Shown: positions 1-64,000 of the stretch, in pieces
Layout of the letters: the number at the start of each line of letters is the position of its first letter
Position numbering within the stretch: the stretch's first letter is position 1
Origin: Eggerthella sinensis
GTDB lineage: Bacteria; Actinomycetota; Coriobacteriia; Coriobacteriales; Eggerthellaceae
Direction of reading: 5' to 3'
Assembly: GCF_003339815.1 (NCBI RefSeq)
Contig: NZ_PPTT01000004.1
Location: 62,001 to 126,000, forward strand
Length of the DNA: 64,000 nt
Made by a program: the position numbers and the translations under genes
The notes under the pieces: generated by a model
Databases searched by the model: none
The model's input: the letters and a program-made list of their open reading frames with translations, nothing else
What the model was told of the DNA's origin: nothing

Positions 1-603
1 GGGCGGCGCTCCATCAACAACCTGCAGCGCTCGGCGTCGCTGTTCCTCGTGAAGACGCTCTTGTCCATGACGCTGGCCGTGGTGTTCATCTTCCTGCCGT
101 GGCAGTACCCGTTCCAGCCCATCCAGATGACCCTCATCAGCGCGTTCACCATCGGCCTGCCTTCGTTCGTGCTGGCGCTCGAGCCCAACAAGGACCGCAT
201 CAAGGGCCGCTTCCTCGAGAACGTCATCGTGAAGTCCATCCCCGGCGCCGTCTGCGCGGTGCTCACCATCCTCATCGTGAACGCGGTGGGCTACAACCTG
301 CTGCACATCGACTACGAGCACGTGTCCACGCTGTGCGTGCTGCTCACGGCGTGGATCGGCGCGCTGCTCATCGTGCGGCTGTCGGTGCCGTTCACGCCCA
401 TCCGCGCCGCGCTGCTCGTCGTGGTGGTGGGCGGCACGGTGCTCGGGGCGACGCTTCTGCACAGCCTGTTCGGCATCGAGCCGTTCACCTTCGGCATGAC
501 CGTGCTGTTCGCCATCCTGGCGCTCGGCACCGCCGTGCTGTTCCACGTGCTGTACACCACGATCGACGCCTGGCACGCCAAGCGCCTCGCGAGCATGGTG
601 TAG
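1..603 (+). CDS. P-type cation-transport ATPase, C-terminal part (5' end outside window)
   Basis: The reading frame is open from base 1, so the gene starts upstream; 200 codons are present, ending at TAG 601-603. The visible part starts with a GRRSINNLQRSASLFLVKT stretch, typical of the link between the phosphorylation/nucleotide domain and the last membrane bundle of P-type ATPases. About six hydrophobic helices follow, and the motif GLPSFVLALEPN fits a P2/CtpE-like cation pump. The catalytic DKTGT segment would lie outside the window, so the transported ion cannot be told. The protein acts in the cytoplasmic membrane. The convergent helicase gene ends 25 bases downstream and no obvious terminator hairpin separates them. 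Confidence 0.8.
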   Translation, partial: GRRSINNLQRSASLFLVKTLLSMTLAVVFIFLPWQYPFQPIQMTLISAFTIGLPSFVLALEPNKDRIKGRFLENVIVKSIPGAVCAVLTILIVNAVGYNLLHIDYEHVSTLCVLLTAWIGALLIVRLSVPFTPIRAALLVVVVGGTVLGATLLHSLFGIEPFTFGMTVLFAILALGTAVLFHVLYTTIDAWHAKRLASMV

Positions 604-628
604 GGGAGGGGCGGCTGCGAGCTGTCGG

Positions 629-1873
629 TTAGCGCCTTCTGCCGAAGCCGCTCGCGCCGTTGCGGCGCAGGGAGCGCGAGAACGCCGCGCTTCCCGCCGT
701 CGCCTTCGGCACGAACGTGCCTGCGAGCGCTTTCTCCGCCTCGGTCGGGTCGTAGCCGTCGATGGCCAGGGTGGGGATCTTCGCGCCGAGCAGCTTCTCG
801 ATCTCGAGCAGGTCCGCCTTCGATTCGGGGCTGACGAACGAGATGGCGCAGCCGGTCTCGCCGGCGCGCCCGGTGCGGCCGATGCGGTGCACGTAGTCTT
901 CGGGACTCTCGGGCAGGTCGTAATTCACCACGTATTCGATGTTCGACACGTCGATGCCGCGTGCGAGCACGTCGGTTGCCACGAGCACGTCGACGGTTCC
1001 CTTGCTGAAGCTGGCGAGCGCCCGCTTGCGCTGCGCCTGCGTCTTGTCGGAGTGGATGGAATCCGCGCGAAAACCCGCCCGTTGCAGTTGGCTCGTGCAT
1101 ATCTCGGTGCGGGTTTTGGTGTCGGTGAACACGATGACGCGTTTGCTGCCCCGCTCTTGCAGCACGAGGCGCAGCAGCTCCGGCTTCTTCATCGGACCGA
1201 CCGGTATGATGAACTGGTCGACGGTGTCTGCCGTCTCGCCTTTATGGGACACCTCGACGAACGCGGGGTCTTTCAGGATTGAAGACACGCTCTGCATGAC
1301 CTTGCGGTCGAGCGTTGCGGAGAACAGCAGCGTTTGGCGGGACGGGGGCGTGGCGTTGACGATGTTCTTCATGGTGGGCCAAAAGCCCATGTCGAGCATG
1401 CGATCCGCCTCGTCGAGCACGAGGATCTCCACGTCGCGTAGCTTGACGTCGCCGCGTTCCATGAGGTCGTAGAGGCGTCCGGGCGTGGCCACGAGGATGT
1501 CGATGCCGCGCGAGAGCTTCGCGATCTGGCCCTTGTACGGCATGCCGCCCACCACGGTGAGCATGCGGTGCCCCGATCCCTTCGCCAGCTGCGAGCACGC
1601 GGCGTCGATCTGCAGGGCGAGCTCGCGCGTCGGGCTCACGACGAGTGCGCGCGGCGATCCGGGGCGCTTGGCGTGGCCGATGCGCTCGATCATGGGCAGC
1701 GCGAACGCCGCCGTCTTGCCGGTGCCGGTGGTGGCGGCCGCCACCACGTCGCGGCCTTCGAGTGCGAGCGGGATGGCCTGCTCCTGCACGGGGGTGGGGA
1801 CCGTGAATCCCATCCGCGCGACGGCGGACAGGGTCGTCTCGGACAAGCCGAGGTCTTGAAACGTCGAACCCAA
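629..1873 (-). CDS. DEAD-box ATP-dependent RNA helicase
   Basis: A 414-residue cytoplasmic RNA helicase with the full set of superfamily 2 motifs: Q motif (TPVQEQAIP, about residue 27), Walker A ATTGTGKT (about 47-54), PTRELALQ, TPGR, DEAD, SAT, ATDVLARGID and HRIGRTGR. It unwinds short RNA duplexes with ATP and probably serves ribosome assembly or mRNA turnover. The TTG at 1871-1873 is chosen as start because a GGAG ribosome site lies 7 bases upstream and homology begins there (GSTFQDLGL); the open frame runs on to an ATG at 1927, but that extension does not look like helicase sequence. The C-terminus is a short basic tail (SLRRNGASGFGRRR), typical of RhlE-type helicases. The gene seems monocistronic. 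Confidence 0.9.
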   Translation of the reverse strand: MGSTFQDLGLSETTLSAVARMGFTVPTPVQEQAIPLALEGRDVVAAATTGTGKTAAFALPMIERIGHAKRPGSPRALVVSPTRELALQIDAACSQLAKGSGHRMLTVVGGMPYKGQIAKLSRGIDILVATPGRLYDLMERGDVKLRDVEILVLDEADRMLDMGFWPTMKNIVNATPPSRQTLLFSATLDRKVMQSVSSILKDPAFVEVSHKGETADTVDQFIIPVGPMKKPELLRLVLQERGSKRVIVFTDTKTRTEICTSQLQRAGFRADSIHSDKTQAQRKRALASFSKGTVDVLVATDVLARGIDVSNIEYVVNYDLPESPEDYVHRIGRTGRAGETGCAISFVSPESKADLLEIEKLLGAKIPTLAIDGYDPTEAEKALAGTFVPKATAGSAAFSRSLRRNGASGFGRRR

Positions 1874-2032
1874 AGCGTATCTCCAAGTGTTGCGGGGTCC
1901 GCACGGTGCGGCTCGGGTGGCGCGCATCGAGCGCGGCGCGGATGAGGTGCGCGCCGATCACCTGCTTCCATGATAGCGCATTGGAAGCGCCAGCGGGATG
2001 CCGAGCGTGCCTGCGATGGAACTCGCGGGCTT

Positions 2033-3790
2033 TTACGCCTGGTCGGCGGGCGGCACTTGCATGCGGGTGATGTCCACGTACAGGGTGTGCATGACGGGGA
2101 AGCCGTCCTCCATCTCGTCGGAGAACGTCCCGATGAGGCGAATCCACTGCGGGGCGCCGCCCTCCTGGCGCGTCTCGATGAGGTGGGAGAACTCCGCATC
2201 GCCGTGCGCGAACGCCTCGCGCGCGAGCGACAGCAGGCGCGCATGGCCCGCGCTGCCGGGGCGCAGCGGCGCGTCGTCGGCGCGCTCGATGGAGCGGGCC
2301 AGCTCGTAGTAGCGCACGTTCGCCCACGTCACGCTCAGCCGGTCGTCCAGCACGTGCTTCGCGATGCCCACCTGCAGCGCGTCCATGAACGTGCCGCACG
2401 CCTTCGCCATCTCGTCCTCGGCGTCGTCCAGGGTGGCCGAGGCCTCGCTGAGCGGGCCCGGCGTGGCGATTTTCGAGCCGTAGACGCGTTGTCGGTAGAA
2501 CTGCCGCTTGTCGCGGTACATCGCCTCGTCGGCCTCGAACAGCATGCCGCTTACGTCCTCGGGATGCTCGAGCCATTGCGCGCCGATGGCCATCTTGCAC
2601 AGCGGGTTGCGCGCGAACGCCTGCTGCAGCGCGTCCACCAGCGCGTCGAACGCGTCCTCCTCGATGGAGGGCGCGAGCGCCACGAACTCGTCGCCGCCGA
2701 TGCGGTACAGCTGCGCGCGCTCGCCGAGCACGGCGCGCAGCGTGTCGGCGCACTCCTGCAGGATGCGGTCGCCCATGGCGTGGCCGCGGTAGTCGTTGAT
2801 CTCCTTCATGCCGTTGATGTCGAGGAACACCACGCCCAGCTGCGAGGCGCCGCGTTTGAGCGCCTCGGTGTCGTCGATGTAGCGGTTGCGGTTGAACAGC
2901 CCGGTCAGACCGTCGTGAAAGCTGAGCTCGCGCAGCCGCTCCTCGTCCTCGATGCGCTGCATCGTGGTGAGGTAGAAGTAGCACAGCGTGCGCAGGGGCG
3001 AGGCGATGTCGCGGATGAGCTCGGCCGGCGGGTTGTCGATGCCCAGCACGCCCACCAGCTTGCCGTCGCGCTCGAGCGGGGCCGCCACGAGACTTGTGAT
3101 GTTCTGCGCGGCCAGCATCTCGAACTCCTCCGCGGGAATCGACCCCTCGAGCAAGGCGAGGTTTTCGATGACCACGCACTCGTCGCGGTCGAACAGGCCT
3201 ATCCATCGCCGAAACGGCTCCATGCCCACCTCCTGCAGCTCGTCGATCTCGGACGAGATGCCCGGCGCACACCATTCGTGCGTGTTGCGGAACATGGTGC
3301 CGTGCAGGATGAAGATGTACGTGCGGTCGGCCGACAGCTGTTCGCCGAGCAGTTCGAGCATGTGGTTCGTCGCTTCGTCGAGGTCGGTTTCGCGGTAGAG
3401 CTTCTGCGCGCAGTTGAGCACGGCCTGCTCGGTGCGGTAGAGGTTGCGGAAGCGGACGCTTTCCTCCTTGCTGTCGGTGACGTCGAAGGCCACCTCCATG
3501 CGCACGAGACGCCCCTCCCATTCGACCAGCTGATCGTTCAGCAGGTAATGGTGGCCCGTCACGGGGTTCGTATGCTCCCAAACGTAGTTCTGATCCTGTT
3601 TCAGCAGGTGGTTCGTGCAGAAGGGGCACGGATCGTCGCGTTGTTGCAGCACGTCGTAGCACCGGCGGCCGGCGAGGTCGGCTCCCACGCCGAAGTGCGT
3701 GCGCGCGGAATGGTTCAGGTAGAGCAGTTCGTACGTGTCCGTATCCGCGAGGTAGATCAGGTTGGATACGTCGTCTTGGCGGTCGGTCAT
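2033..3790 (-). CDS. Diguanylate cyclase with PAS-like and GAF-like sensory regions
   Basis: A 585-residue soluble signalling protein. Residues about 1-115 look like a PAS-type domain and about 120-285 like a GAF domain. The GGDEF domain spans about 295-440, with an intact GGDEF signature at 365-369, so cyclic di-GMP synthesis from GTP is expected. A second PAS-like segment closes the protein (about 465-585). No transmembrane helix is evident, so it should sense cytoplasmic cues. The start is ATG 3788-3790 with GAGGAAG about 9 bases upstream; the in-frame TTG at 3799 would abut that site. No EAL or HD-GYP phosphodiesterase domain is encoded nearby. The ligand of the sensory domains is unknown. 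Confidence 0.85.
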   Translation of the reverse strand: MTDRQDDVSNLIYLADTDTYELLYLNHSARTHFGVGADLAGRRCYDVLQQRDDPCPFCTNHLLKQDQNYVWEHTNPVTGHHYLLNDQLVEWEGRLVRMEVAFDVTDSKEESVRFRNLYRTEQAVLNCAQKLYRETDLDEATNHMLELLGEQLSADRTYIFILHGTMFRNTHEWCAPGISSEIDELQEVGMEPFRRWIGLFDRDECVVIENLALLEGSIPAEEFEMLAAQNITSLVAAPLERDGKLVGVLGIDNPPAELIRDIASPLRTLCYFYLTTMQRIEDEERLRELSFHDGLTGLFNRNRYIDDTEALKRGASQLGVVFLDINGMKEINDYRGHAMGDRILQECADTLRAVLGERAQLYRIGGDEFVALAPSIEEDAFDALVDALQQAFARNPLCKMAIGAQWLEHPEDVSGMLFEADEAMYRDKRQFYRQRVYGSKIATPGPLSEASATLDDAEDEMAKACGTFMDALQVGIAKHVLDDRLSVTWANVRYYELARSIERADDAPLRPGSAGHARLLSLAREAFAHGDAEFSHLIETRQEGGAPQWIRLIGTFSDEMEDGFPVMHTLYVDITRMQVPPADQA

Positions 3791-4019
3791 GAGCGGCAAC
3801 TTCCTCGGGTACGGCCGTGCGAAACGGACGGGTCGTTTCCGTCATTGTACCCCCAGTTTCACGCTGCGCGCCCGCGAACCTGCGATACTCTAGGAGTTCG
3901 ATGGGAGTTGCGCACGAGCGCGACGGCGCGGAAGCGCGTCAGGGCGGTATGCTCGCTTTTCCTGGAGAAGAGACGCCGTAACGCTTCGCCAAAAGGGCCC
4001 CGTCCGCGCCGTCATCCGC

Positions 4020-4934
4020 TTATTCGCTATCATTTTGTCTGGCCCCGCCTTTCGCCCTCCAGGGAAACGTGATGGCGTCGGCAGGGCAATGGGCGGCGCA
4101 TTCCTTGCATTTCGTGCAATCGTGCAGCATGCCCGTTCCCGTGTCGCGTACCAGGTCGATGTCGGAGTTGCACGCCGTATGGCAGGCGTCGCACGCGGCG
4201 CCCGTCGCCGTCGTCAAACATTTTCCCCGGTCGACCGTCGGCACGAGCGTGCGGTTGAAGCGCGCGAAAAGGCCGAGGAACGCCCCCACGGGACAGAGCG
4301 TGGCGCACCACCTGCGCAAGATCACCAGCTCGAGAACGATGAGCGCCGGGAACACGATGAGGTCGGCAACCAGCTCGTTGAACACCACCAGCCTGACCAA
4401 GGCGAACAGGGTGGCGAACACCAGCCCGATGGGGCATACGAGGCAAAACACCGGAAACCCGAAGACGAGCGTGGTGACCAAGGTGATGCCGAGCACGCCG
4501 AGCGCCGACGTCTCGTTCCTGCCGAGACCCGGCCACTCGTGCTTCGCTAAGCGGCCTTTCTTGCGGGCGGCGGCGAACGCGTCGCGCTCGTGCTTGTTGG
4601 TGACCAGCTTGCGGGTGAGTGGCACCGGGCATATCCACGAGCAGAACGCGCGCCCCAGGAACACGGTGGCGATGACGGCGACGACGATGGCCGCAAGGGG
4701 CAGCGGCAGCAAGACGTTGCCCGCGATCATGGTCTCCAAGGCTCCGACGGGGCACACTGCGGCGATATCGCCGACACCGAAGGCCGAAAGGGATCCCAGG
4801 CCCGTGTTCAACGTCACGCCGACCAGGTAGACGGCCAGAACGCCGAGGACGGTCGCCGTGCGCATCAAGCGCACGCGCCTGCGACGGGGCCGCGGCGTTG
4901 CGCGGGGCTTCTCCACCCGTTCCTCGGTTTTCAT
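4020..4934 (-). CDS. NapH-like membrane 4Fe-4S ferredoxin protein
   Basis: A 304-residue membrane protein resembling the NapH/CcoG group of quinol-linked ferredoxins. After a basic N-terminus come about four or five transmembrane helices. It has two cytoplasmic CxxxCP motifs (WICPVPLTRK and CLVCPIG), a further CATLCPVGAF, and a C-terminal pair of cysteine-rich motifs (CDACHTACN and CTKCKECAAHCP) for Fe-S clusters. The likely role is passing electrons from menaquinol toward the NapG-like partner encoded directly upstream. The ATG at 4932-4934 overlaps the stop codon of that gene (ATGA), so translation is coupled. It is the last gene of module 1. Substrate linkage is inferred from context only. 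Confidence 0.8.
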   Translation of the reverse strand: MKTEERVEKPRATPRPRRRRVRLMRTATVLGVLAVYLVGVTLNTGLGSLSAFGVGDIAAVCPVGALETMIAGNVLLPLPLAAIVVAVIATVFLGRAFCSWICPVPLTRKLVTNKHERDAFAAARKKGRLAKHEWPGLGRNETSALGVLGITLVTTLVFGFPVFCLVCPIGLVFATLFALVRLVVFNELVADLIVFPALIVLELVILRRWCATLCPVGAFLGLFARFNRTLVPTVDRGKCLTTATGAACDACHTACNSDIDLVRDTGTGMLHDCTKCKECAAHCPADAITFPWRAKGGARQNDSE

Positions 4935-5635
4935 CGGGACGCCCCCTTCTCGCTCTTCGACTCGGGCTCCACCGAGATGGCGCGCGCGGTGCCCCCAATG
5001 TAGCTTCGCAGCGAGAGCACGGGGCATACGTACTCGCACACGCCGCAACCGTTGCACAGCGCCTCGTTGATCACCGGCAGGCCGCTGGCATTCAAAACGA
5101 TCGCCTCGTAAGGGCATTCCTCGTAGCAGAGGTTGCAGCTGTCGGACGTCCATGCGAGGCAGGTCTCTCGATCGAGCCTGGCCTTGCCAACGCAGCAGGC
5201 GGTTGTATCGCCCGCTTGGGCCGCCTCCACGTCGAAGGGGCGTAGCGCGCCGGTGGCGCACGCATCCACGCAGTCGCCGCAGAAGTCGCAGAATCCCAGG
5301 TTGTAGCGCATGACCGGCGTGCGGGCCTCAAGCAGGCCGTCCGCGAGCGTGGCGATGCCGATGGCCTTGGCGTGGCACGTGCTCACGCACCGGCCGCAAT
5401 GGTTGCATCCGGCGAGAAGCGCTTGCTCGTCCTGACCGCCGGGAGGGCGAAGCAGCGCGCCCTGAGCCGTGAGCGTGCCGAAGCCGCCCAAGGCGAACAG
5501 CGTCGCCGATACGCCGGCCACGCCGAGAAACGACCGACGCGTGATCCGGGCGGGCGAAGCTTCGCCCGCCGTCGAATCCTCGGCTGTGAAGTTCTGATCG
5601 GGGACTTCCCCGAGGTATTCTTTCTCCCGCTCCAT
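4931..5635 (-). CDS. NapG-like Tat-exported 4Fe-4S protein
   Basis: A 234-residue ferredoxin-type protein with a Tat signal (RITRRSFLGVAG, about residues 31-42), so it should work outside the membrane. Four cysteine motifs can be read: CNHCGRCVSTC, CDFCGDCVDAC, CNLCYEECP and CNGCGVCEYVCP, enough for four 4Fe-4S clusters. This matches NapG/MauM-type electron carriers that pair with NapH. The start is ATG 5633-5635 behind AAGGAGG with 8 bases spacing; the in-frame GTG at 5644 lies inside that site. It is co-transcribed with the NapH-like gene (4-base overlap). There is no napA, napB or napC here, so it probably feeds the module 1 molybdoenzyme or another exported reductase. Confidence 0.8.
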   Translation of the reverse strand: MEREKEYLGEVPDQNFTAEDSTAGEASPARITRRSFLGVAGVSATLFALGGFGTLTAQGALLRPPGGQDEQALLAGCNHCGRCVSTCHAKAIGIATLADGLLEARTPVMRYNLGFCDFCGDCVDACATGALRPFDVEAAQAGDTTACCVGKARLDRETCLAWTSDSCNLCYEECPYEAIVLNASGLPVINEALCNGCGVCEYVCPVLSLRSYIGGTARAISVEPESKSEKGASR

Positions 5636-5662
5636 AGGACGCACCTCCTTGGCTCGAACCTT

Positions 5663-6349
5663 TCAGCAGCCGTCCGGTCGGCTCTCGACCGCCATACGAT
5701 CGACCATCGCGGCGTCCATGTTGATGAAGCCTGCCGTCATGGCGGCGACGGCCTGGTAGAACTCGGTGTTCGCATAGCGGACGACGTCCTCGCAGAATCG
5801 CGGCACCCAATTCAGCAGATGATCCTTCAGAAACGCGCGCTGCTCTTCGATGCTCGCCTTCAGCCCTTCCAGGTCTCCCGACTGCGCGGCTTCCAGGCCC
5901 TCGCGGCACAGCCGGACTGCGAACTCGAGCTCGAAGGCGAGGTGGTCCTCCGGCTCGACGACGCCCTCGACGCAGAGGCCCTTCGCGCGATAGAGGCGCA
6001 CGACCTCGTCACGCGCCTCCTGCATCATCAGGCCTTCGGGGCTCGTATACACGCTCTCGTAGGGAAACGCCGCGCCGCCTTGGGAAATGCCCGCTGACAG
6101 GAACACCTTGGCGTAATCGACGGCAAGGTCCCTGCGCATCGTGAAGGACGAGCGGCTCAGGTAAGCCTGCAGCTTCGCCGTACCGGCCACGTATCCCGCT
6201 TCGCCTTCGTCCGCTTTGAAGTCGATTCGCTTCATAGCTTCGAGCATGTTTTCGTCGACCTCGCTGCGATAGATCCGCGCGAAAAAGCCGTACAGGGCCA
6301 TGCGGTTCTCCGCTATCTCGAGGTATTCGGCACAGATATCCATGATCAT
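5663..6349 (-). CDS. TorD/DmsD-family molybdoenzyme maturation chaperone
   Basis: An all-helical 228-residue cytoplasmic protein of the TorD/NarJ type, which binds the Tat signal peptide of a molybdoenzyme and holds it until the cofactor is in place. It shows the usual family pattern: an LYGFFARIYRSEVDE N-terminal helix, a central SVYTSPEGLMMQEARDEV loop, and PEDHLAFELEFAVRLC near the middle. The gene lies inside module 1, so the exported oxidoreductase at 7893-10661 is its likely client. Start choice is uncertain: ATG 6347-6349 is used, while a GTG at 6374-6376 with GGAAGG upstream would add nine residues. A GGGAAGG/CCTTCCC inverted repeat lies between the two. Confidence 0.8.
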   Translation of the reverse strand: MIMDICAEYLEIAENRMALYGFFARIYRSEVDENMLEAMKRIDFKADEGEAGYVAGTAKLQAYLSRSSFTMRRDLAVDYAKVFLSAGISQGGAAFPYESVYTSPEGLMMQEARDEVVRLYRAKGLCVEGVVEPEDHLAFELEFAVRLCREGLEAAQSGDLEGLKASIEEQRAFLKDHLLNWVPRFCEDVVRYANTEFYQAVAAMTAGFINMDAAMVDRMAVESRPDGC

Positions 6350-6397
6350 TCCAATCCGACGTGCGGGAAGGCCCACCGGGACCTTCCCGCATCGCAG

Positions 6398-7306
6398 CTA
6401 AAGGGTGAATCCGAAGTTGATGATGCTGCTGCCCAGCGTGAACATGATGACGCGGAACGCGATCACGGCGATCACGCTGCACGCCACGGCGGCTGCGAGC
6501 AGGTAGCCCATGCTCGATCGACCGACCGCTTCGCCCGAGGCCGAGGCGACGGAGCTCTTGCGGTTCTGCATGAGCGCGGCGATGAGCGGCGCTATCACGC
6601 CGAGGGCGACCACGGCCACCCAGAACAGCACGGCCGTATCGCCTGCGAGCATGCGGGTCGCCGAACGCGTCTCATCCTGGAAGGGGGCGGCCGCCACCGT
6701 CATCACGTAGACGAGGATGGTGGCGGCATGGATCGCGATAAGAAGGACGGTCGACGCGCTCATGCGTTTGGCGATTCGCAACTCGACGGCGGCATCCTTT
6801 GCCTTCCCGCTCGTAAGCGCATTGATGGCAAGTGCCGTCACGCCGCCCATAGACAAGGCCGTCGCGACCGAGAGGAGGGGGAGAGCGTAAACGTTCCAGG
6901 CGGGACGAGCCGCCATCAGGTAGCTGGACCCCACCGAGAAGGCGGCTACCAGCGCAGGAACGACGCCGACGATGGCAAGCACGCGCAGGACACCGTTCGA
7001 GGCCTTGCGGGCGGCGGCGACCAGATATACGATCACGATCATCACAAGCAACGCCGAGGATAGACCCTCCACGAAGATGCCGGACCCCGGGTTCGACAGC
7101 ACGCCGAAGATGCGGTCGAGATGCCCTAGATGGGTCATGGACGCGATGGCGCCGATGACCACCGCAACGGCCGACAGGACGAATGCGGGGCCCACGACGC
7201 GCTCAGGGGCCTTGAACAGCTCGCGGAACAGCACCGTGGCCAGATACGTGCCGGCGCCCCAGCAGATGAACGCCGCGAAGAAAACGAGGGACCATTGGAC
7301 TTCCAT
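6398..7306 (-). CDS. DmsC/NrfD-type membrane anchor subunit
   Basis: A 302-residue polytopic membrane protein with eight or nine hydrophobic helices and short loops. The HLGHLDRIFGVLSNPGSG segment after the third helix matches the conserved region of DmsC-type quinol-oxidising anchors. It should take electrons from menaquinol and hand them to the 4Fe-4S subunit encoded directly upstream; it has no haem motif. Its start codon lies one base after the stop of the ferredoxin subunit gene, with AAGGAG inside that gene's end. Together with 7308-7892 and 7893-10661 it forms a complete DmsABC-like complex. The substrate is set by the catalytic subunit and is unknown. Confidence 0.85.
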   Translation of the reverse strand: MEVQWSLVFFAAFICWGAGTYLATVLFRELFKAPERVVGPAFVLSAVAVVIGAIASMTHLGHLDRIFGVLSNPGSGIFVEGLSSALLVMIVIVYLVAAARKASNGVLRVLAIVGVVPALVAAFSVGSSYLMAARPAWNVYALPLLSVATALSMGGVTALAINALTSGKAKDAAVELRIAKRMSASTVLLIAIHAATILVYVMTVAAAPFQDETRSATRMLAGDTAVLFWVAVVALGVIAPLIAALMQNRKSSVASASGEAVGRSSMGYLLAAAVACSVIAVIAFRVIMFTLGSSIINFGFTL

Positions 7307-7307
7307 G

Positions 7308-7892
7308 CTAGATCAGCTCCTTCCACGTAGCGGTCTTCGAGTGCAGGATGTACTTGACCGAAGGGTTGTTCCCGACGTCGGGCATCGAGTGGACGGCATC
7401 GGCGCCGGCCTCTGCCAGAGCCTTCGAGACGTCGCTCGCAGGATCCTCTGCATCGCCGAAGATGCGCGCTTCTGCCGTACAGCATTTGACGCAGGCGGGT
7501 TTTTCACCCACGGCCTGCAGGTGAACACACAGCGTGCACTTCTCCACGACCTTCTGCTTCTTGTTGAAGGTGCGCGCGCCGTAGGGGCAGGCCATCGCGC
7601 AGTACTGGCAGCCGATGCACTTCTCGCGGTCGATGAGGACGATGCCGTCTTCGTCGCGCTGATACGTCGCACCTGTCGGGCATACGCTCACGCACGTAGG
7701 ACTGCTGCAGTGCTGGCACATGGTGGGCAGGAAGTACATCTCCACATGGGGGAAGTCGCCGTAGGGGCCCATGGTTTGCACTTTATTCCAATAGGAACCC
7801 AGATTTACATCGTTCTCCTGCTTGCAGGCGATTTCGCATGCATAACAGCCGATGCACCGGTCCAAATCGACGACCATGGTCATCTTGGTCAT
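7308..7892 (-). CDS. DmsB-like electron-transfer subunit with four 4Fe-4S clusters
   Basis: A 194-residue ferredoxin-type subunit without signal peptide. Four cysteine groups are present: CIGCYACEIACKQEN near the N-terminus, CQHCSSPTCVSVCP, CIGCQYCAMACPYGA and CTLCVHLQAVGEKPACVKCC. This is the DmsB/PhsB/NrfC layout, an electron wire between membrane anchor and catalytic subunit. It would be exported together with the Tat-signal-bearing partner. The ATG follows the stop codon of the catalytic subunit gene with no gap, and the ribosome site AAGGGGG sits inside that gene. The paralogues at 16206 and 27078 are clearly related but diverged. Confidence 0.9.
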   Translation of the reverse strand: MTKMTMVVDLDRCIGCYACEIACKQENDVNLGSYWNKVQTMGPYGDFPHVEMYFLPTMCQHCSSPTCVSVCPTGATYQRDEDGIVLIDREKCIGCQYCAMACPYGARTFNKKQKVVEKCTLCVHLQAVGEKPACVKCCTAEARIFGDAEDPASDVSKALAEAGADAVHSMPDVGNNPSVKYILHSKTATWKELI

Positions 7893-10661
7893 TTAGTATA
7901 CCCCCTTGAACTGGTCCTTATCGTCGGTCACTTCCACTTTATTGAAGTCGGGCAGCCATGCCTCGAACTGCTCGGGTTCCGTCCAGATGCCTTCCGGTGC
8001 GCTTTCGGCGGGAGTGACTCTTACTTGGAACCCGCGGTAGGTCACCGACCCGATGAAGTCTGCGAAGGGGCCTTGGTCGTTCGTCAGCATGTTGATGTTC
8101 ATCTCGGTGAAGCCCTTCGTGGACGTTTCCACGGTTTCGGGGAACCAGAAGCGCTCCATCCACGTGACGCCGGGAGCGATGCGCTTGGTTACGTTGGCGC
8201 GAGCTTGCGTCTTTCCTCGCGGACTTTCCAGCCATACCCAGCCCTTGTGTTCGATTCCGTACTTTTCGGCATCCACGGGGTTGATCCACACTTCGGGCAC
8301 GGGGAACCGCTCACGGATCCAGGGAACGTTGCGCAGGGTGCCATGGGTATACATGCTCACATGGCCGCCGGTGATGACAAGCGGGTATTGCGCGGCCAGC
8401 TCATCGTCGAGAGGGCTTTCGTTCGGTTCGCGATAGTAGGGGAGCGGGTCGTACTCGAAGCTGGCCGGTTCAAGCTCGTATAACGACCAGGGTGCTCCGG
8501 TGCGGCCCAAAGTGATGATCTGCTCTCCGTAGCATTCCAGCTTTTTAGACGGAGTGTTGAAGCCTTGGGGCTTGCCCGTCTCCTCGTCGATGCGTTCGTA
8601 CACGTAGAACTGCTGGTATTCCTCGTCGGAGCACGTTTCGTAGTAACCGTGTTCCTGAACGTAGTCGCAGAGTTCTTCCCAGCTCATCGCATCGGGGTCT
8701 TGGGATTTGAAGTTTGCCGTGAGCATGTCCTCCATCGTTGGCTCCCAGGGAATCTCCGTGCCTTCCCACAGCTCGACGGCAAAGCCTTCCGGCAGGTTCT
8801 CGGGTGTCGGCTTGCATTTTTCGGGGTCGAACGAATCGATGAACCTCTGGTGGCCTTTGTCCGCCATCTTCTTTGCCAGCATCGAGAAAAACATCGGGTC
8901 CTCTACGGATTCCCACAGATGCGTGGTAGGTTGGCGTACGTAAAACCTGTTCTCGGCCCCGAATCCCCAGTGGTTCTCCAGCCATTCGGTTGTCGGCAGT
9001 AGATAATCGCAGTACATGGAGAACGATGTGGGATACATGATGTGATGCACATTCAGATCCATAGATTCGAAGGCCTCGCCCCATTTCGCCGCGTTGGGCA
9101 TGTTCATCATCTTGTTCAGCGAACGCTCGATGATGGCGCGCACGCGATAGGGTTCGCCGCTGTTGATGGCATCGAGCATGAGCGAGTTATGGGTCCACTC
9201 GCGACGGCACGAAGCTTTGTATTCGATGCAGCCGAACCGTTTTTTGTACTGTTCTTCGGTCATGAAGTGTTCTAACGTGCCAGGTTCGGGCCAGTAGGGC
9301 CCGTCGGAAGAGAACATCTGCATCATGGTGCCCGGCTTGGAGTAGTTGCCCATCATGGCTTCCAGGATGAATTGGCAAATTCCTACTTGAGGAGAATTGA
9401 CCGCATGGTCGCCCGTCATGCCCATGGACATGAACCCGGGTGTGTTCTCGGCGTACAGGCGGATGGCCTCCTCGATCATGTCCGCTTCGAGCCAGCAAAT
9501 CTCGGCCGTCTTTTCCAGCGTCCATTCGCTGCAGCGTTCGTGGATGAGCTGAAAAGCGGGTGTACACCGAATACCGTTCACTGTGTAGGGACCGCCCTCG
9601 AGAGCTGGCTCAAGTGCATCGTCGTAGGGATAGGACATGCTCTGGGCAGAGTCGGTCTTGGTATCCCATACCAGGTAGGCAAGATCCTCGGCTTCCATGC
9701 CGACTTCTTCGGGCTTGAGGGTAAAGCCGGTTTCCAGATTGACCAGATAGGGCATGTTCGTCCATTTCATTACGGAGTCCCTGTTGTAGAGCTCGTTGTC
9801 CATGATGTAGTTGATCCAGCACATCAGCAAGGCAACGTCGGATCCTGGTCTCACCGGTAGCCAAACGTCTGCTTTGGAGGCATCGGCCGTCATGCGCGGA
9901 TCGACTACGACGGTCTTCGCTCCCATTGCGCGAATCTGGGCTGCCGGACGACCGCCGCTCGCCACGCAGGAGCTGGCGGGGTTCGATCCCCAAAGTACCA
10001 TGCACTTGGTTTGATCGCCCTGGATAAACTCCGCATTGAGCCCCTCGTAACTCACGAAGTCGTTGTTGTTCTTGCCCCACATAAGCTGCGACATCGTTTG
10101 ACGCGGCTGCAGGCACTGCAAGCCGCCCGGCTCGAACTTATGGCAGCCCATGACGTGACACCAGCGGCTCGCGTACCCGTCATAGTACGTGGAGCCGCCC
10201 CCGCCATAGCCAACTTGAATGGCCTCGGCGCCATACTTCTCCTCAATCTCCAAAAGCTGGTCAGCGATTTCATCGAGGGCTTGCTCCCAGCTGATGCGCT
10301 CCCACTGGTTGGATCCACGCTCGCCTACGCGCTTCAGGGGGTATTTGATGCGGTTGGGGTTGTAGAGCGCCTGGATGAACGACAGGCCTTTGGCGCAAAT
10401 CGCGCCCTTCGAGTACACGTGATCGGGGTCGCCCTCCAGCTTCACCACACGGCCGTTCTTCACGTGAGCGAGCACGCCGCAGCGACCCACGCAGCCGGCG
10501 CAGCAGGTTTTCACGATCCTGGTCTCCGATTCTTCAGCCGCCAGCGCCTCCTGCGGTTTGGAAGTGAAGCTCACGAGCCCCGTCCCCCCGGTTGCGGCCA
10601 CCAAACCCGCAATGGCCGTCGCGCTTACGAACGACCTGCGGGTGATTCGAGCATTATCCAT
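7893..10661 (-). CDS. Tat-exported molybdopterin oxidoreductase, catalytic subunit (module 1)
   Basis: A 922-residue bis-MGD oxidoreductase of the DMSO-reductase superfamily. The Tat motif ITRRSF is at residues 6-11. The N-terminal 4Fe-4S ligands are read as C54, C57, C61 and C89 (CAGCVGRC, then GAICAKG). ERISWEQALDEIADQ and the following cofactor-binding folds are intact, and the C-terminal cofactor domain starts near LVITGGHVSMYTHGTLRN. A conserved-looking cysteine in GGLQCLQPRQ lies where the metal-ligating residue is expected, but this cannot be settled by eye. The enzyme would act outside the membrane on an unknown acceptor. RBS GAGGAGG precedes the ATG. It is the second gene of a transcript that probably begins at 11324. 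Confidence 0.9.
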   Translation of the reverse strand: MDNARITRRSFVSATAIAGLVAATGGTGLVSFTSKPQEALAAEESETRIVKTCCAGCVGRCGVLAHVKNGRVVKLEGDPDHVYSKGAICAKGLSFIQALYNPNRIKYPLKRVGERGSNQWERISWEQALDEIADQLLEIEEKYGAEAIQVGYGGGGSTYYDGYASRWCHVMGCHKFEPGGLQCLQPRQTMSQLMWGKNNNDFVSYEGLNAEFIQGDQTKCMVLWGSNPASSCVASGGRPAAQIRAMGAKTVVVDPRMTADASKADVWLPVRPGSDVALLMCWINYIMDNELYNRDSVMKWTNMPYLVNLETGFTLKPEEVGMEAEDLAYLVWDTKTDSAQSMSYPYDDALEPALEGGPYTVNGIRCTPAFQLIHERCSEWTLEKTAEICWLEADMIEEAIRLYAENTPGFMSMGMTGDHAVNSPQVGICQFILEAMMGNYSKPGTMMQMFSSDGPYWPEPGTLEHFMTEEQYKKRFGCIEYKASCRREWTHNSLMLDAINSGEPYRVRAIIERSLNKMMNMPNAAKWGEAFESMDLNVHHIMYPTSFSMYCDYLLPTTEWLENHWGFGAENRFYVRQPTTHLWESVEDPMFFSMLAKKMADKGHQRFIDSFDPEKCKPTPENLPEGFAVELWEGTEIPWEPTMEDMLTANFKSQDPDAMSWEELCDYVQEHGYYETCSDEEYQQFYVYERIDEETGKPQGFNTPSKKLECYGEQIITLGRTGAPWSLYELEPASFEYDPLPYYREPNESPLDDELAAQYPLVITGGHVSMYTHGTLRNVPWIRERFPVPEVWINPVDAEKYGIEHKGWVWLESPRGKTQARANVTKRIAPGVTWMERFWFPETVETSTKGFTEMNINMLTNDQGPFADFIGSVTYRGFQVRVTPAESAPEGIWTEPEQFEAWLPDFNKVEVTDDKDQFKGVY

Positions 10662-10709
10662 CGATCCTCCTCTTTCCGTTGATCTCGATTGCTTGCAGAG
10701 CCGGCTCGA

Positions 10710-11324
10710 TCAGGCTAGCTGTGAAAGCCCTTGCCGGGTGGTCGTCCAGCCTCGATCCCACACGAGTCCACCGGCTTTCTCGAGTTTGTCGAGAAAGCAG
10801 CTCACCTGCCGCTGCCTCAGATCGAGAAGCCCTTCCTCTACGAGTTTCTTTTCTAAGGCGCGCGTGGACTGCGGAGTGCGGCATAATTCGAGCACGCGCG
10901 TGTACGTGGATCCGAAAGCATCGGCTGCTTCCAGAAGGCGTGCGACTTCGTCGGCCGCCTCGTGTTCGGTCCAAACCCGTCTACCCGCTTCGGTGGCGAC
11001 CAGCATGAAGCTACGGGGCTCGTGGTTGGTCGTATCGGGCTTGTCGGCTGTCTCTGCCTCGATGCTGACGGATTCGGTGGCTGCGAGCTGCCGCATATCG
11101 GACTTTTCATCGTCTTTGGGTATCGTTTTCAGCGCTTCGACATCCACGAGCCACGAAACGAGTATGTCCGGTTCGTGGAGTGCTGCTCGCATTTCGGGGT
11201 AGGCGCAGATTTTTGCTTCAAGATCCTCGAAAGCAATGGGTTCGAGGCAGTCTCCGAGAATGCGGTACAGCGCCTTCTCGTAGCGAGGCTCGACGGAAAT
11301 GCGCCGCTTGATGTTCTCCTCCAT
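10710..11324 (-). CDS. Uncharacterised protein with winged-helix-like segments, first gene of module 1
   Basis: I do not recognise a named family. The 204-residue soluble protein has an N-terminal helical region (ENIKRRISVEPRYEKALYRI), a variable acidic middle, and C-terminal segments resembling winged-helix folds (TPQSTRALEKKLVEEGLLDLRQ, then FLDKLEKAGGLVW). A molybdoenzyme-linked regulator or accessory factor is possible but inferred. The ATG at 11322-11324 is preceded by GAGGAGG at good spacing; the open frame runs on to 11378 without a ribosome site. The stop lies 48 bases before the oxidoreductase start, so co-transcription is likely. The tandem TCTAACCG repeats lie about 90-120 bases upstream of the start. 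Confidence 0.6.
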   Translation of the reverse strand: MEENIKRRISVEPRYEKALYRILGDCLEPIAFEDLEAKICAYPEMRAALHEPDILVSWLVDVEALKTIPKDDEKSDMRQLAATESVSIEAETADKPDTTNHEPRSFMLVATEAGRRVWTEHEAADEVARLLEAADAFGSTYTRVLELCRTPQSTRALEKKLVEEGLLDLRQRQVSCFLDKLEKAGGLVWDRGWTTTRQGLSQLA

Positions 11325-11411
11325 AGTATTCACCTCCTCGTCGAGGGCAACGATAGGAAGAAAACGGGCAGTGAGCACTACCGCACGCCGCTTAAATCGA
11401 AGGGTATGTTT

Positions 11412-11441
11412 TCTAACCGCTTCTAACCGCTTGTCTAACCG
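11412..11441. repeat. Three tandem TCTAACCG repeats, probable regulator-binding iterons
   Basis: TCTAACCG occurs at 11412-11419, 11422-11429 and 11434-11441, with start-to-start distances of 10 and 12 bases, about one DNA turn. The first two lie in an exact tandem 10-mer TTCTAACCGC. They lie between the module 1 transcript and the divergent LuxR gene, so they are likely sites for that regulator. A single CTAACCG also occurs at 24206-24212 in front of module 3. Confidence 0.6.
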
Positions 11442-11531
11442 ACTTCTGGTTTGCTCTAGTTACCTGCATAGTTCCGTTCGAATTTGCATTTGGAAAATAC
11501 ACTCGAACTTAAATATGCCCCGAAAGGTCAT

Positions 11532-11561
11532 TTGATGTTCCATCCCGACGGCCTATATAAT
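11532..11561 (+). promoter_or_regulatory. Sigma-70-type promoter of the LuxR regulator gene
   Basis: TTGATG (11532-11537) and TATAAT (11556-11561) are separated by 18 bases, close to the housekeeping consensus. Transcription would start near 11568, giving a leader of about 75 bases that includes the G9 tract. Confidence 0.7.
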
Positions 11562-11621
11562 TACGCTCAGTGAGTTGAACGGCTGAGGAGAGGCGCAGGG
11601 CGCGTTTCGCGAAGACTCACC

Positions 11622-11630
11622 GGGGGGGGG
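11622..11630 (+). repeat. G9 homopolymer in the regulator leader
   Basis: Nine consecutive G residues lie 12 bases before the ATG at 11643. The tract is outside the coding frame (the frame has a stop at 11571 and no usable start before 11643), so a length change would alter leader spacing or structure rather than the protein frame. Confidence 0.8.
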
Positions 11631-11642
11631 AGATCGAGGCTT

Positions 11643-13079
11643 ATGGAGGCCGAAATTCGCACGGGAGCTGCGATGCGTGATACGGGCGTTTCGTTTGGGA
11701 CGTGCCGTACGATCGCATTGCTCGTGGTGGCCTATGCGTTGTTTCATGGTTGGGCTGACATCTTCTTTATCGGAGAGCTCATCGATCTTCCCGACATGAC
11801 GTACAGCTCCCATCAGATTTTCATCCTGTTTCGCACGCTCGGGTTCTTTGTCTGCTTCGCACTGTCGGATCGTCTGACGACCATCGCTAACAGGCTCGTG
11901 CCCTACCTGGTCTGTGCGGCCCTCATGGTGATGGCGGCGGTTCTCATGCTCGCTTCGGCCTACATTCCCGAAGCGGCGTTCTTCTTGCGATTTGGTGGTG
12001 CGAGCCTCGGAGGGATGGGCATAGGCGTGGTTTCGATGCTCTGGTTCGAATCGATCACGCTACTCAAACCTCTCACGGCTCTCATCTGCTATCTTCTCTC
12101 GGCGCTTGTAGCGCCCTCGCTCATCTCCCCGCTCTACGCAGCAGGTTTCGAGGCTTTGGCGGTGTATGGTCTTACGGTATCCGTGCTTGCGCCCTTTGCC
12201 ATCAAGCTGGGCGTGCGATTCGTTGATGCCCGTCGCGTCGATTCAAAATCCCGGGTGAACGGACCTTTGCTTGCCCGAATGATCGCACTGCTCTCCCTGT
12301 TCGGCTTTGCGCTCGCGTTCCGTGAGCCCATGATGGGCAACCAGATGTTCTCATCAGGTTCGTACACCGCGGTCGGGTCTCTTGCCATGGCGTTGATTGT
12401 TCTCGTCGGAATGGCCATAGGAGGATCCCGTTTTCGCGTCTCGTTTGTTTGCCGCATCCTGCTTCCTCTGACTGCTGTGGCGTTCTTGCTGCTGCCCACC
12501 CGTTTCCCGTTGATGGGATTGGTGTCCGACACCTGCGGATCTGCTTGCGACGAGCTTGTTAAAATCCTGTGCATCATCGTCCTCACCCACCAATGCTGGC
12601 GCAATGATGCTTCGGCTCTGCGACTATTCGGATTGGCGTACGGCGTCCATGGAGCCTTGGTGTTCCTTGGAGGGCAAACCTCTCTCGCCTTAATGGCTCA
12701 AGGGTTGTCGGAAACTGACATTTCCGCCTGGTTCAATATCATTGCGGCTCTAGCGATCGCTGCAACTATCTTTATTCTTCCTGACGATCGAGATCTCGCG
12801 CCCATTTCCTTGTACAGCGAGGAGCCGGCCTTGTCGGCGGAGGGACAGGATGCGCTTGACGAGGCGCGCGCCGCGCGCGCCCTTGGGCTGCGCTTCGGCC
12901 TCACGGCGCGGGAGGTCGAAATTCTAGAACTGATACTGCGAGGAAGGGGAATCGACGACATTGCCGCCGAATTGGTGATCGCCCGTGAGACGGTAAGAAC
13001 GCATCGTCGCAACATCTTTCTCAAATGCGAAGTGCACAGCGAAGAAGAACTGAAACGAGAAGCGGAGAACTGCTTTTGA
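11643..13079 (+). CDS. Membrane-bound LuxR-type transcription regulator
   Basis: A 478-residue protein with about 11-12 hydrophobic helices filling residues 20-380, then a cytoplasmic C-terminal LuxR/FixJ-type HTH (LTAREVEILELILRGRGID, about 420-470). No receiver or ligand-binding domain is present, so the membrane part is presumably the sensor. Architectures like this are common in Eggerthellaceae beside reductase genes. It is divergent from module 1 and upstream of module 2, so it could control either. ATG 11643 is used; ATG 11673 (MRDTGVSFG) with GGGAG five bases upstream is an equally good start. The inducing ligand is unknown. Confidence 0.8.
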   Translation: MEAEIRTGAAMRDTGVSFGTCRTIALLVVAYALFHGWADIFFIGELIDLPDMTYSSHQIFILFRTLGFFVCFALSDRLTTIANRLVPYLVCAALMVMAAVLMLASAYIPEAAFFLRFGGASLGGMGIGVVSMLWFESITLLKPLTALICYLLSALVAPSLISPLYAAGFEALAVYGLTVSVLAPFAIKLGVRFVDARRVDSKSRVNGPLLARMIALLSLFGFALAFREPMMGNQMFSSGSYTAVGSLAMALIVLVGMAIGGSRFRVSFVCRILLPLTAVAFLLLPTRFPLMGLVSDTCGSACDELVKILCIIVLTHQCWRNDASALRLFGLAYGVHGALVFLGGQTSLALMAQGLSETDISAWFNIIAALAIAATIFILPDDRDLAPISLYSEEPALSAEGQDALDEARAARALGLRFGLTAREVEILELILRGRGIDDIAAELVIARETVRTHRRNIFLKCEVHSEEELKREAENCF

Positions 13080-13418
13080 TGGGATTGCTTGGTGAGCAAT
13101 AGAGCTTGAGTGCAGCATGTTTTAAGGAATGCGTCGTGATGCTACGGTGCCGCGCGTGAATCTAGCCAGACTCGAAGGCTTGTTCGGTGGAAAATCGTTA
13201 TGCGATCAGGCGACCCAGTATAGGCCGGGGTCTCTTCCTTTGCGGTTTTGTCGTCGAGGGGCGATACCGCCTCCTGTCCAATCTCCCCTATCCAAATATT
13301 TCAAAATGTTCATAAATTTGAAAGGCTAGATGAATTGAATGACCTCAGGCGGCTGTGCGATTCTTTTGATATGCTCATTGAGCTGATCGAGATGTCGATA
13401 CAGGCGGAGGAGAAGAGT
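13080..13418. other. 339-base region upstream of module 2
   Basis: No gene is supported. Open frames run through it into the oxidoreductase gene, but without ribosome site or family resemblance. It holds a weak TTGCT/AGCAA hairpin (13085-13099) just after the regulator gene and the palindrome at 13299-13323. No convincing -35/-10 pair could be chosen. Confidence 0.6.
13299..13323. promoter_or_regulatory. Inverted repeat, candidate operator of module 2
   Basis: TTTCAAA (13299-13305) and TTTGAAA (13317-13323) form exact 7-base arms with an 11-base AT-rich spacer. It lies about 95 bases before the oxidoreductase start in an otherwise GC-rich region, which fits a dimeric regulator site. The binding protein is unknown. 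Confidence 0.45.
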
Positions 13419-16199
13419 ATGGGAGAGGTTGCTCGCAGCGCAAGCGCAAGAGGGATAAGCCGAAGGGGGTTTGTTGGGGCCAGCGCCGCAGCTGCTTTGC
13501 TGCTCGCATCCGGTTGCGCACCCGAGAACAAGCTCAAGAAGACGGAGGAAACCGAAGAACAGAGGTTTCGACTCGACGCCGAGCTCGACGAGGCCGTAAG
13601 CGGAGAGTGGAAAGCCGTTCCGTGTTGGCATAGCTGCGGAGGTAAATGCCTGCTCAAGGCGTATGTGGTAGACGGCGTTGTCACGCGTGTGAAAACCGAC
13701 GACGTATACGACGACAGTTTGGAGACTTTTCAAAACCGGGCTTGTCCTCGCGGGCGATCCCAGCGCATGACAATCTTCGGCGCAGATCGTCTCAAATACC
13801 CCATGAAGCGCAAAAACTGGCAGCCCGGAGGCGGGGAAAACGTCAACGGCGAATTGCGCGGAGTCGACGAGTGGGAGCGCATCAGCTGGGATGAGGCGAT
13901 CGAACTCACGGCGAAGGAGATGCGTCGTATCTACGATACTCACGGCGGGCGATCGGTGCTGTTTGCCAACTACGGTCGCACCCAGGCGCATTCGAAGCTT
14001 CTCGCGGCCATGGGCGGCTACACTAACTTTACGTTTACCGATTCGTATGGCAGCAATTTTCTGTACACCGGCGAGATGGGTGGCAATTTCGGCCATAGCG
14101 AGGCGGCGTATTCGACCAACGATCGATTGGATCTGCTGAACGCCGAAGTCATTTCCTTCCAAGGTGGAAACCCCGGCTGGGCTTCGGGAGGAACGCCGTT
14201 GTACAACTTCTATCGGGCGAAGCAGAGCGGTGCCGAATTCATTTACATCGGACCCGAGTACAACGTCACGGCGAGCACGCTCGAGGCGAAGTGGATTCCC
14301 ATTCGTCCCGCAACCGACACAGCGTTTCTGCTGGGCGTTGCTCACGAGATGCTGCGCTTGGACCAGGAGCAGGGCGACGTTGTCGATTGGGATTTCATTG
14401 GCAAGTACACGGTAGGATTCACGATGGACAGCCTGCCCGAAGACGCTTCCGTCGAAGAATGCTTCTACGGCTATGTGATGGGCGAATACGACGGCACGCC
14501 GAAAACCGCAGAATGGGCGAGCGAGATATGCGGCGCGCCCGCTGAGGATATCGCGTGGTATGCGGAAAAGATCGGCAAGACGCATGCTGCAACTATGATC
14601 TTCTCGTACGCCCCTTCGCGCTGCAATGGTGCCGAGAGCTTTCCTCAGATGATGATGACGATCGGGTCGATGGGCGGCCATATGGGCAAGCCCGGCCACG
14701 CTTGCGGCCCGCAATACCATTTCTGGGCATCAAACGACGGTCCCGCCTTGATCACGCCTGGTTCCATGCGCGATATGGACCTCCCGAAGGTTTTGGAAAG
14801 CATCGGTGGGTTCGATACGAGCGGAGAAGCCGGAGCTTCGTATCTGGGCGGATCGGCCATCCCCAACCGCGTTGACGATGTAATCCTCACGTCCTTCATG
14901 TGGTCGGCCGTGGTCGACGGGAAGTACACGTACTTCGGCAATGTCGTCGATAGGTCGAAGGGCTTGTCGTTGATCGAGGAACCCGAAGAGCGCGAGATCG
15001 ACATCCGCATGATCTGGTCCGACATGTGCAATTTCATCACGACGCGCCAGAACACCAATCTCGGTATCGAAGCGTACCGTAAAGTTGATTTTGCCGTATC
15101 CACATCTTACGTGTTCACGCCCGCCGCTCAATTCTCCGACATCGTGTTTCCGTGCACCACTCCGTGGGAGGGGCCCGGCTACGATGAGAAGTACCCTATG
15201 CTTTTCAGTCAGCAGAATCGCGAGTCTTTCATTATTCCCCATTGGGCGGTGGCTCCCCTCTATGAGGCGAAGAGCGAGCGTGATATCCAGTACCTCCTGC
15301 TCGAAGCGCTTGGGTTCGAAGCGGATCTGTTCTATCCTGCAAGCGAAGAGCAGCGCCACTTCGACCGAATCGTCAACACCACGGTGCTCGACGAGGACGG
15401 AAAAACCTGGGTTCCCTTGGTCACCATCACTCAGGAAGACCTTGATGAAGTAGGCCTGGAGGGTAAGGTTCAAGAAGGGAAAATCGGATACAAAGAGCTC
15501 ATGGAAGCCGGCGTCTACCATGTTCCGCGAAAAGAGGGGGACAACTACGGTTTCATCGCCTTCAAGGATTTTGTCGACGACCCCGAAGCCAATCCTCGTC
15601 CGTACACCAAGAGCGGCAAGATCGAACTGTATTGTCAGGAGAAGCTCAACATCCTCAATCGTTTGGGCTTTTCCAAGGAACCGCAAAAGCCCTACGTCGA
15701 TTATCACAAGCCGAAATACGGCTACGAGGAAACCTTTGAAGATTGGGACAACAAGGTAAAGGGCGCGTATCCGTTGCAAGTGTTCAACGGCCACTATCTG
15801 AGGCGTTCGCATACCTCCTTCGACGCCGTCGGCTGCATGCGCGAGGCGTATAAGAACCCCGTGTTCATGAATGCGGACGATGCGGCGGAGCGTGGGCTTC
15901 AGGATGGAGACTGGGTGCGCATCTTCAACCAGAACGGCGAAGTGTTGCGTCAGGTCTCGGCTCTTGAGACGATGATGCCGGGCGTCGTCAATCTTCCGCA
16001 CGGATCGTGGCCGGAAATCGATCCCGATCTAGGAATCAGCGTGAACGGAGGCACGAACTTCCTAACTGACTCGACGGTCGGAGACTCTTGCGTGCAGGGG
16101 TACAACACCGTGCTCGTGGAGATAGAGAAATACGAGAAGCAGGATATTCTGCCGGATGAAGCAAGGCCTGTGGTCGTGCCGAAGGGCATAGAGGAATAG
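13419..16199 (+). CDS. Tat-exported molybdopterin oxidoreductase, catalytic subunit (module 2)
   Basis: A 926-residue bis-MGD enzyme of the DMSO-reductase superfamily. Tat motif SRRGFV is at residues 14-19, followed by a lipobox-like LASGC (C33), so it may be an exported lipoprotein. The 4Fe-4S ligands are C69, C73, C77 and C109. ERISWDEAIELTAKEM, GGNPGWASGGTPLYNFY and RSHTSFDAVGC mark the cofactor domains. It resembles module 3 more than module 1 (shared KRKxWQPGG and EWERISWDEA). This broad group includes DMSO reductases and the catechol dehydroxylases of gut Actinobacteria; the substrate cannot be told. The start is chosen for the GGAGGAG site six bases upstream and the immediate Tat signal. 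Confidence 0.88.
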   Translation: MGEVARSASARGISRRGFVGASAAAALLLASGCAPENKLKKTEETEEQRFRLDAELDEAVSGEWKAVPCWHSCGGKCLLKAYVVDGVVTRVKTDDVYDDSLETFQNRACPRGRSQRMTIFGADRLKYPMKRKNWQPGGGENVNGELRGVDEWERISWDEAIELTAKEMRRIYDTHGGRSVLFANYGRTQAHSKLLAAMGGYTNFTFTDSYGSNFLYTGEMGGNFGHSEAAYSTNDRLDLLNAEVISFQGGNPGWASGGTPLYNFYRAKQSGAEFIYIGPEYNVTASTLEAKWIPIRPATDTAFLLGVAHEMLRLDQEQGDVVDWDFIGKYTVGFTMDSLPEDASVEECFYGYVMGEYDGTPKTAEWASEICGAPAEDIAWYAEKIGKTHAATMIFSYAPSRCNGAESFPQMMMTIGSMGGHMGKPGHACGPQYHFWASNDGPALITPGSMRDMDLPKVLESIGGFDTSGEAGASYLGGSAIPNRVDDVILTSFMWSAVVDGKYTYFGNVVDRSKGLSLIEEPEEREIDIRMIWSDMCNFITTRQNTNLGIEAYRKVDFAVSTSYVFTPAAQFSDIVFPCTTPWEGPGYDEKYPMLFSQQNRESFIIPHWAVAPLYEAKSERDIQYLLLEALGFEADLFYPASEEQRHFDRIVNTTVLDEDGKTWVPLVTITQEDLDEVGLEGKVQEGKIGYKELMEAGVYHVPRKEGDNYGFIAFKDFVDDPEANPRPYTKSGKIELYCQEKLNILNRLGFSKEPQKPYVDYHKPKYGYEETFEDWDNKVKGAYPLQVFNGHYLRRSHTSFDAVGCMREAYKNPVFMNADDAAERGLQDGDWVRIFNQNGEVLRQVSALETMMPGVVNLPHGSWPEIDPDLGISVNGGTNFLTDSTVGDSCVQGYNTVLVEIEKYEKQDILPDEARPVVVPKGIEE

Positions 16200-16205
16200 G
16201 GGTGC

Positions 16206-16787
16206 ATGGAGATGACGCTGGGTTTCTATTACAACCAAAGCGCGTGCAGCGGATGCCGCGCTTGCCAGATCGCCTGCAAGGACCGAAACGATCTTCCCGT
16301 CGGCGCGCTCTACCGACATGTGAGCACGTTTCAGACGGGAACGTTTCCCGATGCGACGCTGTACCACTACGCCGCAACCTGCAACCATTGCGAGTCGCCC
16401 GCTTGCGTGGCGAACTGCCCCGTAAGCGCCATGCAGAAGGCCGATGACGGCACCGTCCAGCATGACGACGTGCTGTGCATCGGGTGCGGCACGTGCGTGA
16501 AATCGTGCCCCTACGGAGTGCCGGTGCTTTTCGAGGAGAAGAACATCGCCGGCAAGTGCGATTCGTGCAAGCCGTTTCGCGATGCTGGGAAGAATCCGGT
16601 ATGCGTGGACGCGTGCAACATGCGATGCCTCGATTTCGGGGATATCGACGAATTGAAAGAGAAGTACGGAGCCGATCTGGTAAGCGAGCTTCCGATCCTC
16701 CCCTCGGCTGAAGAGACGGGTCCTTCAACGCTGATCAACCCGAAGGCGGCCGCTCTCAGTGAAGACTTCAAGGAAGCGATTCTATGA
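16206..16787 (+). CDS. DmsB-like 4Fe-4S electron-transfer subunit (module 2)
   Basis: A 193-residue ferredoxin subunit with four cysteine groups: CSGCRACQIACKDRND, CNHCESPACVANCPVSAM, CIGCGTCVKSCPYG and CDSCKPFRDAGKNPVCVDAC. It should pass electrons to the oxidoreductase encoded six bases upstream. Module 2 has no membrane anchor gene, so its electron donor must be encoded elsewhere or shared with modules 1 or 3. ATG 16206 is used; ATG 16212 is also possible. Its C-terminus (DFGDIDELKEKYGADLVSE) closely matches the module 3 subunit, pointing to common origin. Confidence 0.88.
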   Translation: MEMTLGFYYNQSACSGCRACQIACKDRNDLPVGALYRHVSTFQTGTFPDATLYHYAATCNHCESPACVANCPVSAMQKADDGTVQHDDVLCIGCGTCVKSCPYGVPVLFEEKNIAGKCDSCKPFRDAGKNPVCVDACNMRCLDFGDIDELKEKYGADLVSELPILPSAEETGPSTLINPKAAALSEDFKEAIL

Positions 16788-17440
16788 CGGTCGAGATGGC
16801 GAGCGAAGAGCTCGAGACGGCGCTGTCGGCTCGCAGGTATATGTACGCAGCGCTTCAAAGCCTGTTCGGGAACGAACCGAGCAGCGAACGGCTCCAAGCC
16901 ATCAGCCTCCCGCTTTTGCGGGAGGCTTCGGCCGTGCTCGGGATTGGCGGCGCCGATGAGCTGTCCGAGGCTATAGAGATCGCATCGACCGACCTAGAAA
17001 AGCTCAAAGGCGAGTATACACGCCTGTTCATAGGTCCGAACGAGCTTCCCGCACCGCTATGGGAGTCGGTGTACGTCACAAAGGAGCGCATCCTGTTTCA
17101 CCGCCGCACGCTCGAAGTTCGCAATTTCTACCGGTCGGAGGGGCTTATTCCTCAGATGTATCCGAGTGTTGCCGATGATCACATTGCGCTTGAGCTCGAC
17201 TTCCTTCGGTCGCTCGCTGATCGCATCGTCGATGCATGCATGTTGGGCAATCGGGTAGAATATGGCAAAGCGTTGGATGCTAGCAGGCGGTTTCTCGAAT
17301 TCCATCTCGGCACGTGGGTCGATGCGTTCTCTGAAGGTTTGGCCAGGATCGGGCAGGGGGATCTGTATCCCGCAGCGGGCCGATTGCTCGCGGCGTTCGT
17401 CCACGCTGATGAAAAGGTTCTCAAAGGTCTGCTCGGGTAG
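16784..17440 (+). CDS. TorD-family chaperone (module 2)
   Basis: A 218-residue helical cytoplasmic chaperone of the TorD type, overlapping the ferredoxin subunit gene by four bases (ATGA). Family-typical segments are LKGEYTRLFIGPNELPAPLWESVYVTKE, the central loop PQMYPSVADDHIALELDFLRSL and the C-terminal FLEFHLGTWVDAFSEGL. It should guide cofactor insertion and Tat export of the module 2 oxidoreductase. The TorD proteins of modules 1 and 3 are distinct, suggesting that each client has its own chaperone. Confidence 0.85.
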   Translation: MTVEMASEELETALSARRYMYAALQSLFGNEPSSERLQAISLPLLREASAVLGIGGADELSEAIEIASTDLEKLKGEYTRLFIGPNELPAPLWESVYVTKERILFHRRTLEVRNFYRSEGLIPQMYPSVADDHIALELDFLRSLADRIVDACMLGNRVEYGKALDASRRFLEFHLGTWVDAFSEGLARIGQGDLYPAAGRLLAAFVHADEKVLKGLLG

Positions 17441-17486
17441 CGATTTGGTCCGGACGGCTTGATTCAGGCTGGCTGCAGGAAGGCGA

Positions 17487-19205
17487 ATGCGGTTTGCGGG
17501 GGGGGGGTGCGCGGTGTTCAAGCAGGTACCGCTCAAGATCAAATTTTCGGTGTTGTTCATAACCGTGATGGCTATTCTTATGGCGGCAAACATCGTCTGG
17601 CGGAGCTATACGCTTGAGCGGCAGGTGGAGCACGAGATGCTTGAAACCACCCAAGTGCTTGCCCAGGAGATGGATGCTATCTGGGATTTTATGGAGAGCA
17701 ATGAGAATCAGTTCGTAGAAAACGACGATGGGACCCGCAACTTGTACTGCGTGGTAGCCGCAAAGGCGGTCAGCCATCTGTTCACCGTGAACAACGAACG
17801 CGATTTTGCCATTCACTATACCAACTTGAGCACACGCAAACCTGCCGATGCTCCCGACGGATTCGAGGCGAAGGCCCTTGAGACGCTCAAGGCAGATCCG
17901 GAATTGGATCACTACTATTCGCTCGAAACAGAAGAGGACGGTACGAAGGTCTTTCGCTATATCGAACCGCTCTACATCACGGAGTCATGCCTTGAATGTC
18001 ATGGAGACCCTGCGGGGGAGCTCGACATCATGGGCTATGAAAAGGAGGGGATGAAGGAGGGCGACATGGCGGGCGCGGCGAGCATCCTCATGCCTGCCGA
18101 CACCTACATGGACAACGTTCGCGAGAGCCTTATCCAAGAAACCATCGTGTTCGTCCTGTTCGTTTTCGTGGGGCTGGGCATCACGTTCTTCAGCATTTCG
18201 AAGCTCGTCACTTCGCCTCTAAAGAAGCTCGAAGATGCTGCACAGCAGATCGAAGAGCATGATTTCGATGTCAGCCTCACGAAAATAGGCGACCGCGACG
18301 AAATAGAGCATCTGTCGGCCCACTTCCATTCCATGGCCGAGCAACTCAAGCGCCTGTACAGCGACCTTGAGGGCGAGGTTCAAGACCGAACAACGCAACT
18401 TGCCGAGTCGAATCGGGTTCTCGAGCGACAAAGGGAAGAACTTGCGGCCATGAACGAGAAGCTCGAGCAGGAAAACCGCTATCAAAGCGATTTTCTGGCC
18501 ATCATGAGCCACGAGATACGCACGCCGCTTACGTCCATCCTTGCGTTTGCCGACATCTGGTCGCGCACCAACGATCCGCGCAACCCGGAAGAAGAAAGCA
18601 TCATGAAGGAGATGCGCGTCAACAGCCAGATCCTGCTTGCGATGGTTAACAACATCCTTGAAATGGCTCGCGTCGAAGCGGGACGCTCGGAGCTTGCGCT
18701 GGAGCCCTCAGAAATCCCCGATCTGCTTACCGAGATCAAGGGAACCATGCGATTCCTCGCTGACAAGAAGCAGGTGAAAATCACATCGCGCATCGATCGC
18801 GATATGCCGGTCGTGATGATCGATTCCGAGAAAGTCCGTCGCATTCTTGAGAACCTTGTATCGAACGCGATCAAGTTCGTCGACGAACAGGGCTCGGTAG
18901 ACATCGATGCACGCTACCTGTGGGATACCGAGGAGCTCGTCCTCACGGTAAGCGATGACGGCTGCGGTATAAAGCCCGAAGACGTCCCTTACATATTCGA
19001 ACGTTTCGTGCAGGGTAAAGACGGATCGAAGCACAAGCATGGGGGAAGTGGCTTGGGCCTGACAGTGGTTCGAGAGCTCGCCGAACTGCATGGGGGAAGC
19101 GTGGAGCTGACGCAACCCCGTGAAACAGAAGACGGAGATGCAAGGGGATGCGCATTCGTCGTGCGTTTGAAAGCCGAACCGGGGCAATCGGGAGATTTGG
19201 AGTAA
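17487..19205 (+). CDS. Sensor histidine kinase with Tll0287-like (DUF3365) haem-binding domain
   Basis: A 572-residue membrane kinase. TM1 is about residues 16-36. The extracytoplasmic sensor, about 45-210, is of the Tll0287-like/DUF3365 type and ends with a CxxCH motif (C168, C171, H172), so it may bind c-type haem and sense redox state or a gas. TM2 is about 212-235, followed by HAMP and a coiled coil. The HisKA domain carries phospho-acceptor H342 in MSHEIRTPLTS; the ATPase domain has DDGCGIKPED and GGSGLGLTVV. The start is ATG 17487 with AGGAAGG just upstream. Codons 4-7 contain a run of ten G residues, so slippage could switch the gene off. Four bases separate it from the response regulator gene. 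Confidence 0.9.
   Translation: MRFAGGGCAVFKQVPLKIKFSVLFITVMAILMAANIVWRSYTLERQVEHEMLETTQVLAQEMDAIWDFMESNENQFVENDDGTRNLYCVVAAKAVSHLFTVNNERDFAIHYTNLSTRKPADAPDGFEAKALETLKADPELDHYYSLETEEDGTKVFRYIEPLYITESCLECHGDPAGELDIMGYEKEGMKEGDMAGAASILMPADTYMDNVRESLIQETIVFVLFVFVGLGITFFSISKLVTSPLKKLEDAAQQIEEHDFDVSLTKIGDRDEIEHLSAHFHSMAEQLKRLYSDLEGEVQDRTTQLAESNRVLERQREELAAMNEKLEQENRYQSDFLAIMSHEIRTPLTSILAFADIWSRTNDPRNPEEESIMKEMRVNSQILLAMVNNILEMARVEAGRSELALEPSEIPDLLTEIKGTMRFLADKKQVKITSRIDRDMPVVMIDSEKVRRILENLVSNAIKFVDEQGSVDIDARYLWDTEELVLTVSDDGCGIKPEDVPYIFERFVQGKDGSKHKHGGSGLGLTVVRELAELHGGSVELTQPRETEDGDARGCAFVVRLKAEPGQSGDLE
17498..17507 (+). repeat. G10 homopolymer inside the first codons of the kinase gene
   Basis: Ten consecutive G residues span codons 4-7 after ATG 17487. 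Gain or loss of one base would shift the frame and stop translation early, unless the GTG at 17514 is used to restart. This is the typical layout of a phase-variable contingency locus. Confidence 0.85.
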
Positions 19206-19208
19206 GCC

Positions 19209-19895
19209 ATGTTGATTATGCTAGCCGATGACGACGAAGGTATGCAGACGCTCGTGGGGCATATCGTACGCGAAGAGGGATACGATTTCATTTGCGTGTC
19301 GGACGGTGCGGAAGCGCTCGCAACGTACGAGCGAGAGCGGCCCGACCTGCTCATTCTTGACGTCATGATGCCAGGGATAAACGGCTTCGAGGTCACGGCG
19401 ACGCTACGGGCAAAAAACGCAGCGACTCCTATCCTGCTGCTTACTGCGAAAGGCGACATCGTTGACAAGAACATCGGATTCAAAGCGGGTGCCGATGACT
19501 ATTTGGTCAAGCCGTTTATACCGGAAGAGCTGCAACTGCGCATCGAAGCGCTTTTGCGCCGATCCCAGAAAGGAAGGAAGAGCGGCTATTCTCCCGATGT
19601 GCTCACGTTCGACGGACTGGTGATCGATTCGAAGAAACGCAGGGTCACGGCGCAGGGTAGGGCAGTCGAGCTGACCCCGAAAGAATTCCACCTTCTCTAT
19701 ATGCTTGCGTGCAATCCCGGCGTAGTGTTCACGCGGGAGAACCTCATCGAGGATATTTGGGGGCCGGAATATTCGGGAGAAAGCGCGAGCATCACCGTGC
19801 TCGTCCACCGCTTGCGCGAAAAGATCGAACCCGACCCGCACGAGCCTCGTTACGTGCAGACCGTATGGCATGTGGGCTACCGCTTCGGCGACTAG
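19209..19895 (+). CDS. OmpR/PhoB-family response regulator
   Basis: A 228-residue regulator. The receiver domain (about 1-118) has the acidic pocket D7-D9, phospho-acceptor D51 (LLILDVMMPG) and the conserved lysine in LVKPF. The C-terminal winged helix (about 130-226) ends with VHRLREKIEPDPHEPRYVQTVWHVGYRF. It is the partner of the haem-type kinase encoded four bases upstream and closes the module 2 gene string. The likely target is module 2 itself, for example the palindrome at 13299-13323, but no footprint can be read from sequence. Confidence 0.92.
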   Translation: MLIMLADDDEGMQTLVGHIVREEGYDFICVSDGAEALATYERERPDLLILDVMMPGINGFEVTATLRAKNAATPILLLTAKGDIVDKNIGFKAGADDYLVKPFIPEELQLRIEALLRRSQKGRKSGYSPDVLTFDGLVIDSKKRRVTAQGRAVELTPKEFHLLYMLACNPGVVFTRENLIEDIWGPEYSGESASITVLVHRLREKIEPDPHEPRYVQTVWHVGYRFGD

Positions 19896-19922
19896 CGAAT
19901 AGGGCGTCGCAAGCATTCCGTG

Positions 19923-21137
19923 TTACGCGTCGTTGGCTATGGACGCGGCGGCGCGCTTTCTTCCGGTCGCCAGCATGAGCGTGAGCGCCAGCCCGGCCGC
20001 GGCCAGCGCCAGCAGCGCGCCGACGGGCCCCGTGGCCAACAGCCCGCCTGCATTGACCACGAAGCCCCCGGCGAGGGATCCCAGCGCGATGCCGGCGTTG
20101 AACGACATGGGATGCAGCGAGGCCGAGAACGTGACGGCGCTCGGGTAGTCGGCGCGCGCGACGTCCTGGAACAGCATCTGCACGGTGGAGTTCATGACGT
20201 ACATGAGCAGCGCGACGACGAGGATGTTCGCGATGCCCGCTATGCCGAGCGGCAACGTGAACGCCAGCAGCGCGAGCGCGGCGGCGTGTGCGGCGAACGT
20301 GCAGGGCAGCGCGCGCAGGCCGAAGCGTCCGGCAATCCAGCCGGACAGCAGGTTGGAGCCCACGCACGCGGCACCCGCCAGCAGCAGGACGCCGCTCACG
20401 GCGGCCCCGTCCAGCCCTATGACGCTTTCGAGCGCGGGCGTGAGGTAGGTGTAGAACACGTAGGTGGCCGCTGCGCCGAGGAGGATCATGCCTGTGTTGA
20501 GCAGCACGCGCCCGTCGCGCAGCAAGCGCAGCTGCGAGCGTACGGTGGCGGGCTCGCCGGTTGCCGCCGAGGTGCGCGGCAGGGCGGGCAGCAAAGCGGC
20601 GCTCACCGCGATGCCCAGCGCGAACACGCAGACGTAGGCTGCCTTCCAGCCGAGCGCATCGGCCAGCAGCGTGCCCGCGGGCACGCCCACCACGCTCGAC
20701 ACCGAGAACCCGGCCAGCACGAGGCCGATGACGCGCGCCGCCTTCCGCTCGCCCACGATGTCGGGCACGTAGGTCATGGCGATGGCCAGCAGCGTGCCCG
20801 ACGTGACGGCCGGCAGCAGGCGCGAGACCAGCAGCGAGGCGTAGCCGCCGGAGACCAAGGTGAGCAGGTTGCCCGCGTTGAACACGACGAGCAGCGCCGC
20901 CGTCAGCTTGAAGCGGTTCGCGCGGGCCGTGGCCAGCGCGACGAGGGGCGTTGCCACAGCGCAGGCCAGCGCGTAGTACCCCACGAGGTCGCCGACGAGG
21001 GTGAGGGGCGCGCCCAGCCCTTCGGCCACGTCCGGCGTGATGCCGATGAGCACGAACTCGGCGAATCCGAGCGCGAATGCGAGGGCGACGAGCAGCCCGG
21101 TCACGAGCGTCGTGCGTGGGGATTTGCTTACTTTCAT
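19923..21137 (-). CDS. MFS transporter, drug/sugar exporter type (DHA1-like)
   Basis: A 404-residue membrane protein with twelve hydrophobic helices in the major facilitator pattern. It resembles AraJ/YdhP-type exporters; the first helices read VTGLLVALAFALGFAEFVLIGITPDVAEGLGAPLTLVGDLVGYYA (residues shown in part only as guide). Start ATG 21135-21137 has AGGAAG seven bases upstream; the open frame up to 21209 has none. It lies 40 bases downstream of the exported aldo/keto reductase gene on the same strand and may be co-transcribed. It converges on the response regulator gene with 27 bases between stops and no clear terminator. The substrate is unknown. Confidence 0.85.
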   Translation of the reverse strand: MKVSKSPRTTLVTGLLVALAFALGFAEFVLIGITPDVAEGLGAPLTLVGDLVGYYALACAVATPLVALATARANRFKLTAALLVVFNAGNLLTLVSGGYASLLVSRLLPAVTSGTLLAIAMTYVPDIVGERKAARVIGLVLAGFSVSSVVGVPAGTLLADALGWKAAYVCVFALGIAVSAALLPALPRTSAATGEPATVRSQLRLLRDGRVLLNTGMILLGAAATYVFYTYLTPALESVIGLDGAAVSGVLLLAGAACVGSNLLSGWIAGRFGLRALPCTFAAHAAALALLAFTLPLGIAGIANILVVALLMYVMNSTVQMLFQDVARADYPSAVTFSASLHPMSFNAGIALGSLAGGFVVNAGGLLATGPVGALLALAAAGLALTLMLATGRKRAAASIANDA

Positions 21138-21177
21138 GCGATAACTTCCTTTTTGTGACGATCGCCTTCGAGCCTTC

Positions 21178-22176
21178 TTAGTACCAGTCGTGCTTCTCGC
21201 GCCGCTCAAGCGCGGCGATGCGGGACATCTCTTCGTCGGTCAGCTCGAGGTCGAAGATCCCCATGTTCTCGGTCATGTGGTCGGGGTTGCTCGATCCCGG
21301 GATGACGATGACGCCATTCTGATGGTTCCAGCGCAGGATCACCTGGGCTATGGTCGCTCCGTGCGCTTCGGCGATGGCCGCTAGGACGGGGTCGCCCAGA
21401 AGCTCGTCCTGATGCCCGCGGCCTCCGAGCGGGTACCATGCCTGCACGTCAATCCCCAGGGACTGGATGTGGCGGGTGGCGTCCCGATCCTGGTAGTAGG
21501 GGTGGATCTCGTTTTGCACCAGAACGGGCTTGACGTTCACCTCGGGCAGGAAGGCCGCGATCTCCTCGATGTAGTAGCACGAGACGCCCACGGATCCGAT
21601 GTTCCCGGCCTCGACGTGCTTCTCCATGGCCCGGTAGGCCGCGGCGTCGCCGTCCCCGGGATGGTGGAGCAGCATGAGGTCGATGGCGCCGACGTCCAGC
21701 TTCCCGAGCGCCTCTTCGATGGCGGCCTCGGCGTTCGAGAACTGCGAGGGGTAGAGCTTCGTGGTCACCACGATGTCCTCGCGAGCGCAGATGCCGTCCG
21801 CGACGGCCCGGCGGACGGCTTGCCCCACCTCCGCCTCGTTATGATACGCGTAGGCTGTGTCGATCAACCGGTAGCCGCGCTGCAGGGCGGCGTAGACCGA
21901 TTCCGTACAGACGTCACCGGTCAGGGAGTACGTCCCCAATCCCAAAGCGGGTATTTCCCTTCCGTCGTTGAGCATGATGCGGGGCGCCCTTTCTTCCGCT
22001 GGGGTTGTTTCCTGGATCTCGGGCCGCGCTTCGCCGCCACCGGCGGTGCGGCCGGGCGCATCGGTCGAGGGTGTCGAGGCGCTCTCAAGGGCGGGTTGCG
22101 AACATCCGACCAAAGCGCCTCCCGCGGCAAGCGCGAGGCCCGCGCAGAACGTTCTTCTCGTTAAAGCCCTGTTCAT
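21178..22176 (-). CDS. Exported (Tat, lipoprotein) aldo/keto reductase
   Basis: A 332-residue protein: a Tat-type signal LTRRTFCAG followed by a lipobox ALVGC (C25), a Pro/Glu-rich linker to about residue 68, then an aldo/keto reductase barrel. The catalytic tetrad is visible in LIDTAYAYHNE (Asp, Tyr), VTTKLYP (Lys) and LMLLHHPGDG (His). The substrate-pocket pattern resembles 2,5-diketo-gluconate reductase-like enzymes. Such enzymes use NADPH in the cytoplasm, so a signal peptide is odd: cofactor supply outside is doubtful unless it folds before Tat export with cofactor bound. RBS AAGGAG precedes ATG 22174-22176. A 26-codon frame ends just before that RBS. Confidence 0.85.
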   Translation of the reverse strand: MNRALTRRTFCAGLALAAGGALVGCSQPALESASTPSTDAPGRTAGGGEARPEIQETTPAEERAPRIMLNDGREIPALGLGTYSLTGDVCTESVYAALQRGYRLIDTAYAYHNEAEVGQAVRRAVADGICAREDIVVTTKLYPSQFSNAEAAIEEALGKLDVGAIDLMLLHHPGDGDAAAYRAMEKHVEAGNIGSVGVSCYYIEEIAAFLPEVNVKPVLVQNEIHPYYQDRDATRHIQSLGIDVQAWYPLGGRGHQDELLGDPVLAAIAEAHGATIAQVILRWNHQNGVIVIPGSSNPDHMTENMGIFDLELTDEEMSRIAALERREKHDWY

Positions 22177-22187
22177 GGCCTGCTCCT

Positions 22188-22268
22188 TTACTGCGTGAGG
22201 TTTTCCTTGAAGAACGACTCCATCGCGTCCACGACCTCGTCCTTTATCTTGTCCGTTTCCGTGTCCAT
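22188..22268 (-). CDS. Possible 26-residue peptide or gene remnant
   Basis: A short open frame reading MDTETDKIKDEV...FKENLTQ, amphipathic and acidic. Its third codon positions are strongly GC-biased like real genes of the window, and its stop overlaps the ribosome site of the aldo/keto reductase gene. It has no good ribosome site of its own and no recognised family. It may be the 3' end of a gene lost by deletion, or a small translated leader coupled to the reductase. Confidence 0.35.
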   Translation of the reverse strand: MDTETDKIKDEVVDAMESFFKENLTQ

Positions 22269-22314
22269 TTTCAGGGAGGCGGTGTCATTCCGCTAATTGC
22301 ATTATCGAATGTAT

Positions 22315-22335
22315 GATATTCTTTTTGGGAATATC
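22315..22335. promoter_or_regulatory. Inverted repeat GATATTC-N7-GAATATC, candidate LysR operator
   Basis: Exact 7-base arms (22315-22321 and 22329-22335) lie 13 bases before the LysR gene start at 22349. The spacing and position fit a LysR-type autoregulatory box that could also govern the divergent reductase gene. Confidence 0.55.
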
Positions 22336-22348
22336 GTAAGGGGGATGC

Positions 22349-23266
22349 ATGGAACTGAGGACGATGAGGTACTTTCTCGCCGTGGCGCGGGAGGAGAACA
22401 TGACTCGAGCGGCGGAGCTGCTGCATGTCACGCAGCCGACGCTTTCGAAGGCGATGAAATCGCTCGAGAAAGAACTTGGGCAAAAGCTGTTCACCCGGCA
22501 CAGCTTCAGCATCAGGCTCACCGAGGAGGGTCTTCTTCTCAGGAAGCGCGCCGAGGACCTGGTGGGTCTGGCCGACAGGATATCCGGGGAGTTCTCGACG
22601 CTTGGCGATGTGGCCGGAGGAGACGTTTACTTCGGCTTGGCGGAGTCGTACCAGGTGCGCTATCTTGCCCGCGAGATCAAGGCGTTCAGACGGGCGTACC
22701 CCAGCCTGCGCTACCATATTACCAGCGGCGACACCGAGCAGGTCGTCGAAAAGCTGGATCGGGGCGTGCTCGATTTCGCACTCCTGGCCGACGAGCCCGA
22801 TTCCGACAAATACGAGTTCGTCGCGCTCCCCGAGAAGGATGCGTGGGGGGTCGTGATGCCCGAAGGCAGCCCGCTTGCGCAGAAGAGCGGGGGCTGCGTC
22901 ACCGTCGACGACTTGGCGGGGCTCCCGCTGTTCTGCTCCGAGCAGGCTTGGAGAAACGACATCCCCCGCTGGTGCGGGGACAGGATGGACGAGCTCGTCC
23001 TCGAAGGCTCGTTCAGGCTCGCCTACAACGGCTCCGTGTTCGCACGGGAGGGGCTGGGCTACCTGCTGGCGCTCGAGCACCTGATCGATGTCTCGGAGGG
23101 CAGCGGGTTGGCGTTCAAGCTGCTCGAGCCGAGGCTCGAAACGGGCATCTACCTCGTCTGGAGGCGCCTTACCGTTCTCTCGCCGATCGCGAAGCGGTTC
23201 TTGGCCCACATCGAATCGGCGTTCGGAGAGGAAGGGGGCTCGCCAGGGCTCAACCCTGCTCGATGA
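22349..23266 (+). CDS. LysR-family transcription regulator
   Basis: A 305-residue LysR regulator: N-terminal winged HTH (RYFLAVAREENMTRAAELLHVTQPTLSKAMK, shown here only in part as guide) and a co-inducer domain from about residue 90. Start ATG 22349 has AAGGGGG upstream. It is divergent from the exported aldo/keto reductase gene, its probable target, with a palindrome in the shared promoter. It converges with the next LysR gene and their 3' ends overlap by 17 bases. The effector is unknown. Confidence 0.9.
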   Translation: MELRTMRYFLAVAREENMTRAAELLHVTQPTLSKAMKSLEKELGQKLFTRHSFSIRLTEEGLLLRKRAEDLVGLADRISGEFSTLGDVAGGDVYFGLAESYQVRYLAREIKAFRRAYPSLRYHITSGDTEQVVEKLDRGVLDFALLADEPDSDKYEFVALPEKDAWGVVMPEGSPLAQKSGGCVTVDDLAGLPLFCSEQAWRNDIPRWCGDRMDELVLEGSFRLAYNGSVFAREGLGYLLALEHLIDVSEGSGLAFKLLEPRLETGIYLVWRRLTVLSPIAKRFLAHIESAFGEEGGSPGLNPAR

Positions 23267-24131
23267 TGCTCTTGAGGCAGTCGAGGAACACCTGCGCCGG
23301 TTTGGAGGGTATGGTCTTGCGCCAAACGAGTCCCTGCGCCGATTCGATGGGGGGATCGAGCGGCACGAAGGCGAGACCGCTCTCCGGTCCCTCCTCCACG
23401 ATGCCCTCATACGTGAACATGGAGCCAAGGCCCTCCTCGACGAGGAACCTGGCGCTGAGGGGCAAGTTGTAGGTGGCCACGACGCTTATATCGTCCTCGA
23501 CCTCAGAAAGCCACGAGCGGAGCGGTTCCGTCGTCGTCCCCTGCCGCGACGTGATGAGCGGCCGGCCGGCCAAGTCGCGCGGACGAACCTTGTCGAGCGT
23601 CGCCAATTCGTCGTCGCGCCTTGTGACGATACCCCATGTGTCCCGCATGGGCAGGGGAAGCGTGTTGAACCCCGCACGGGGCTTCATCTCGCATTCGAGC
23701 ATGAAATCGTAAGCGCCGCGCACGAGATCGTCCATCAAATCGACGGTGTTCCCGCAATAGAGGGCGAACGAGATGTCGGGGTAGCCCTCCCGAACCTTGG
23801 CCATGGCGCGCGCCATGAGCCCGACGACTTTGGTTTCCCCCACGGCCAAGCGCACCGTCCCCTTCACTGACCGCTCCGGAAGCGACACCTCTTCTGCGGC
23901 CCTGTCCGCCAGATCGACGAGCGTGTCGGCATAGCGCGCGAGCACGATTCCGTGGTCGGTGAGCTCAATTCCCTTCGAGGATCGAAGATACAGCTGTCGT
24001 CCCAGCTCGTCTTCGAGGGCGGCAAGCTGACGCGAGAGCGTAGGGGTGGTTATCCCTAAAACGCGGGCGGCGTTCGACAGGCTGCCTTCCTGCGCAAGCA
24101 CCTGGAAATATCGCAAGGTCCTCAGTTCCAT
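23250..24131 (-). CDS. LysR-family transcription regulator
   Basis: A 293-residue LysR regulator with an HTH near residues 5-60 (RVLGITTPTLSRQLAALEDELG in part) and a periplasmic-binding-protein-like effector domain. RBS GGAG lies five bases before ATG 24129-24131. It is divergent from module 3, whose oxidoreductase starts 163 bases away, so it is the likely regulator of that module. The shared region has an inverted repeat (24164-24178). Its 3' end overlaps that of the convergent LysR gene. Confidence 0.9.
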   Translation of the reverse strand: MELRTLRYFQVLAQEGSLSNAARVLGITTPTLSRQLAALEDELGRQLYLRSSKGIELTDHGIVLARYADTLVDLADRAAEEVSLPERSVKGTVRLAVGETKVVGLMARAMAKVREGYPDISFALYCGNTVDLMDDLVRGAYDFMLECEMKPRAGFNTLPLPMRDTWGIVTRRDDELATLDKVRPRDLAGRPLITSRQGTTTEPLRSWLSEVEDDISVVATYNLPLSARFLVEEGLGSMFTYEGIVEEGPESGLAFVPLDPPIESAQGLVWRKTIPSKPAQVFLDCLKSIIEQG

Positions 24132-24163
24132 ATCGGCTCCGTTCTCAAGGGGAAGGCCAGTCG

Positions 24164-24178
24164 TTGCCTTTGAGGCAA
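24164..24178. promoter_or_regulatory. Inverted repeat TTGCCT-TTG-AGGCAA, candidate LysR operator
   Basis: Exact 6-base arms with a 3-base centre lie 33 bases upstream of the LysR start and 116 bases before module 3. The site is well placed for autoregulation and activation of the divergent reductase operon. Confidence 0.45.
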
Positions 24179-24201
24179 AAAGCTATTTGCATTCTAGTCA
24201 A

Positions 24202-24231
24202 TTCCCTAACCGATTGCGAGCTTCCTACAAT
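24202..24231 (+). promoter_or_regulatory. Possible promoter of module 3
   Basis: TACAAT (24226-24231) is a good -10 element. The best -35 at 18 bases spacing is TTCCCT (24202-24207), a poor match, as expected for an activator-dependent promoter. The CTAACCG heptamer overlaps it at 24206-24212. Confidence 0.4.
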
Positions 24232-24293
24232 GGCAGCAGTTTCGAAACGCGCGCAACAAGAAGCGCGCGCATCCGGAGAAGGGGGTACGAACT

Positions 24294-27065
24294 ATGGCTC
24301 TATTGGACAAGAGTTTGCGTCGTCGCGATTTCCTGAAAGCTTGCTCGGCTGCTGCGGCTGCAGCTGCCCTTGTCGGAGCGTCGGGATCCGAGGCCAGCGC
24401 GGCCGAAGCATCGGGCAGGGCCGGTCGCGACGCGGTCGCATCCGACTCGCTCATCGTCGAAGAACGCGGGGAGTGGCTTCCCATCCACTGCTGCTCGAAC
24501 TGTAACAGCATGTGCCTGAACATGGGCTACGTGGTGGACGGAACCATCATCCGTCAGAAAACCGATGACGCGCACGAGGACTCCATGACCCATCCTCAGC
24601 AGCGCAGCTGCCTGCGCGGCCACTCCTGGCGCCAAATGGTGTACAACACCGACCGCATCAAGTATCCCATGAAGCGAAAGCATTGGCAGCCCGGCGGCGT
24701 CGACTTCCACGGGGAGCTTCGAGGCAAGGACGAATGGGAGCGTATCAGCTGGGACGAGGCTCTCGATCTGGTGGCAGGCGAGCTCGTGCGCGTATACGAT
24801 GCCTACGGCCCGCGGTCGGTCATCAACAACGCATGGAACTGGGACGCGGGCACGCTGATCCTCAAGGCGATGGGCGGCTGCATCACCAACTCCGAGACGG
24901 AATCGTTCGGCACCTACCCCATGGTTCCCAACCATATCGGGATGTTCTCCTGGGGCGACCATCCCGACATCATGATGGCCAACGACCGCCACGACCTGGA
25001 GAATGCGGACTATATCGTGTTCTACAGCTGCAACCCCTGCTGGGCGCAGACGGGCGGCGCACCCCATTTCTATAACCTGGCCCAGGAAAAGGGCGTGGAG
25101 TTCGTGTACGTCGGCCCTTCGCGCAACGTGACCGCGTCCACGTACAACGCGCGCTGGGTCCCCGTCCGCGTGGGCACCGACACCGCCTTCCTGCTCGCCG
25201 TCATGCACGAGATGGTGCGCCTCGACGAGGAGCGCGGAAGCATCATCGACTGGGATTTCATGAACGAGCGCACGGTGGGCTTCGACATGGACCACATGCC
25301 CGAGGACGCGAAGCTCGAAGAGTGCATGCTCGGCTACCTCATGGGCGAGTACGACGGCGTGGAGAAGACGCCCGAGTGGGCAAGCGAGATGTGCGGCACC
25401 CCGATCGAGGACATCGTCTGGTTCGCCGAGCTGTGCGGCAAGGAGAACAACGTGATGATCCTGCATAACTACGCCGCTTCGCGCACCGCGGGCGCCGAGA
25501 ACCTTCCGCAGGCCCTCATGACCGTCGGTGCGCTCGGCGGGCACATGGGCAAGCCCGGCAACGCCTGCGCGTGCACCTACACATGGGATGCGGGCGATGC
25601 GGGGTACCGCCTCATCGTGACCGACGGCGACTACACCGACCTCAACAACGCCACGCCGAACCCCCTCGACCCCAACGCCAGCATCGAGGGACAGCAATGG
25701 TGGCGCGCCCTCAAGGAGGGGAAGTACCTCTCGACCACCGAAGGCTACTATAGCACCAACAACTCGACGCCCGAGTTCCATAAGGCGCGCGAGATGACCG
25801 TGAACCCCAAGTTCATGTTCGCTCACCAGTCGAACTTCATGCAGTCCCGCCCCAACCTCACCGAGGCCATCGAGGTCATGCGCTCCACCGAGTGCAACGT
25901 GTCCCTCGAAATCCGCTACTCGCTCACCGCCCAGTTCGCCGACATCATCCTCCCCGTGTCGACCCATTGCGAGGGCAACGACGATCCCGAGTGGGGAGAG
26001 CTGAACTGGCCGAGCGTCTTCGGCGACGGCAATGGCCAGAAGCAACGCAAGGACGTCATCCTCGCGCACTACCCGCTGGTCAAGCCGCTGTGGGAAACGC
26101 GCGACGACAAGCACATCTTCCGCGACATCTGCGAGCGGGTGGGCTTGGATGCCGACGAGCTGTACCCGGTGGACAACCGCCAGCAGTTCTTCAACTACTT
26201 CCTCGGCTTCAAGTACCTCGACAAGGACATGGTGACCTGGAAGCCCGTCATCACCTGGACCGAGGCCGACCGGGAGAAGTACGGCGCCGACAACCCCGTG
26301 CAGCAGGGCGAGATAGCCTTCGACGACTTCATCCACCAGGGAAGTTGGACGGTCGCGCGCGACTACGACGATCCCCGCAACTACATCGGGTACCGCGACG
26401 ACATGCTGGCCTACGACGAGAACAACCGCTCGGTGGTGACGCAGACCGCCTGGCCGCGCCCCTCCGGCTCGGGCAAGCTCGAGATCTACTCCCAGAAAAA
26501 GGCGGACTCGATCAACGTCATCGGCATAGCGGACGAGCCGATCAAGCCCTACCCGAACTACTTCGACCCCACCATCGGCTACAAGGACACCTTCAGCGAC
26601 TGGGACGGCAAGGTGAAGGGCGACTACCCCCTTCAGGCGTATACGCCCCATTACATGCGCAGGGCCCACTCCAACTTCGACAACGCGACGTGGAATTCCG
26701 AGGCGTTTCTGAACCCCGTGTTCATGAACGCCGCGGACGCCGCCGATCGAGGCATCGAGGCCGGGGATACCGTCATGTGCTACAACCAGTTCGGCCGCAT
26801 GCTGCGCAAGGCCCAGCCCCTGCAGTCCATCATGCCCGGCTGCGTCGCGATACCCCACGGCGTGCGATCGGTGCTGGATGAATCGGGCGACGAGATAATC
26901 GACCGCGGAGGGTCCGAGCAGATACTGAACGGCCCCATCAGCTCGAACTACTACCAGCACTCCAACACCTACAACAGCATCCTTCTCGAGATAGAGAAAT
27001 ACGACGGCGAGCCCTTGGTCGAGGATTGCGAGCGCGAGCCCTTCCTTGCCGGAGCCGAGTTTTAA
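24294..27065 (+). CDS. Tat-exported molybdopterin oxidoreductase, catalytic subunit (module 3)
   Basis: A 923-residue bis-MGD oxidoreductase. Tat motif RRRDFLKA is at residues 9-16 and an Ala-rich stretch follows. 4Fe-4S ligands are probably C67, C70, C74 and C106. The segments WERISWDEALDLVAGEL, WAQTGGAPHFYNLAQ and MRRAHSNFDNATW mark the cofactor domains. It is closely similar in layout to module 2. Catechol dehydroxylases of Eggerthella and Gordonibacter belong to the same broad group, so an aromatic substrate is possible, but that is inference. The start is ATG 24294; GGAGAAGGGGG lies upstream. It begins a four-gene operon transcribed divergently from a LysR gene. Confidence 0.9.
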   Translation: MALLDKSLRRRDFLKACSAAAAAAALVGASGSEASAAEASGRAGRDAVASDSLIVEERGEWLPIHCCSNCNSMCLNMGYVVDGTIIRQKTDDAHEDSMTHPQQRSCLRGHSWRQMVYNTDRIKYPMKRKHWQPGGVDFHGELRGKDEWERISWDEALDLVAGELVRVYDAYGPRSVINNAWNWDAGTLILKAMGGCITNSETESFGTYPMVPNHIGMFSWGDHPDIMMANDRHDLENADYIVFYSCNPCWAQTGGAPHFYNLAQEKGVEFVYVGPSRNVTASTYNARWVPVRVGTDTAFLLAVMHEMVRLDEERGSIIDWDFMNERTVGFDMDHMPEDAKLEECMLGYLMGEYDGVEKTPEWASEMCGTPIEDIVWFAELCGKENNVMILHNYAASRTAGAENLPQALMTVGALGGHMGKPGNACACTYTWDAGDAGYRLIVTDGDYTDLNNATPNPLDPNASIEGQQWWRALKEGKYLSTTEGYYSTNNSTPEFHKAREMTVNPKFMFAHQSNFMQSRPNLTEAIEVMRSTECNVSLEIRYSLTAQFADIILPVSTHCEGNDDPEWGELNWPSVFGDGNGQKQRKDVILAHYPLVKPLWETRDDKHIFRDICERVGLDADELYPVDNRQQFFNYFLGFKYLDKDMVTWKPVITWTEADREKYGADNPVQQGEIAFDDFIHQGSWTVARDYDDPRNYIGYRDDMLAYDENNRSVVTQTAWPRPSGSGKLEIYSQKKADSINVIGIADEPIKPYPNYFDPTIGYKDTFSDWDGKVKGDYPLQAYTPHYMRRAHSNFDNATWNSEAFLNPVFMNAADAADRGIEAGDTVMCYNQFGRMLRKAQPLQSIMPGCVAIPHGVRSVLDESGDEIIDRGGSEQILNGPISSNYYQHSNTYNSILLEIEKYDGEPLVEDCEREPFLAGAEF

Positions 27066-27077
27066 GGGGGAACGAAC

Positions 27078-27656
27078 ATGAGCTACGGATTCTACTTCGA
27101 TATGAGCCGCTGCATCGGCTGCCGCACCTGTCAGGTGGCCTGCAAAGACCGGCACGATCTGCAAACGGTGGGACCCAGGACGAGGCGGGTGGCCAGCTAC
27201 GAGAGCGGTGTGTTCCCCAACCCCAGCATCTACCATGTGGCCGTTTCGTGCAACCACTGCGAAGACCCCGCATGCGTGAAGAGCTGCCCTACCACCTCCA
27301 TGCACAAAACCGACGACGGGCTGGTGGTTCACGACGACAGCTTGTGCGTCCAGTGCCGCTACTGCATGATGGCATGCCCGTACGGCGCCCCCCAGTGGGA
27401 CGAGGCGACTTCCATGATCGTGAAATGCGACTCGTGCATGGACCTTCGCGAAGCGGGCAAGAACCCCGTATGCGTCGATGCCTGCCTCACGCGCGCGCTC
27501 GATTTCGGGGATATCGACGAGCTGAGGGAGAAGTACGGGAGCGGCTTGGTGAGCGAGATCCCGGCCATCGGACCCGCGGACCTCACCCATCCGAACCTCC
27601 TTCTGCGCGTCACCGAGGGCGTCGACGACGAGACGTTCAACGAGGTAGCGCTATGA
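27078..27656 (+). CDS. DmsB-like 4Fe-4S electron-transfer subunit (module 3)
   Basis: A 192-residue ferredoxin subunit with four cysteine groups: CIGCRTCQVACKDRHD, CNHCEDPACVKSCPTTSM, CVQCRYCMMACPYGAP and CDSCMDLREAGKNPVCVDAC. It should bridge the anchor at 28539 and the oxidoreductase encoded 12 bases upstream. RBS AAGGGGG precedes the ATG. The sequence DFGDIDELREKYGSGLVSE is shared with the module 2 subunit. Confidence 0.9.
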   Translation: MSYGFYFDMSRCIGCRTCQVACKDRHDLQTVGPRTRRVASYESGVFPNPSIYHVAVSCNHCEDPACVKSCPTTSMHKTDDGLVVHDDSLCVQCRYCMMACPYGAPQWDEATSMIVKCDSCMDLREAGKNPVCVDACLTRALDFGDIDELREKYGSGLVSEIPAIGPADLTHPNLLLRVTEGVDDETFNEVAL

Positions 27657-28528
27657 CCGCGGCAGCGAAATCGCCGGAAACGCCGCCGGTCGATTCGAAC
27701 AGGCCCGCAAGCGCCGGGGACGTGCTCTCTCTGGAGGCTCTGCTGGTCGCCCGCGCCTACCTCTACACCATGTTCCACAAGCTTGCGGGGGGCGAGCCCA
27801 CGGCGGAGCTGGTAGATCTGCTGCTTGGCGATACCATGCACGATTCGCTCGACGAGTACGCCGACGACGTCGAGGCCCTGGCAAGCTACCGGGAATTTCT
27901 CGACGCCTTGCGCGAAGCGGATCGAGACGAGCTCGTCGAGGCTATGCGAGACGAGTTCTCCCGCTGCTACATCGGCCCTGCCTCCTTGCCCGCAGTGCCG
28001 TTGGCCTCGCCCAACATTACCAAAGACCCGTCGGCGGTGCAGAAGCGGACGCTCGAAGTGCGCAGGTGCTACCGCGAGCACGGCCTGGAGCCCAAGCGGC
28101 TGCAGCGCGTGCCCGACGACCATCTGTCGCTCATATGCGCCTTCTGCGCGCATCTGGCCAGGCGTGCGCTTGCGGCCTTTGACGCCGGAGACGGGCCAGC
28201 GCTGGCGCTTGCGCTTCGCGACCAGAAGGGCGTCGTCGACGAGCACCTGAATTCGTGGATGCCGGATTACGCCAAGGCTCTGAGGCGATCGCGCACCGCG
28301 ATCGCCTACCCCCAGACGGCCGAGGCGCTGGCGATGTTCGCTCGTGCCGACGGTTCGCTTTTAGGCGAGGCGGCCTTCTGGCTCGAAGCCAACCCCGGCG
28401 CTCTCGAGCTGACTGTCGAATCGGAAGGCGATACCCCCTTGAAGCCCGTCCGCGAGGCGCTTCATCGGCTCGAGGCAGTGCGGCTCTTCGCACTGGATGA
28501 AAACGAACTCGTTCCCGCTCACGGCTAA
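27653..28528 (+). CDS. TorD-family chaperone (module 3)
   Basis: A 291-residue chaperone, longer than its module 1 and 2 counterparts because of extensions at both ends (Pro/Ser-rich N-terminus and about 50 extra C-terminal residues). The TorD core shows LVARAYLYTMFHKLAGG, FSRCYIGPASLPAVPLASPN, LQRVPDDHLSLICAFCAHL and VVDEHLNSWMPDYAKAL. Its ATG overlaps the stop of the ferredoxin subunit gene (ATGA), so translation is coupled. The role is maturation and Tat proofreading of the module 3 oxidoreductase. Confidence 0.85.
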   Translation: MTAAAKSPETPPVDSNRPASAGDVLSLEALLVARAYLYTMFHKLAGGEPTAELVDLLLGDTMHDSLDEYADDVEALASYREFLDALREADRDELVEAMRDEFSRCYIGPASLPAVPLASPNITKDPSAVQKRTLEVRRCYREHGLEPKRLQRVPDDHLSLICAFCAHLARRALAAFDAGDGPALALALRDQKGVVDEHLNSWMPDYAKALRRSRTAIAYPQTAEALAMFARADGSLLGEAAFWLEANPGALELTVESEGDTPLKPVREALHRLEAVRLFALDENELVPAHG

Positions 28529-28538
28529 GGAGGCCACT

Positions 28539-29303
28539 ATGATTTCAGAATTTCCCCTTTGGGTTTTCACCACGCTCACCGGCGTTGCGGCAGGCTCTTA
28601 CGTGATCGCAGCGTTGTTTCCGTCCGAGGAGGAAGAGAAGCGCCCGTGGCTCCTTCCCCTGGTTTCCCTTGCCCTGATCGCCGTCGGTTCTTTTGGCGCC
28701 TTGGGGCACCTTGGGCGCCCCGAGCTTGTGCTGGGCGTCTTCAACAACCCTGCGGCCTCGCTGACGCTCGAGGGCATCTGCGCCGGGCTTATGGGGCTCG
28801 TCGCCGCCGTTGACTTGGCGACGGCCCTTGCAAAGAAGCGAACCTTGCGAGCGGTGCGCATCGTTGGGCTCGCCGCCGGCTGCCTGCTCATCGCCGTCGA
28901 GTCTTACGCCTACCTTGAAGTGTTCGGCATCCCTGCGTGGACGGGCGCGTCCACGGTGGCCCTCTTCGTCTTGAGCGACGTGTCGGCAGGCGCTTGCACA
29001 TGGGCCTTTGTGTCGGGTCGACGGTTCAAGGGGCCGTTTGGCATCGTCGCTCTCGCGCTTCTCGCCCTTGCCGCCATTGCGACGATTTGGAAGTGCCTCG
29101 ACTATGCCGCTTTGGGCGCCGCCGGCCAAGAATTACTGGTTGCAGGTGCGGTCGTCACGGTCGCGGCTGCCGTCGCTGCTGGGATGGGCATCGCGGGAAA
29201 ACCCAAGCTTTCGGTCCGCCTCGTGGCCTCCGCCGTGCTTGTGCTTGGAGTTGCGGGGATGATGATCGCGCGCTACGGATTCTACATGGCAAGCATCCTC
29301 TAG
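28539..29303 (+). CDS. DmsC-type membrane anchor (module 3)
   Basis: A 254-residue membrane protein with eight hydrophobic helices, shorter than the module 1 anchor but with the same FGALGHLGRPELVLGVFNNPAAS signature (given here over its conserved part). It would oxidise menaquinol and reduce the 4Fe-4S subunit. Start ATG 28539 follows AAGGAGG by five bases. It ends module 3; no terminator hairpin is clear in the 44 bases before the convergent LysR gene. Module 2 lacks such a gene, so this anchor could serve both. Confidence 0.82.
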   Translation: MISEFPLWVFTTLTGVAAGSYVIAALFPSEEEEKRPWLLPLVSLALIAVGSFGALGHLGRPELVLGVFNNPAASLTLEGICAGLMGLVAAVDLATALAKKRTLRAVRIVGLAAGCLLIAVESYAYLEVFGIPAWTGASTVALFVLSDVSAGACTWAFVSGRRFKGPFGIVALALLALAAIATIWKCLDYAALGAAGQELLVAGAVVTVAAAVAAGMGIAGKPKLSVRLVASAVLVLGVAGMMIARYGFYMASIL

Positions 29304-29347
29304 CCGCGCCTCCCGTCTGCCTGTCGCCTGCGACGCTGCCTGCGCTG

Positions 29348-30232
29348 CTACCCGCGCACCTCCTGCCGCAGGCGCTCGAGGAGCAGCTTGGCGGCGGGGG
29401 AGAGCTCGCGGTAGCGCTTCGCGGCGATGCACGCGTCGAGCGTGAGCGCGGGCTCGAGCGGGCGGAAGGCCAGGTTGCGCGCGCCATCGGTGGCCGCCAG
29501 CCCGTCGATGCAGAACGCGTAGCCCAGCCCTCGCTCCACGAGAAACGTCGCGTTCGTCAACAGGTTGTACGTGGCCACCACATCGAGCGCTTCGAAGTCC
29601 ACGCCGAACCAATCGAGGCGCTGATGGCCGCTGTAGGGTTGGCGGGAGACGATGAGCGGCACGCGCTGCAGGTCGTCGAGCGTGACCGCCTCCTGCTCGG
29701 CCAGCGGGCAATCGCGGGGCATGAGCAGGCCGTACGTGTCGTGCATGCCCAGGTCGAGGTAGTCGTACTTCTCCTGGTGCAGCGGTCCCAGCAGCAGGCC
29801 GAAGTCGAGCAGCCCCTTGTCGAGCCGTTCCATCACGGTGTCGGCGTCGCCGCTGTACAAGTGCAGGCGCATCCCCGGATGCTCCTCGCGCAGGCGGGCG
29901 AACACATCCACGACGAACGTCATGACGCGCGTCTCGCCGCACCCCAGGTACACCTCGCCGCCGAGCGTCTCCTCCTCGTCGCGAAACGCCGCTTCGGTCT
30001 GCTCCATGAGGTCGATCATCTCCTGCGCGCGATTGCGCAGGTAGGTGCCCTCGTCGGTGAGCGTGACCTTCTTCTTGCCGCGCACGAGCAGCTGCGTGCC
30101 CAGCTGCCGCTCGAGGTCCATCATCTGCTTCGACAGCGTGGGCTGCGTGACGTGCAGGGTCTCGGCGGCGCGCGTGATGCTCTGCTCGCGCGCGATGGCC
30201 AGGAAGTAGTGCAGCAGGCGCGTCTCGATCAT
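29348..30232 (-). CDS. LysR-family regulator of the carbonyl/redox locus
   Basis: A 294-residue LysR regulator with a typical N-terminal HTH (AAETLHVTQPTLSKQMMDLE) and effector domain. ATG 30230-30232 is chosen because AAGGAG lies seven bases upstream; the ATG at 30250 has no such site. It is divergent from the cyclophilin-like/aldo-keto reductase/alcohol dehydrogenase genes. The shared promoter region carries a TATGTT-TG-AACATA palindrome and a motif repeated in front of the AEC transporter gene, so one regulator may control both arms. An aldehyde or quinone effector is plausible by context only. Confidence 0.9.
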   Translation of the reverse strand: MIETRLLHYFLAIAREQSITRAAETLHVTQPTLSKQMMDLERQLGTQLLVRGKKKVTLTDEGTYLRNRAQEMIDLMEQTEAAFRDEEETLGGEVYLGCGETRVMTFVVDVFARLREEHPGMRLHLYSGDADTVMERLDKGLLDFGLLLGPLHQEKYDYLDLGMHDTYGLLMPRDCPLAEQEAVTLDDLQRVPLIVSRQPYSGHQRLDWFGVDFEALDVVATYNLLTNATFLVERGLGYAFCIDGLAATDGARNLAFRPLEPALTLDACIAAKRYRELSPAAKLLLERLRQEVRG

Positions 30233-30260
30233 CGTCGGTCTCCTTAGCATTCCTCGTGTC

Positions 30261-30293
30261 TATGTTTGAACATACTACATAGGTATTGGCTAT
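30261..30293. promoter_or_regulatory. Palindrome plus shared motif, control region of the carbonyl/redox locus
   Basis: TATGTT-TG-AACATA (30261-30274) is an exact palindrome. Overlapping it is CAT-N9-GTATTGGCTAT (30271-30293), which recurs with identical spacing on the minus strand at 35278-35256 upstream of the AEC transporter gene. This suggests a common activator or promoter element. Confidence 0.6.
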
Positions 30294-30336
30294 TTGCAAG
30301 CGGCGATCGTACCATGGGTCGCAGGAGGTGATCGAC

Positions 30337-30768
30337 ATGATGCGATTGATGAAGAAGCTGTCGGCGGTTCTCGCCGCCGTGGCGCTGGCGTGCTGCCTGG
30401 CGGCGTGCGCACATGCGCAAGCGCGCACCATCCAGGTGAGCGCGAACGACGCCACCGTCGTCTTCGAGCTCAACGACTCCGCCGCCGCGAGCGCGCTGCT
30501 CGACCAGCTGCCGCTCACCGTCGAGGTCGAGGACTTCGGCACGAACGAGAAGATATGCTACCCGCCCCATCCGCTCGACGTGTCCGACGCCCCGCACGCG
30601 CAGGGCGGCGCGGGCACGCTCGCATACTACGAGCCGTGGGGCGACGTGGTGCTGTTCTACGGCGCGTACGCGCCGAACGACGATCTGTACGAAGTGGGGC
30701 AGGCGACGTCCGGCGCGGACGGCATCGAAGCCCTCGCAGGGACGATAACGATCGCGGCCGCCGCGTGA
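30337..30768 (+). CDS. Lipoprotein with cyclophilin-like fold
   Basis: A 143-residue protein. A lipoprotein signal (MMRLMKKLSAVLAA..., lipobox LAAC at about residue 24) is followed by a small beta-barrel domain. The order of motifs (FELNDSAAASALLDQLPLTVEVEDFGTNEKICYPP, in part; then GTLAYYEPWGDVVLFYG) matches the cyclophilin_like proteins found beside flavodoxin and aldo/keto reductase genes in many gut bacteria. Whether it has prolyl isomerase activity is doubtful; its role is unknown. Start ATG 30337 has AGGAGGTG six bases upstream. It opens a three-gene plus-strand operon. Confidence 0.75.
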   Translation: MMRLMKKLSAVLAAVALACCLAACAHAQARTIQVSANDATVVFELNDSAAASALLDQLPLTVEVEDFGTNEKICYPPHPLDVSDAPHAQGGAGTLAYYEPWGDVVLFYGAYAPNDDLYEVGQATSGADGIEALAGTITIAAAA

Positions 30769-30798
30769 GCGGACGAGCTGCAGGCAAGGAGCGAACCC

Positions 30799-31650
30799 GT
30801 GGAAACCGTCAAGCTCAACAACGGCGTGGACATGCCGCAGACCGGATTCGGCGTCTTCCAAGTCACCGACCAGGAACAATGCGAGCGTGCCGTGCTCGAC
30901 GCGCTCGAGGTGGGCTACCGCCTCATCGATACGGCGGCCTGCTACGGCAACGAGCGGGCGGTGGGCGCCGCGCTGGCGAAGAGCGGCGTGCCGCGCGAGG
31001 ACGCGTTCATCGCGTCGAAGGTGTGGATACAGGATGCGGGCTACGAGCGCACGCGCGCCTCGTTCGAGAAGACGCTCGCGAACCTGGGCACCGGCTACCT
31101 CGACCTCTATCTCGTCCACATGCCCTACGGCGACTACCACGGTAGCTGGCGCGCCATGGAGGAGCTCGTGCGCAAGGGCCGCGTGCGCGCCATCGGCGTG
31201 TGCAACTTCCTGCCCGACCGCCTGGCCGACCTCGTGCTCTCGCACGATATCGCGCCCGCCGTCAACCAGATCGAGCTGCACCCGTTCTGCCAGCAGCGCG
31301 CCTTGCGCGAGCTCATGGATCGCTCCGACATCAAGGCCATGGCCTGGGCGCCGTTCGCCGAGGGTCGCGACGGCATCTTCGGAAACGACACGCTGGCCGC
31401 CATCGGCGCGCCCTACGGCAAGACGCCTGCCCAGGTGATCCTGCGGTGGCTGCGGCAGGAGGGCATCGTGGCCATCCCGAAGTCGGTGCACCGGGAGCGC
31501 ATCGAGCAGAACTTCGCCCTCGACGATTTCGCGCTGTCGCCGGACGACGTGGAGCGCATCCGCGCCCTCGACCGGGCGAGGAGCCTCATCCTCGACGTCG
31601 GCGCCCTCGACGAAGTCCACCGCCTCCACAGCATCCGCTTCGACCAGTAG
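30799..31650 (+). CDS. Aldo/keto reductase (DkgA-like)
   Basis: A 283-residue cytoplasmic NADPH-dependent reductase of the 2,5-diketo-gluconate reductase type. The catalytic tetrad appears in RLIDTAACYGNE (Asp, Tyr), IASKVWIQ (Lys) and LVHMPYGDYHG (His). The start is GTG 30799 behind AAGGAG with seven bases spacing. The next gene is an iron alcohol dehydrogenase; the pairing recalls the E. coli yqhD-dkgA aldehyde-detoxification locus, although here the regulator is LysR-type. It probably reduces small aldehydes or ketones. Confidence 0.88.
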   Translation: METVKLNNGVDMPQTGFGVFQVTDQEQCERAVLDALEVGYRLIDTAACYGNERAVGAALAKSGVPREDAFIASKVWIQDAGYERTRASFEKTLANLGTGYLDLYLVHMPYGDYHGSWRAMEELVRKGRVRAIGVCNFLPDRLADLVLSHDIAPAVNQIELHPFCQQRALRELMDRSDIKAMAWAPFAEGRDGIFGNDTLAAIGAPYGKTPAQVILRWLRQEGIVAIPKSVHRERIEQNFALDDFALSPDDVERIRALDRARSLILDVGALDEVHRLHSIRFDQ

Positions 31651-31691
31651 CACTCGCGTCCGCTTCATACCCAACCTGAACAGGAGAACCC

Positions 31692-32858
31692 ATGCTTGGA
31701 ACCTTCGATTACGTCAATCCTACTCGCCTGCACTTCGGCCCTGAGGCGCTCGACGCCCTGCGCGACGAGCTCCCGCGCTACGGCGCCACGGTGCAGCTTG
31801 CCTACGGCGGCGGCTCCATCAAGAAGACGGGGCTGTACGACCAGGTGACGGCGCTGCTGGACGAATGCGGCAAGACCGTCGTGGAGGATGCGGGGGTCAT
31901 GCCGAACCCCACGGTTGAGAAGCTGTACGAGGGCGTGCGCCTCGCCCGCGAGAACGACGTGGATCTTATCCTGGCCGTCGGCGGCGGCTCGGTGGTGGAC
32001 TACGCCAAGGCCGTGTCCGTGTCGGTGCACTGCGACGAGGACCCCTGGGAGCGCTACTACCTGCGCATGGAGGACGTGGCGTGCGACGTCGTGCCTGTGG
32101 GCTGCGTGCTCACCATGGCGGGCACCGGCAGCGAGATGAACGGCGGCGCCGTCATCACGAACCATGCGCAGCAGCTTAAAATCGGCCACGTGTTCGGCGA
32201 GAACGTGTTTCCGCGCTTCGCCATCCTGAACCCTGCGCTCACGTTCACCGTGCCGCGCTACCAGATGGCGGCCGGCATCTTCGACGTCATGTCGCACCTC
32301 ATGGAACAGTACTTCTCCGGAGCCGACGACAACGTGTCGGACTACCTCATGGAGGGCCTCATGCGCTCGCTCGTGCACGCTTCGCGCATCGCCGTGGTTC
32401 ATCCGACCGACTACGAGGCGCGCAGCAACATCATGTGGACGGCCACGTGGGCGCTCAACACGCTCGTGGCGAAGGGCAAGACCACCGATTGGACGGTGCA
32501 CATGATCGGCCAGGCCGTGGGCGCCTACACCGACGCCACGCACGGCATGACGCTGTCGGCCGTCTCTCCTGCCTACTACCGCCTCGTCATGCCGTACGGC
32601 CTGGCGAAGTTCGCGCGGTTCGCCCGCACGGTATGGGACGTGGACGGCGCGGGCCGCACCGAGCAGGACGTGGCCGCCGCCGGCATCGACGCGCTCGAGG
32701 CGTGGGCGCGCGACATCGGCTGCGTCATGCGCCTCTCCGAGCTCGGCGTGACCGAGGGCATGCTCGACGGCATCGTGGAGGCCACCTTCCCCATGGAGGG
32801 CGGCTACCACCCGCTCACGAAGACGGAGACCAAACGCGTTCTGACGGAAAGCCTGTAG
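31692..32858 (+). CDS. Iron-containing alcohol dehydrogenase (YqhD/BdhA-like)
   Basis: A 388-residue group III alcohol dehydrogenase. The cofactor-binding AYGGGSIKKTG and GGGSVVDYAKAV are intact; metal-ligand segments FDVMSHLMEQYFSG and THGMTLSAVSPAYYR are visible. YqhD/BdhA-type enzymes reduce aldehydes with NADPH. RBS CAGGAG precedes ATG 31692. A strong terminator follows 6 bases after the stop. It is part of the carbonyl/redox locus with the aldo/keto reductase 41 bases upstream. Confidence 0.9.
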   Translation: MLGTFDYVNPTRLHFGPEALDALRDELPRYGATVQLAYGGGSIKKTGLYDQVTALLDECGKTVVEDAGVMPNPTVEKLYEGVRLARENDVDLILAVGGGSVVDYAKAVSVSVHCDEDPWERYYLRMEDVACDVVPVGCVLTMAGTGSEMNGGAVITNHAQQLKIGHVFGENVFPRFAILNPALTFTVPRYQMAAGIFDVMSHLMEQYFSGADDNVSDYLMEGLMRSLVHASRIAVVHPTDYEARSNIMWTATWALNTLVAKGKTTDWTVHMIGQAVGAYTDATHGMTLSAVSPAYYRLVMPYGLAKFARFARTVWDVDGAGRTEQDVAAAGIDALEAWARDIGCVMRLSELGVTEGMLDGIVEATFPMEGGYHPLTKTETKRVLTESL

Positions 32859-32864
32859 GACGAA

Positions 32865-32895
32865 AACGGCCCCTCGGTGTTCCGAGGGGCCGTTT
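32865..32895 (+). terminator. Intrinsic terminator, probably bidirectional
   Basis: A perfect 13-base stem (32865-32877 and 32882-32894) with a TGTT loop, followed by TTT on the plus strand and flanked by AAAA on the other side. It ends the alcohol dehydrogenase operon and may also stop the convergent flavodoxin transcript. Confidence 0.8.
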
Positions 32896-32904
32896 GCCGT
32901 TGCG

Positions 32905-33000
32905 CTAGCGCGTTGCCGCAGGCTTGAGCGGCCCGTAGAAGTACGAGGCCGTCGCACCTCCGTCCACGAGGAAGTCGGATCCTGTGATCCCCGAGGCGGT
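32905..33000 (-). pseudogene. C-terminal remnant of a short-chain dehydrogenase/reductase
   Basis: The minus-strand frame reads TASGITGSDFLVDGGATASYF and continues YGPLKPAATR before a TAG at 32905-32907. This is the standard C-terminal end of short-chain dehydrogenases (xITGxxxxVDGGxTA). The rest of the gene is missing: the flavodoxin stop lies at 33013. It is a deletion scar showing that another reductase once belonged to this locus. Confidence 0.8.
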
Positions 33001-33012
33001 CGGAGCAGGGCG

Positions 33013-33690
33013 CTATCGCAGGTTCGCGTTGGCGAGCCACGCGTCCACGCGGTCGAGCTGCGCGTCCACGGCGTCCCCGTCGAGCGTCAGCCCTTCGGCG
33101 AAGGTCGCGCCCGGACACAGCGCCTCGAGGTCGGGCAGCGCGCCGGCGATGCTCGACCCGCCGCTCGTGGCGAAGGGGACCACCGTCTTGCCCGCCAAGT
33201 CGTGCTGCTCGACGAAGCTCTTCATGATCTGCGGGACGTGCGCCCACCAGATGGGGTGGCCGAGGTACACGGTATCGTAGTCGTCCCAGTTCTCGACGGC
33301 GCTCGCCAGGGCGGGCCGTGCGTCGTCGTCCTGCTCGCGCTGCGCCGTTTCCAGCATCTCGTCGTAATCCTCGGGGTACGCCGCGGCGGGCTCGATGCGG
33401 AAGAAGTCGCTTTCCACCAGCTCGTGGATGCGCTCGGCCACCTGCAGCGTGTGGCCGGTGCGCGAGAACACGGCCACGAGCGTTGCGCTTGCTTCCGGCG
33501 CCGCGGGGGAGGGCGCCGCCATCGCAGCCGCTTCCTCTTCGGGCACCGCCCACTCAGGCGCATGCTCCTCCTCGCCCGCGCACCCGCCGAGCAGGGCTCC
33601 CGCCATCGCCGCCGCTCCCGCCGTTGCGGCCAGGCCCACGAACCGCCGTCGATCCATGAGCGCGGGGTTCGCCCCGCGCCCCGCGCTCAT
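33013..33690 (-). CDS. Exported flavodoxin-like protein (Tat, lipoprotein signal)
   Basis: A 225-residue protein. Tat motif DRRRFVGLA (about 13-21) and a lipobox LLGGC (C37) precede an acidic/Ala-rich linker, then a flavodoxin domain. FMN-loop elements are VAVFSRTGHTLQVAERI, YLGHPIWWAHVPQIMKSF and VVPFATSGGSS. It resembles the cytoplasmic flavodoxin encoded upstream and probably arose by duplication. Export of a flavodoxin is unusual; it could carry electrons at the outer face of the membrane. ATG 33688-33690 overlaps the stop of the upstream gene (ATGA). The next DNA downstream is the dehydrogenase remnant. Confidence 0.82.
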   Translation of the reverse strand: MSAGRGANPALMDRRRFVGLAATAGAAAMAGALLGGCAGEEEHAPEWAVPEEEAAAMAAPSPAAPEASATLVAVFSRTGHTLQVAERIHELVESDFFRIEPAAAYPEDYDEMLETAQREQDDDARPALASAVENWDDYDTVYLGHPIWWAHVPQIMKSFVEQHDLAGKTVVPFATSGGSSIAGALPDLEALCPGATFAEGLTLDGDAVDAQLDRVDAWLANANLR

Positions 33691-34178
33691 CGGTTCATCC
33701 CTTCGATCCACCGGCGCACCTCCGCCTCGCTCGCGCCGCTGCTCAGGCGCCTGCCGGGCAGCCAGCGCGTCGCCGGCGAGCAGCACCTCTTCAGCACGCT
33801 TGCCGTATCGCCGAGGCCGCTGCCGCCCGAGGTGGCGAAGGGGACCACCGTCTTGCCCGCGAAATCGTAGCTCTCCAAAAACGTGTTGACGATAGTGGGC
33901 GCCACGTACCACCAGATGGGAAAGCCCACGTACACCGTCTGGTAAGCGTCCATGTTCTTGACGCGGCTTGCGATGGCCGGTCGCGAGGCGGGGTCGTTCA
34001 TCTCCTTGCTGCTGCGGCTCGCCCGGTCGTTCCAGTCGAGATCGGCGGACGTGTACGGCTCGGCGGGCTCGATCTCGAACAGGTCGCCGCCCGTGGCGCG
34101 GGCGACGGTTTTCGCAAGGCGCGCCGTCTGCCCGCTTGCAGAAAAGTACGCCACCAGGATGTTCTCGCTCTTTTTCAT
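33687..34178 (-). CDS. Flavodoxin
   Basis: A 163-residue cytoplasmic flavodoxin. The N-terminal phosphate-binding loop is FSASGQTARLAKTVA; YVGFPIWWYVAPTIVNTF and VVPFATSGGSGLGD form the isoalloxazine pocket. It carries one or two electrons on FMN. RBS TAGGAG precedes ATG 34176-34178. It lies between the AEC transporter gene and the exported flavodoxin gene and is translationally coupled to the latter. In this type of locus the flavodoxin is often thought to serve quinone or aldehyde stress; that is inference. Confidence 0.88.
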   Translation of the reverse strand: MKKSENILVAYFSASGQTARLAKTVARATGGDLFEIEPAEPYTSADLDWNDRASRSSKEMNDPASRPAIASRVKNMDAYQTVYVGFPIWWYVAPTIVNTFLESYDFAGKTVVPFATSGGSGLGDTASVLKRCCSPATRWLPGRRLSSGASEAEVRRWIEGMNR

Positions 34179-34262
34179 GTCATGCTCCTATCGTTTGTGG
34201 TTCTTCGCGGTTGCCGAGGACGGTCACGACGCTCTTCGCATCTCCCGCGGCCTGCATCCTCC

Positions 34263-35195
34263 TCACGCCGTGCCCATGAACACTACGAGGGCGGGGATGA
34301 TGGCGAACGAGGCCATGGTGCTCAGAACCGTTCCCTTCGCGGGCAGCGCCTGGTCGCGTCCGAACTGGCCGGCGAACATGGAGGCCATCGAGCCCACCGG
34401 CATGGCGAACATGATGACGAACAGGCCGAGCACCACCGGGTCGGGCACGAGGGGCCGCAGCGCCAAGAACAGCGCCGCGGGAACGAGCAGCTGCCGCACT
34501 GCGATGAAGGGGTACAGCCGCCATTCCGTCGCCACCTCGCGCAGGGGCATGTTCGCCACGATCACGCCCACGAGCAGCATGGCCACGGGGGCGGTGATGC
34601 CGCCCACCATGTCAAGGGTCCCCTCGATGACGGTAGGGAGCCGCACGCCCGCAAGCAGCAGGCCGATGGCGCCGAGCGAGGCCACGGTGGCGGGATTCGC
34701 CATCGCCTTCCACGGCGATTGTCCGGTCTTCGTTCCGCGCGGGGCGATGAGGGCGAACCCGACGCTGTAGATGAGCAGGTTCATCGCCATGATGAACACG
34801 CTCGACAACAGCACCGTCCGATCGCCGTACAGCGCCGCTATCACGGGAATGCCCACGAAGCCCGTGTTCGTGAGCACGCTCATGAACAGGTAGAGCGGGC
34901 GTTCGCCGCGCGGCGTGCGGAGGACGAGGTTGCACAGCGCCCCCGATGCGAGCAGCAGGAAGAACTGCGCGATGCCCAGCGCGAACGTCCAGCCGATCTG
35001 CCCGCCCATCTGCGACGCGTCGATGCTGCCGGCGGAGGCCAGGATCATGCAGGGCAGCGTGACGTTCAAAAGCAGCAGCGTGAGCTTGCCTTTGACGTGC
35101 TCGTCCAGATACCCCCGCTTCGCGGCGGCGAATCCGATGATCGTGACGAGCAGCAGGATGGCCATCTGCGTGATGGCGGATGAAAGATCGACCAC
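34263..35195 (-). CDS. AEC-family (auxin efflux carrier-like) transporter
   Basis: A 310-residue membrane protein with ten hydrophobic helices, five plus five with a hydrophilic stretch in the middle (LIAPRGTKTGQSPWKAMANP), as in AEC/malate permease proteins. It would move a small organic anion across the cytoplasmic membrane. It starts the minus-strand operon of the carbonyl/redox locus. Its promoter region at 35256-35278 contains the same motif as the divergent reductase operon at 30271-30293. The substrate is unknown. Confidence 0.85.
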   Translation of the reverse strand: MVDLSSAITQMAILLLVTIIGFAAAKRGYLDEHVKGKLTLLLLNVTLPCMILASAGSIDASQMGGQIGWTFALGIAQFFLLLASGALCNLVLRTPRGERPLYLFMSVLTNTGFVGIPVIAALYGDRTVLLSSVFIMAMNLLIYSVGFALIAPRGTKTGQSPWKAMANPATVASLGAIGLLLAGVRLPTVIEGTLDMVGGITAPVAMLLVGVIVANMPLREVATEWRLYPFIAVRQLLVPAALFLALRPLVPDPVVLGLFVIMFAMPVGSMASMFAGQFGRDQALPAKGTVLSTMASFAIIPALVVFMGTA

Positions 35196-35255
35196 GGCGC
35201 TCCTCCTCGCGATTGTCCGCGTCCTCGAAGAAGAGTGTACCGAGCATGTTTCACG

Positions 35256-35278
35256 ATAGCCAATACTTCTGATACATG
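35256..35278 (-). promoter_or_regulatory. Second copy of the shared CAT-N9-GTATTGGCTAT motif
   Basis: On the minus strand CAT lies at 35278-35276 and GTATTGGCTAT at 35266-35256, with the same distance as at 30271-30293. It is 61 bases before the AEC transporter start. Confidence 0.6.
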
Positions 35279-35310
35279 ATCATTCATGCCTTGTAGCTAT
35301 GTCACGGGAC

Positions 35311-35341
35311 AAAAAAAGACGCCCGCAGGTGCGGGCGTCTT
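35311..35341 (-). terminator. Intrinsic terminator of ahcY
   Basis: GACGCCCGC (35318-35326) and GCGGGCGTC (35331-35339) form a perfect 9-base stem with AGGT loop. On the minus strand it is followed by seven T residues (35317-35311). It lies 34 bases after the ahcY stop. Confidence 0.9.
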
Positions 35342-35374
35342 CGGTCGGTGCGGAACGGCGGGGCGCCTCGGCGC

Positions 35375-36634
35375 TTACGCCTCGCTCAGGTTCCAGGAGT
35401 TCATGTACGTGATCTGCTCCTCGGTGAGCTCGTCGATCTGTATGCCGAGCGTCTCCAGCTTCACGCGCGCCACGCCGTCGTCGATGGCGGCCGGCACGTC
35501 GTACACCTGGTTCTCCAGCTCGCCCGCATGCAGGTAGAGGTACTCCGCCGCCAGCGCCTGGTTCGCGAAGCTCATGTCCATGACGGATGCCGGGTGCCCC
35601 TCGGCGCACGACAGGTTGACGAGGCGACCCTGCGCCAGCACGATGACGGTGCGGCCGTCGGGCAGCGTGTACTCCTCGACGAGCGGCTTGATCTCCTCCA
35701 CCTTCACGGCGTGCTCGGCAAGCCAGCCGATGTTGATCTCGGAGTCGAAGTGGCCCGAGTTGCACACGATGGCGCCGTCCTTCATATGCTCGAAGGCGGG
35801 GGCGTCCACCACCTTGCAGTTGCCCGTCACGGTCACCCACACGTCGGCGAACTTCGCGGCCTCGGCGGCCGGCATGACCTCGTAGCCCTCCATGTGCGCC
35901 TCGAGCGCCTTGAGCGGGTCCACCTCGCACACGATGACGCGCATGCCCATGCCCTTCGCGCGCAGGGCCAGGCCGCTGCCGCAGTAGCCGTAGCCCGAGA
36001 TCACGATGGTGCGGCCGCACAGCAGGCGGTTCGTGGCGCGCACGATGCCGTCGAGCGTGGACTGGCCCGTGCCGTAGTGGTTGTCGAAGCAGTGCTTCGT
36101 GTTCGCGTCGTTGATGTTGAACACGGGGTAGGCGAGCGTGCCTTCCGCCGCCATGGCGATGAGGCGCACGACGCCGGTGGTGGTTTCCTCGGTGCCGCCG
36201 ATGACGTGTTCGAGCTTGTCGGTGAACGTCGTGTGCAGGGCCGTGTCGAGGTCGGCGCCGTCGTCCATGATGATCTGCGGGTTCGTGGCGATGACGGCTT
36301 CGATGTGGCGCGCGTAGGTGTCCATGTCCTCGCCGGCGATGGCGTGCACGTCAACGCCGTAGTCGCGCACGAGCGAAGCGGCCGTGTCGTCCTGGGTGGA
36401 CAGTGGGTTCGACGCGCACAGCGTCACCTGCGCGCCGGAGGCCACGAGCGCGCGCATGAGGTTCGCCGTCTCGGTGGTCACGTGCATGCACGCGCCGATG
36501 CGCACGCCTTCGAGCGGACGCTCGCGCTCGAAGCGCTCGCGGATGGATGCGAGCACGGGCATGTCGCGGTCGGCCCACAGGATGCGGGCGAGGCCCTCGT
36601 CGGCCAGCTCGATGTCTTTGATGTCGTACTTCAA
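35375..36634 (-). CDS. ahcY: Adenosylhomocysteinase
   Basis: A 419-residue S-adenosylhomocysteine hydrolase, splitting SAH to adenosine and homocysteine in the methyl cycle. The NAD-binding fold is GYGYCGSGLALRAKGMG; MHVTTETANLMRAL and the segment NDANTKHCFDNHYGTGQS are family hallmarks. It lacks the insertion and extra C-terminal length of some bacterial forms, matching the shorter archaeal/Thermotoga-like type. The start is TTG 36632-36634 with GGAGG seven bases upstream. A good terminator follows. No SAH riboswitch was recognised in the leader, although TGTGATAAT at about 36690 could be an extended -10. Confidence 0.93.
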   Translation of the reverse strand: MKYDIKDIELADEGLARILWADRDMPVLASIRERFERERPLEGVRIGACMHVTTETANLMRALVASGAQVTLCASNPLSTQDDTAASLVRDYGVDVHAIAGEDMDTYARHIEAVIATNPQIIMDDGADLDTALHTTFTDKLEHVIGGTEETTTGVVRLIAMAAEGTLAYPVFNINDANTKHCFDNHYGTGQSTLDGIVRATNRLLCGRTIVISGYGYCGSGLALRAKGMGMRVIVCEVDPLKALEAHMEGYEVMPAAEAAKFADVWVTVTGNCKVVDAPAFEHMKDGAIVCNSGHFDSEINIGWLAEHAVKVEEIKPLVEEYTLPDGRTVIVLAQGRLVNLSCAEGHPASVMDMSFANQALAAEYLYLHAGELENQVYDVPAAIDDGVARVKLETLGIQIDELTEEQITYMNSWNLSEA

Positions 36635-36974
36635 GGGGGTGCCTCCATTGACAAAGGGACGTGATGATTCTCAAACACTCAGATTATCACAGCTGAACCG
36701 GCCCATTTATGAAGTTCATATGCAGAACCTTTGTGAATACCGGTGATTTCTACGGACAAATTCGGAAGAAACGGTAACGAACGGACTCGTTGTTGCCCTG
36801 AACGGCTGCGCACCCGCTATAATCTGTCCAGTTTGGAACGCCGTACGTACGCTGCGTTCCGCACAACCCTCAGACGAAATCGAACAGCAACAGGAGGGCG
36901 GCGCGCGACCCGCAGGCACGGGTGCGCGATGGCACGGTCGCAAAGCAAGAACGCGGCCCGACAAAGGAGCTAAG
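36635..36974. other. 340-base divergent intergenic region between ahcY and the glycosyltransferase gene
   Basis: No gene is seen. It contains a probable ahcY promoter on the minus strand (TGTGATAAT near 36690) and the plus-strand promoter at 36793-36823. The plus-strand leader is then about 145 bases long, with no recognised riboswitch or terminator. Confidence 0.6.
36793..36823 (+). promoter_or_regulatory. Probable promoter of the glycosyltransferase gene
   Basis: A perfect TATAAT (36818-36823) with TTGCCC (36793-36798) 19 bases upstream. The start codon lies about 145 bases further on. Confidence 0.55.
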
Positions 36975-38309
36975 GTGCTGGACCAGTTTTTTTCGCAGAT
37001 CTCGTTTGTTGATATATTCAACTTCTGCGTGTTCCTCACGTTCACGATCTGCTATACGTATCAGCTCTACTACGTGTTCGTAGTGCTGACGCGTAAGCCG
37101 AAGGAGCTTACGGCGAAGAAGAACCACAAGTTCGCCGCGGTCATCTCGGCGCGCAACGAGGCCGCCGTCATCGGCGACCTCATCCATTCCATCAAGGTGC
37201 AGAACTACCCCTCCGAGCTCATCGACGTGTTCGTCATCGCCGACAACTGCACGGACGACACCGCCGAAGTGGCCCGCGAAGCCGGCGCCATCGTGTTCCC
37301 CCGCACCAACGACAAGGAAGTGGGGAAGGGCTACGCGCTCGACTACGGCTTCCAGTGCATCCGCGAGCGCTATGCCGACAAGGGCTACGAGGCGTTCTTC
37401 GTGTTCGACGCCGACAACGTGCTCGACGTGAACTACTTCCGCGAGATGAACAAGACCTACGACAACGGCGCGAAGGCCTCCACGAGCTACCGCAACTCCA
37501 AGAACTACGACTCCAACTGGATTTCCGCCGGCTACGCCGTGTGGTTCCTGCGCGAGGCCAAGTTCCTCAACCAGGCGCGTCTCACGCTCAACACGAGCTG
37601 CGCCGTGTCGGGCACGGGCTTCTTCATCGCCGCCGACATCATCGAGAAGAACGGCGGCTGGAAGTGGCACCTGCTCACCGAGGACATCGAGTTCTCGGCG
37701 AACAGCATCCTCGAGGGCACGCGCATTAGCTACACGCCCACGGCCATCCTCTACGACGAGCAGCCCATCACGTTCCGCGACTCGTGGAACCAGCGCTTCC
37801 GCTGGGCGAAGGGCTTCTACCAGGTGTTCTGGCACTACGGCGCCCGCCTGGCGAAGGGCATCGCCGTCAACCCGAAGGGTGCGCGCTTCGCGTGCTACGA
37901 CATGCTCATGACCATCGCGCCGGGCATGCTGCTCACCATCGTGTCGGTGCTGTTCAACGGCATCATCGTGTTCCTCAGCCTCACGGGGGCCATGTCCACG
38001 GGCATCATGGTGGCCTCGTCGGTGTCCTCCATCCTGTTCTGCCTCATGAACTACTTCATCTTCATGTTCATGTTCGGCGTGCTCACCACGTTCGTGGAAT
38101 GGGACTCCATCCGCTCCACCACGGGCAAGAAGGTGCTCTACATGTTCACGTTCCCCGTGTTCATGATCACCTACATCCCCATCGCGCTCGTGGCGCTCGT
38201 GAAGAAGTGCAACTGGAAGCCCATCAAGCACAGCATCTCGGTGGACGTGGCGGAGCTCTCCGACGCCGCCAGCACCACCACGCAGAAGCAGCGCGAGCGC
38301 ACGATGTAG
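36975..38309 (+). CDS. Membrane family 2 glycosyltransferase
   Basis: A 444-residue processive-type beta-glycosyltransferase. One N-terminal helix (about 10-35) precedes the catalytic domain with ISARNEAAVIGDLIHSIK, DADN, TEDIEFSANS and the QRFRW signature. Three or four C-terminal helices follow, as in poly-N-acetylglucosamine or hyaluronan synthase-like enzymes. It probably makes a cell-surface polysaccharide or glycolipid. The start is GTG 36975 with AAAGGAG five bases upstream. It stands alone; a strong terminator follows, then a parS site. Confidence 0.87.
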   Translation: MLDQFFSQISFVDIFNFCVFLTFTICYTYQLYYVFVVLTRKPKELTAKKNHKFAAVISARNEAAVIGDLIHSIKVQNYPSELIDVFVIADNCTDDTAEVAREAGAIVFPRTNDKEVGKGYALDYGFQCIRERYADKGYEAFFVFDADNVLDVNYFREMNKTYDNGAKASTSYRNSKNYDSNWISAGYAVWFLREAKFLNQARLTLNTSCAVSGTGFFIAADIIEKNGGWKWHLLTEDIEFSANSILEGTRISYTPTAILYDEQPITFRDSWNQRFRWAKGFYQVFWHYGARLAKGIAVNPKGARFACYDMLMTIAPGMLLTIVSVLFNGIIVFLSLTGAMSTGIMVASSVSSILFCLMNYFIFMFMFGVLTTFVEWDSIRSTTGKKVLYMFTFPVFMITYIPIALVALVKKCNWKPIKHSISVDVAELSDAASTTTQKQRERTM

Positions 38310-38335
38310 CGCAGCGGCATACGGAAACGCATGCA

Positions 38336-38364
38336 AGCGGCGGGCCTCGGCCCGCCGCTTTTTT
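38336..38364 (+). terminator. Intrinsic terminator of the glycosyltransferase gene
   Basis: AGCGGCGGGCC (38336-38346) and GGCCCGCCGCT (38349-38359) form a perfect 11-base stem followed by six T residues (38359-38364). Confidence 0.92.
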
Positions 38365-38400
38365 GCAGGTTGAAGAGCGTTCGCGCTGGTCCATGCCGAA

Positions 38401-38416
38401 TGTTTCACGTGAAACA
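38401..38416. other. parS: parS centromere site
   Basis: TGTTTCACGTGAAACA is an exact match to the bacterial parS consensus bound by ParB. It lies in an intergenic stretch between a terminator and a toxin-antitoxin pair. Confidence 0.93.
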
Positions 38417-38465
38417 TCCGTTCGCTTTAGGCGGGGTGCGCGGCTGGCGGCAGGTCGCTTCGCGG

Positions 38466-38726
38466 CTAACGCCCGAGGCGGTTGGCTTTCTCTTCGGCTT
38501 TCTCGGCGAGCCAGGTCACCACCACGGCCTGGCGGCTAATAGTGAGGCGCCTCGCTTCGGAGTCCAGCTCGTCGATGAGCCACGTGGGCATGGTGACGTT
38601 CACGCGCTTCGCTTCGATAGCGGGAGCGTATTCGACGATGGGATTGTCCATGTCGAAGAACTCGCTCACATCCTCGCCGTCGTCGAACCGCTTGTCGATC
38701 TCGGATGCCTTAATGCTCTTGCTCAT
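38466..38726 (-). CDS. brnA: BrnA-family antitoxin
   Basis: An 86-residue DNA-binding antitoxin. The C-terminal ribbon-helix-helix (VNVTMPTWLIDELDSEA, about residues 43-59) matches BrnA/CopG proteins; the N-terminal acidic part should wrap the toxin. ATG 38724-38726 is used, with AGGAGG nine bases upstream; GTG 38747 is a weaker option. The gene overlaps the toxin gene by 17 bases, toxin first, as usual for BrnTA. The pair is presumably autoregulated from the promoter above brnT. Confidence 0.82.
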   Translation of the reverse strand: MSKSIKASEIDKRFDDGEDVSEFFDMDNPIVEYAPAIEAKRVNVTMPTWLIDELDSEARRLTISRQAVVVTWLAEKAEEKANRLGR

Positions 38727-38976
38727 ATCGCTCGACCTCCTCTTCACGCGAGCGGCGCACGGAGATTATCCTCGTCAAACCGCCTCGATCGGTGGTGATT
38801 GCCGTCCAGTGCTTGTCGTCTATGATGCCGAACGTCTTGTAGCGAATCTCGTCGGTGCCGGGTCTGGAAACGAACGTCACGGTTTTGCTTTCCCAGAGCT
38901 TCTGGGCGCTCTCGAAATCTATTCCATGCTTCAACAGGTTCGCCGAGCTTTTGTTCGGATCGTATTCAAACTGCAT
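38710..38976 (-). CDS. brnT: BrnT-family ribonuclease toxin
   Basis: An 88-residue BrnT toxin of the RelE-like fold. The family signature FEYDPNKSSANLLKHGIDFE opens the protein; GIIDDKHWTAITTDRGGLTRIISVRRSR (in part) contains the catalytic basic residues and the final beta-strand. It inhibits translation by mRNA cleavage until bound by BrnA. The start is ATG 38974-38976 with AGGAA upstream. Although beside a parS site, it is a standard chromosomal type II system. Confidence 0.85.
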   Translation of the reverse strand: MQFEYDPNKSSANLLKHGIDFESAQKLWESKTVTFVSRPGTDEIRYKTFGIIDDKHWTAITTDRGGLTRIISVRRSREEEVERYEQEH

Positions 38977-39043
38977 TGCTGTTCCTATCTGGTGCGTATT
39001 ATACACCTATTGAACATCCATAGGCCACTTTTCTCCGCTCGTC

Positions 39044-39838
39044 TCACAGCACGCGGGCGAAGGTGAGGCAGCGGACGGTGCGGGCGCCGGCGGCGCGCAC
39101 GGCGTCGGAGGCGGCGAACAGCGTGGCGCCCGTGGTGTACACGTCGTCCACGATGAGCGCCGAGGGCGGCGCGGTGGCGCCGGGCAGCGCCGTGAAGCGG
39201 CCGTCCATGTTCGCGAGGCGGCCGCGGCGGGCGAGCGCGCGCTGGTCGCGGCTGCGCGGGCGCGCCAGCAGGGGCGCCACTGCGAGTCCGAGGCGCGCGG
39301 CCACCTCGCGGGCCAGCTCGTCGCCGTGGTCGAACCCGCGCCGCCGTCGCGCGGCCGAGGTGGCCGGCACGGGCACCACCATCGGGTGCTCGGCGCGCCA
39401 CGACGGCGGCACCATGGGCGCCATGAGCGCGGCCATAGCGCCCGCGAGCCGTCGTTCCCCGGCGTCCTTCCAGGTGCGCACGATGGAGGCGGCCGCGTCG
39501 TCGTAGACGACGGCGCTCGCGCAGGCGTCGAAGGGTGGCTCTTCGCGTCCGAGCGCGCCCAGCACCACGTCGTTGCACGCGCAGCACTGCGTGCGCCCGT
39601 AGGGCGACCCGCAACGCGGGCATGCGCGCCACCAGTCCAGATGTTGCAGGTTGAGGCTGCAGCGGGCACACAGCACGTCTCCCGGCGTGTCGCATACGGC
39701 GCAGCGCGTGGGCCAGAGCGTCTCGGTGAACGCGTCGGCCACCCCGCGGCCGTAGCTGCGCGCCACCTGCGCCGCGCGGGTGCGGCCCGAGCAGGCGGGG
39801 GCGATGGTTGAAGCAGGAGCTGTCGAAGGCGTCGTCAT
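39044..39838 (-). CDS. comF: ComF-family phosphoribosyltransferase-like protein
   Basis: A 264-residue ComF protein. Two zinc-finger-like cysteine pairs (CAVCDTPGDVLCARC and CPRCGSPYGRTQCCAC) open it; VVPVPATSAARRRRGFDHGDELA and the phosphoribosyl-pyrophosphate loop LIVDDVYTTGATL follow. ComF proteins are needed for DNA uptake or related processes, and their enzymatic reaction is unclear. ATG 39836-39838 is used; no strong ribosome site is visible, and a TTG at 39895 would add 19 residues. It stands alone, 67 bases after brnT in the opposite sense of transcription order. Confidence 0.85.
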   Translation of the reverse strand: MTTPSTAPASTIAPACSGRTRAAQVARSYGRGVADAFTETLWPTRCAVCDTPGDVLCARCSLNLQHLDWWRACPRCGSPYGRTQCCACNDVVLGALGREEPPFDACASAVVYDDAAASIVRTWKDAGERRLAGAMAALMAPMVPPSWRAEHPMVVPVPATSAARRRRGFDHGDELAREVAARLGLAVAPLLARPRSRDQRALARRGRLANMDGRFTALPGATAPPSALIVDDVYTTGATLFAASDAVRAAGARTVRCLTFARVL

Positions 39839-40371
39839 GGTTTCGAGGATAGCACGGCGGCGCACACGCCCGTCTAGCCGCGCGCCCCCGTGCAACGCCG
39901 CCCGATCTCGCGCGGTTCCAACGCCCGCCCGCCGCGATTCCAGCGCGGTTCCAGCGTCCGTCCAACGCGCATCAAGCGCCCGTCCAGCGCAGCCCTCCCC
40001 GCGCTCGCCATCCGCTTCCCCCTGCGTCCCGCGATCCGCGATTCCCGCAGATTATGAGGGCGCGCTTCCGAGCGTTTTCACTATCTGGTACACTGATCGA
40101 TGCTTCTTTCGAGTCTGTAGTTGCGGGTTGTCATCAACCTTAGTCCATGGCAGATGCGGTCGAAAGGATCCACGTAAGCCGCGCGGTTTCCGCGCGACGA
40201 GCATGGCGTATCCTAGAGGTAAGACGCACCGCCCGTGTATCGCGACATACGGTTGCGACGGGCGAGAGGGCAGGGGCGCAAGCTGAGCTCCGGTGCGCGA
40301 GTGTGGGGGCAAAGACTAGGTCAGTCGAAAGAGGCAGTATGCAGATCAAGCTAGATGGAGGCTCACCGGTT
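39839..40371. other. 533-base region upstream of the solute-binding protein gene
   Basis: No protein gene is supported. From 39900 to 39995 there is a run of degenerate TCCANCGC repeats. TGGTACACT (about 40090) looks like an extended -10. From 40150 to 40320 the sequence can form several hairpins, including GTAT-CGCGAC-ATAC inside CGCCCGT/ACGGGCG (about 40231-40268). This may be a structured leader, but it matches no riboswitch class that I know. Confidence 0.5.
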
Positions 40372-41397
40372 ATGAAGCGTTATAAAACGCTCGCGTCCTG
40401 CTGCATGGCGGTCGCGTGCATGGCAGCCCTGCTCGCCGTCTTGACGGGCTGCTCATCGCAGCAGAGCTATACTCCCCCCGAGAAAGCGGCCACGCTGGCA
40501 TCGCCGGCAATCGGCAAAGACGGCACGTTGCGCGTCGGCGTGAACACCGACAACCAGCCGCTGGCGGGGCAGCCCGCCTCGTCGTCCAAGATCGTCGGCA
40601 TCGACGTGGACGTGGCGGCGGCGCTCGCCGACAGCTTCGGCCTGAAGCTTGAGATCGTGAACGTGGGGTCCGACCCCGAGGCCGCGCTCAAGGAAGGCAC
40701 CGTCGACATCGTGATGGGCATCGACAAAACCGACTCGGACACGACGTTCTGGAAGTCGGACGCCTATCTGCCCACGGGCGTGGCGCTGTTCGCCGTGCCG
40801 TCCAACACGACGGTTCCCACGAGCACGTCGGGCTCGAAGTTCGCCGCGCAGGTGTCGTCGAAGAGCGCGTGGGCGGTGACGAACGAGTTCGGCACCGAGG
40901 CCCTCTCCACCACCGACGACCTCAAGAGCGCGTTCGCCGAACTGGCATCCGGCCAGGTGCAGTACGTGGCGGCCGACGCCATCATCGGCACGTATGCGGC
41001 GCACAGCGCGGGCGACGACGTGCATATCGTGGCGCTCATGCAGCAGGCGGGCGGCTACAGCGTGGGCGTGTCCGACTCCAACACCGACCTCAAGCAGGCC
41101 GTTTCCGAGGCGCTTGCCACGCTGTCCAGCAACGGCACCATCGGCGTCATCGAGACGAAGTGGCTCGGCACCGCGCTCGACCTGTCGGCCACGCCGCTCA
41201 CGGCCGGCGCCACCAAGTCGACGGACACGAAGACCGAGACGCCCACCACCGACGAGGGCGAAGGCGACAACACCGAGAACGCGAACGACAACGAGGCTCC
41301 GGAGGAGGGTGCGGACAACACCGACACCCCCGCCGATGACGGCTCGGAGAACACGGCAGGCGAGAACGCCGTGCAGCCGGGAGACATCGCCGCCTAG
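40372..41397 (+). CDS. Amino-acid-type solute-binding lipoprotein
   Basis: A 341-residue family 3 solute-binding protein. The lipoprotein signal ends in LLAVLTGC; the binding domain (about 50-270) contains TLRVGVNTDNQPLAG, VGIDVDVAAALADSFGLKLEIV (in part) and GTVDIVMGIDKT. A low-complexity acidic Thr/Glu/Asp tail of about 65 residues follows, unusual for the family. No permease or ATPase gene lies beside it, so it is an orphan that could feed a distant transporter or a sensor. ATG 40372 is chosen because a signal peptide starts there; ATG 40339 would add 11 residues. A terminator follows. Confidence 0.85.
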   Translation: MKRYKTLASCCMAVACMAALLAVLTGCSSQQSYTPPEKAATLASPAIGKDGTLRVGVNTDNQPLAGQPASSSKIVGIDVDVAAALADSFGLKLEIVNVGSDPEAALKEGTVDIVMGIDKTDSDTTFWKSDAYLPTGVALFAVPSNTTVPTSTSGSKFAAQVSSKSAWAVTNEFGTEALSTTDDLKSAFAELASGQVQYVAADAIIGTYAAHSAGDDVHIVALMQQAGGYSVGVSDSNTDLKQAVSEALATLSSNGTIGVIETKWLGTALDLSATPLTAGATKSTDTKTETPTTDEGEGDNTENANDNEAPEEGADNTDTPADDGSENTAGENAVQPGDIAA

Positions 41398-41418
41398 CAC
41401 CGCTTTTCCGCAAGCGAG

Positions 41419-41451
41419 AGCCCCGGAACGCCGCGCGTATCCGGGGCTTTT
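41419..41451 (+). terminator. Intrinsic terminator of the solute-binding protein gene
   Basis: AGCCCCGGA (41419-41427) and TCCGGGGCT (41440-41448) form a perfect 9-base stem followed by TTTT (41448-41451). Confidence 0.82.
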
Positions 41452-41547
41452 CTGTTTGACGGGCTCGCTCAGGGAAAAGCGCTTGACTTGGAGTGCACTC
41501 CACGTGGTTCAATGGGTGCGTTCAAAGAAACCGAAGAGAGGTTCGCT

Positions 41548-42327
41548 ATGGAGCAACGAGAATTGCGCGCCCTGCTCGAGCGGGTGGCGGCGGGCGAGGC
41601 GACCATCGACGAAGCCGAGCGCTCGCTGCGCATCGCCCCGTTCACGGAACTCGGCTACGCCACGGTGGACAACCATCGCGGCATGCGCCAGGGCGTGTCG
41701 GAAGTGGTGTACGGCGCGGGCAAGACGGCCGAGCAGATCGTGGGCGTGTGCCGCGCGCTCGTGGACAACGGGCAGGAGCGCGTGCTCGTCACGCGGCTCG
41801 ATGCCGAGAAGGCCGCTGCGGTCGAGCGCTCCCTGACGGGCGCGTGCCCGCTCGCGTTCACGTATCGCGAGAGCCCCCGCCTCGGCATCCTGGGGCAGGC
41901 GCCCGCGCCCGACGGCAACGGCCCCATCGTCATCGCCGCAGCCGGCACGAGCGACCTGCCCGTGGCCGAGGAGGCGGCCGTCACCGCCGAGATGCTGGGC
42001 AACGAGGTGGTGCGCCTCTACGACGTGGGCGTGGCGGGCATCCACCGCCTGCTCGCGCACGCCGACGACATCGCGTCCGCAAGCGTGGTCGTGGCGGTGG
42101 CGGGCATGGAGGGCGCGCTCGCAAGCGTCGTGGGCGGCCTCGCCTCGTGCCCCGTCATCGCCGTGCCCACGAGCGTGGGCTACGGCGCCAGCTTCGGCGG
42201 CGTCGCGGCGCTGCTCGCCATGTTGAACTCCTGCGCCTCGGGCGTGTCGGTGGTGAACATCGACAACGGTTTCGGCGCGGGCTATCAGGCCCATATGATC
42301 AACCACGTGAAAGCGAGAACCGCATGA
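41548..42327 (+). CDS. larB: Nickel-pincer cofactor biosynthesis protein LarB
   Basis: A 259-residue LarB. This enzyme carboxylates and hydrolyses nicotinic acid adenine dinucleotide, the first step to the nickel-pincer nucleotide. The C-terminal half resembles PurE-type AIR carboxylases (AAAGTSDLPVAEEAAVTAEMLG in part; VAVAGMEGALASVVGGL; VPTSVGYGASFGG). FTELGYATVDNHRGMRQG near residue 32 is typical of LarB. RBS GAGAGG lies six bases before ATG 41548. It overlaps the larC-like gene by four bases. No larE or larA lies in the window. Confidence 0.9.
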   Translation: MEQRELRALLERVAAGEATIDEAERSLRIAPFTELGYATVDNHRGMRQGVSEVVYGAGKTAEQIVGVCRALVDNGQERVLVTRLDAEKAAAVERSLTGACPLAFTYRESPRLGILGQAPAPDGNGPIVIAAAGTSDLPVAEEAAVTAEMLGNEVVRLYDVGVAGIHRLLAHADDIASASVVVAVAGMEGALASVVGGLASCPVIAVPTSVGYGASFGGVAALLAMLNSCASGVSVVNIDNGFGAGYQAHMINHVKARTA

Positions 42328-42878
42328 CGAAGCTTGTTTGGAACCTCGAAGAGAACGCCACGCGCCGCCACCTGCTGGCCGAAGCGCTGCTGCAGCTGCC
42401 CGAGGAGCGCCGCGCGCAGGTGCAGGAAGCGGCCGCCGCGGCCGGCGTGCCCGACGCCCACCATCACGACCTGGGCGAGGTGAACGCCACCATCGACCGC
42501 CTTGCGACGAGCGCGCGCGTGAAGGACGACATGCGCGCCGTGTACCGCATCCTCGCCGAGGCCGAGGCCGCCGCCCACGGCTGCACGGTTGAGGAGACGC
42601 ACTTCCACGAGGTGGGCAACGGCGAAGCCCTGCGCAACGTGGCCGCCATCTGCCTGGCCGTGGAAGCGCTCGATCCCGACGAAATCGTGGCCACCCGCGT
42701 GCAGACGGGGGAGGGCACGGTGCAGTGCGCCCACGGCGAGCTGAGCATTCCCGCGCCCGCCACCGCCGCCGTCATCGCCCGCGGCATCCCCGTCTGCGAG
42801 CGCACGCTCCCCGGCGAACGCTGCACCCCCACATCGGCAGCGGTCATCCTGCATTTCGTGAGGAGGTACGAGGGGTAG
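42324..42878 (+). CDS. larC: Short LarC-like nickel insertion protein
   Basis: A 184-residue protein matching only the N-terminal half of LarC. The marks are ETHFHEVGNGEALRNVAAI, ELSIPAPATAAVIARG and CTPTSAAVILHF. LarC puts nickel into the pincer cofactor; full-length proteins have a second, CTP-using domain (LarC2), absent here in all three forward frames of the next 130 bases. A His cluster (PDAHHHD) early in the protein could bind nickel. Its ATG overlaps the larB stop, so both are made together. It is either a minimal form or needs a LarC2 encoded elsewhere. Confidence 0.82.
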   Translation: MTKLVWNLEENATRRHLLAEALLQLPEERRAQVQEAAAAAGVPDAHHHDLGEVNATIDRLATSARVKDDMRAVYRILAEAEAAAHGCTVEETHFHEVGNGEALRNVAAICLAVEALDPDEIVATRVQTGEGTVQCAHGELSIPAPATAAVIARGIPVCERTLPGERCTPTSAAVILHFVRRYEG

Positions 42879-43020
42879 GGGGTCCCTTTTTCATGCCCGC
42901 CGTGAGACCGAGGGAGCGACCGCTCTTATGTGCGGGCGATGTCGGGGGCTTCGCGGGTCCTGCGAGCGCGGCGCGACGGCGCCTGACGCGAGGGCGCATA
43001 ATCCCGGAGCGCTCGTAGGC

Positions 43021-43058
43021 GCTAGAGAAAAGAAAGAGCCCGCCGTCAGGCGGGCTCT
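43021..43058 (-). terminator. Intrinsic terminator of the suf pair
   Basis: AGAGCCCGCC (43035-43044) and GGCGGGCTCT (43049-43058) form a perfect 10-base stem; on the minus strand it is followed by the T-rich TTTCTTTTCTC. It lies 33 bases after the SufB-like stop. Confidence 0.88.
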
Positions 43059-43091
43059 CGCACTTCAACAGGCACTCTTCGCGCTTCTCCC

Positions 43092-44021
43092 CTAGTTCAG
43101 GAAGTCTTCCAGAATCTCCTGCTCGGCCTCTTCTTCCGTCAGGCCGAGCGTCATCAGCTTCGTGATCTGGTCGCCGGCGATCTTGCCGATGGCGGCTTCG
43201 TGCACGAGCAGCGCGTCCTCGCTGGCGGCCTCGATGCCGGGGATGGCCGTCACCTTCGCCTTGCCCATGATGATGGCGTCGCACTGCACGTGACCGCGGC
43301 ACGCGGCCTCGCCGATGACGAGCGGGTTGAACACCTGCTTGGAATTGTCCTGCGCCACCGAGCGCGAGATCACCTGCACGCTGGAATCGTCGCCCTTGAG
43401 CTCCACCTTCATATTCGAGGTGGCCACCTGATCGTCGTGGGTCAGCAGCTTCTCGGTGAGCACGAGCTTCGCGCCCGCGCCCAGCTCGGCGTTCGTGTCG
43501 CGCACGGTGGACGATACGCCGCGCAGCTGCGTGAGCTCCATCTCGCAGCTGGCGTTCTCCTCCATGACGACGTTCGTCACGGGGTTCAGGATGCGCTCGC
43601 CGGTGCCGGTGCCTTCGCCGTAGTGCTTCTCCACGTACTTCACGTGCGAGTTCTTGCCGCAGTAGAACGTGTGGATGCCGTCGTGCTCGGACGCCTCGTG
43701 GCTCTCGTTGTGGATGCCGCAGCCGGCGATGATGGTGACGTCGCAGTCGTCCTCGATGTAGAACGTGTTGTACACGACGTCCTTGAGGCCGGACTGCGTG
43801 ACGATGACGGGGATGTACACCGTCTCGCCCTTCGTGCCCGCCTTGATGCGGATGTCGATACCGGGGTTGTCCGTCTTCGTAGCGATCTCGATGTTCGCCG
43901 AGGAATGGCGCTCGACGAGCTGTCCGTCCTTGCGGATGTTGAACGCGCCCTTCGGCATGCCGTGGATATTGGCGATCTCGGCGAGCAAGCCCTCGTCGAT
44001 GGGGGACAAATCAACAGCCAT
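43092..44021 (-). CDS. SufB/SufD-like Fe-S cluster scaffold (SmsB type)
   Basis: A 309-residue protein with the beta-helix core of SufB/SufD. Recognisable parts are VIVTQSGLKDVVYNTFYIEDD (in part), GCGIHNESHEASEHDGIHTFYCGK and GEAACRGHVQCDAIIMGKAKV. It is much shorter than SufB (about 470 residues) and is paired with SufC only, which fits the minimal two-component SmsCB/SufBC systems reported in anaerobes and archaea. It receives sulfur and iron to build clusters for the many Fe-S proteins of this organism. RBS AAGGAG precedes ATG 44019-44021. A parS site lies between it and sufC. Confidence 0.86.
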   Translation of the reverse strand: MAVDLSPIDEGLLAEIANIHGMPKGAFNIRKDGQLVERHSSANIEIATKTDNPGIDIRIKAGTKGETVYIPVIVTQSGLKDVVYNTFYIEDDCDVTIIAGCGIHNESHEASEHDGIHTFYCGKNSHVKYVEKHYGEGTGTGERILNPVTNVVMEENASCEMELTQLRGVSSTVRDTNAELGAGAKLVLTEKLLTHDDQVATSNMKVELKGDDSSVQVISRSVAQDNSKQVFNPLVIGEAACRGHVQCDAIIMGKAKVTAIPGIEAASEDALLVHEAAIGKIAGDQITKLMTLGLTEEEAEQEILEDFLN

Positions 44022-44046
44022 AGTGGCTCCTTCTCTTCCAGGCGAA

Positions 44047-44062
44047 TGTTTCACGTGAAACA
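44047..44062. other. parS: parS centromere site
   Basis: A second exact TGTTTCACGTGAAACA, in the 60-base gap between sufC and the SufB-like gene. The palindrome extends to CGAATG/CATTCG flanks. It is inside the transcribed suf unit. Confidence 0.93.
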
Positions 44063-44081
44063 TTCGTTCGTATTCACGCGG

Positions 44082-44858
44082 TTAGCAGGTGGTGGGGATC
44101 TCGGTGATGTGAAGCTCGGTGGGGGTGCTCAGCTGGCAGCCGGGGATGCCCTTCGCCACGAAGCCCAGCTTCGGCATGAGCTCGTCGGGCGTGCCCGTCT
44201 CCATCACCTTGCCGTCTTTCAGCAGCACGATCTCGTCGGCCAGCTGGATGATGCGCTCCTGGTGCGAGATGATCACGATGGAGCGGCCGTCGCGCGCCTC
44301 GTGGATGTCGCGGAACGTCTCGGTGAGGCGGTCGAAGCTCCACAGGTCGATGCCCGCTTCGGGCTCGTCGTAGATGGCCAGCTTCGGGTCGCGGGCGAGG
44401 ATGGTGGCGATCTCGATGCGCTTCACTTCGCCGCCGGACAGGTTCTTGTCCACCTCGCGCGTGAGGTAGCTGGCCGAGCACAGGCCCACCTTCGCCAGGT
44501 ACTCGTTGCAGGCGAGCATCGGCAGTTTCTTGCCGGCCGCGATGTCGAGCAGCTTCTTCACCTTCATGCCCTTGAAGCGCGCGGGCTGCTGGAAGCCGTA
44601 GCCGATGCCCTTGTTGGCGCGCTCGGAGATGGACAGGTCGGTGACGTCCTCGCCGTCGAGGATGATCTGGCCGCTCGTGGCGCGCTCCACGCCCATGATG
44701 AGCTTCGCCAGCGTCGACTTGCCGCCGCCGTTCGGGCCTGTGATGACGGTGAAACGGCCGTCGGGGATGGTGAGCGACAGGTCGTCGATGATGCGCTTCG
44801 TTTCCTTCGATCCGTCTGCGAGCGGCACCTCGAAGGTGAGGTTCTTCAGTTCCAGCAT
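44082..44858 (-). CDS. sufC: Fe-S cluster assembly ATPase SufC
   Basis: A 258-residue ABC-type ATPase of the SufC family. Walker A is GPNGGGKST, the signature is LSGGEVKR and Walker B is LAIYDEPEAGID. The SufC-typical QQPARFKGMKVKKLL follows the Q-loop. It drives conformational change of the SufB-like scaffold during cluster assembly. ATG 44856-44858 has GGAGAG upstream. No cysteine desulfurase or SufU is encoded next to it. Confidence 0.93.
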   Translation of the reverse strand: MLELKNLTFEVPLADGSKETKRIIDDLSLTIPDGRFTVITGPNGGGKSTLAKLIMGVERATSGQIILDGEDVTDLSISERANKGIGYGFQQPARFKGMKVKKLLDIAAGKKLPMLACNEYLAKVGLCSASYLTREVDKNLSGGEVKRIEIATILARDPKLAIYDEPEAGIDLWSFDRLTETFRDIHEARDGRSIVIISHQERIIQLADEIVLLKDGKVMETGTPDELMPKLGFVAKGIPGCQLSTPTELHITEIPTTC

Positions 44859-45018
44859 AGTAGATGCTCTCCGTCTCTCGTCTATTTGATACTGTATTAC
44901 TAACATTTATGAGGCGCTCAGTCAAGCGCGGTTGCGCGATCGGCGGCACCTTGTGCGTTCAATGGAGTATTCTAGCTCGAAATGCGCTTCCCGATGATGG
45001 AAAAGAGCCTAATATGCA

Positions 45019-45050
45019 AAGACGCCCCGGCAATCGTGCCGGGGCGTCTT
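45019..45050. terminator. Strong hairpin after the M16C peptidase gene
   Basis: A perfect 14-base stem (45019-45032 and 45037-45050) with an ATCG loop. On the minus strand only TTT follows, so it is a moderate terminator; it lies 50 bases after the peptidase stop. Confidence 0.7.
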
Positions 45051-45099
45051 GTTCGCGCGAAAAGCGGGTTGAAAAGCGGGTTGGGAAGCGGCCGCGCGC

Positions 45100-48096
45100 C
45101 TACTCGTTGAGCAGGTCCACCACGTCGAGGTCCGCCGACGACGCCTCGATGATGTCCCGGTTGCCGAACACGCACACGTCGTTTTCCTCCACCGCGCGCG
45201 CGATGGGCCGGGCCAGGCCGCGCAGCTGCTCGGCGCTCGTCTCGATCATCTGCGTGCGCGTCTCGAGGCGGCTCTCGGGCGTGCGGCCGCCGAAGAAGTC
45301 GCCGTCCTGACGCCGCACGAGCCCGCGCGCCTTGAGCGGCGTGTCGAAGCCGGCCACCGTGCTCACCACGTAGCCTTCCATCTCGTCATCGGCCGGGTCG
45401 AACGCGGCCAGCCACGCCGACGCGCCCGCGAAGCGCTCGAGCGTCTCGTCGAGATGCGGATCGCGGTACGAGTAGAAGCGCAGGTTGCCGGTGCGCGCCG
45501 TCTGGAAGCCCGCGCCGTACGCGCCGCCCTTCACGCGCACCTCGTTCCACAGGTAGTCGTAGGACAGCGCCCGCGCGGCCACCTGCCAGGCGCCCGTGTA
45601 GTCCGCGTCGAAGGCGCGGCGGTCGAAGCCGAGCGCCGCATAGCACACGTCGGTGGGCACGATGAACGCCTCGTTGCGCTTGACGGGCGCAGGCACCTTG
45701 AGGAGCGCCTCGCCCGTGCCCGTGCGCTCGAGGGCGCCGCCGGCGGCCCAGAACCGCTCGTAGTCCTCGTCGGAGCCCGTGAAGCTCAAGATGAGCGCGT
45801 CGTCCGCGAACAGGCGCTGCGCTAGGTCGGCCAGGCGCGCGACCACGTCGTCGGCGCGCTCGTCCCACGAGGCCAGCAGCTTCTTGAGGAAGCGGTAGAA
45901 GCCCACGCCGCCCAGCTGCTCGCGCACGACGCCCGCGGGCAGGTAGTACGAAGCCAGATGCGCCATGGCGCTCGCGTGGCCCGCGTTGGCGAAGCCCTGC
46001 TCCATGCCGATGCGGCGCTGCTGCAGCACGTCCTTGATCTTGCTCGCGTCCGAGAAGTCGGTTTCCAGCATGATCTCGCGCGGCAGCTCGGCCAGCTCGC
46101 GCACGTTCTCGGTGAGCGCGCTCGAGCTCACGACGAACTTCGGCGCGAGGACGGACGGGTCGGCCGCGTCCTCGTAGATCTCGGCGAAGAACGTGAGGTT
46201 GCCCAGCTTGCCGTTGACGAGCGTGTCCAGCTCGGATGCCGTGTGCCGCGCGGTTCCCAGCTTGCCCAGCACGAGTCCCAGCACGGTCACGTAGGGCAGT
46301 TCGTCGAAGGCGACGCGGTCCAGGTCGAAGTAGCGGTAGGCGTACGCGATGCCGCGCGTGGGCGCGTCGTGGCGCAGCGTGGGCACGGGAGCGTCCTCGA
46401 CGAGCGCGTAGGGAGGCTCGACGGGCGCCGCGCCGATGTCGGCCACCGACAGGCGAGGCAGCGTTGCCAGGGCCTCGGGCGCGTCGGGCTCCTCCTGCAG
46501 GCGGCGCAGGGCCGCTTCCTCGTCGGCCACGCGCACGAAGTCCTCGGGCGCCATGGAGGCCTCGGCGGCGCTCAGGCGCGCCTCCTCGTAGGCGTCCTCG
46601 TCGCCGTCCACCGGCACGATCTCCACCTCGGCCAGGTGCGTGCTTTCCAGGAACACCTCGCGGATGAGCTGCTCGAAGTACCCTTCTTCCAGAGCCGAGC
46701 GCAGAAACGCGAAGTCGTCCTCGTACTTGAGGTAGCTCGTGGCCGCATCGTCGTCGTAGAGCCAGCCGGCCAGCGCGCTCATGGCCAGGGCCACGCCGTC
46801 GGACATGCCGAAGTCGCGCTCGCGCATGACGAACTCGGCGCGCGAGAGCGACGCCTCCACGAGCGTGCGGTCGAGCCCGCCGTCGGCCAGCGCGCGCAGG
46901 TTCTCCTCGACCACCGTGCGGAAGCGCGCGGCGCCGTCGTCTTCGAGACCGCGCAGCTGCATGACCGCGAAGGGCTGCAGCACCGAGTCGGCCAGAAACG
47001 CCTGCGCGTCGGCCGCCAGGCCCGCGTCGAGCAGCGCGCGCTTGAGCGGCGCCTCGTTCGAGCCCATGATGGCGTCCAGCAGGATGTCCACGGCCACGAT
47101 GCGCGTGCGCTCGCCCGCGTCGCCGATGACGTAGCCCAGCCCCGCGCACGCGTTCTCGGGCGCGGTGACCATGTTGCGCGTCACGCCGAGCGCCACCACC
47201 GGCGCCTGCTTCTCAAGCGGGTGCGGCGCGAGGGGCGCGCCCTCGGCGTCGAAGCTCGTGGCCGCGGCCTGCTCGTCGGCCACGGGGGAGAGGTACCGCT
47301 CGTCGAGGAAGGCCAGCATGGCGTCCGCGTCGAGGTCGCCGTACAGCGTGAGGTAGCTGTTGTCCAGGCGGTAGTGGCGGCGATGCTCCTCGAGGAACTG
47401 CTCGTAGGTGAGGTCGGGGATGGCGCGCGGCGTGCCGCCCGACTCGAAGCGGTAGGCCGTGTCGGGGAACAGGGCCGCCTGCAGCTCGTCGTACAGCACC
47501 GAGTTCGGGTCGGACAGGGCGCCCTTCATCTCGTTGTACACCACGCCGTTCAGCACGAGGCTCGCCGAGCCGTCGGCCGCCTCGGTGGCCGCCACGGCGT
47601 CGCCTGCCACGGAATCGCCCGCCGCGGCCTCCACGTCGCCGGACAGCTCGTAGTGCCAGCCCTCCTGCTCGAAGATGGCGCGCTTGCGGTAGATGGCCGG
47701 GTGCAGCACCGCGTCGAGGTACACGTCGGTGAGGTTCAGCAGGTCCTGGTCGTTCGTGCTGGCCACCGGGTACATCGTCTTGTCGGGAAACGTCATGGCG
47801 TTCAAAAACGTCTGCATCGAGCTTTTCAGCAGGTTCACGAACGGCTCTTTGACGGGGAACTTGTCGCTGCCGCACAGCACGGAGTGCTCGAGGATGTGGA
47901 AGACGCCGGTGTCGTCGGCGGGCGGGGTTTTGAACGCGATGGAGAACGCCTTGTTCGTGTCGTCGTTCGCGAGATACAGCAGCTGCGCGCCGGACTTGTC
48001 ATGGTCGAGCACGTAGGCGGTGCCGTCGATTTCGGAAAGCGGTTCGCTCGAGCGCACGGTAAAGCCGTGCAGCTGAGAGCCGGGAGTCAGGTCCAT
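45100..48096 (-). CDS. M16C-family zinc metallopeptidase (presequence-protease-like)
   Basis: A 998-residue peptidase of the M16C group (PreP/HypA-like). The inverted zinc motif HxxEH is HILEH in the first 100 residues, with FVNLLKSSMQTFLNAMTFPDKT (in part) and VVYNEMKGALSDPNS following, as in PreP. Four domains form a closed chamber that degrades short peptides. A pathway in which it works with the dpp peptide importer just upstream is possible but inferred. ATG 48094-48096 has AAAGG upstream. No signal peptide is seen, so it acts in the cytoplasm. Confidence 0.88.
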   Translation of the reverse strand: MDLTPGSQLHGFTVRSSEPLSEIDGTAYVLDHDKSGAQLLYLANDDTNKAFSIAFKTPPADDTGVFHILEHSVLCGSDKFPVKEPFVNLLKSSMQTFLNAMTFPDKTMYPVASTNDQDLLNLTDVYLDAVLHPAIYRKRAIFEQEGWHYELSGDVEAAAGDSVAGDAVAATEAADGSASLVLNGVVYNEMKGALSDPNSVLYDELQAALFPDTAYRFESGGTPRAIPDLTYEQFLEEHRRHYRLDNSYLTLYGDLDADAMLAFLDERYLSPVADEQAAATSFDAEGAPLAPHPLEKQAPVVALGVTRNMVTAPENACAGLGYVIGDAGERTRIVAVDILLDAIMGSNEAPLKRALLDAGLAADAQAFLADSVLQPFAVMQLRGLEDDGAARFRTVVEENLRALADGGLDRTLVEASLSRAEFVMRERDFGMSDGVALAMSALAGWLYDDDAATSYLKYEDDFAFLRSALEEGYFEQLIREVFLESTHLAEVEIVPVDGDEDAYEEARLSAAEASMAPEDFVRVADEEAALRRLQEEPDAPEALATLPRLSVADIGAAPVEPPYALVEDAPVPTLRHDAPTRGIAYAYRYFDLDRVAFDELPYVTVLGLVLGKLGTARHTASELDTLVNGKLGNLTFFAEIYEDAADPSVLAPKFVVSSSALTENVRELAELPREIMLETDFSDASKIKDVLQQRRIGMEQGFANAGHASAMAHLASYYLPAGVVREQLGGVGFYRFLKKLLASWDERADDVVARLADLAQRLFADDALILSFTGSDEDYERFWAAGGALERTGTGEALLKVPAPVKRNEAFIVPTDVCYAALGFDRRAFDADYTGAWQVAARALSYDYLWNEVRVKGGAYGAGFQTARTGNLRFYSYRDPHLDETLERFAGASAWLAAFDPADDEMEGYVVSTVAGFDTPLKARGLVRRQDGDFFGGRTPESRLETRTQMIETSAEQLRGLARPIARAVEENDVCVFGNRDIIEASSADLDVVDLLNE

Positions 48097-48266
48097 AGGG
48101 GTCACACCTTTCGCGAAGGCATGCGCGTTCGCATGCCGCTCAAGCTTTTGCCCCCATTGTCTCACAACCGCCCGTCGCCCGAGAGCATTCCGCCGCCCTC
48201 ATCACCGCTTCCGCAAACTACCGTTGCCAACAGGTTGAAGGTTTCCGGGGCGCTGCTGCGTACAGA

Positions 48267-48282
48267 TGTTTCACGTGAAATA
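48267..48282. other. parS: parS-like site, one mismatch
   Basis: TGTTTCACGTGAAATA differs from parS at one position. It is the centre of a 36-base palindrome (48257-48292) with that single mismatch, in an intergenic gap. Confidence 0.8.
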
Positions 48283-48300
48283 TCTGTACGCATATAAGCG

Positions 48301-48325
48301 ACGAGGGCCCCAGTGGGGCCCTCGT
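48301..48325 (-). terminator. Hairpin after the dpp operon
   Basis: ACGAGGGCCCC and GGGGCCCTCGT form a perfect 11-base stem with an AGT loop, 27 bases after the dppF stop. There is no U-run, so termination may be partial or factor-dependent. Confidence 0.55.
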
Positions 48326-48351
48326 GCGAGTCAGGACTGTAGAGCGACGTT

Positions 48352-49394
48352 CTAAATAACGGCCGTCCCCGGGCCGCCTTCGTCGTAGCGGTGGCAGGCC
48401 ACGCAGTGGTCCGGCTTCACCTCCACGAGGTCGGGCATCACCGTGTCGCAGCCCTCCACCTTCGCGAAGCAGCGGCTGGCGAAGCGGCAGCCGGGCGGCG
48501 GGTCGATGGGCGAGGGCACGTCGCCTTCGAGGATGATGCGGTCCTTCTTCGTGGCCGGGTCCACCGATGGGATGGCCGAGAGCAGCGCCTGGGTGTACGG
48601 CGACAGCGGGTCGGCGTACAGCGACTTCTTCGGAGCGATCTCCATCATCTTGCCCAGGTACATGACGCCCACGCGGTCGGACACGTGCTTCACCACGTTC
48701 AGGCCGTGCGCGATGAACAGGTACGTCAGCCCGAACTGCTCCTTGAGCTCGTCGAGCAGGTTGAGCACCTGCGCCTGGATCGACACGTCGAGCGCCGACA
48801 CGGGCTCGTCGCACACGATGAGCTTCGGGTTCACGGCCAGGGCGCGCGCGATGCCCACGCGCTGGCGCTGTCCGCCCGAGAACTCGTGGGGGTAGCGGTT
48901 GCGCATGTAGTTCGCCAGGCCCACGCGCTCCAAGAGCTCGTTCACGCGGTCTTCAACCTGGTCTTTCGGCAGGATGTTGTTCGTGATGATGGGCTCGGCG
49001 ATGATGTCGCCCACGCGCATGCGCGGGTTGAGCGACGCGTAGGGGTCCTGGAAGATCAGCTGGATGTCCTTGCAGTACTGCTTGCGCTCGGCCGGCTTCA
49101 TGGCGGTCAGCTCTTTGCCGTCGAACGTGATGGTGCCCGACGTGGGCTTGAGCAGGTTCACCAGCATCTTGCCCACGGTGGTCTTGCCGCAGCCCGACTC
49201 GCCCACGAGGCCGAACGCCTCGCCCTTGCGAATCTGGAAGCTCACGTCGTCGACGGCCTGCACGTAGGACGTCGCCTTGCCGAAGAAGTTCGTGTCGGCG
49301 GCGAAGCGCTTCGTGAGGTGCTGCACGTCGAGCAGGATATCCTGCTCCGGCGAGGGCGTAGCGCCCTCGCCGGAGGTATGCACGGTGTTCTCGC

Positions 49395-49398
<4 letters not shown>
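48352..49398 (-). CDS. dppF: Peptide ABC transporter ATPase, DppF/OppF type
   Basis: A 348-residue ATPase. Walker [10 protein letters not shown], signature [15 protein letters not shown] and Walker [14 protein letters not shown] are intact. The C-terminal oligopeptide-type extension has the cysteine pattern [18 protein letters not shown]...HCVAC, which in this family can hold a 4Fe-4S cluster. It powers import of peptides together with DppD. ATG 49396-49398 overlaps the dppD stop by four bases. Confidence 0.92.
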
Positions 49399-50522
<1,124 letters not shown>

Positions 50523-50526
50523 GGGA

Positions 50527-51456
50527 TCACCTCTTCCTTGCTTTGGGATCGAGGCCGTCGCGCACGCCGTCGCCCAACAGGTTGAATGCGAGCACGGTCA
50601 GCGTGATGGCCAGGCCGGGGAAAATCATGAGCCACGGAGCGCGGAACAGCTCGTTGCGGCCGCGACCCAGCATGTCGCCCCATTCGGCGGCAGGCGGCTG
50701 CACGCCCAGGCCGAGGAAGCCGAGGGCTGCTGCGTCGAGGATGGCCGTGGAGATGCCCAGCGTCGCGCGCACGATGATGGAGGGCAGCACGTTGGGAAGC
50801 ACGTGCTTGAACACGATCTTGAAGTTCGAGTCGCCGATGACGCGCGCGGCTGCCACGTAGTCGTTCTCCTTGATGGAGAGGATCTCCGAGCGCACGATGC
50901 GCGCGTATTCGGGGATGGCCACGAGGCCGATGGCCACGACGGCCTTCTCGATGCCGGGCCCGAGCGCCGCCATGATGGCGATGGCCAGCAGGATGGAGGG
51001 GATAGCCAGCATCATGTCCATGACCCGCATGATGACGGTGTCCCACTTGCCGCCCTTGTAGCCGGCGATGGAGCCCAGCACGACGCCCACGGTGAGCGAG
51101 ATGGCCACGGCGGCCAGACCCACGGTCAGCGTGATCTGCGTGCCCACGAGCACGCGGCAGAAGATGTCGCGGCCCTGGATGTCGGTGCCGAACCAGTGCT
51201 GCGCCGACGGGGCCAGCAGCGATTCGCTCAGGTTCTGCGCGTACGGGTCGTAGGGCAGGATGCCCGGCGCCAGTTTCGTCACGATGGCGATGGTGGCCAG
51301 GATCAGGATGAAGATGCCGCTGATGAGCGATGCCTTGTTCGACACGATGCCCGCGATCACGTCTTTCCAGATGCTCTCGTGCTTTTCCTTGACCGGCTGG
51401 CCGCTCAACAGCGCGTCTCCGGCCGGCTCAACGGCCAGTTGCTTGTTCTTCGCCAT
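50527..51456 (-). CDS. dppC: Peptide ABC transporter permease, DppC type
   Basis: A 309-residue permease with an N-terminal cytoplasmic stretch (about 40 residues) and six transmembrane helices. The EAA-type loop reads [23 protein letters not shown] (in part), where the ATPases dock. ATG 51454-51456 has GAGGGG eight bases upstream. The gene lies five bases after the dppB stop. It forms the translocation pore with DppB. Confidence 0.92.
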
Positions 51457-51461
51457 ATCGA

Positions 51462-52481
51462 TCACCCCTCTTCCTTCGCGCCGTACTTGATGCGGGGATC
51501 GAGGTAGGCGTACACGATGTCAACGACGAGGTTCATGATGACGAAGATGACCGCCACCAACAGCACGATGCCCTGCACGACGGGGAAGTCGCTCTTCAGC
51601 ACGCAGTCGACGGCGAACTTGCCGATGCCCGGCCACGCGAACACCGTCTCGGTGAGCAGCGCGCCGCCCAGGAGGCTGCCGAACTGCAGGCCGATGACCG
51701 TGGAGATGGGCAGCATGGCGTTGCGCAGCGCGTGCTTGACGTTGACGGCGCCCTTCGACAGGCCCTTGGCGCGCGCGGTGCGCACGTAGTCTTCGTTGAG
51801 CGTCTCGAGCATGCTCGAGCGCGTCATGCGCGTGATGATGGCCATGGAGTACAGCGACAGCGCCAGCGTGGGCAGGATGAGGTGCACGAGCACGTCTCCG
51901 AGCGCGGCCCAGTTGCCCTGCATGATGGTGTCGAGGATGAAGAACCCGGTTCCTCCGGTGGGTTGGAGCAAGGGGGACACGCGCCCGCTCGAGGGCAGCC
52001 AGTGCAAGATGCCCGAGAACAGCAATATGAGCAGGATGCCCGACCAGAAGATGGGCATCGACACGCCTATGAGCGCGATGAACATACTGACGTTATCGGC
52101 CGCTTTGTTCTTCTTCACCGCCGCCAGCACGCCCAGCGCCACGCCCAGCAAGGACGCCACGATGATGGCGCAGATGGCCAGCTCGGCGGTGGCGGGGAAG
52201 CGCGCCGCGATCTCGGCCGTGACCGGCTGGTGGGTGTAGTACGAGGTGCCCAGGTTGCCCTGGACGGCGCCAACGATGAAGTTGACGTACTGAAGCCAGA
52301 TGGGGTCGTCCAACCCGTTGTCGGTGCGCCAGACCGCCATCGCCTCGGGGGTTGCGTGCTCGCCCAGAACCACCGGAGCCGGGTCCGGGGCCAACACGCG
52401 GGTGATGAGGAAGATGATGACTGTCACACCCAGCAAAACGGGAATCACCATAAGGATTCGTTTGAGGATGTATTTGAGCAA
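51462..52481 (-). CDS. dppB: Peptide ABC transporter permease, DppB type
   Basis: A 339-residue permease with six helices, a long extracytoplasmic loop after helix 1 and the EAA loop [21 protein letters not shown] (in part). The start is TTG 52479-52481, chosen because AAGGAG lies six bases upstream and [15 protein letters not shown] is the typical N-terminus. The open frame runs further upstream to 52883 but through a non-coding hairpin region. A terminator and a strong hairpin lie between dppA and this gene, which would lower its expression compared with dppA. Confidence 0.9.
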
Positions 52482-52542
52482 CTGCTGCTCCTTTCTTAAC
52501 GGGACCCGTCCGAGAGCACGCCTGCGCTGCTTGGACAGGAAT

Positions 52543-52569
52543 GAAGCCGGAGGCGGTGCCTTCGGCTTC
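52543..52569 (-). other. Stable hairpin between dppA and dppB
   Basis: GAAGCCG-G-AGGC (52543-52554) and GCCT-T-CGGCTTC (52558-52569) give 11 paired bases with one mismatch and a 3-base loop. It is likely an mRNA stabiliser or processing site that separates dppA from dppB levels. Confidence 0.6.
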
Positions 52570-52686
52570 GAGTGCGCGCCTGGTGATGCCTTGCGCGCAG
52601 CCACGGATCGAAAAAGATCGCATGACAGTGTAGCGCACTTGCTATCGTTTGGCGGCAAGAATGCGACGCCAACCGGTAATAGAACC

Positions 52687-52719
52687 CAAAACGGGGCCGC
52701 TCGCGCTCGAACGGCCCCG
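52687..52719 (-). terminator. Partial terminator just after dppA
   Basis: CGGGGCCG (52692-52699) and CGGCCCCG (52712-52719) form an 8-base stem with a 12-base loop; on the minus strand TTTTGGG follows. It starts 20 bases after the dppA stop and probably attenuates read-through into dppB. Confidence 0.6.
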
Positions 52720-52738
52720 CACACAAGCACTGCTTGCT

Positions 52739-54370
52739 TTACGCTTCCTTCGACACGCCCTTGAAGAAGGCGACGCCGGTGGGATGGTAGTAGAAGTCCT
52801 TGACCTTCGGGTTGATGCCCAGCAGGTTCTTGGAGTGGGAGATGAGCACCCACGGCTGCTTCTCGGCAACCATCTGCTCGCACTTCAGGTAGACGGCGTC
52901 GCGCTCATCGCCATCCGGCGTGGTGAGGCCCTTGGCGACGAGCGCCTTGTACTCCTCGTCCTGGAAGTGCGCCACGTTCATGGACCAGTTCGTGTCGGCG
53001 AGCAGGTTCATGAAGTTGTCCGGGTCGCCGTTGTCGCCCGTCCAGCCGTAGAAGCAGATGTCGTACGGATCGGTCTGCACCTTGGTCTTGTAGGTGGTCC
53101 AGTCGTACTCGGTGATGCTCACGTCCACGCCCACCTCGGACAGGTAGCCCTGGATCATGTTGGCCAGCTGGCTGCCGCCCTTCTGGTTGTAGGGGCGGGC
53201 GGTGGTGTACGTGATGCACTGCAGCGACGTGATGCCCTTGTCCTGCAGCGTCTTCTTGGCGGCCTCGGGATCGTACGCCGTCTGCTTGACGTCCTTGGTG
53301 TAGGGCGCCATCCAGTTCGGCATGACGGAGTTCGCCACGGTGGCGTAGTCGCCGTAGATGGCCTGCACCATTTCCTCGACGTTGATCGCCTGGGCCACGG
53401 CCTTGCGCACTTCCTGGTCGGAGCACTTGTCCGACTCGGTGTTGAACGCCATGTAGTTGATGGTCATGCCGTCTTCGGAGAACAGCTCGAAGCCGTTGCT
53501 CGTCACCTGGTCGGCCGACGACGGGTCGACGCTCGAGATGATGTCGCACTCGCCGTTCATGAGCGAGGTGAGGCGCGTGTTGCCCTCGGCGATGATCTTG
53601 AAGACGATGTTCTTCGTCTTGGGCGCGTCGCCCCAGTAGTCCTCGTTGGCCACGAGCGTGACGGAAGCGCCCTTCGTCCAGTCGACGAACTTGTAGGGGC
53701 CCGTGCCGCTGGGCTTCGTGATGGGCTGGCTGCCCGCCGCCTCGGCGGCTGCCGGGTCGACGATGGGGGAGGCCAGGGCCATGGCGAGGTTCTTCACGAA
53801 CGGGGCGGAAGCCGCGCGCATCGTGATCTTGACGGTGGTGGGGTCGATGGCCTCGACCTTCTCCACGCCGTTGCCCGCTTCCTTCTCGCCGAACACGAAG
53901 GACGCGTAGGGCATTTCGGAGTTGCGGTTGGGCTCGAGCTGGCGCTCGATGGACTTCACCACGGCGTCGGCGTTGAAATCGCCGCCGTCATGGAACTTGA
54001 CGCCCTCGCGCAGCTTGATGGTGTACACGAGGCCGTCGTCCGAGATCTCGGGCAGATCGGTGGCCAGGCAGGGCGCAACCTTCGCGTCCTTGGCGCCGTA
54101 CTGGTACAGGCCTTCGTAGATGTTGCAGCTGACCACGGCGGACTCGCCGTCGTCGAAGTACGCCGGGTCGACCGCGCGCGGGTCGGCCGTCAGGCTGTAC
54201 GTGATGGCGTCCGCGGCACCGCCGGTCGTGCCGGTGGAGCCGGCGTCCGTCGACGGGGCGCTCGTGTCGCCGCCGCTGCTGCAGCCCGCCAAGCTAACCA
54301 GGCCGAAGCCCGCAGCCGACACGCCGAGCATCTCGATGAACGTGCGCCTGCTGAATGTGCTCTTTTCCAT
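52739..54370 (-). CDS. dppA: Peptide-binding lipoprotein, DppA type (family 5)
   Basis: A 543-residue extracytoplasmic family 5 binding protein. The N-terminus has both a Tat-like motif (FSRRTFIEM) and a lipobox LAGC (C30), so it is probably a Tat-exported lipoprotein, less common for this family. The ligand-binding domain starts near residue 50 (ITYSLTADPRAVDPAYFDDG) and contains LREGVKFHDGGDFNADAVV (family signature). It delivers di- or oligopeptides to DppBC. ATG 54368-54370 has AAGGAG ten bases upstream. It is the first gene of dppABCDF. Confidence 0.92.
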   Translation of the reverse strand: MEKSTFSRRTFIEMLGVSAAGFGLVSLAGCSSGGDTSAPSTDAGSTGTTGGAADAITYSLTADPRAVDPAYFDDGESAVVSCNIYEGLYQYGAKDAKVAPCLATDLPEISDDGLVYTIKLREGVKFHDGGDFNADAVVKSIERQLEPNRNSEMPYASFVFGEKEAGNGVEKVEAIDPTTVKITMRAASAPFVKNLAMALASPIVDPAAAEAAGSQPITKPSGTGPYKFVDWTKGASVTLVANEDYWGDAPKTKNIVFKIIAEGNTRLTSLMNGECDIISSVDPSSADQVTSNGFELFSEDGMTINYMAFNTESDKCSDQEVRKAVAQAINVEEMVQAIYGDYATVANSVMPNWMAPYTKDVKQTAYDPEAAKKTLQDKGITSLQCITYTTARPYNQKGGSQLANMIQGYLSEVGVDVSITEYDWTTYKTKVQTDPYDICFYGWTGDNGDPDNFMNLLADTNWSMNVAHFQDEEYKALVAKGLTTPDGDERDAVYLKCEQMVAEKQPWVLISHSKNLLGINPKVKDFYYHPTGVAFFKGVSKEA

Positions 54371-54579
54371 AGGTCGGTGTCTCCTTCCCTCGCACCCCGT
54401 CGTATTTGCGGGGCCCTCCTGCGAGTCGTGCGACTCTGCCGACGCCCGAACGCGTCGTTGCGTTCCAAGCGTATCAGCATACTTTAGTCCAATAAAGCAG
54501 CATCTGGTTGAATTTGTACCATAAGATGTCGTTTTCCTCCCGCGAGCGTTCCCGAATGGCCCCCGAAAGGTAGATACGG

Positions 54580-56382
54580 TTAATTCTGAGCGGGATCGTC
54601 GGCCTTGTTCATGTCGCTGCGGGTTCTCTTGACGAGGGCCGAGAGGTCGTCGTAGGAGTGCAGGTCCATCTTCGCGTAGATGTTCGTGGTGTGGGAATGC
54701 ACCGTCGCCGACGAGATGAACAGCCGCTCTTCCATCTCCTTGGGGCGGTACCCGCGCGCCATCAAGCCGAACACCTCCGATTCGCGCGCGGTCAAGCCGT
54801 GGGCGCGCGCGAGGTGGGCGATGGTGGCGTCGAGCGCGCGCTTGCGGGAGTCGTCGGGGCCGGGCTCCTGCGCCTCGGGATTCTCGTTCTCGGGCGGCAG
54901 GTCGAACCGTTCGAGCATCTCCTGCTTGCTGTGGATGCCCAGCTTCTTGTAGATGCTCTGCACGTGGGACTTCACGGTGTTGTCGGAGATGTTGAAGCTT
55001 CCGGCGATGGACACGGTGCTGCGCCCGCGCAGCAGCTCGTCGAGGATGTCCTGCTCGCGCTCCGTGAGCTTCGCCTGCTTCACCAGGGCGTCGTGCAGCT
55101 TGCGCCGCCGCGTTTCGAGGCTGTTCTGCACCTCGGTTTGCAGCCGGCGGCCCGACGCCACGCCCGTGTCCGGATCGAGGTAGCGCTGTCCCTCGGAAAT
55201 GGCCGCCAGCAGTCCGAAGACGAGCACGTAGCCCACCGCCGTCATGAGGATGGCGTACTGCGCGAGGTCGAGATGGAAGAGGTCGACGAGCACGCCCACG
55301 AGCAGCCCGGCGTCGATGATGCCCGTCATGAAGATCATGCCGAAGCACACCGATTCGAGCGGGTAGGTGTGCCGCGCGTACGATATCTCGCAGAACACGC
55401 TCAGCTCGAAGATGGCCACGAGGGCGAAGCACGCCATGTTGACGTAGTTGCTGTAGTACGGCGGGATGCCCAGGGCGCCCAGAAACGGCATCATGGCGAA
55501 CGCGAACGACATGAGCAGCGTGCCCACCCAGAAGAAGCGCTTGTACGACACGTTGAAAACGCCGATGGCCACGAAGCACGTGCAGGCGCCGATGGCGCGG
55601 GCCACGTGATAGGGGTAGTTGAAGTCCATGCCCGACGTCGATGCGATCTGCTCGTAGGCGAAGTGGTAGTTCATGAAGTTGAACGCGATCTCGCCGATGG
55701 TCAATCCCAGAAGCAGCAGCACGCTGATGCCGAAGAACTCCCGCTTCAGCACGTTGCTCGTCCGCGCGCGCCCGCGCCGGGTCGAGCGCGTGCGCGAGAA
55801 CACCTCGCCGTCCACGCGATCGCGCGCCGCATAGACGTACATCAGGATGGAGAGCAGGGGGAACGTGGAGATGGCGACGGCCGCGGCCAGCGGCTTCATG
55901 GCGAACAGCACGATGCCGTCGAACACGATGCCGATGGTGATGGCGAGCGAGGCGTTGACGGTTGCCGACTGCGCGCCGCGCTCCGTCCACACCGTGCCCC
56001 ACAGGGCCATGACGAGGGCGAGCACCGCCCCGTTCACGGCGCTCGAAGCGAGGGCGAGCGGCAGCATGCTCCAGGACGCGGCGGCGATGGAGAGCAGCGA
56101 CGAGGCGATGCCCGCGATGCCCACCCCGATGAGGCGCCCCGTTCCGCCGTAGAGCTTCGCGCTGACGGCGGGCGCGAAGCGGGCGAGCAAGAACAGCGTC
56201 ACGCCGCTCGCGGCCATGCCGACGGCGAGCGACGGCACCGTGAACGCCTGCGCGCTCTGGTTCCAGTTGAAGAAGATGCCCGAGTAGAAGGCGAGATCCC
56301 ACCACGCCCACATGAGGGCCGACCCGGCGATGGAGCTTGCCGACGTCGCCCCGTAAAACAGATTGCCCCGCTCTTTCATCAT
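54580..56382 (-). CDS. Membrane regulator with two LuxR-type HTH domains
   Basis: A 600-residue protein: about twelve hydrophobic helices (about 10-410), then two LuxR/GerE-type DNA-binding domains in tandem. The first covers about 439-493 (LTEREQDILDELLRG, ISDNTVKSHVQSIYKKL) and the second about 530-586 (LTARESEVFGLMARG, ISSATVHSHTTNIYAKM), separated by a 36-residue Glu/Pro/Asp-rich linker. Single-HTH relatives are common in Eggerthellaceae (for example at 11643); the doubled form is unusual. It may control the flavin/molybdenum operon at 57379 or the dpp operon. ATG 56380-56382 has AGGAA upstream. Confidence 0.85.
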   Translation of the reverse strand: MMKERGNLFYGATSASSIAGSALMWAWWDLAFYSGIFFNWNQSAQAFTVPSLAVGMAASGVTLFLLARFAPAVSAKLYGGTGRLIGVGIAGIASSLLSIAAASWSMLPLALASSAVNGAVLALVMALWGTVWTERGAQSATVNASLAITIGIVFDGIVLFAMKPLAAAVAISTFPLLSILMYVYAARDRVDGEVFSRTRSTRRGRARTSNVLKREFFGISVLLLLGLTIGEIAFNFMNYHFAYEQIASTSGMDFNYPYHVARAIGACTCFVAIGVFNVSYKRFFWVGTLLMSFAFAMMPFLGALGIPPYYSNYVNMACFALVAIFELSVFCEISYARHTYPLESVCFGMIFMTGIIDAGLLVGVLVDLFHLDLAQYAILMTAVGYVLVFGLLAAISEGQRYLDPDTGVASGRRLQTEVQNSLETRRRKLHDALVKQAKLTEREQDILDELLRGRSTVSIAGSFNISDNTVKSHVQSIYKKLGIHSKQEMLERFDLPPENENPEAQEPGPDDSRKRALDATIAHLARAHGLTARESEVFGLMARGYRPKEMEERLFISSATVHSHTTNIYAKMDLHSYDDLSALVKRTRSDMNKADDPAQN

Positions 56383-56406
56383 GCGATTCCTGCGATTCCC
56401 TCGACG

Positions 56407-57078
56407 CTACCCCTGTCGCAGAACATCCCCTGTCCGCGCATCGACGGTTACGATTGCCTTCGCTATGTCGTTCGGATGCTCGACGCCGCTGTCGAATGCG
56501 CTCAGCGCGTCCTCGTCCGTGAAATAAAAATACCACGTCATGGCTGCGGGCGCGTCTTCGGTTTTCTCTATTTCGGGCTCGTACGCCAAAAACGAGATGC
56601 GGTAGGGATGCGCGCGGTATTCGGGATACGCGTCGAGGATGAAGCGGTACGCCTCGTCGGCATCGACGCCCACCTCCGCCGACGCGTCCTTCGGCGCTTC
56701 CTCCCAATCGCCTTCGTTCCAGGTGGTGGGGCCGTAGATGCTTGCGACGGCCTTCGTGCTGTAGTTGAACACCGTGTAGAACTTCGCATAGCGCTGCGAC
56801 GCGAACAGGTAGGTCCACGTCGGCGCCTTCTCGCCGGGCGTCGCGTACGCGTTCATCACGGCCGAAACCGGGAACGCGTCGCCGTCCGTTTCGGCCATGG
56901 CCGCGGCGGTTTGCTCGTGCACCGCCCCCGAGAACGCCGGCTGCGGCCCGTCGAGCTCGTCCGCGGGCGCGGCGCATCCTCCCAGCGCGACGGCGGCGGC
57001 GAGCGCAAGGGCGGCTCCGGCCGCTCCGATCGCCCCGACGGCTCGTCTTGACGTGAACGGTTGTGCGAATGCGAACAT
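56407..57078 (-). CDS. Uncharacterised lipoprotein
   Basis: A 223-residue protein with a long signal sequence ending in a lipobox ALGGC (C35). The mature part has repeats of aromatic-rich strands (TWTYLFASQRYAKFYTVF, YRISFLAYEPEIE, MTWYFYFTDEDAL) and ends in IVTVDARTGDVLRQG. That ending resembles PepSY-like domains, a weak hint only. RBS GGGGGAA precedes ATG 57076-57078. It lies 24 bases upstream of the double-HTH regulator gene on the same strand, so they are probably co-transcribed, perhaps as an external sensor for that regulator. Confidence 0.65.
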   Translation of the reverse strand: MFAFAQPFTSRRAVGAIGAAGAALALAAAVALGGCAAPADELDGPQPAFSGAVHEQTAAAMAETDGDAFPVSAVMNAYATPGEKAPTWTYLFASQRYAKFYTVFNYSTKAVASIYGPTTWNEGDWEEAPKDASAEVGVDADEAYRFILDAYPEYRAHPYRISFLAYEPEIEKTEDAPAAMTWYFYFTDEDALSAFDSGVEHPNDIAKAIVTVDARTGDVLRQG

Positions 57079-57378
57079 GGTTCCCCCGATCCTCTTCCGA
57101 TATCCCTCTTCCGCTATCGGCCCATGCTAGCGGGTTCGGGGCTTTTGGCATCAACAACTACCGTCTAATGGCTGACTAAACGATTTTTGATGAGAGGTGA
57201 TGACGGCTTGACGAGGGCGTGCCTCCCGTTCGCAAAATACCACCTCAAACCGCCGATGCGCTCCGCTTCGAGCCGTTTTAGGGTGGCGGCTGTCCCGTTC
57301 GGCGAGGAAAGGGGGCGTGCGCGTTGCCGCAGGGGACGGTTGGGTACGACGAGTTGGATAGCGAGAGGAGAGGATACT
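57079..57378. other. 300-base region upstream of the cytochrome/flavoprotein operon
   Basis: An open frame from 57187 reads through into the cytochrome gene but has no ribosome site and no family resemblance, so it is treated as non-coding. AT-rich sequence at 57145-57195 (around CTACCGTCTAATGGCTGAC) probably contains divergent promoters; no certain -35/-10 pair can be chosen. Confidence 0.45.
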
Positions 57379-58977
57379 ATGCAAGCTGAGGAGACGGTCG
57401 AGAAGCGCCGTTCATCGAAGAAGAAGCCGATCGCCGCGCTGTGCATCGCGATGATGCTCGCGGCCGCGCTGAGCGCGCTGGGATGCGCGCCGCAGCAGCA
57501 GGCTTCGCGGGAGCCGGACGCCTCCGGCGCCGCCACCGAGCAGGAGGCTGCGGGAGCGGCCGTCCTGGAAGGCACGAACATGAAGGCGAACGACTTCCAG
57601 CAGCGCGATGCGGGTGCGCTGCCCGACGACTACAACATTTCGGCGAAGGTGAATGCGGGGAGCCGCGGTTGCGACGCCTGCCACGAAGACCTCCAGGCAA
57701 CCATCAAGGACATCGCCCCCACGGTGCACATCATGACCACGGGAGCCATCTTCGGCAAGACGGTTGACTGGAACGATTGCGAGTCGTGCCACTCGATGCA
57801 CGATACCCGCGGCGGCGTGTACCTGGGCGACTACATGCACGCGACGCACTTCAGCAGCCCCACGTTCACGGATGCCGACAACGGCAATTGCTGGAGCTGC
57901 CACGCCACCAAGAAGAACGGCGAGATCGTCATGTGGGACGAGTACTGCTACGAAGAGCAGCTGAGCGGCTACACGGCGAACACGCCGGCCTCGGAGGCCT
58001 TCTTCCACATGCGCGGCTACGATGCCGACACCTCCATCGGCATCTCGACGCTGGCGTCCGACGAGGTGGATCTCAAGGTCGATCTCGACCAGGAGATGAC
58101 CGACGAGTCGCAGCGCTACGAAGCGGTGAACTTCAACATCCCCGCATGGACGGACGCGGAACTCGCCGCATGGAGCATCGAGATCAAGGGCGTGAAGAAC
58201 CCCGCCACGCTCACGCTCGCCGACCTCGAGCAGCATTTCGAGAAGCAGACCCAGCAGGTTACGCAGGAGTGCCTCGTCAACGGCGTGAACTCGTCGCTCG
58301 AGGACAGCTTCGAGGCTTCGGGCTACCTGCTGAGCGACATCATCGAGTACTGCGGCGGCGTCGACGAAGGGGCCGTGACCGTGAACGGCATCGCCGATGC
58401 CGACGAGGGGTGGAACTTCTGCGTCGAGCTCGACGACGCGTTGAAGAACGGCGCGTTCGTGGCCACCGAGTACTACGGCCACGAGCTGACCGCCATGATG
58501 GGCGCCCCCGCGGTGCTCGTGCAGCCCGGCTTCCCCGGCGGCACGTGGGTCAAGTACCTCAAGACCATCGAGTTCGGCACCGAGCCCGTCACCGCCCCGG
58601 TCAGGGTCATCGCCGGCGACGACTTCTACGACGGCGCCGAGGACCCGCACCTGTACGGGTGCAACTCGGCATGGTTCAACCCGGCAACCGACGGCCAGGT
58701 GTTCAAGGTGGGCGAAGCCATCGACCTCGAAGGGTTCGCCTGGGTGTGGAACGTGGACGGCCATAGCACCAAGCAGGTGCAGTTCAGCTGGGACTACGGC
58801 AAAACCTGGTTCAACGCCGACGTCGCCCCCGACGCCGATCCCAACAACTGGCAGCGCTTCCATGCAACGTGGACGCCCACCCAGCCCGGCACGTACTGCC
58901 TCAAGGTGCAGGCCGTCGACGGCAAAGACTGGCATCAGAAGAAGCCCGCGAGCGTGTTCGTCACGGTGGAAGGGTAA
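57379..58977 (+). CDS. Triheme cytochrome fused to a sulfite-oxidase-like molybdopterin domain
   Basis: A 532-residue exported lipoprotein (lipobox ALGC, C36). Three CxxCH haem sites follow: C98-H102, C134-H138 and C171-H175. The C-terminal two thirds matches the sulfite oxidase fold: QECLVNGVNS with candidate metal ligand C298, then GAPAVLVQPGFPGGTWVKYLK, and an Ig-like dimerisation domain (HSTKQVQFSWDYGKTW onward). This would put haem and a molybdopterin site on one chain outside the membrane. It may pass electrons to the flavoprotein encoded at 60178. Substrate unknown. ATG 57379 has GGAGAGG upstream. It opens a four-gene operon. Confidence 0.83.
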   Translation: MQAEETVEKRRSSKKKPIAALCIAMMLAAALSALGCAPQQQASREPDASGAATEQEAAGAAVLEGTNMKANDFQQRDAGALPDDYNISAKVNAGSRGCDACHEDLQATIKDIAPTVHIMTTGAIFGKTVDWNDCESCHSMHDTRGGVYLGDYMHATHFSSPTFTDADNGNCWSCHATKKNGEIVMWDEYCYEEQLSGYTANTPASEAFFHMRGYDADTSIGISTLASDEVDLKVDLDQEMTDESQRYEAVNFNIPAWTDAELAAWSIEIKGVKNPATLTLADLEQHFEKQTQQVTQECLVNGVNSSLEDSFEASGYLLSDIIEYCGGVDEGAVTVNGIADADEGWNFCVELDDALKNGAFVATEYYGHELTAMMGAPAVLVQPGFPGGTWVKYLKTIEFGTEPVTAPVRVIAGDDFYDGAEDPHLYGCNSAWFNPATDGQVFKVGEAIDLEGFAWVWNVDGHSTKQVQFSWDYGKTWFNADVAPDADPNNWQRFHATWTPTQPGTYCLKVQAVDGKDWHQKKPASVFVTVEG

Positions 58978-58991
58978 CGAGGTGATCATCT

Positions 58992-59492
58992 ATGAATGAA
59001 ACGACTACGAAGGTTGCCGGAGCGCTCGCGTCCCTGACGCTTCTGGCGGGTGCCGGTGCGGCCGTTGCCGTGCCGGCGGTGCAGGGCGGCGCGGACGCGG
59101 CCGTGCGCGCGGATATCGCGACGGGCGACGATGCCGCGAAAGGATCGCTTCTGACGACCGTCGCGCAGGTGGAGGGCGCGTTCTCCTTCGACCAGGGCGC
59201 GCTTTCGTCGAACGGCTCGATAGCCGACGTGTTCTGCAAGGCCGCCGCTTCGCTGTGCGCGTCGTTGCCGGACTACGGCGTCGAGCGCGCTCAGCCGTCC
59301 ATCGACGTGTCGGGCGACGGGGGCACGGCGTTTTCCGCAACCGTGGACGAGATGAAGGATCGGAAGGGCGCGGCCTCCCACGTCATGGCGTGCGCGTGCG
59401 CGTCGAACGGGGCGGGCGGCGGCGCCATCGCCAACGCCGAGGTCGAGGGCGTGTCGCTTCAGTCCATCGCCGAGATGGCCGAAGCAAGGTAG
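58992..59492 (+). CDS. N-terminal half of a split sulfite-oxidase-like protein (exported)
   Basis: A 166-residue protein with a signal peptide (about 1-28, LASLTLLAGAGAAVAVPAV). Its C-terminal part SHVMACACASNGAGGG...NAEVEGVSLQSIAEMAEAR aligns in order with the cysteine-containing strand and following helix of the sulfite-oxidase-like domain in the upstream gene (QECLVNGVNS...EASGYLLSDIIEY). C134 or C136 would be the metal ligand. It ends at TAG 59490-59492, and the next gene continues the fold in the same frame. RBS GAGG lies upstream of ATG 58992. Alone it cannot form the full domain. Confidence 0.65.
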   Translation: MNETTTKVAGALASLTLLAGAGAAVAVPAVQGGADAAVRADIATGDDAAKGSLLTTVAQVEGAFSFDQGALSSNGSIADVFCKAAASLCASLPDYGVERAQPSIDVSGDGGTAFSATVDEMKDRKGAASHVMACACASNGAGGGAIANAEVEGVSLQSIAEMAEAR

Positions 59493-59500
59493 CGAGCAAC

Positions 59501-59531
59501 GCCGGCGCCCTGCGTTGCGCGGGGCGCCGGC
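59501..59531 (+). other. Hairpin between the two halves of the split protein gene
   Basis: GCCGGCGCCC (59501-59510) and GGGCGCCGGC (59522-59531) form a perfect 10-base stem with an 11-base loop, directly after TAG 59490-59492. No U-run follows, so it is more likely a ribosome or RNase barrier than a terminator. Confidence 0.75.
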
Positions 59532-59555
59532 TTCGACGGAGGAGGCGAGGGGAAC

Positions 59556-60119
59556 ATGGAATGCAATACGGTCACGTTCACGGCGGCGGACGGCAGGGAG
59601 CTGGCGCTTCCGCTGGACGCGCTCGTGGAGCGCGGCGCCATCGTGGCCTCGAAGGTGAACGGCGACGACGTCCTGTCGGTGATGGGGGCCGTCAACCAGC
59701 TTTGGGTTCCCCGGCTTCCGGCGAAGTACTACGTCCGCGACATCGTGGGCATCCGGTTCACGCGGGAGGAGGACCCTCCAACCTTCGACCCGTTCGCCTG
59801 CGACGGCCACGATTTCACGAACCGCCCCAACGTGTCGGTGAAAGCGCCGTACGTCGGCCGGACGGGCGAGCCGCTCGTCTTCGAGGGCTACGCGTCCGAT
59901 TTCGATCGCCGTATCACGGCCATCCAGCTCTCGCTCGACCAGGGGGAGCATTGGACGACGTATCCCGTGGAGCACGCCGATGCCGACCGGTGGGTGTACT
60001 GGCATTTCGCGTACACCCCGCGCGAGGCGGGCGCCTACCGGCTCAAGGTGCGCGCGGTGAACGACGAGGGGGCGTGCTCGCCGTCGCCGGCGGTGCACGC
60101 CTTCGAGGTGCTCGACTGA
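59556..60119 (+). CDS. C-terminal half of a split sulfite-oxidase-like protein
   Basis: A 187-residue protein without signal peptide. It begins in the middle of the sulfite-oxidase fold (VTFTAADGRELALPLDAL, then VMGAVNQLWVPRLPAKYYVRDIVGIRF, in part). It continues into the Ig-like dimerisation domain (ITAIQLSLDQGEHWTTYPV, WHFAYTPREAGAYRLKVRAV). It matches the second half of the upstream 57379 protein and lacks the metal-ligand cysteine. RBS GGAGG precedes ATG 59556. It is in the same frame as 58992-59492, with one TAG and 21 codons between them. Either two chains assemble, or the TAG disrupts one gene. Export without its own signal would need piggy-back transport. Confidence 0.72.
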   Translation: MECNTVTFTAADGRELALPLDALVERGAIVASKVNGDDVLSVMGAVNQLWVPRLPAKYYVRDIVGIRFTREEDPPTFDPFACDGHDFTNRPNVSVKAPYVGRTGEPLVFEGYASDFDRRITAIQLSLDQGEHWTTYPVEHADADRWVYWHFAYTPREAGAYRLKVRAVNDEGACSPSPAVHAFEVLD

Positions 60120-60177
60120 GGCGGCTTCGCGCGCGGCGCGTGCGGTGGGAATGGAACATACGGAACAAGGAGGCACT

Positions 60178-61977
60178 ATGAAGAACATCGATCGAAGGGG
60201 GTTTCTGACCGGGGCCATGGCAACGGGAGCGTTGGCGGCCGCGGGCGCGCTGTTCGGGTGCGCCCCGTCCGACGGGGAAGGGAAGGCCGCCGCCGACGCG
60301 TCGCCCGCTCCGGAGCGGGCGGGTTCCGCATCGGCGACATGGGATGCCCGCCCGGCATCCGTCGCCTCCGATGCCAGCGCGGGGAAGGACTACGACATCG
60401 TCATCGTGGGCGCCGGGAACTCGGGCATGATCGCCGCGTTGCGCGCCGCCGAGCTGGGCGGCAAGGTTGCCGTGCTCGAGCAGTCGGGCGCGCCCACGTC
60501 GTGGGCCGGCGACATCGACGCGTGCGGGAGCGCCCTCATGGAAGAGGCGGGGATCGAGGTCGACAAGGAGTTCGTCATCCACGACCTCGTGCGCTACGCG
60601 TCCGGAAAGTGCGACGAGAACCTCATCCGCCTCTGGGCCTACAACTCGGGCGCGTTCGTCGACTGGTACCAGGAGACGCTGCAGAAGAAGGGCGCGGACG
60701 TGATGCTCGACGTGGTGAAGAAGAAGTTCTATCCCGACGACTTCTACTTCACGAACGTGTACCACACGGCCTATCAGCCGCCGCTTCAGGAAACCGCCAA
60801 CCCCATGGGGTCCGAGGTGGCCATGCCCATCCTCGTCGAGCTGTTCGAGGCGGCCGGCGGCGAGCTTCTGTTCGACACCAAGGTCGTCGAGCTTATGCAG
60901 GACGGCGAAGGCGGCCGCGTCACCGGCGTCATCGCGGAGACGGACGGCGGGTACGTCGCCTACGGCGCGTCGAAGGGCGTCATGCTGTGCTGCGGCGGCT
61001 TTCTGGGCAACAAGGACATGATGGACGAATGGGGCGTCGTCTCCCACAAGTACTGCTCGAACCACATCGGCGGCGACGGCAGGAACGGCGACGGCATCAA
61101 GCTGGCCACCTGGGCCGGCGCGGCGCGCGACGCCTCGTCCACCGGATCGATGCTCATCTTCGATCGCGGGTGCATCACGACGGCGGACGACGACGGCGGC
61201 CTCGGCGCGCAGGGAGGCACCTCGCCCAACTTCTGGTGGCCCGGCTCGCAGCCCTTCCTGCGGGTGAACGCGCTCGGACAGCGCTTCTGCAACGAGGACA
61301 ACACGTACGACTTCGCCTTCAACCTTGCCGTCCAGCAGCCGGGCCACTACTGGTGGCAGGTGTTCGACGCAAGCTGCTGGGAGGACATCGTCAGCTTCGG
61401 AACCACCATCTGCTCGCGGCTCGTGGCCGAGGAGGGCGCGAAGAACTGCCTGCTGCTCGGCCAGTTCTACCCGTGCCGCAGCGCCGAGGAGTACGAGGAG
61501 GTGTACCTGGGCCCCAACGTGGAGAACGGCAACGTGATCAAATGCGACTCCCTCGACGAGCTGGCCGACGCGATGGGGCTCGACGCCGATGCGAAGAAGA
61601 ACTTCCTGGCTTCGGTGGCGCGCTACAACGAGGTGGCGGCGTCGGGGACCGATACGGATTACCACAAGGCGCCGTGGCGGCTTTCCGCCGTCGACGAGGC
61701 CCCGTACTACGCGGTGAAGCTTGCCGGTTGGGCCCTGGCCACGCTCTCGGGCGTGCACGTGAACGACAAGATGCAGGCGGTCACGCCCGCGGGCAAGCCC
61801 ATCGAGGGCCTGTACGTGGGCGGGTTGGACGTGGGCGGGTTCTTCAACGGGAACTACCCGCAGCTCTACGGCGGCCTGTGCATGGGCCGCTGCGTGACGC
61901 TGTCGTGGCTCGCCGCGCACGCCATGATGGGGAAGGAGTATCCGACCCCGGTCGAAAGCGCGCAGTTGGCGTTTTGA
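60178..61977 (+). CDS. Tat-exported FAD-dependent reductase (fumarate-reductase-like flavoprotein)
   Basis: A 599-residue flavoprotein. Tat motif DRRGFLTG and lipobox LFGC (C28) give an exported lipoprotein. The FAD-binding GAGNSGMIAALRAAELGG (dinucleotide loop) starts near residue 81, and VNALGQRFCNEDNTYD matches the conserved active-site region of the fumarate/urocanate reductase family. There is no covalent FMN domain, so electrons must come from a partner such as the triheme cytochrome at 57379. Flavoproteins of this type in Eggerthella reduce varied unsaturated compounds, including the Cgr2 digoxin reductase; the substrate here is unknown. RBS AAGGAGG precedes ATG 60178. Confidence 0.87.
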   Translation: MKNIDRRGFLTGAMATGALAAAGALFGCAPSDGEGKAAADASPAPERAGSASATWDARPASVASDASAGKDYDIVIVGAGNSGMIAALRAAELGGKVAVLEQSGAPTSWAGDIDACGSALMEEAGIEVDKEFVIHDLVRYASGKCDENLIRLWAYNSGAFVDWYQETLQKKGADVMLDVVKKKFYPDDFYFTNVYHTAYQPPLQETANPMGSEVAMPILVELFEAAGGELLFDTKVVELMQDGEGGRVTGVIAETDGGYVAYGASKGVMLCCGGFLGNKDMMDEWGVVSHKYCSNHIGGDGRNGDGIKLATWAGAARDASSTGSMLIFDRGCITTADDDGGLGAQGGTSPNFWWPGSQPFLRVNALGQRFCNEDNTYDFAFNLAVQQPGHYWWQVFDASCWEDIVSFGTTICSRLVAEEGAKNCLLLGQFYPCRSAEEYEEVYLGPNVENGNVIKCDSLDELADAMGLDADAKKNFLASVARYNEVAASGTDTDYHKAPWRLSAVDEAPYYAVKLAGWALATLSGVHVNDKMQAVTPAGKPIEGLYVGGLDVGGFFNGNYPQLYGGLCMGRCVTLSWLAAHAMMGKEYPTPVESAQLAF

Positions 61978-62021
61978 TGCGACGCGGTGATTTTTGGTCT
62001 TCCCTTTGGCGATCGTTGCGC

Positions 62022-62027
62022 TATACT
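62022..62027 (+). promoter_or_regulatory. -10 element of the trp leader transcript
   Basis: TATACT is a good -10; no clear -35 lies at ideal spacing. Transcription would start near 62034, about 30 bases before the leader peptide. Confidence 0.5.
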
Positions 62028-62065
62028 AGCCTCCGTACCCGGAAACCGAACCCGAAAGGTTCTTT

Positions 62066-62155
62066 GTGCGAGCTGCTTCCAACACCGCTGTTTTCAACGA
62101 CATCGCCTGTGCGATGCCGCTTCTCGGCGCGTGGTGGTGGAACAGAGAGCATTAA
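62066..62155 (+). CDS. trpL: Trp leader peptide with three consecutive Trp codons
   Basis: A 29-residue open frame, GTG 62066 to TAA 62155, with AAAGG six bases upstream. It ends MPLLGAWWWNREH: codons TGG TGG TGG occupy 62132-62140. An internal ATG at 62114 could give a 13-residue form, but it has no ribosome site. Ribosome stalling at the Trp codons when charged tRNA-Trp is scarce would expose the downstream antiterminator. It overlaps no other gene and precedes the TrpB-like synthase gene. Confidence 0.85.
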   Translation: MRAASNTAVFNDIACAMPLLGAWWWNREH

Positions 62156-62228
62156 TCCCGGGTCCCCTGGCTTCTGTCCACGCATACATACTCAGAAGAG
62201 CCCTCGGAGATCCGGGGGCTCTTTTTTT
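62138..62228 (+). promoter_or_regulatory. Trp transcription attenuator
   Basis: Four mutually exclusive strands can be read. Strand 1 (62138-62147, over the third Trp codon) pairs with strand 2 (62172-62180). Strand 2 (62169-62176) can instead pair with strand 3 (62193-62202) as antiterminator. Strand 3 (62197-62207) pairs with strand 4 (62212-62222) to give an 11-pair terminator followed by seven T residues (62222-62228). This is the textbook enteric-type layout. Confidence 0.85.
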
Positions 62229-62279
62229 GTGCGCGAACGAAACCGACGAATCAACCGAATGCAAGGAAAGGAAACGACC

Positions 62280-63665
62280 ATGACCGAACAAGCACCGCAC
62301 CGTCTGTACCTGCGCGAAGACCAGATCCCGACGCAGTGGTACAACCTGCGGGCCGACATGCCGGAGAAGCCGGAGCCCATCCGGCTGCCGAACGGCCAGG
62401 TCGCGCGCCCTGAGGATCTGGCACCCGTGTTCTGCGACGAGCTCGTGCGCCAGGAGCTCGACGACGACACGGCCTACGTCGACATCCCCGAGCCCGTGCT
62501 GGAGATGTACCGCATCTACCGTCCGTCGCCGCTGTGCCGCGCCTACAACCTGGAAAAGGCCCTCGGCACGCCCGCGAAGATCTACTACAAGTTCGAGGGC
62601 AACAACACGTCGGGCTCGCACAAGCTGAACTCGGCCATCGCCCAGGCGTACTACGCCAAGGCGCAGGACTTGAGCGGCATCACCACCGAGACGGGCGCGG
62701 GCCAGTGGGGCACGGCGCTCGCCGAGGCGTCCGCGCACTTCGGCCTCGATCTCGACGTGTTCATGGTGAAGTGCTCCTACGAGCAGAAGCCCTTCCGCCG
62801 CAACATCATGGAGACGTTCAACGCGCACGTCACGCCTTCGCCGTCCACCACCACCGAGATCGGCAAGAAGATGCTGGCCGAGCACCCCGATTCCACGGGC
62901 TCGCTGGGCACCGCCATCTCCGAGGCGGTGGAGCGCGCGCTCAACATCCCCGCCAACAAGGGGCGCTACACCCTGGGCTCGGTGCTCAACCAGGTGGTGC
63001 TGCACCAGTCCGTCATCGGCCTGGAGAGCTACGCCGCCTTCGAAGAGCTGGGCGAATACCCCGACATCGTCGTGGGCTGCGCGGGCGGCGGCTCGAACCT
63101 CGCCGGCCTCATCGCGCCGTTCATGCGCGACAAGATCAAGGGCATCCGGCCCGACACGCGCTTCGTGGCCGTGGAGCCCGCCAGCTGCCCGAGCCTCACC
63201 CGCGGCCGCTACGCCTACGACTTCGCGGACACGGGCCGCACGTGCCCGCTCGCCAAGATGTACACGCTGGGCAACGGCTTCTTGCCGAGCCCCGATCACG
63301 CCGGCGGCCTGCGCTACCACGGCATGAGCCCCATCGTGTCGAAGCTGAAGGCCGACGGCTACCTCGACGCCGTGGCCGTGAAGCAGACCGACATCTTCGC
63401 GGCCGCCGTGGAGTTCGCGCGCCTCGAGACCATCCTGCCCGCGCCCGAAAGCGCCCACGCCATCTTTCAGGCCATGGAAGAGGCCAAGCGCTGCACGGAG
63501 ACGGGGGAGGAGAAGACCATCCTCTTCGGCCTCACCGGCACGGGCTACTTCGACATGAAGGCCTACGACGCCTACAACCGGGGCGAGATGACCGATCATG
63601 CGCCCACCGACGAGGAGCTGGAAGCGGGCTTTGCCACCATCCCGCACATCGAGGGCGTGCAATAA
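62280..63665 (+). CDS. trpB: Tryptophan synthase beta-like protein (TrpB2 type)
   Basis: A 461-residue PLP enzyme of the TrpB2 group, longer than the standard TrpB (about 400). The PLP lysine is K115 in SGSHKLNSA; GCAGGGSNLAG binds the phosphate, and ETGAGQWGTALA is the conserved TrpB segment. RPSPLCRAYNLEKALGTPAKIYYKFEGNN (in part) is typical of TrpB2. It makes Trp from indole and serine. No trpA lies next to it, so indole may come from outside or from a distant TrpA. ATG 62280 has AAGGAAAGG upstream. The Trp attenuator in its leader supports a real role in Trp supply. Confidence 0.92.
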   Translation: MTEQAPHRLYLREDQIPTQWYNLRADMPEKPEPIRLPNGQVARPEDLAPVFCDELVRQELDDDTAYVDIPEPVLEMYRIYRPSPLCRAYNLEKALGTPAKIYYKFEGNNTSGSHKLNSAIAQAYYAKAQDLSGITTETGAGQWGTALAEASAHFGLDLDVFMVKCSYEQKPFRRNIMETFNAHVTPSPSTTTEIGKKMLAEHPDSTGSLGTAISEAVERALNIPANKGRYTLGSVLNQVVLHQSVIGLESYAAFEELGEYPDIVVGCAGGGSNLAGLIAPFMRDKIKGIRPDTRFVAVEPASCPSLTRGRYAYDFADTGRTCPLAKMYTLGNGFLPSPDHAGGLRYHGMSPIVSKLKADGYLDAVAVKQTDIFAAAVEFARLETILPAPESAHAIFQAMEEAKRCTETGEEKTILFGLTGTGYFDMKAYDAYNRGEMTDHAPTDEELEAGFATIPHIEGVQ

Positions 63666-63675
63666 GACGTGCGTC

Positions 63676-63703
63676 GGGGGCATGCAGGTGCTACCATGCC
63701 CCC
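63676..63703. other. Inverted repeat abutting the ABC transporter gene start
   Basis: GGGGGCATG (63676-63684) and CATGCCCCC (63695-63703) are exact 9-base arms with a 10-base loop. It lies between the trpB stop and ATG 63704 and ends immediately before that ATG. It could be a weak terminator of trpB or a structure that limits translation of the next gene. Confidence 0.6.
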
Positions 63704-64000
63704 ATGCACACGTTTCGAGCCGAACATATCGCGGTGTCGTACCCGCGCGCGGGGCGCGCCGTGCCGCTGCTGCATGACGCGAGCTTCGAGCTGGCGGCGG
63801 GCGGCATCTACGATTTGACCGGGCCGTCGGGCGCGGGGAAGTCCACGCTCTTGCGCGCGTGCGCCCTCATGCTCGCGCGCGACGGCGGCGAGCTGTACCT
63901 GGACGAGGCGCCCAGCTCGTCGTTCGAGCCGACGGCGTGGCGCCGTCGGGTGTGCCTCGTGCCCCAGCAGCCGGCGCTCGTGAGCGGCACCGTGCGCGAC
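63704..64000 (+). CDS. ABC transporter ATP-binding protein, N-terminal part (3' end outside window)
   Basis: 99 codons are present. Walker A is GPSGAGKST near residue 40, and the Q-loop LVPQQPALVSGTVRD ends the window, so this is an ABC ATPase. The short, basic form (YPRAGRAVPLLHDASFELAAG) resembles FetA/YbbL-type transporters, but the permease would lie outside. ATG 63704 has no ribosome site; an inverted repeat occupies that position, so translation may be leaderless, coupled or start elsewhere. Confidence 0.85.
   Translation, partial: MHTFRAEHIAVSYPRAGRAVPLLHDASFELAAGGIYDLTGPSGAGKSTLLRACALMLARDGGELYLDEAPSSSFEPTAWRRRVCLVPQQPALVSGTVRD

Follow-up and report, generated by a model that had tools for sequence, protein, structure and literature searches.

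Gene content at the G10 tract

The DNA analysed here, referred to as the window, is a stretch of 64,000 nucleotides from Eggerthella sinensis, in which a sensor histidine kinase gene is flanked by a DmsA/DmsB/TorD-type gene set and an OmpR-type regulator gene, all on the + strand. The module is headed by an ORF (11643–13079) with a Pfam match that identifies a LuxR-type (GerE) multi-TM regulator. Pfam domain assignment places after it, in the same gene cluster, a molybdopterin oxidoreductase (DmsA-like, 13248–16199), the true start of which may lie further downstream than 13248, a 4Fe-4S electron-transfer subunit (DmsB-like, 16206–16787), a TorD/NarJ-type chaperone (Nitrate_red_del, 16784–17440) and, beyond the kinase, its partner, the OmpR-type response regulator (19209–19895). 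The longest kinase ORF extends from ATG 17487 to the stop at 19205 and encodes 572 aa. The kinase consists of a TM, a Tll0287-like haem domain with the motif CLECH, HAMP, HisKA and HATPase_c, all above the Pfam cut-off, and thus combines the CxxCH domain with the other three domains that characterise Tll0287-like haem-type histidine kinases. An earlier sequence-only reading of this DNA was right to call the kinase haem-type, and the domain and its motif suggest that haem is bound and that a ligand or the redox state is sensed. In domain order and neighbourhood it resembles the Tll0287-domain, CxxCH-bearing kinases found beside DMSO-reductase-type operons of Eggerthellaceae, and most Eggerthella genomes searched encode several paralogues of the Tll0287 type. 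Members of Eggerthella are gut bacteria known for the metabolism of drugs and polyphenols by DMSO-reductase-type enzymes.

The 5' end of the ORF reads ATG CGG TTT GCG GGG GGG GGG TGC GCG GTG, so that a homopolymer of ten Gs (G10, 17498–17507, +) occupies codons 4–7. Direct reading bears out the earlier description of such a run in the kinase codons, placed after an ATG with AGGAAGG upstream; this heptamer (17477–17483, +) is a possible ribosome site for ATG 17487 as judged from its sequence and duplex energy. A change of one base in the length of the tract shifts the ATG frame and leaves a product of 24 aa with G9 or 43 aa with G11. Unlike the kinase gene in the window, none of 20 Tll0287-type kinase homologues scanned has a G or C run of at least 7 near its start. 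A run scan found another tract, of nine Gs (11622–11630, +), 12 nt 5' of ATG 11643, so that a single regulatory module contains two G tracts, G10 at the kinase gene and G9 before the gene of the LuxR-type regulator.

The start codon of the kinase gene

GTG 17514 lies 3' of the G10 tract, in frame with ATG 17487 and 73 nt from the end of the chaperone gene. A start at GTG 17514 is therefore independent of the frame set by the tract length, and the product would be a kinase of 563 aa (17514–19205, +). The core sequence GGGGGTG (17503–17509, +) is complementary to the anti-Shine-Dalgarno sequence, corresponding to GGAGGTG with one G-U pair. The spacer between the Gs and GTG 17514 is 6 nt, within the range of 5–9 nt before a start codon at which complementarity to 16S rRNA marks a Shine-Dalgarno sequence. 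For the site at G10, ahead of GTG 17514, pairing with the 16S 3' end, which we take to be the standard actinobacterial sequence, is predicted at -18.1 kcal/mol, versus -8.4 kcal/mol for the site ahead of ATG 17487, although the duplex energies calculated for poly-G are rough and leave mRNA structure out of account. The predicted pairing before GTG is strong for all tract lengths from 6 to 15 and is flat from 9 to 15 Gs, and mRNA folding is identical for G9, G10 and G11 (-35.0 kcal/mol each).

The N-terminus of the family also points to GTG 17514. K19, a conserved Lys ahead of TM1, lies 9 codons from GTG 17514 and 18 from ATG 17487, and 17 of the 34 called starts of homologous kinases are located 8, 9 or 10 codons before the equivalent Lys. 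The nine optional residues encoded from ATG 17487, MRFAGGGCA (17487–17513, +), have no counterpart in the kinase homologues inspected, and only tract lengths that equal the present one modulo 3 keep them in frame. A self-trained coding model begins the gene at GTG 17514, with a negative coding score for the DNA upstream. The first gene caller had been misled by antisense ORFs in the GC-rich DNA. Retraining began with 12 genes of the window as the seed, the products of most of which have Pfam support, and continued on the sampled genome. Against GTG 17514, some homologues start 14–17 codons before the Lys equivalent to K19, indicating that longer N-termini are tolerated. Furthermore, ATG 17487 has a fair ribosome site of its own, ATG is usually the stronger start codon, and the present length keeps the ATG frame open, for which the chance is 1 in 3.

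On this evidence, GTG 17514 appears to be the main start of the kinase gene, and translation is likely to begin there normally. The sequence-only reading had proposed that one base more or less would truncate the kinase and had itself named a normal start at GTG 17514 as the observation that would speak against this. Truncation follows only if ATG 17487 is obligatory, and the evidence favours the other codon. The same reading had allowed for GTG 17514 as a rescue start of lower level; the start is favoured by the family N-terminus, coding statistics and Shine-Dalgarno strength.

Abundance, instability and placement of long G runs

Runs of 5, 6 and 7 G or C occur 552, 33 and 4 times in the 564 kb sampled, whereas the whole genome of 4.01 Mb contains 23 runs of exactly 8, 24 of exactly 9 and about 34–35 of at least 10. 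Run counts thus drop about tenfold with each added base up to 7 and then reach a plateau. Because extrapolation of the decay expects well under one run of at least 10, the long G runs form a separate class and not the tail of the distribution. The run-length decay was used as the null model in place of a dinucleotide shuffle, which was rejected as it overestimates long runs (about 3 G8 matches per window by chance). The statement that a run of this length is rare by chance was therefore correct, with fewer than one run of 10 or more predicted and about 34–35 seen. The kinase G10 is much longer than chance allows, as are the tracts of contingency loci; it is non-random yet not unique, being one of about 35 such runs in the genome. 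With the retrained gene caller, 30 of 34 tracts of at least 10 are located in non-coding DNA, which makes up 11% of the genome (P ~1e-24). Each of three congener genomes contains 30–50 tracts of at least 10. In other relatives within the Coriobacteriales (G046, G049 and G013), 50–235 tracts of at least 10 G were counted, and the counts vary greatly between genera.

The lengths of these tracts differ between species. Flank matching among the congeners, with one genome per species, yielded some 14 sites with orthologous tracts, of which some 11 show a difference in length. A tract in the promoter of a GGDEF gene has 10 Gs in G001 and 11 in G002 with flanks 98.5–99% identical, and a second site has 9 and 10 Gs with flanks 99% identical. 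The GGDEF promoter tract is conserved directly 5' of TATACT in three species (L104, G000:C1:239088; L225, G001:C1:442435; L275, G002:C1:480366), with lengths of 10, 10 and 11 G. MutS1 and NucS are absent from 13 of 13 genomes tested, and MutL gave only weak matches below the cut-off in the same 13, the positive controls being detected. In agreement with this, a published survey found mismatch-repair genes missing in all analysed Coriobacteriia (PMC5290159). Since known mismatch repair is lacking, slippage is the expected state. The earlier suggestion that the tract is slip-prone accordingly holds for the class, as there is no MutS, MutL or NucS and orthologous tracts of congeners vary in length. 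A slippage-prone class of G tracts in Eggerthella is well supported, and by comparison the on/off reading of the kinase gene is weaker. The kinase has no close orthologue in the three congeners, which ruled out an orthologue comparison of its tract, and its relatives elsewhere in the order are only about 35–58% identical. By extension from other tracts of the genus, the kinase tract may vary in length as well.

Some of the tracts lie where a ribosome site would be expected. Among 186 tracts of at least 8 in four genomes, 9 (8 of them independent) are located 5–7 nt before a start codon, about 2 being expected from the larger distances (P ~0.001), in a test that uses the first start codon of each ORF and therefore favours short distances. 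The clearest parallel to the arrangement at the kinase comes from G002, where a G11 is followed after 7 nt by the start codon ATG of an OmpR-type regulator gene; the neighbours of this gene encode a cytochrome c552 (NrfA-like; cytochrome c nitrite reductase) and a kinase. Here too the mechanical ORF includes the G run, as the extension MRCQCLDGGGGRI, and the protein plainly starts at MKVMFADDD. Another run of 11 Gs, followed by TGCTGACCGCA, is kept in three species (L130, L250 and L304), and in G000 a bacterial sugar transferase gene starts 10 nt beyond this tract.

Promoters and coding frames account for other tracts. A search for promoter-like sites at the kinase tract found none, and an internal kinase promoter with the tract in its spacer was rejected for this reason. 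Placement in promoter spacers was likewise rejected as a rule for all tracts. Strict -35/-10 matches are present in only 2 of 56 cases, and a -10 box follows the tract immediately on its 3' side in 14 of 178 cases versus 6 on the other strand, indicating that such placement holds for a minority only. Some tracts 5' of GGDEF genes immediately precede a -10 box. More G tracts lie beside GGDEF or EAL genes (L118, L134 and L136), c-di-GMP genes being recurrent near tracts. Intergenic inverted repeats attgcgc...gcgcaat followed by G8–10 occur in several copies (L106, L111, L191, L192 and L199). Six coding-frame tracts (L189, L197, L183, L194, L110 and L129) lie in N-terminal or internal codons of genes for a secreted VWA-domain protein, a secreted repeat-domain protein, a GLUG-motif protein, a GNAT acetyltransferase, a LuxR-type regulator and an FrhB-type protein, and these appear to be classical contingency genes. 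In the assembly, the frames of the secreted (VWA, repeat, GLUG), GNAT and LuxR-type genes are interrupted and that of the FrhB-type gene is open.

A proposed graded effect of tract length and its alternatives

The reading that we prefer, by a modest balance of probability, is that G10 is a slippage-prone poly-G in the translation-initiation region of the kinase gene, most likely serving as the Shine-Dalgarno sequence of GTG 17514 and tuning the dose of the kinase. Replication slippage in a genus without MutS-MutL and NucS would alter the number of Gs, and the tract would act as the ribosome site of the native start instead of forming obligatory codons. At the present length, both starts would yield the kinase, of 572 aa from the ATG or 563 aa from the GTG. 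At other lengths modulo 3, ATG 17487 would give rise to a dead-end peptide of 24–43 aa that overlaps GTG 17514, and the GTG with its poly-G ribosome site would still yield the kinase. A change in length would thus affect only the strength of the ribosome site and whether the competing ATG upstream is in frame. As a result, kinase expression would shift moderately, and the dose available for the DmsABD-type reductase operon would be tuned and not turned fully on or off; tuning is more likely than switch-off as the effect of G10 on the kinase. We infer start usage, the size and direction of the effect and the variation at the kinase locus alike.

A classical coding contingency locus, in which translation starts at ATG 17487, G10 is coding and slippage by one base truncates the kinase to give on and off cells, is unlikely here. 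The ATG does have AGGAAGG upstream, its frame is open with G10 and lost with either G9 or G11, and the apparently genuine coding tracts elsewhere in the genome make this mode of switching plausible. However, GTG 17514 lies in frame beyond the tract, with the stronger predicted ribosome site and the usual N-terminus of the family, and MRFAGGGCA is without counterpart in homologues. Because a strong start lies beyond its tract, the kinase gene is not the best example of on/off switching; in two of the secreted-protein genes, by contrast, the tract is not followed by any comparable start whose ribosome site is strong. We give just as little credence to the view that the tract is neutral, in which unrepaired slippage builds G runs in spacers and a G-rich ribosome site functions whatever its length, without regulatory effect. 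The absence of MutS, MutL and NucS, the non-coding location of 30 of the 34 long tracts, the many tracts without an evident role that lie in inverted repeats or where genes end and the flat predicted Shine-Dalgarno pairing from 9 to 15 Gs are all consistent with neutrality. Conserved tract sites in the promoters or at the starts of GGDEF, regulator and glycan genes argue against it, as do the coding-type tracts, which fall in the usual contingency repertoire of surface, glycan and regulator genes, and the second G tract before the LuxR regulator of the module.

It is very improbable that the exact length of 10 is an error of short-read sequencing or assembly. The genome is a draft of 75 contigs, and the ends of contigs C3, C51, C52 and C58 of G000 lie in or beside G runs of at least 14, so that G runs evidently trouble assembly. 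Nevertheless, comparable tracts are present in congener genomes of one and two contigs, and a one-base error would leave the tract in place. One tract that G001 and G002 carry intact has its two flanks at the ends of C3 and C58.

A broader proposal, which we put forward tentatively and hold to be possible at best, is that Eggerthella, in which all known mismatch repair is missing, maintains hypervariable poly-G tracts throughout the genus. Those of diguanylate cyclase genes would lie in promoter spacers and those of surface and glycan genes in coding frames; the least usual ones would form the ribosome sites of two-component regulators that control respiratory reductases. The kinase tract would then be a rheostat that gives rise to heritable cell-to-cell differences in the respiratory acceptor used. 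The best-known cases of variation driven by slippage come from host-restricted pathogens. As in the homopolymeric contingency loci described by Orsi et al. 2010 (PMC2831843), in Bordetella pertussis (PMC1891110) and in Campylobacter (PMC3025981), a long slippage-prone mononucleotide run lies at the 5' end of a gene, and the genome-wide set of tracts touches surface, glycan and regulatory genes. Unlike in those loci, the kinase tract most likely precedes the true start as a ribosome site, and changes in its length should adjust expression without destroying the frame. Another likeness is an actinobacterial poly-G 5' of a regulator start, that in the 5'UTR of espR of Mycobacterium tuberculosis, in which a one-base insertion raises the protein level post-transcriptionally (PMC11898584). 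The espR tract, however, lies 144 bp upstream and is thought to act via mRNA structure, whereas the kinase tract overlaps the Shine-Dalgarno position; moreover, mycobacteria have NucS and Eggerthella does not. A literature search found no paper tying poly-G tracts to Eggerthella, and the phase variation reported in the Eggerthella literature is genome inversion (PMC13174815). Homopolymer-mediated variation as such is already known; the placement in a ribosome site is unusual, and the context is genus-wide and merits separate study. Unstable G tracts at regulators would shift the behaviour of a strain within a culture or host, and they would offer a testable consequence of missing mismatch repair in Coriobacteriia. 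In the promoter-spacer homopolymer switches of the Neisseria porA type, the run lies within a promoter. The kinase tract differs from this type in having no promoter-like site, whereas other Eggerthella tracts resemble it in lying just 5' of a -10 box, one of them with TTGACA upstream in two species. The latter (L117 in G000 and L217 in G003) is a promoter-spacer tract common to both species, with the arrangement TTGACA, G10 or G11, CATTAT.

Follow-up and report, generated by a model that had tools for sequence, protein, structure and literature searches.

At one locus of Eggerthella sinensis, a sulfite oxidase-like (SuOx-like) domain is spread over two consecutive reading frames that share a phase and are separated by a TAG codon. 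This arrangement raises the question of whether the products are the two chains of a natural molybdopterin protein, whether the stop is read through in a regulated manner, or whether the locus is an early pseudogene, three options that were put forward in a preliminary description of the sequence. The window is the whole 64,000-nucleotide stretch that was analysed (contig NZ_PPTT01000004.1, positions 62,001 to 126,000), and the coordinates of the following features refer to it.

54580..56382, minus strand: membrane LuxR-type regulator, transcribed divergently next to the module and also present at the syntenic position in genome G023
57379..58977, plus strand: gene A, 532 aa, with a lipoprotein-like N-terminus, three CXXCH heme motifs, an intact SuOx-like domain (PF00174, E 2.8e-21) and a dimerisation domain
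58992..59492, plus strand: N-half gene, with an export-signal-like N-terminus, the first SuOx-like half and invariant Cys89, Cys134 and Cys136 (PF00174 positions 13-84; 27-row alignment)
59493..59555, plus strand: spacer, 63 nt, with a hairpin at 59501-59531 and the Shine-Dalgarno sequence GGAGGAGG at about 59538-59545; unique in the genome
59556..60119, plus strand: C-half gene, with the second SuOx-like half (PF00174 positions 92-166) and an Ig-like Mo-co dimerisation domain (PF03404); without signal peptide
60178..61977, plus strand: Tat-signal FAD_binding_2 flavoprotein, downstream of the C-half; missing from the syntenic G023 locus

Complementary halves and a single old break

The N-half encodes 166 aa and ends with TAG at 59490-59492; the C-half encodes 187 aa and begins 63 nt (21 codons) further on in the same frame. 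In a Pfam search, the two proteins match consecutive portions of PF00174 (Oxidored_molyb), with the conserved Cys aligned in the first, and the 187-aa protein also matches the dimerisation domain. With the TAG read through, the region reaches 37.7 bits against a gathering cut-off of 24; taken singly, the halves score 17.3 and 14.9 bits, and the threshold is passed solely when they are combined. Judged from these matches, the two genes are complementary halves of one SuOx-like protein. The earlier account of a domain divided between a cysteine-bearing first gene and a second gene with the remainder, next to an intact copy of the fold at 57379, is thus borne out, and the shared frame, TAG, 21 codons, 10-pair stem-loop and good ribosome site that it described are all present in the sequence. 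As single halves fall below the Pfam cut-offs, such genes are liable to be missed in annotation or called pseudogenes. No description of them was found in the literature on Eggerthella sulfite oxidase, respiration or multiheme cytochromes.

The same split, which the preliminary description had proposed to seek in related genomes, is found in a paralogue within the same genome (L013/L133) and in congeners (L010 and L011). In these pairs, the N-half ends in ...A(Q/E)AR and the C-half restarts with M(R/E)CNTVTF. The locus syntenic to the window in G023 is likewise split. Counted from the listed matches in 138 genomes of the family, 15 genomes carry a stand-alone C-half and 18 a stand-alone N-half, across about ten genera; the carriers of a C-half include Adlercreutzia, Gordonibacter, Slackia, Enterorhabdus and other Eggerthellaceae. 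A contig scan with the four closest C-halves as query gave no matches, and a broader C-half alignment, used after that, did find C-halves. In a search of the wider order (395 genomes), all stand-alone C-halves are confined to Eggerthellaceae. Both halves are present in 15 of the 138 genomes, the N-half only in 3, the C-half only in none and neither in 120 (Fisher 2e-17, kinship ignored); among the 38 genomes with any relative, the association is also seen (Fisher 5e-8, kinship again ignored). The C-half depends on the N-half, never occurring without it.

An intact protein of the same family, B (about 360 aa), aligns end to end with the joined N+C sequence, and the break falls in a loop between "EMA" and "NTVT". 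One such intact gene lies elsewhere in the same genome (L133 12672-13754). In trees of the halves rooted on A proteins, a single clade holds the 22 C-half rows (SH-aLRT 98); the 34 N-halves cluster too, one other row being left unresolved, and intact B falls outside both half clades. Both halves are under purifying selection, as dN/dS is 0.23 for N and 0.13 for C when the window is compared with the syntenic locus of G023; for G001 against G003 it is 0.26 and 0.18, respectively. With complementary halves, a single origin and an intact outgroup, one old gene fission is the simplest reading. Bacterial fission has a precedent in the truncated pilin pair GSU1496/GSU1497 of Geobacter, where a single ancestral protein is now encoded as N- and C-terminal parts by adjacent genes and one fission partner stabilises the other part (PMC5174107). 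In contrast to that pair, whose fold is unrelated, an export-like signal is found here on the N part alone, and the C part is not always linked and can be shared. It is unusual for a compact domain of catalytic type to be cut through its centre, for the cut to be kept family-deep and for the halves then to become unlinked.

Predicted fold, cofactor pocket and gene A

Modelled alone, the N-half has a pLDDT of 60 and a pTM of 0.37, and its model has no structural match in the PDB; on both counts, it is rejected as a self-sufficient fold. The joined chain reaches a pTM of 0.55, and its model matches sulfite oxidases across both halves (Z 15-18, e.g., Z 17.7 over 265 residues). Because the alignment used for this model consisted of intact B sequences, which favours one fold by construction, the model supports but does not prove assembly of N with C.

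The joined chain resembles the sulfite dehydrogenase/oxidase family (SorA, SorT, SoxC and vertebrate sulfite oxidase; PF00174 plus PF03404) in fold, domain order, position of the Mo-ligand Cys and possession of the dimerisation domain. In contrast to these proteins, it consists of two chains, lacks a Tat signal and differs from SorA at the other cofactor positions. When all intact B and N+C rows are compared with those of SorA and SorT, the Mo-ligand Cys is kept throughout (as CxC, aligned with SorA Cys104), whereas SorA Arg55 and His57 are lost, the PLR Arg is replaced by Gln and the Lys by Arg in every row. Scores against the NCBIfam SorA/SorT equivalogs are 35 bits for a cut-off of 600 (SorA) and 20 bits for a cut-off of 570. 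Conservation of the replacement residues points to an altered pocket rather than decay. As the Arg, His and Lys contacts of SorA and SorT are replaced, identity as a molybdopterin protein is doubtful. Of the earlier proposal of a natural two-chain molybdopterin protein, the two-chain part therefore stands, since the split is conserved and goes back to one origin and the halves are selected for and translated independently, and the cofactor part does not stand as firmly. The N-termini of N and B are Sec-like, mostly without a twin Arg, and such N-termini are ill-suited to Tat export of a folded Moco enzyme. Across the 27 aligned N-halves, Cys89, Cys134 and Cys136 are invariant as a single Cys plus CxC and may form a redox or metal site in addition to the Mo-ligand position. 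Several examined A proteins are also without the SorA-type Arg/His contacts.

A divergent pocket in an export-type SuOx fold is also known from periplasmic PruR, which binds free pterin without Mo, has Trp in place of the Cys, is a single-chain, single-domain protein and passes a signal to a c-di-GMP enzyme (PMC13259868). The joined model aligns with PruR at 2.4 Å over 124 residues. Identity with PruR is rejected since the Mo-ligand Cys that PruR has lost is invariant here; the dimerisation domain is a further difference. The split genes raise the question of whether the respiration of gut Eggerthellaceae involves SuOx folds that lack the classical Moco contacts.

An A gene lies directly upstream of 33 of the 34 N-half genes, at a distance of −5 to 39 nt, which makes N a partner of A. 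The sole case in which the N-half gene precedes A is L125 6628-8943. Intact B genes hold the same place after A at L131, L132 and L133, and N plus C thus stands where B stands. The flavoprotein gene is not an obligate part, given its absence from the syntenic place in G023, and the LuxR-type gene is a possible regulator of the module. Cytochrome-SuOx modules are greatly expanded in the 4-Mb genome of the window (G000), which has 21 PF00174 domains.

The favoured reading, which we hold to be probable, is an old, maintained fission whose products assemble into one SuOx-like body partnering A. On this reading, a single cut through the loop that links the cysteine-bearing half to the rest of the domain divided the SuOx-like partner B into separate N and C genes, both of which have a stop, a ribosome site and a start of their own. 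N is translated directly after A, a multiheme cytochrome with a SuOx-like domain of its own. The two chains may then join non-covalently, and the resulting body would partner A in a redox complex that is exported and probably has no classical Mo cofactor.

Export and a possible role of the C-half in trans

All 27 aligned N-halves have a hydrophobic N-terminus (15-aa hydropathy maximum 1.59-2.26). In contrast, no signal peptide is found in any of 15 C-halves, where the highest 15-aa hydropathy is 0.55-1.46. The halves may thus occupy different compartments, and the sequences imply that C is either exported without a signal or acts inside the cell; the split raises the question of how the half-domains meet across the export step. 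Gene positions vary as well. C lies near but outside the A-N operon in G008, G011 and G009, on the opposite strand in G008 and G011, and elsewhere in the genome in G004, G133, G134 and G043. In G133 (Eggerthellaceae bacterium B82_7), ten A+N modules (L105, L119-L126) are accompanied by a single unlinked C-half (L104 8943-9518), and G008 has five N-halves and one C-half. Three genomes have N without detectable C, namely G012 (L110; genome 99% complete), G078 (L111) and G010 (L130), and there too N is beside A.

The signal-less C-halves, the three N-only genomes and the ten-to-one ratio in G133 count against a single fold. Together with the five-to-one ratio in G008, they keep alive the alternative that N is now an exported accessory subunit of A and C a helper in the cytoplasm, such as a chaperone shielding the half-domain N before export or an assembly factor shared by many A-N modules. 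That C never occurs without N, and that N adjoins A even where C is absent, would also fit a helper. Nevertheless, N and C genes are directly adjacent in ten loci, and C retains the dimerisation domain together with the pocket-lining Gln and Arg that are conserved in intact B. Both observations are better explained by a shared structural role, and we regard the helper as rather unlikely. A further proposal, held to be rather less likely than not, is that of a one-to-many split protein, in which one C-half, itself lacking a signal, would act in trans for many exported N-halves that are each paired with a separate surface cytochrome (ten in one genome). The shared C-half would be either a structural half exported without its own signal or a chaperone that completes N-halves in the cytoplasm before their export.

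Stop codon, spacer and a second fission

Unlike assembly from two independently translated chains, regulated read-through of the TAG, whether by suppression, by pyrrolysine or driven by the stem-loop, would yield a fused 375-aa protein. The window, G042 and G108 contig 159 agree with it in that the two halves share a frame and just one stop separates them, and a hairpin lies 3' of the stop. However, these are the only 3 of 10 adjacent N-C pairs that are in phase, as chance predicts, so that the shared frame reported earlier is real in the window but a one-in-three coincidence. The identity of the stop is not conserved in relatives either, since TAG, TAA and TGA all serve as stops of N-halves, and genes in these genomes generally use TAG more often than any other stop. 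A strong Shine-Dalgarno sequence precedes the C start, the C-half is unlinked in several genomes, and in G108 contigs 112 and 132 the ATG of C lies 2 nt past the stop of N with no hairpin. Taken together, the different frames, mixed stops, unlinked or opposite-strand C-halves and selection rule out read-through, pyrrolysine included, as well as an early pseudogene, and the chance we leave to either is minimal. In the pseudogene case, a once-intact gene would have been broken by the TAG and a small insertion, as the intact family member in the same genome might suggest, but the break is identical in about ten genera and forms one clade, the syntenic G023 locus is split rather than intact, the Shine-Dalgarno sequence and start of C are conserved, and dN/dS (0.13-0.26) is far below 1 in both halves.

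Within the spacer, positions 59501-59531 form a 14-pair stem (−35.8 kcal/mol, z −2.9 versus shuffles) with a base of 10 G+C-rich pairs (GCCGGCGCCC/GGGCGCCGGC), and GGAGGAGG is 10 nt upstream of the C-half ATG. The stem-loop noted earlier is therefore present and strong, but it is not exceptional, as stems of at least 8 pairs are found in 17 of 33 same-strand gaps of like size in these genomes. All 8 N-C spacers of at least 60 nt are more strongly folded than the average of their shuffles (p 0.003-0.12, combined 2e-7), with sequences that are unrelated except between the window and G023; in G108 contig 159, the spacer hairpin is followed by a T-run and resembles a terminator. A mobile or repeated element is rejected because the spacer sequence occurs once in the genome, and a special signal because half of comparable gaps have such stems and two G108 pairs have no spacer. 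For these last two reasons only a modest role is proposed: most likely, the hairpin would tune the ratio of N and C products as a partial terminator or 3' stabiliser. The 261-nt spacer of G042 (L113 4296-4556) contains a long inverted repeat that is nearly perfect (about 27 pairs, z −5.5) and is perhaps a small inserted palindromic element.

Finally, sister genes are cut at a different place, into a catalytic-type SuOx-like domain of about 270 aa followed by a dimerisation domain alone of 78-99 aa (e.g., 270 + 92 aa). In these pairs (L138 7178-8267; L134 7650-8570; L003 2321-3423; L005; L001), the second piece has no signal, all three relative frames occur, and the gaps range from −4 to 209 nt. 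Several pairs of this type are found in the same genome as the window.
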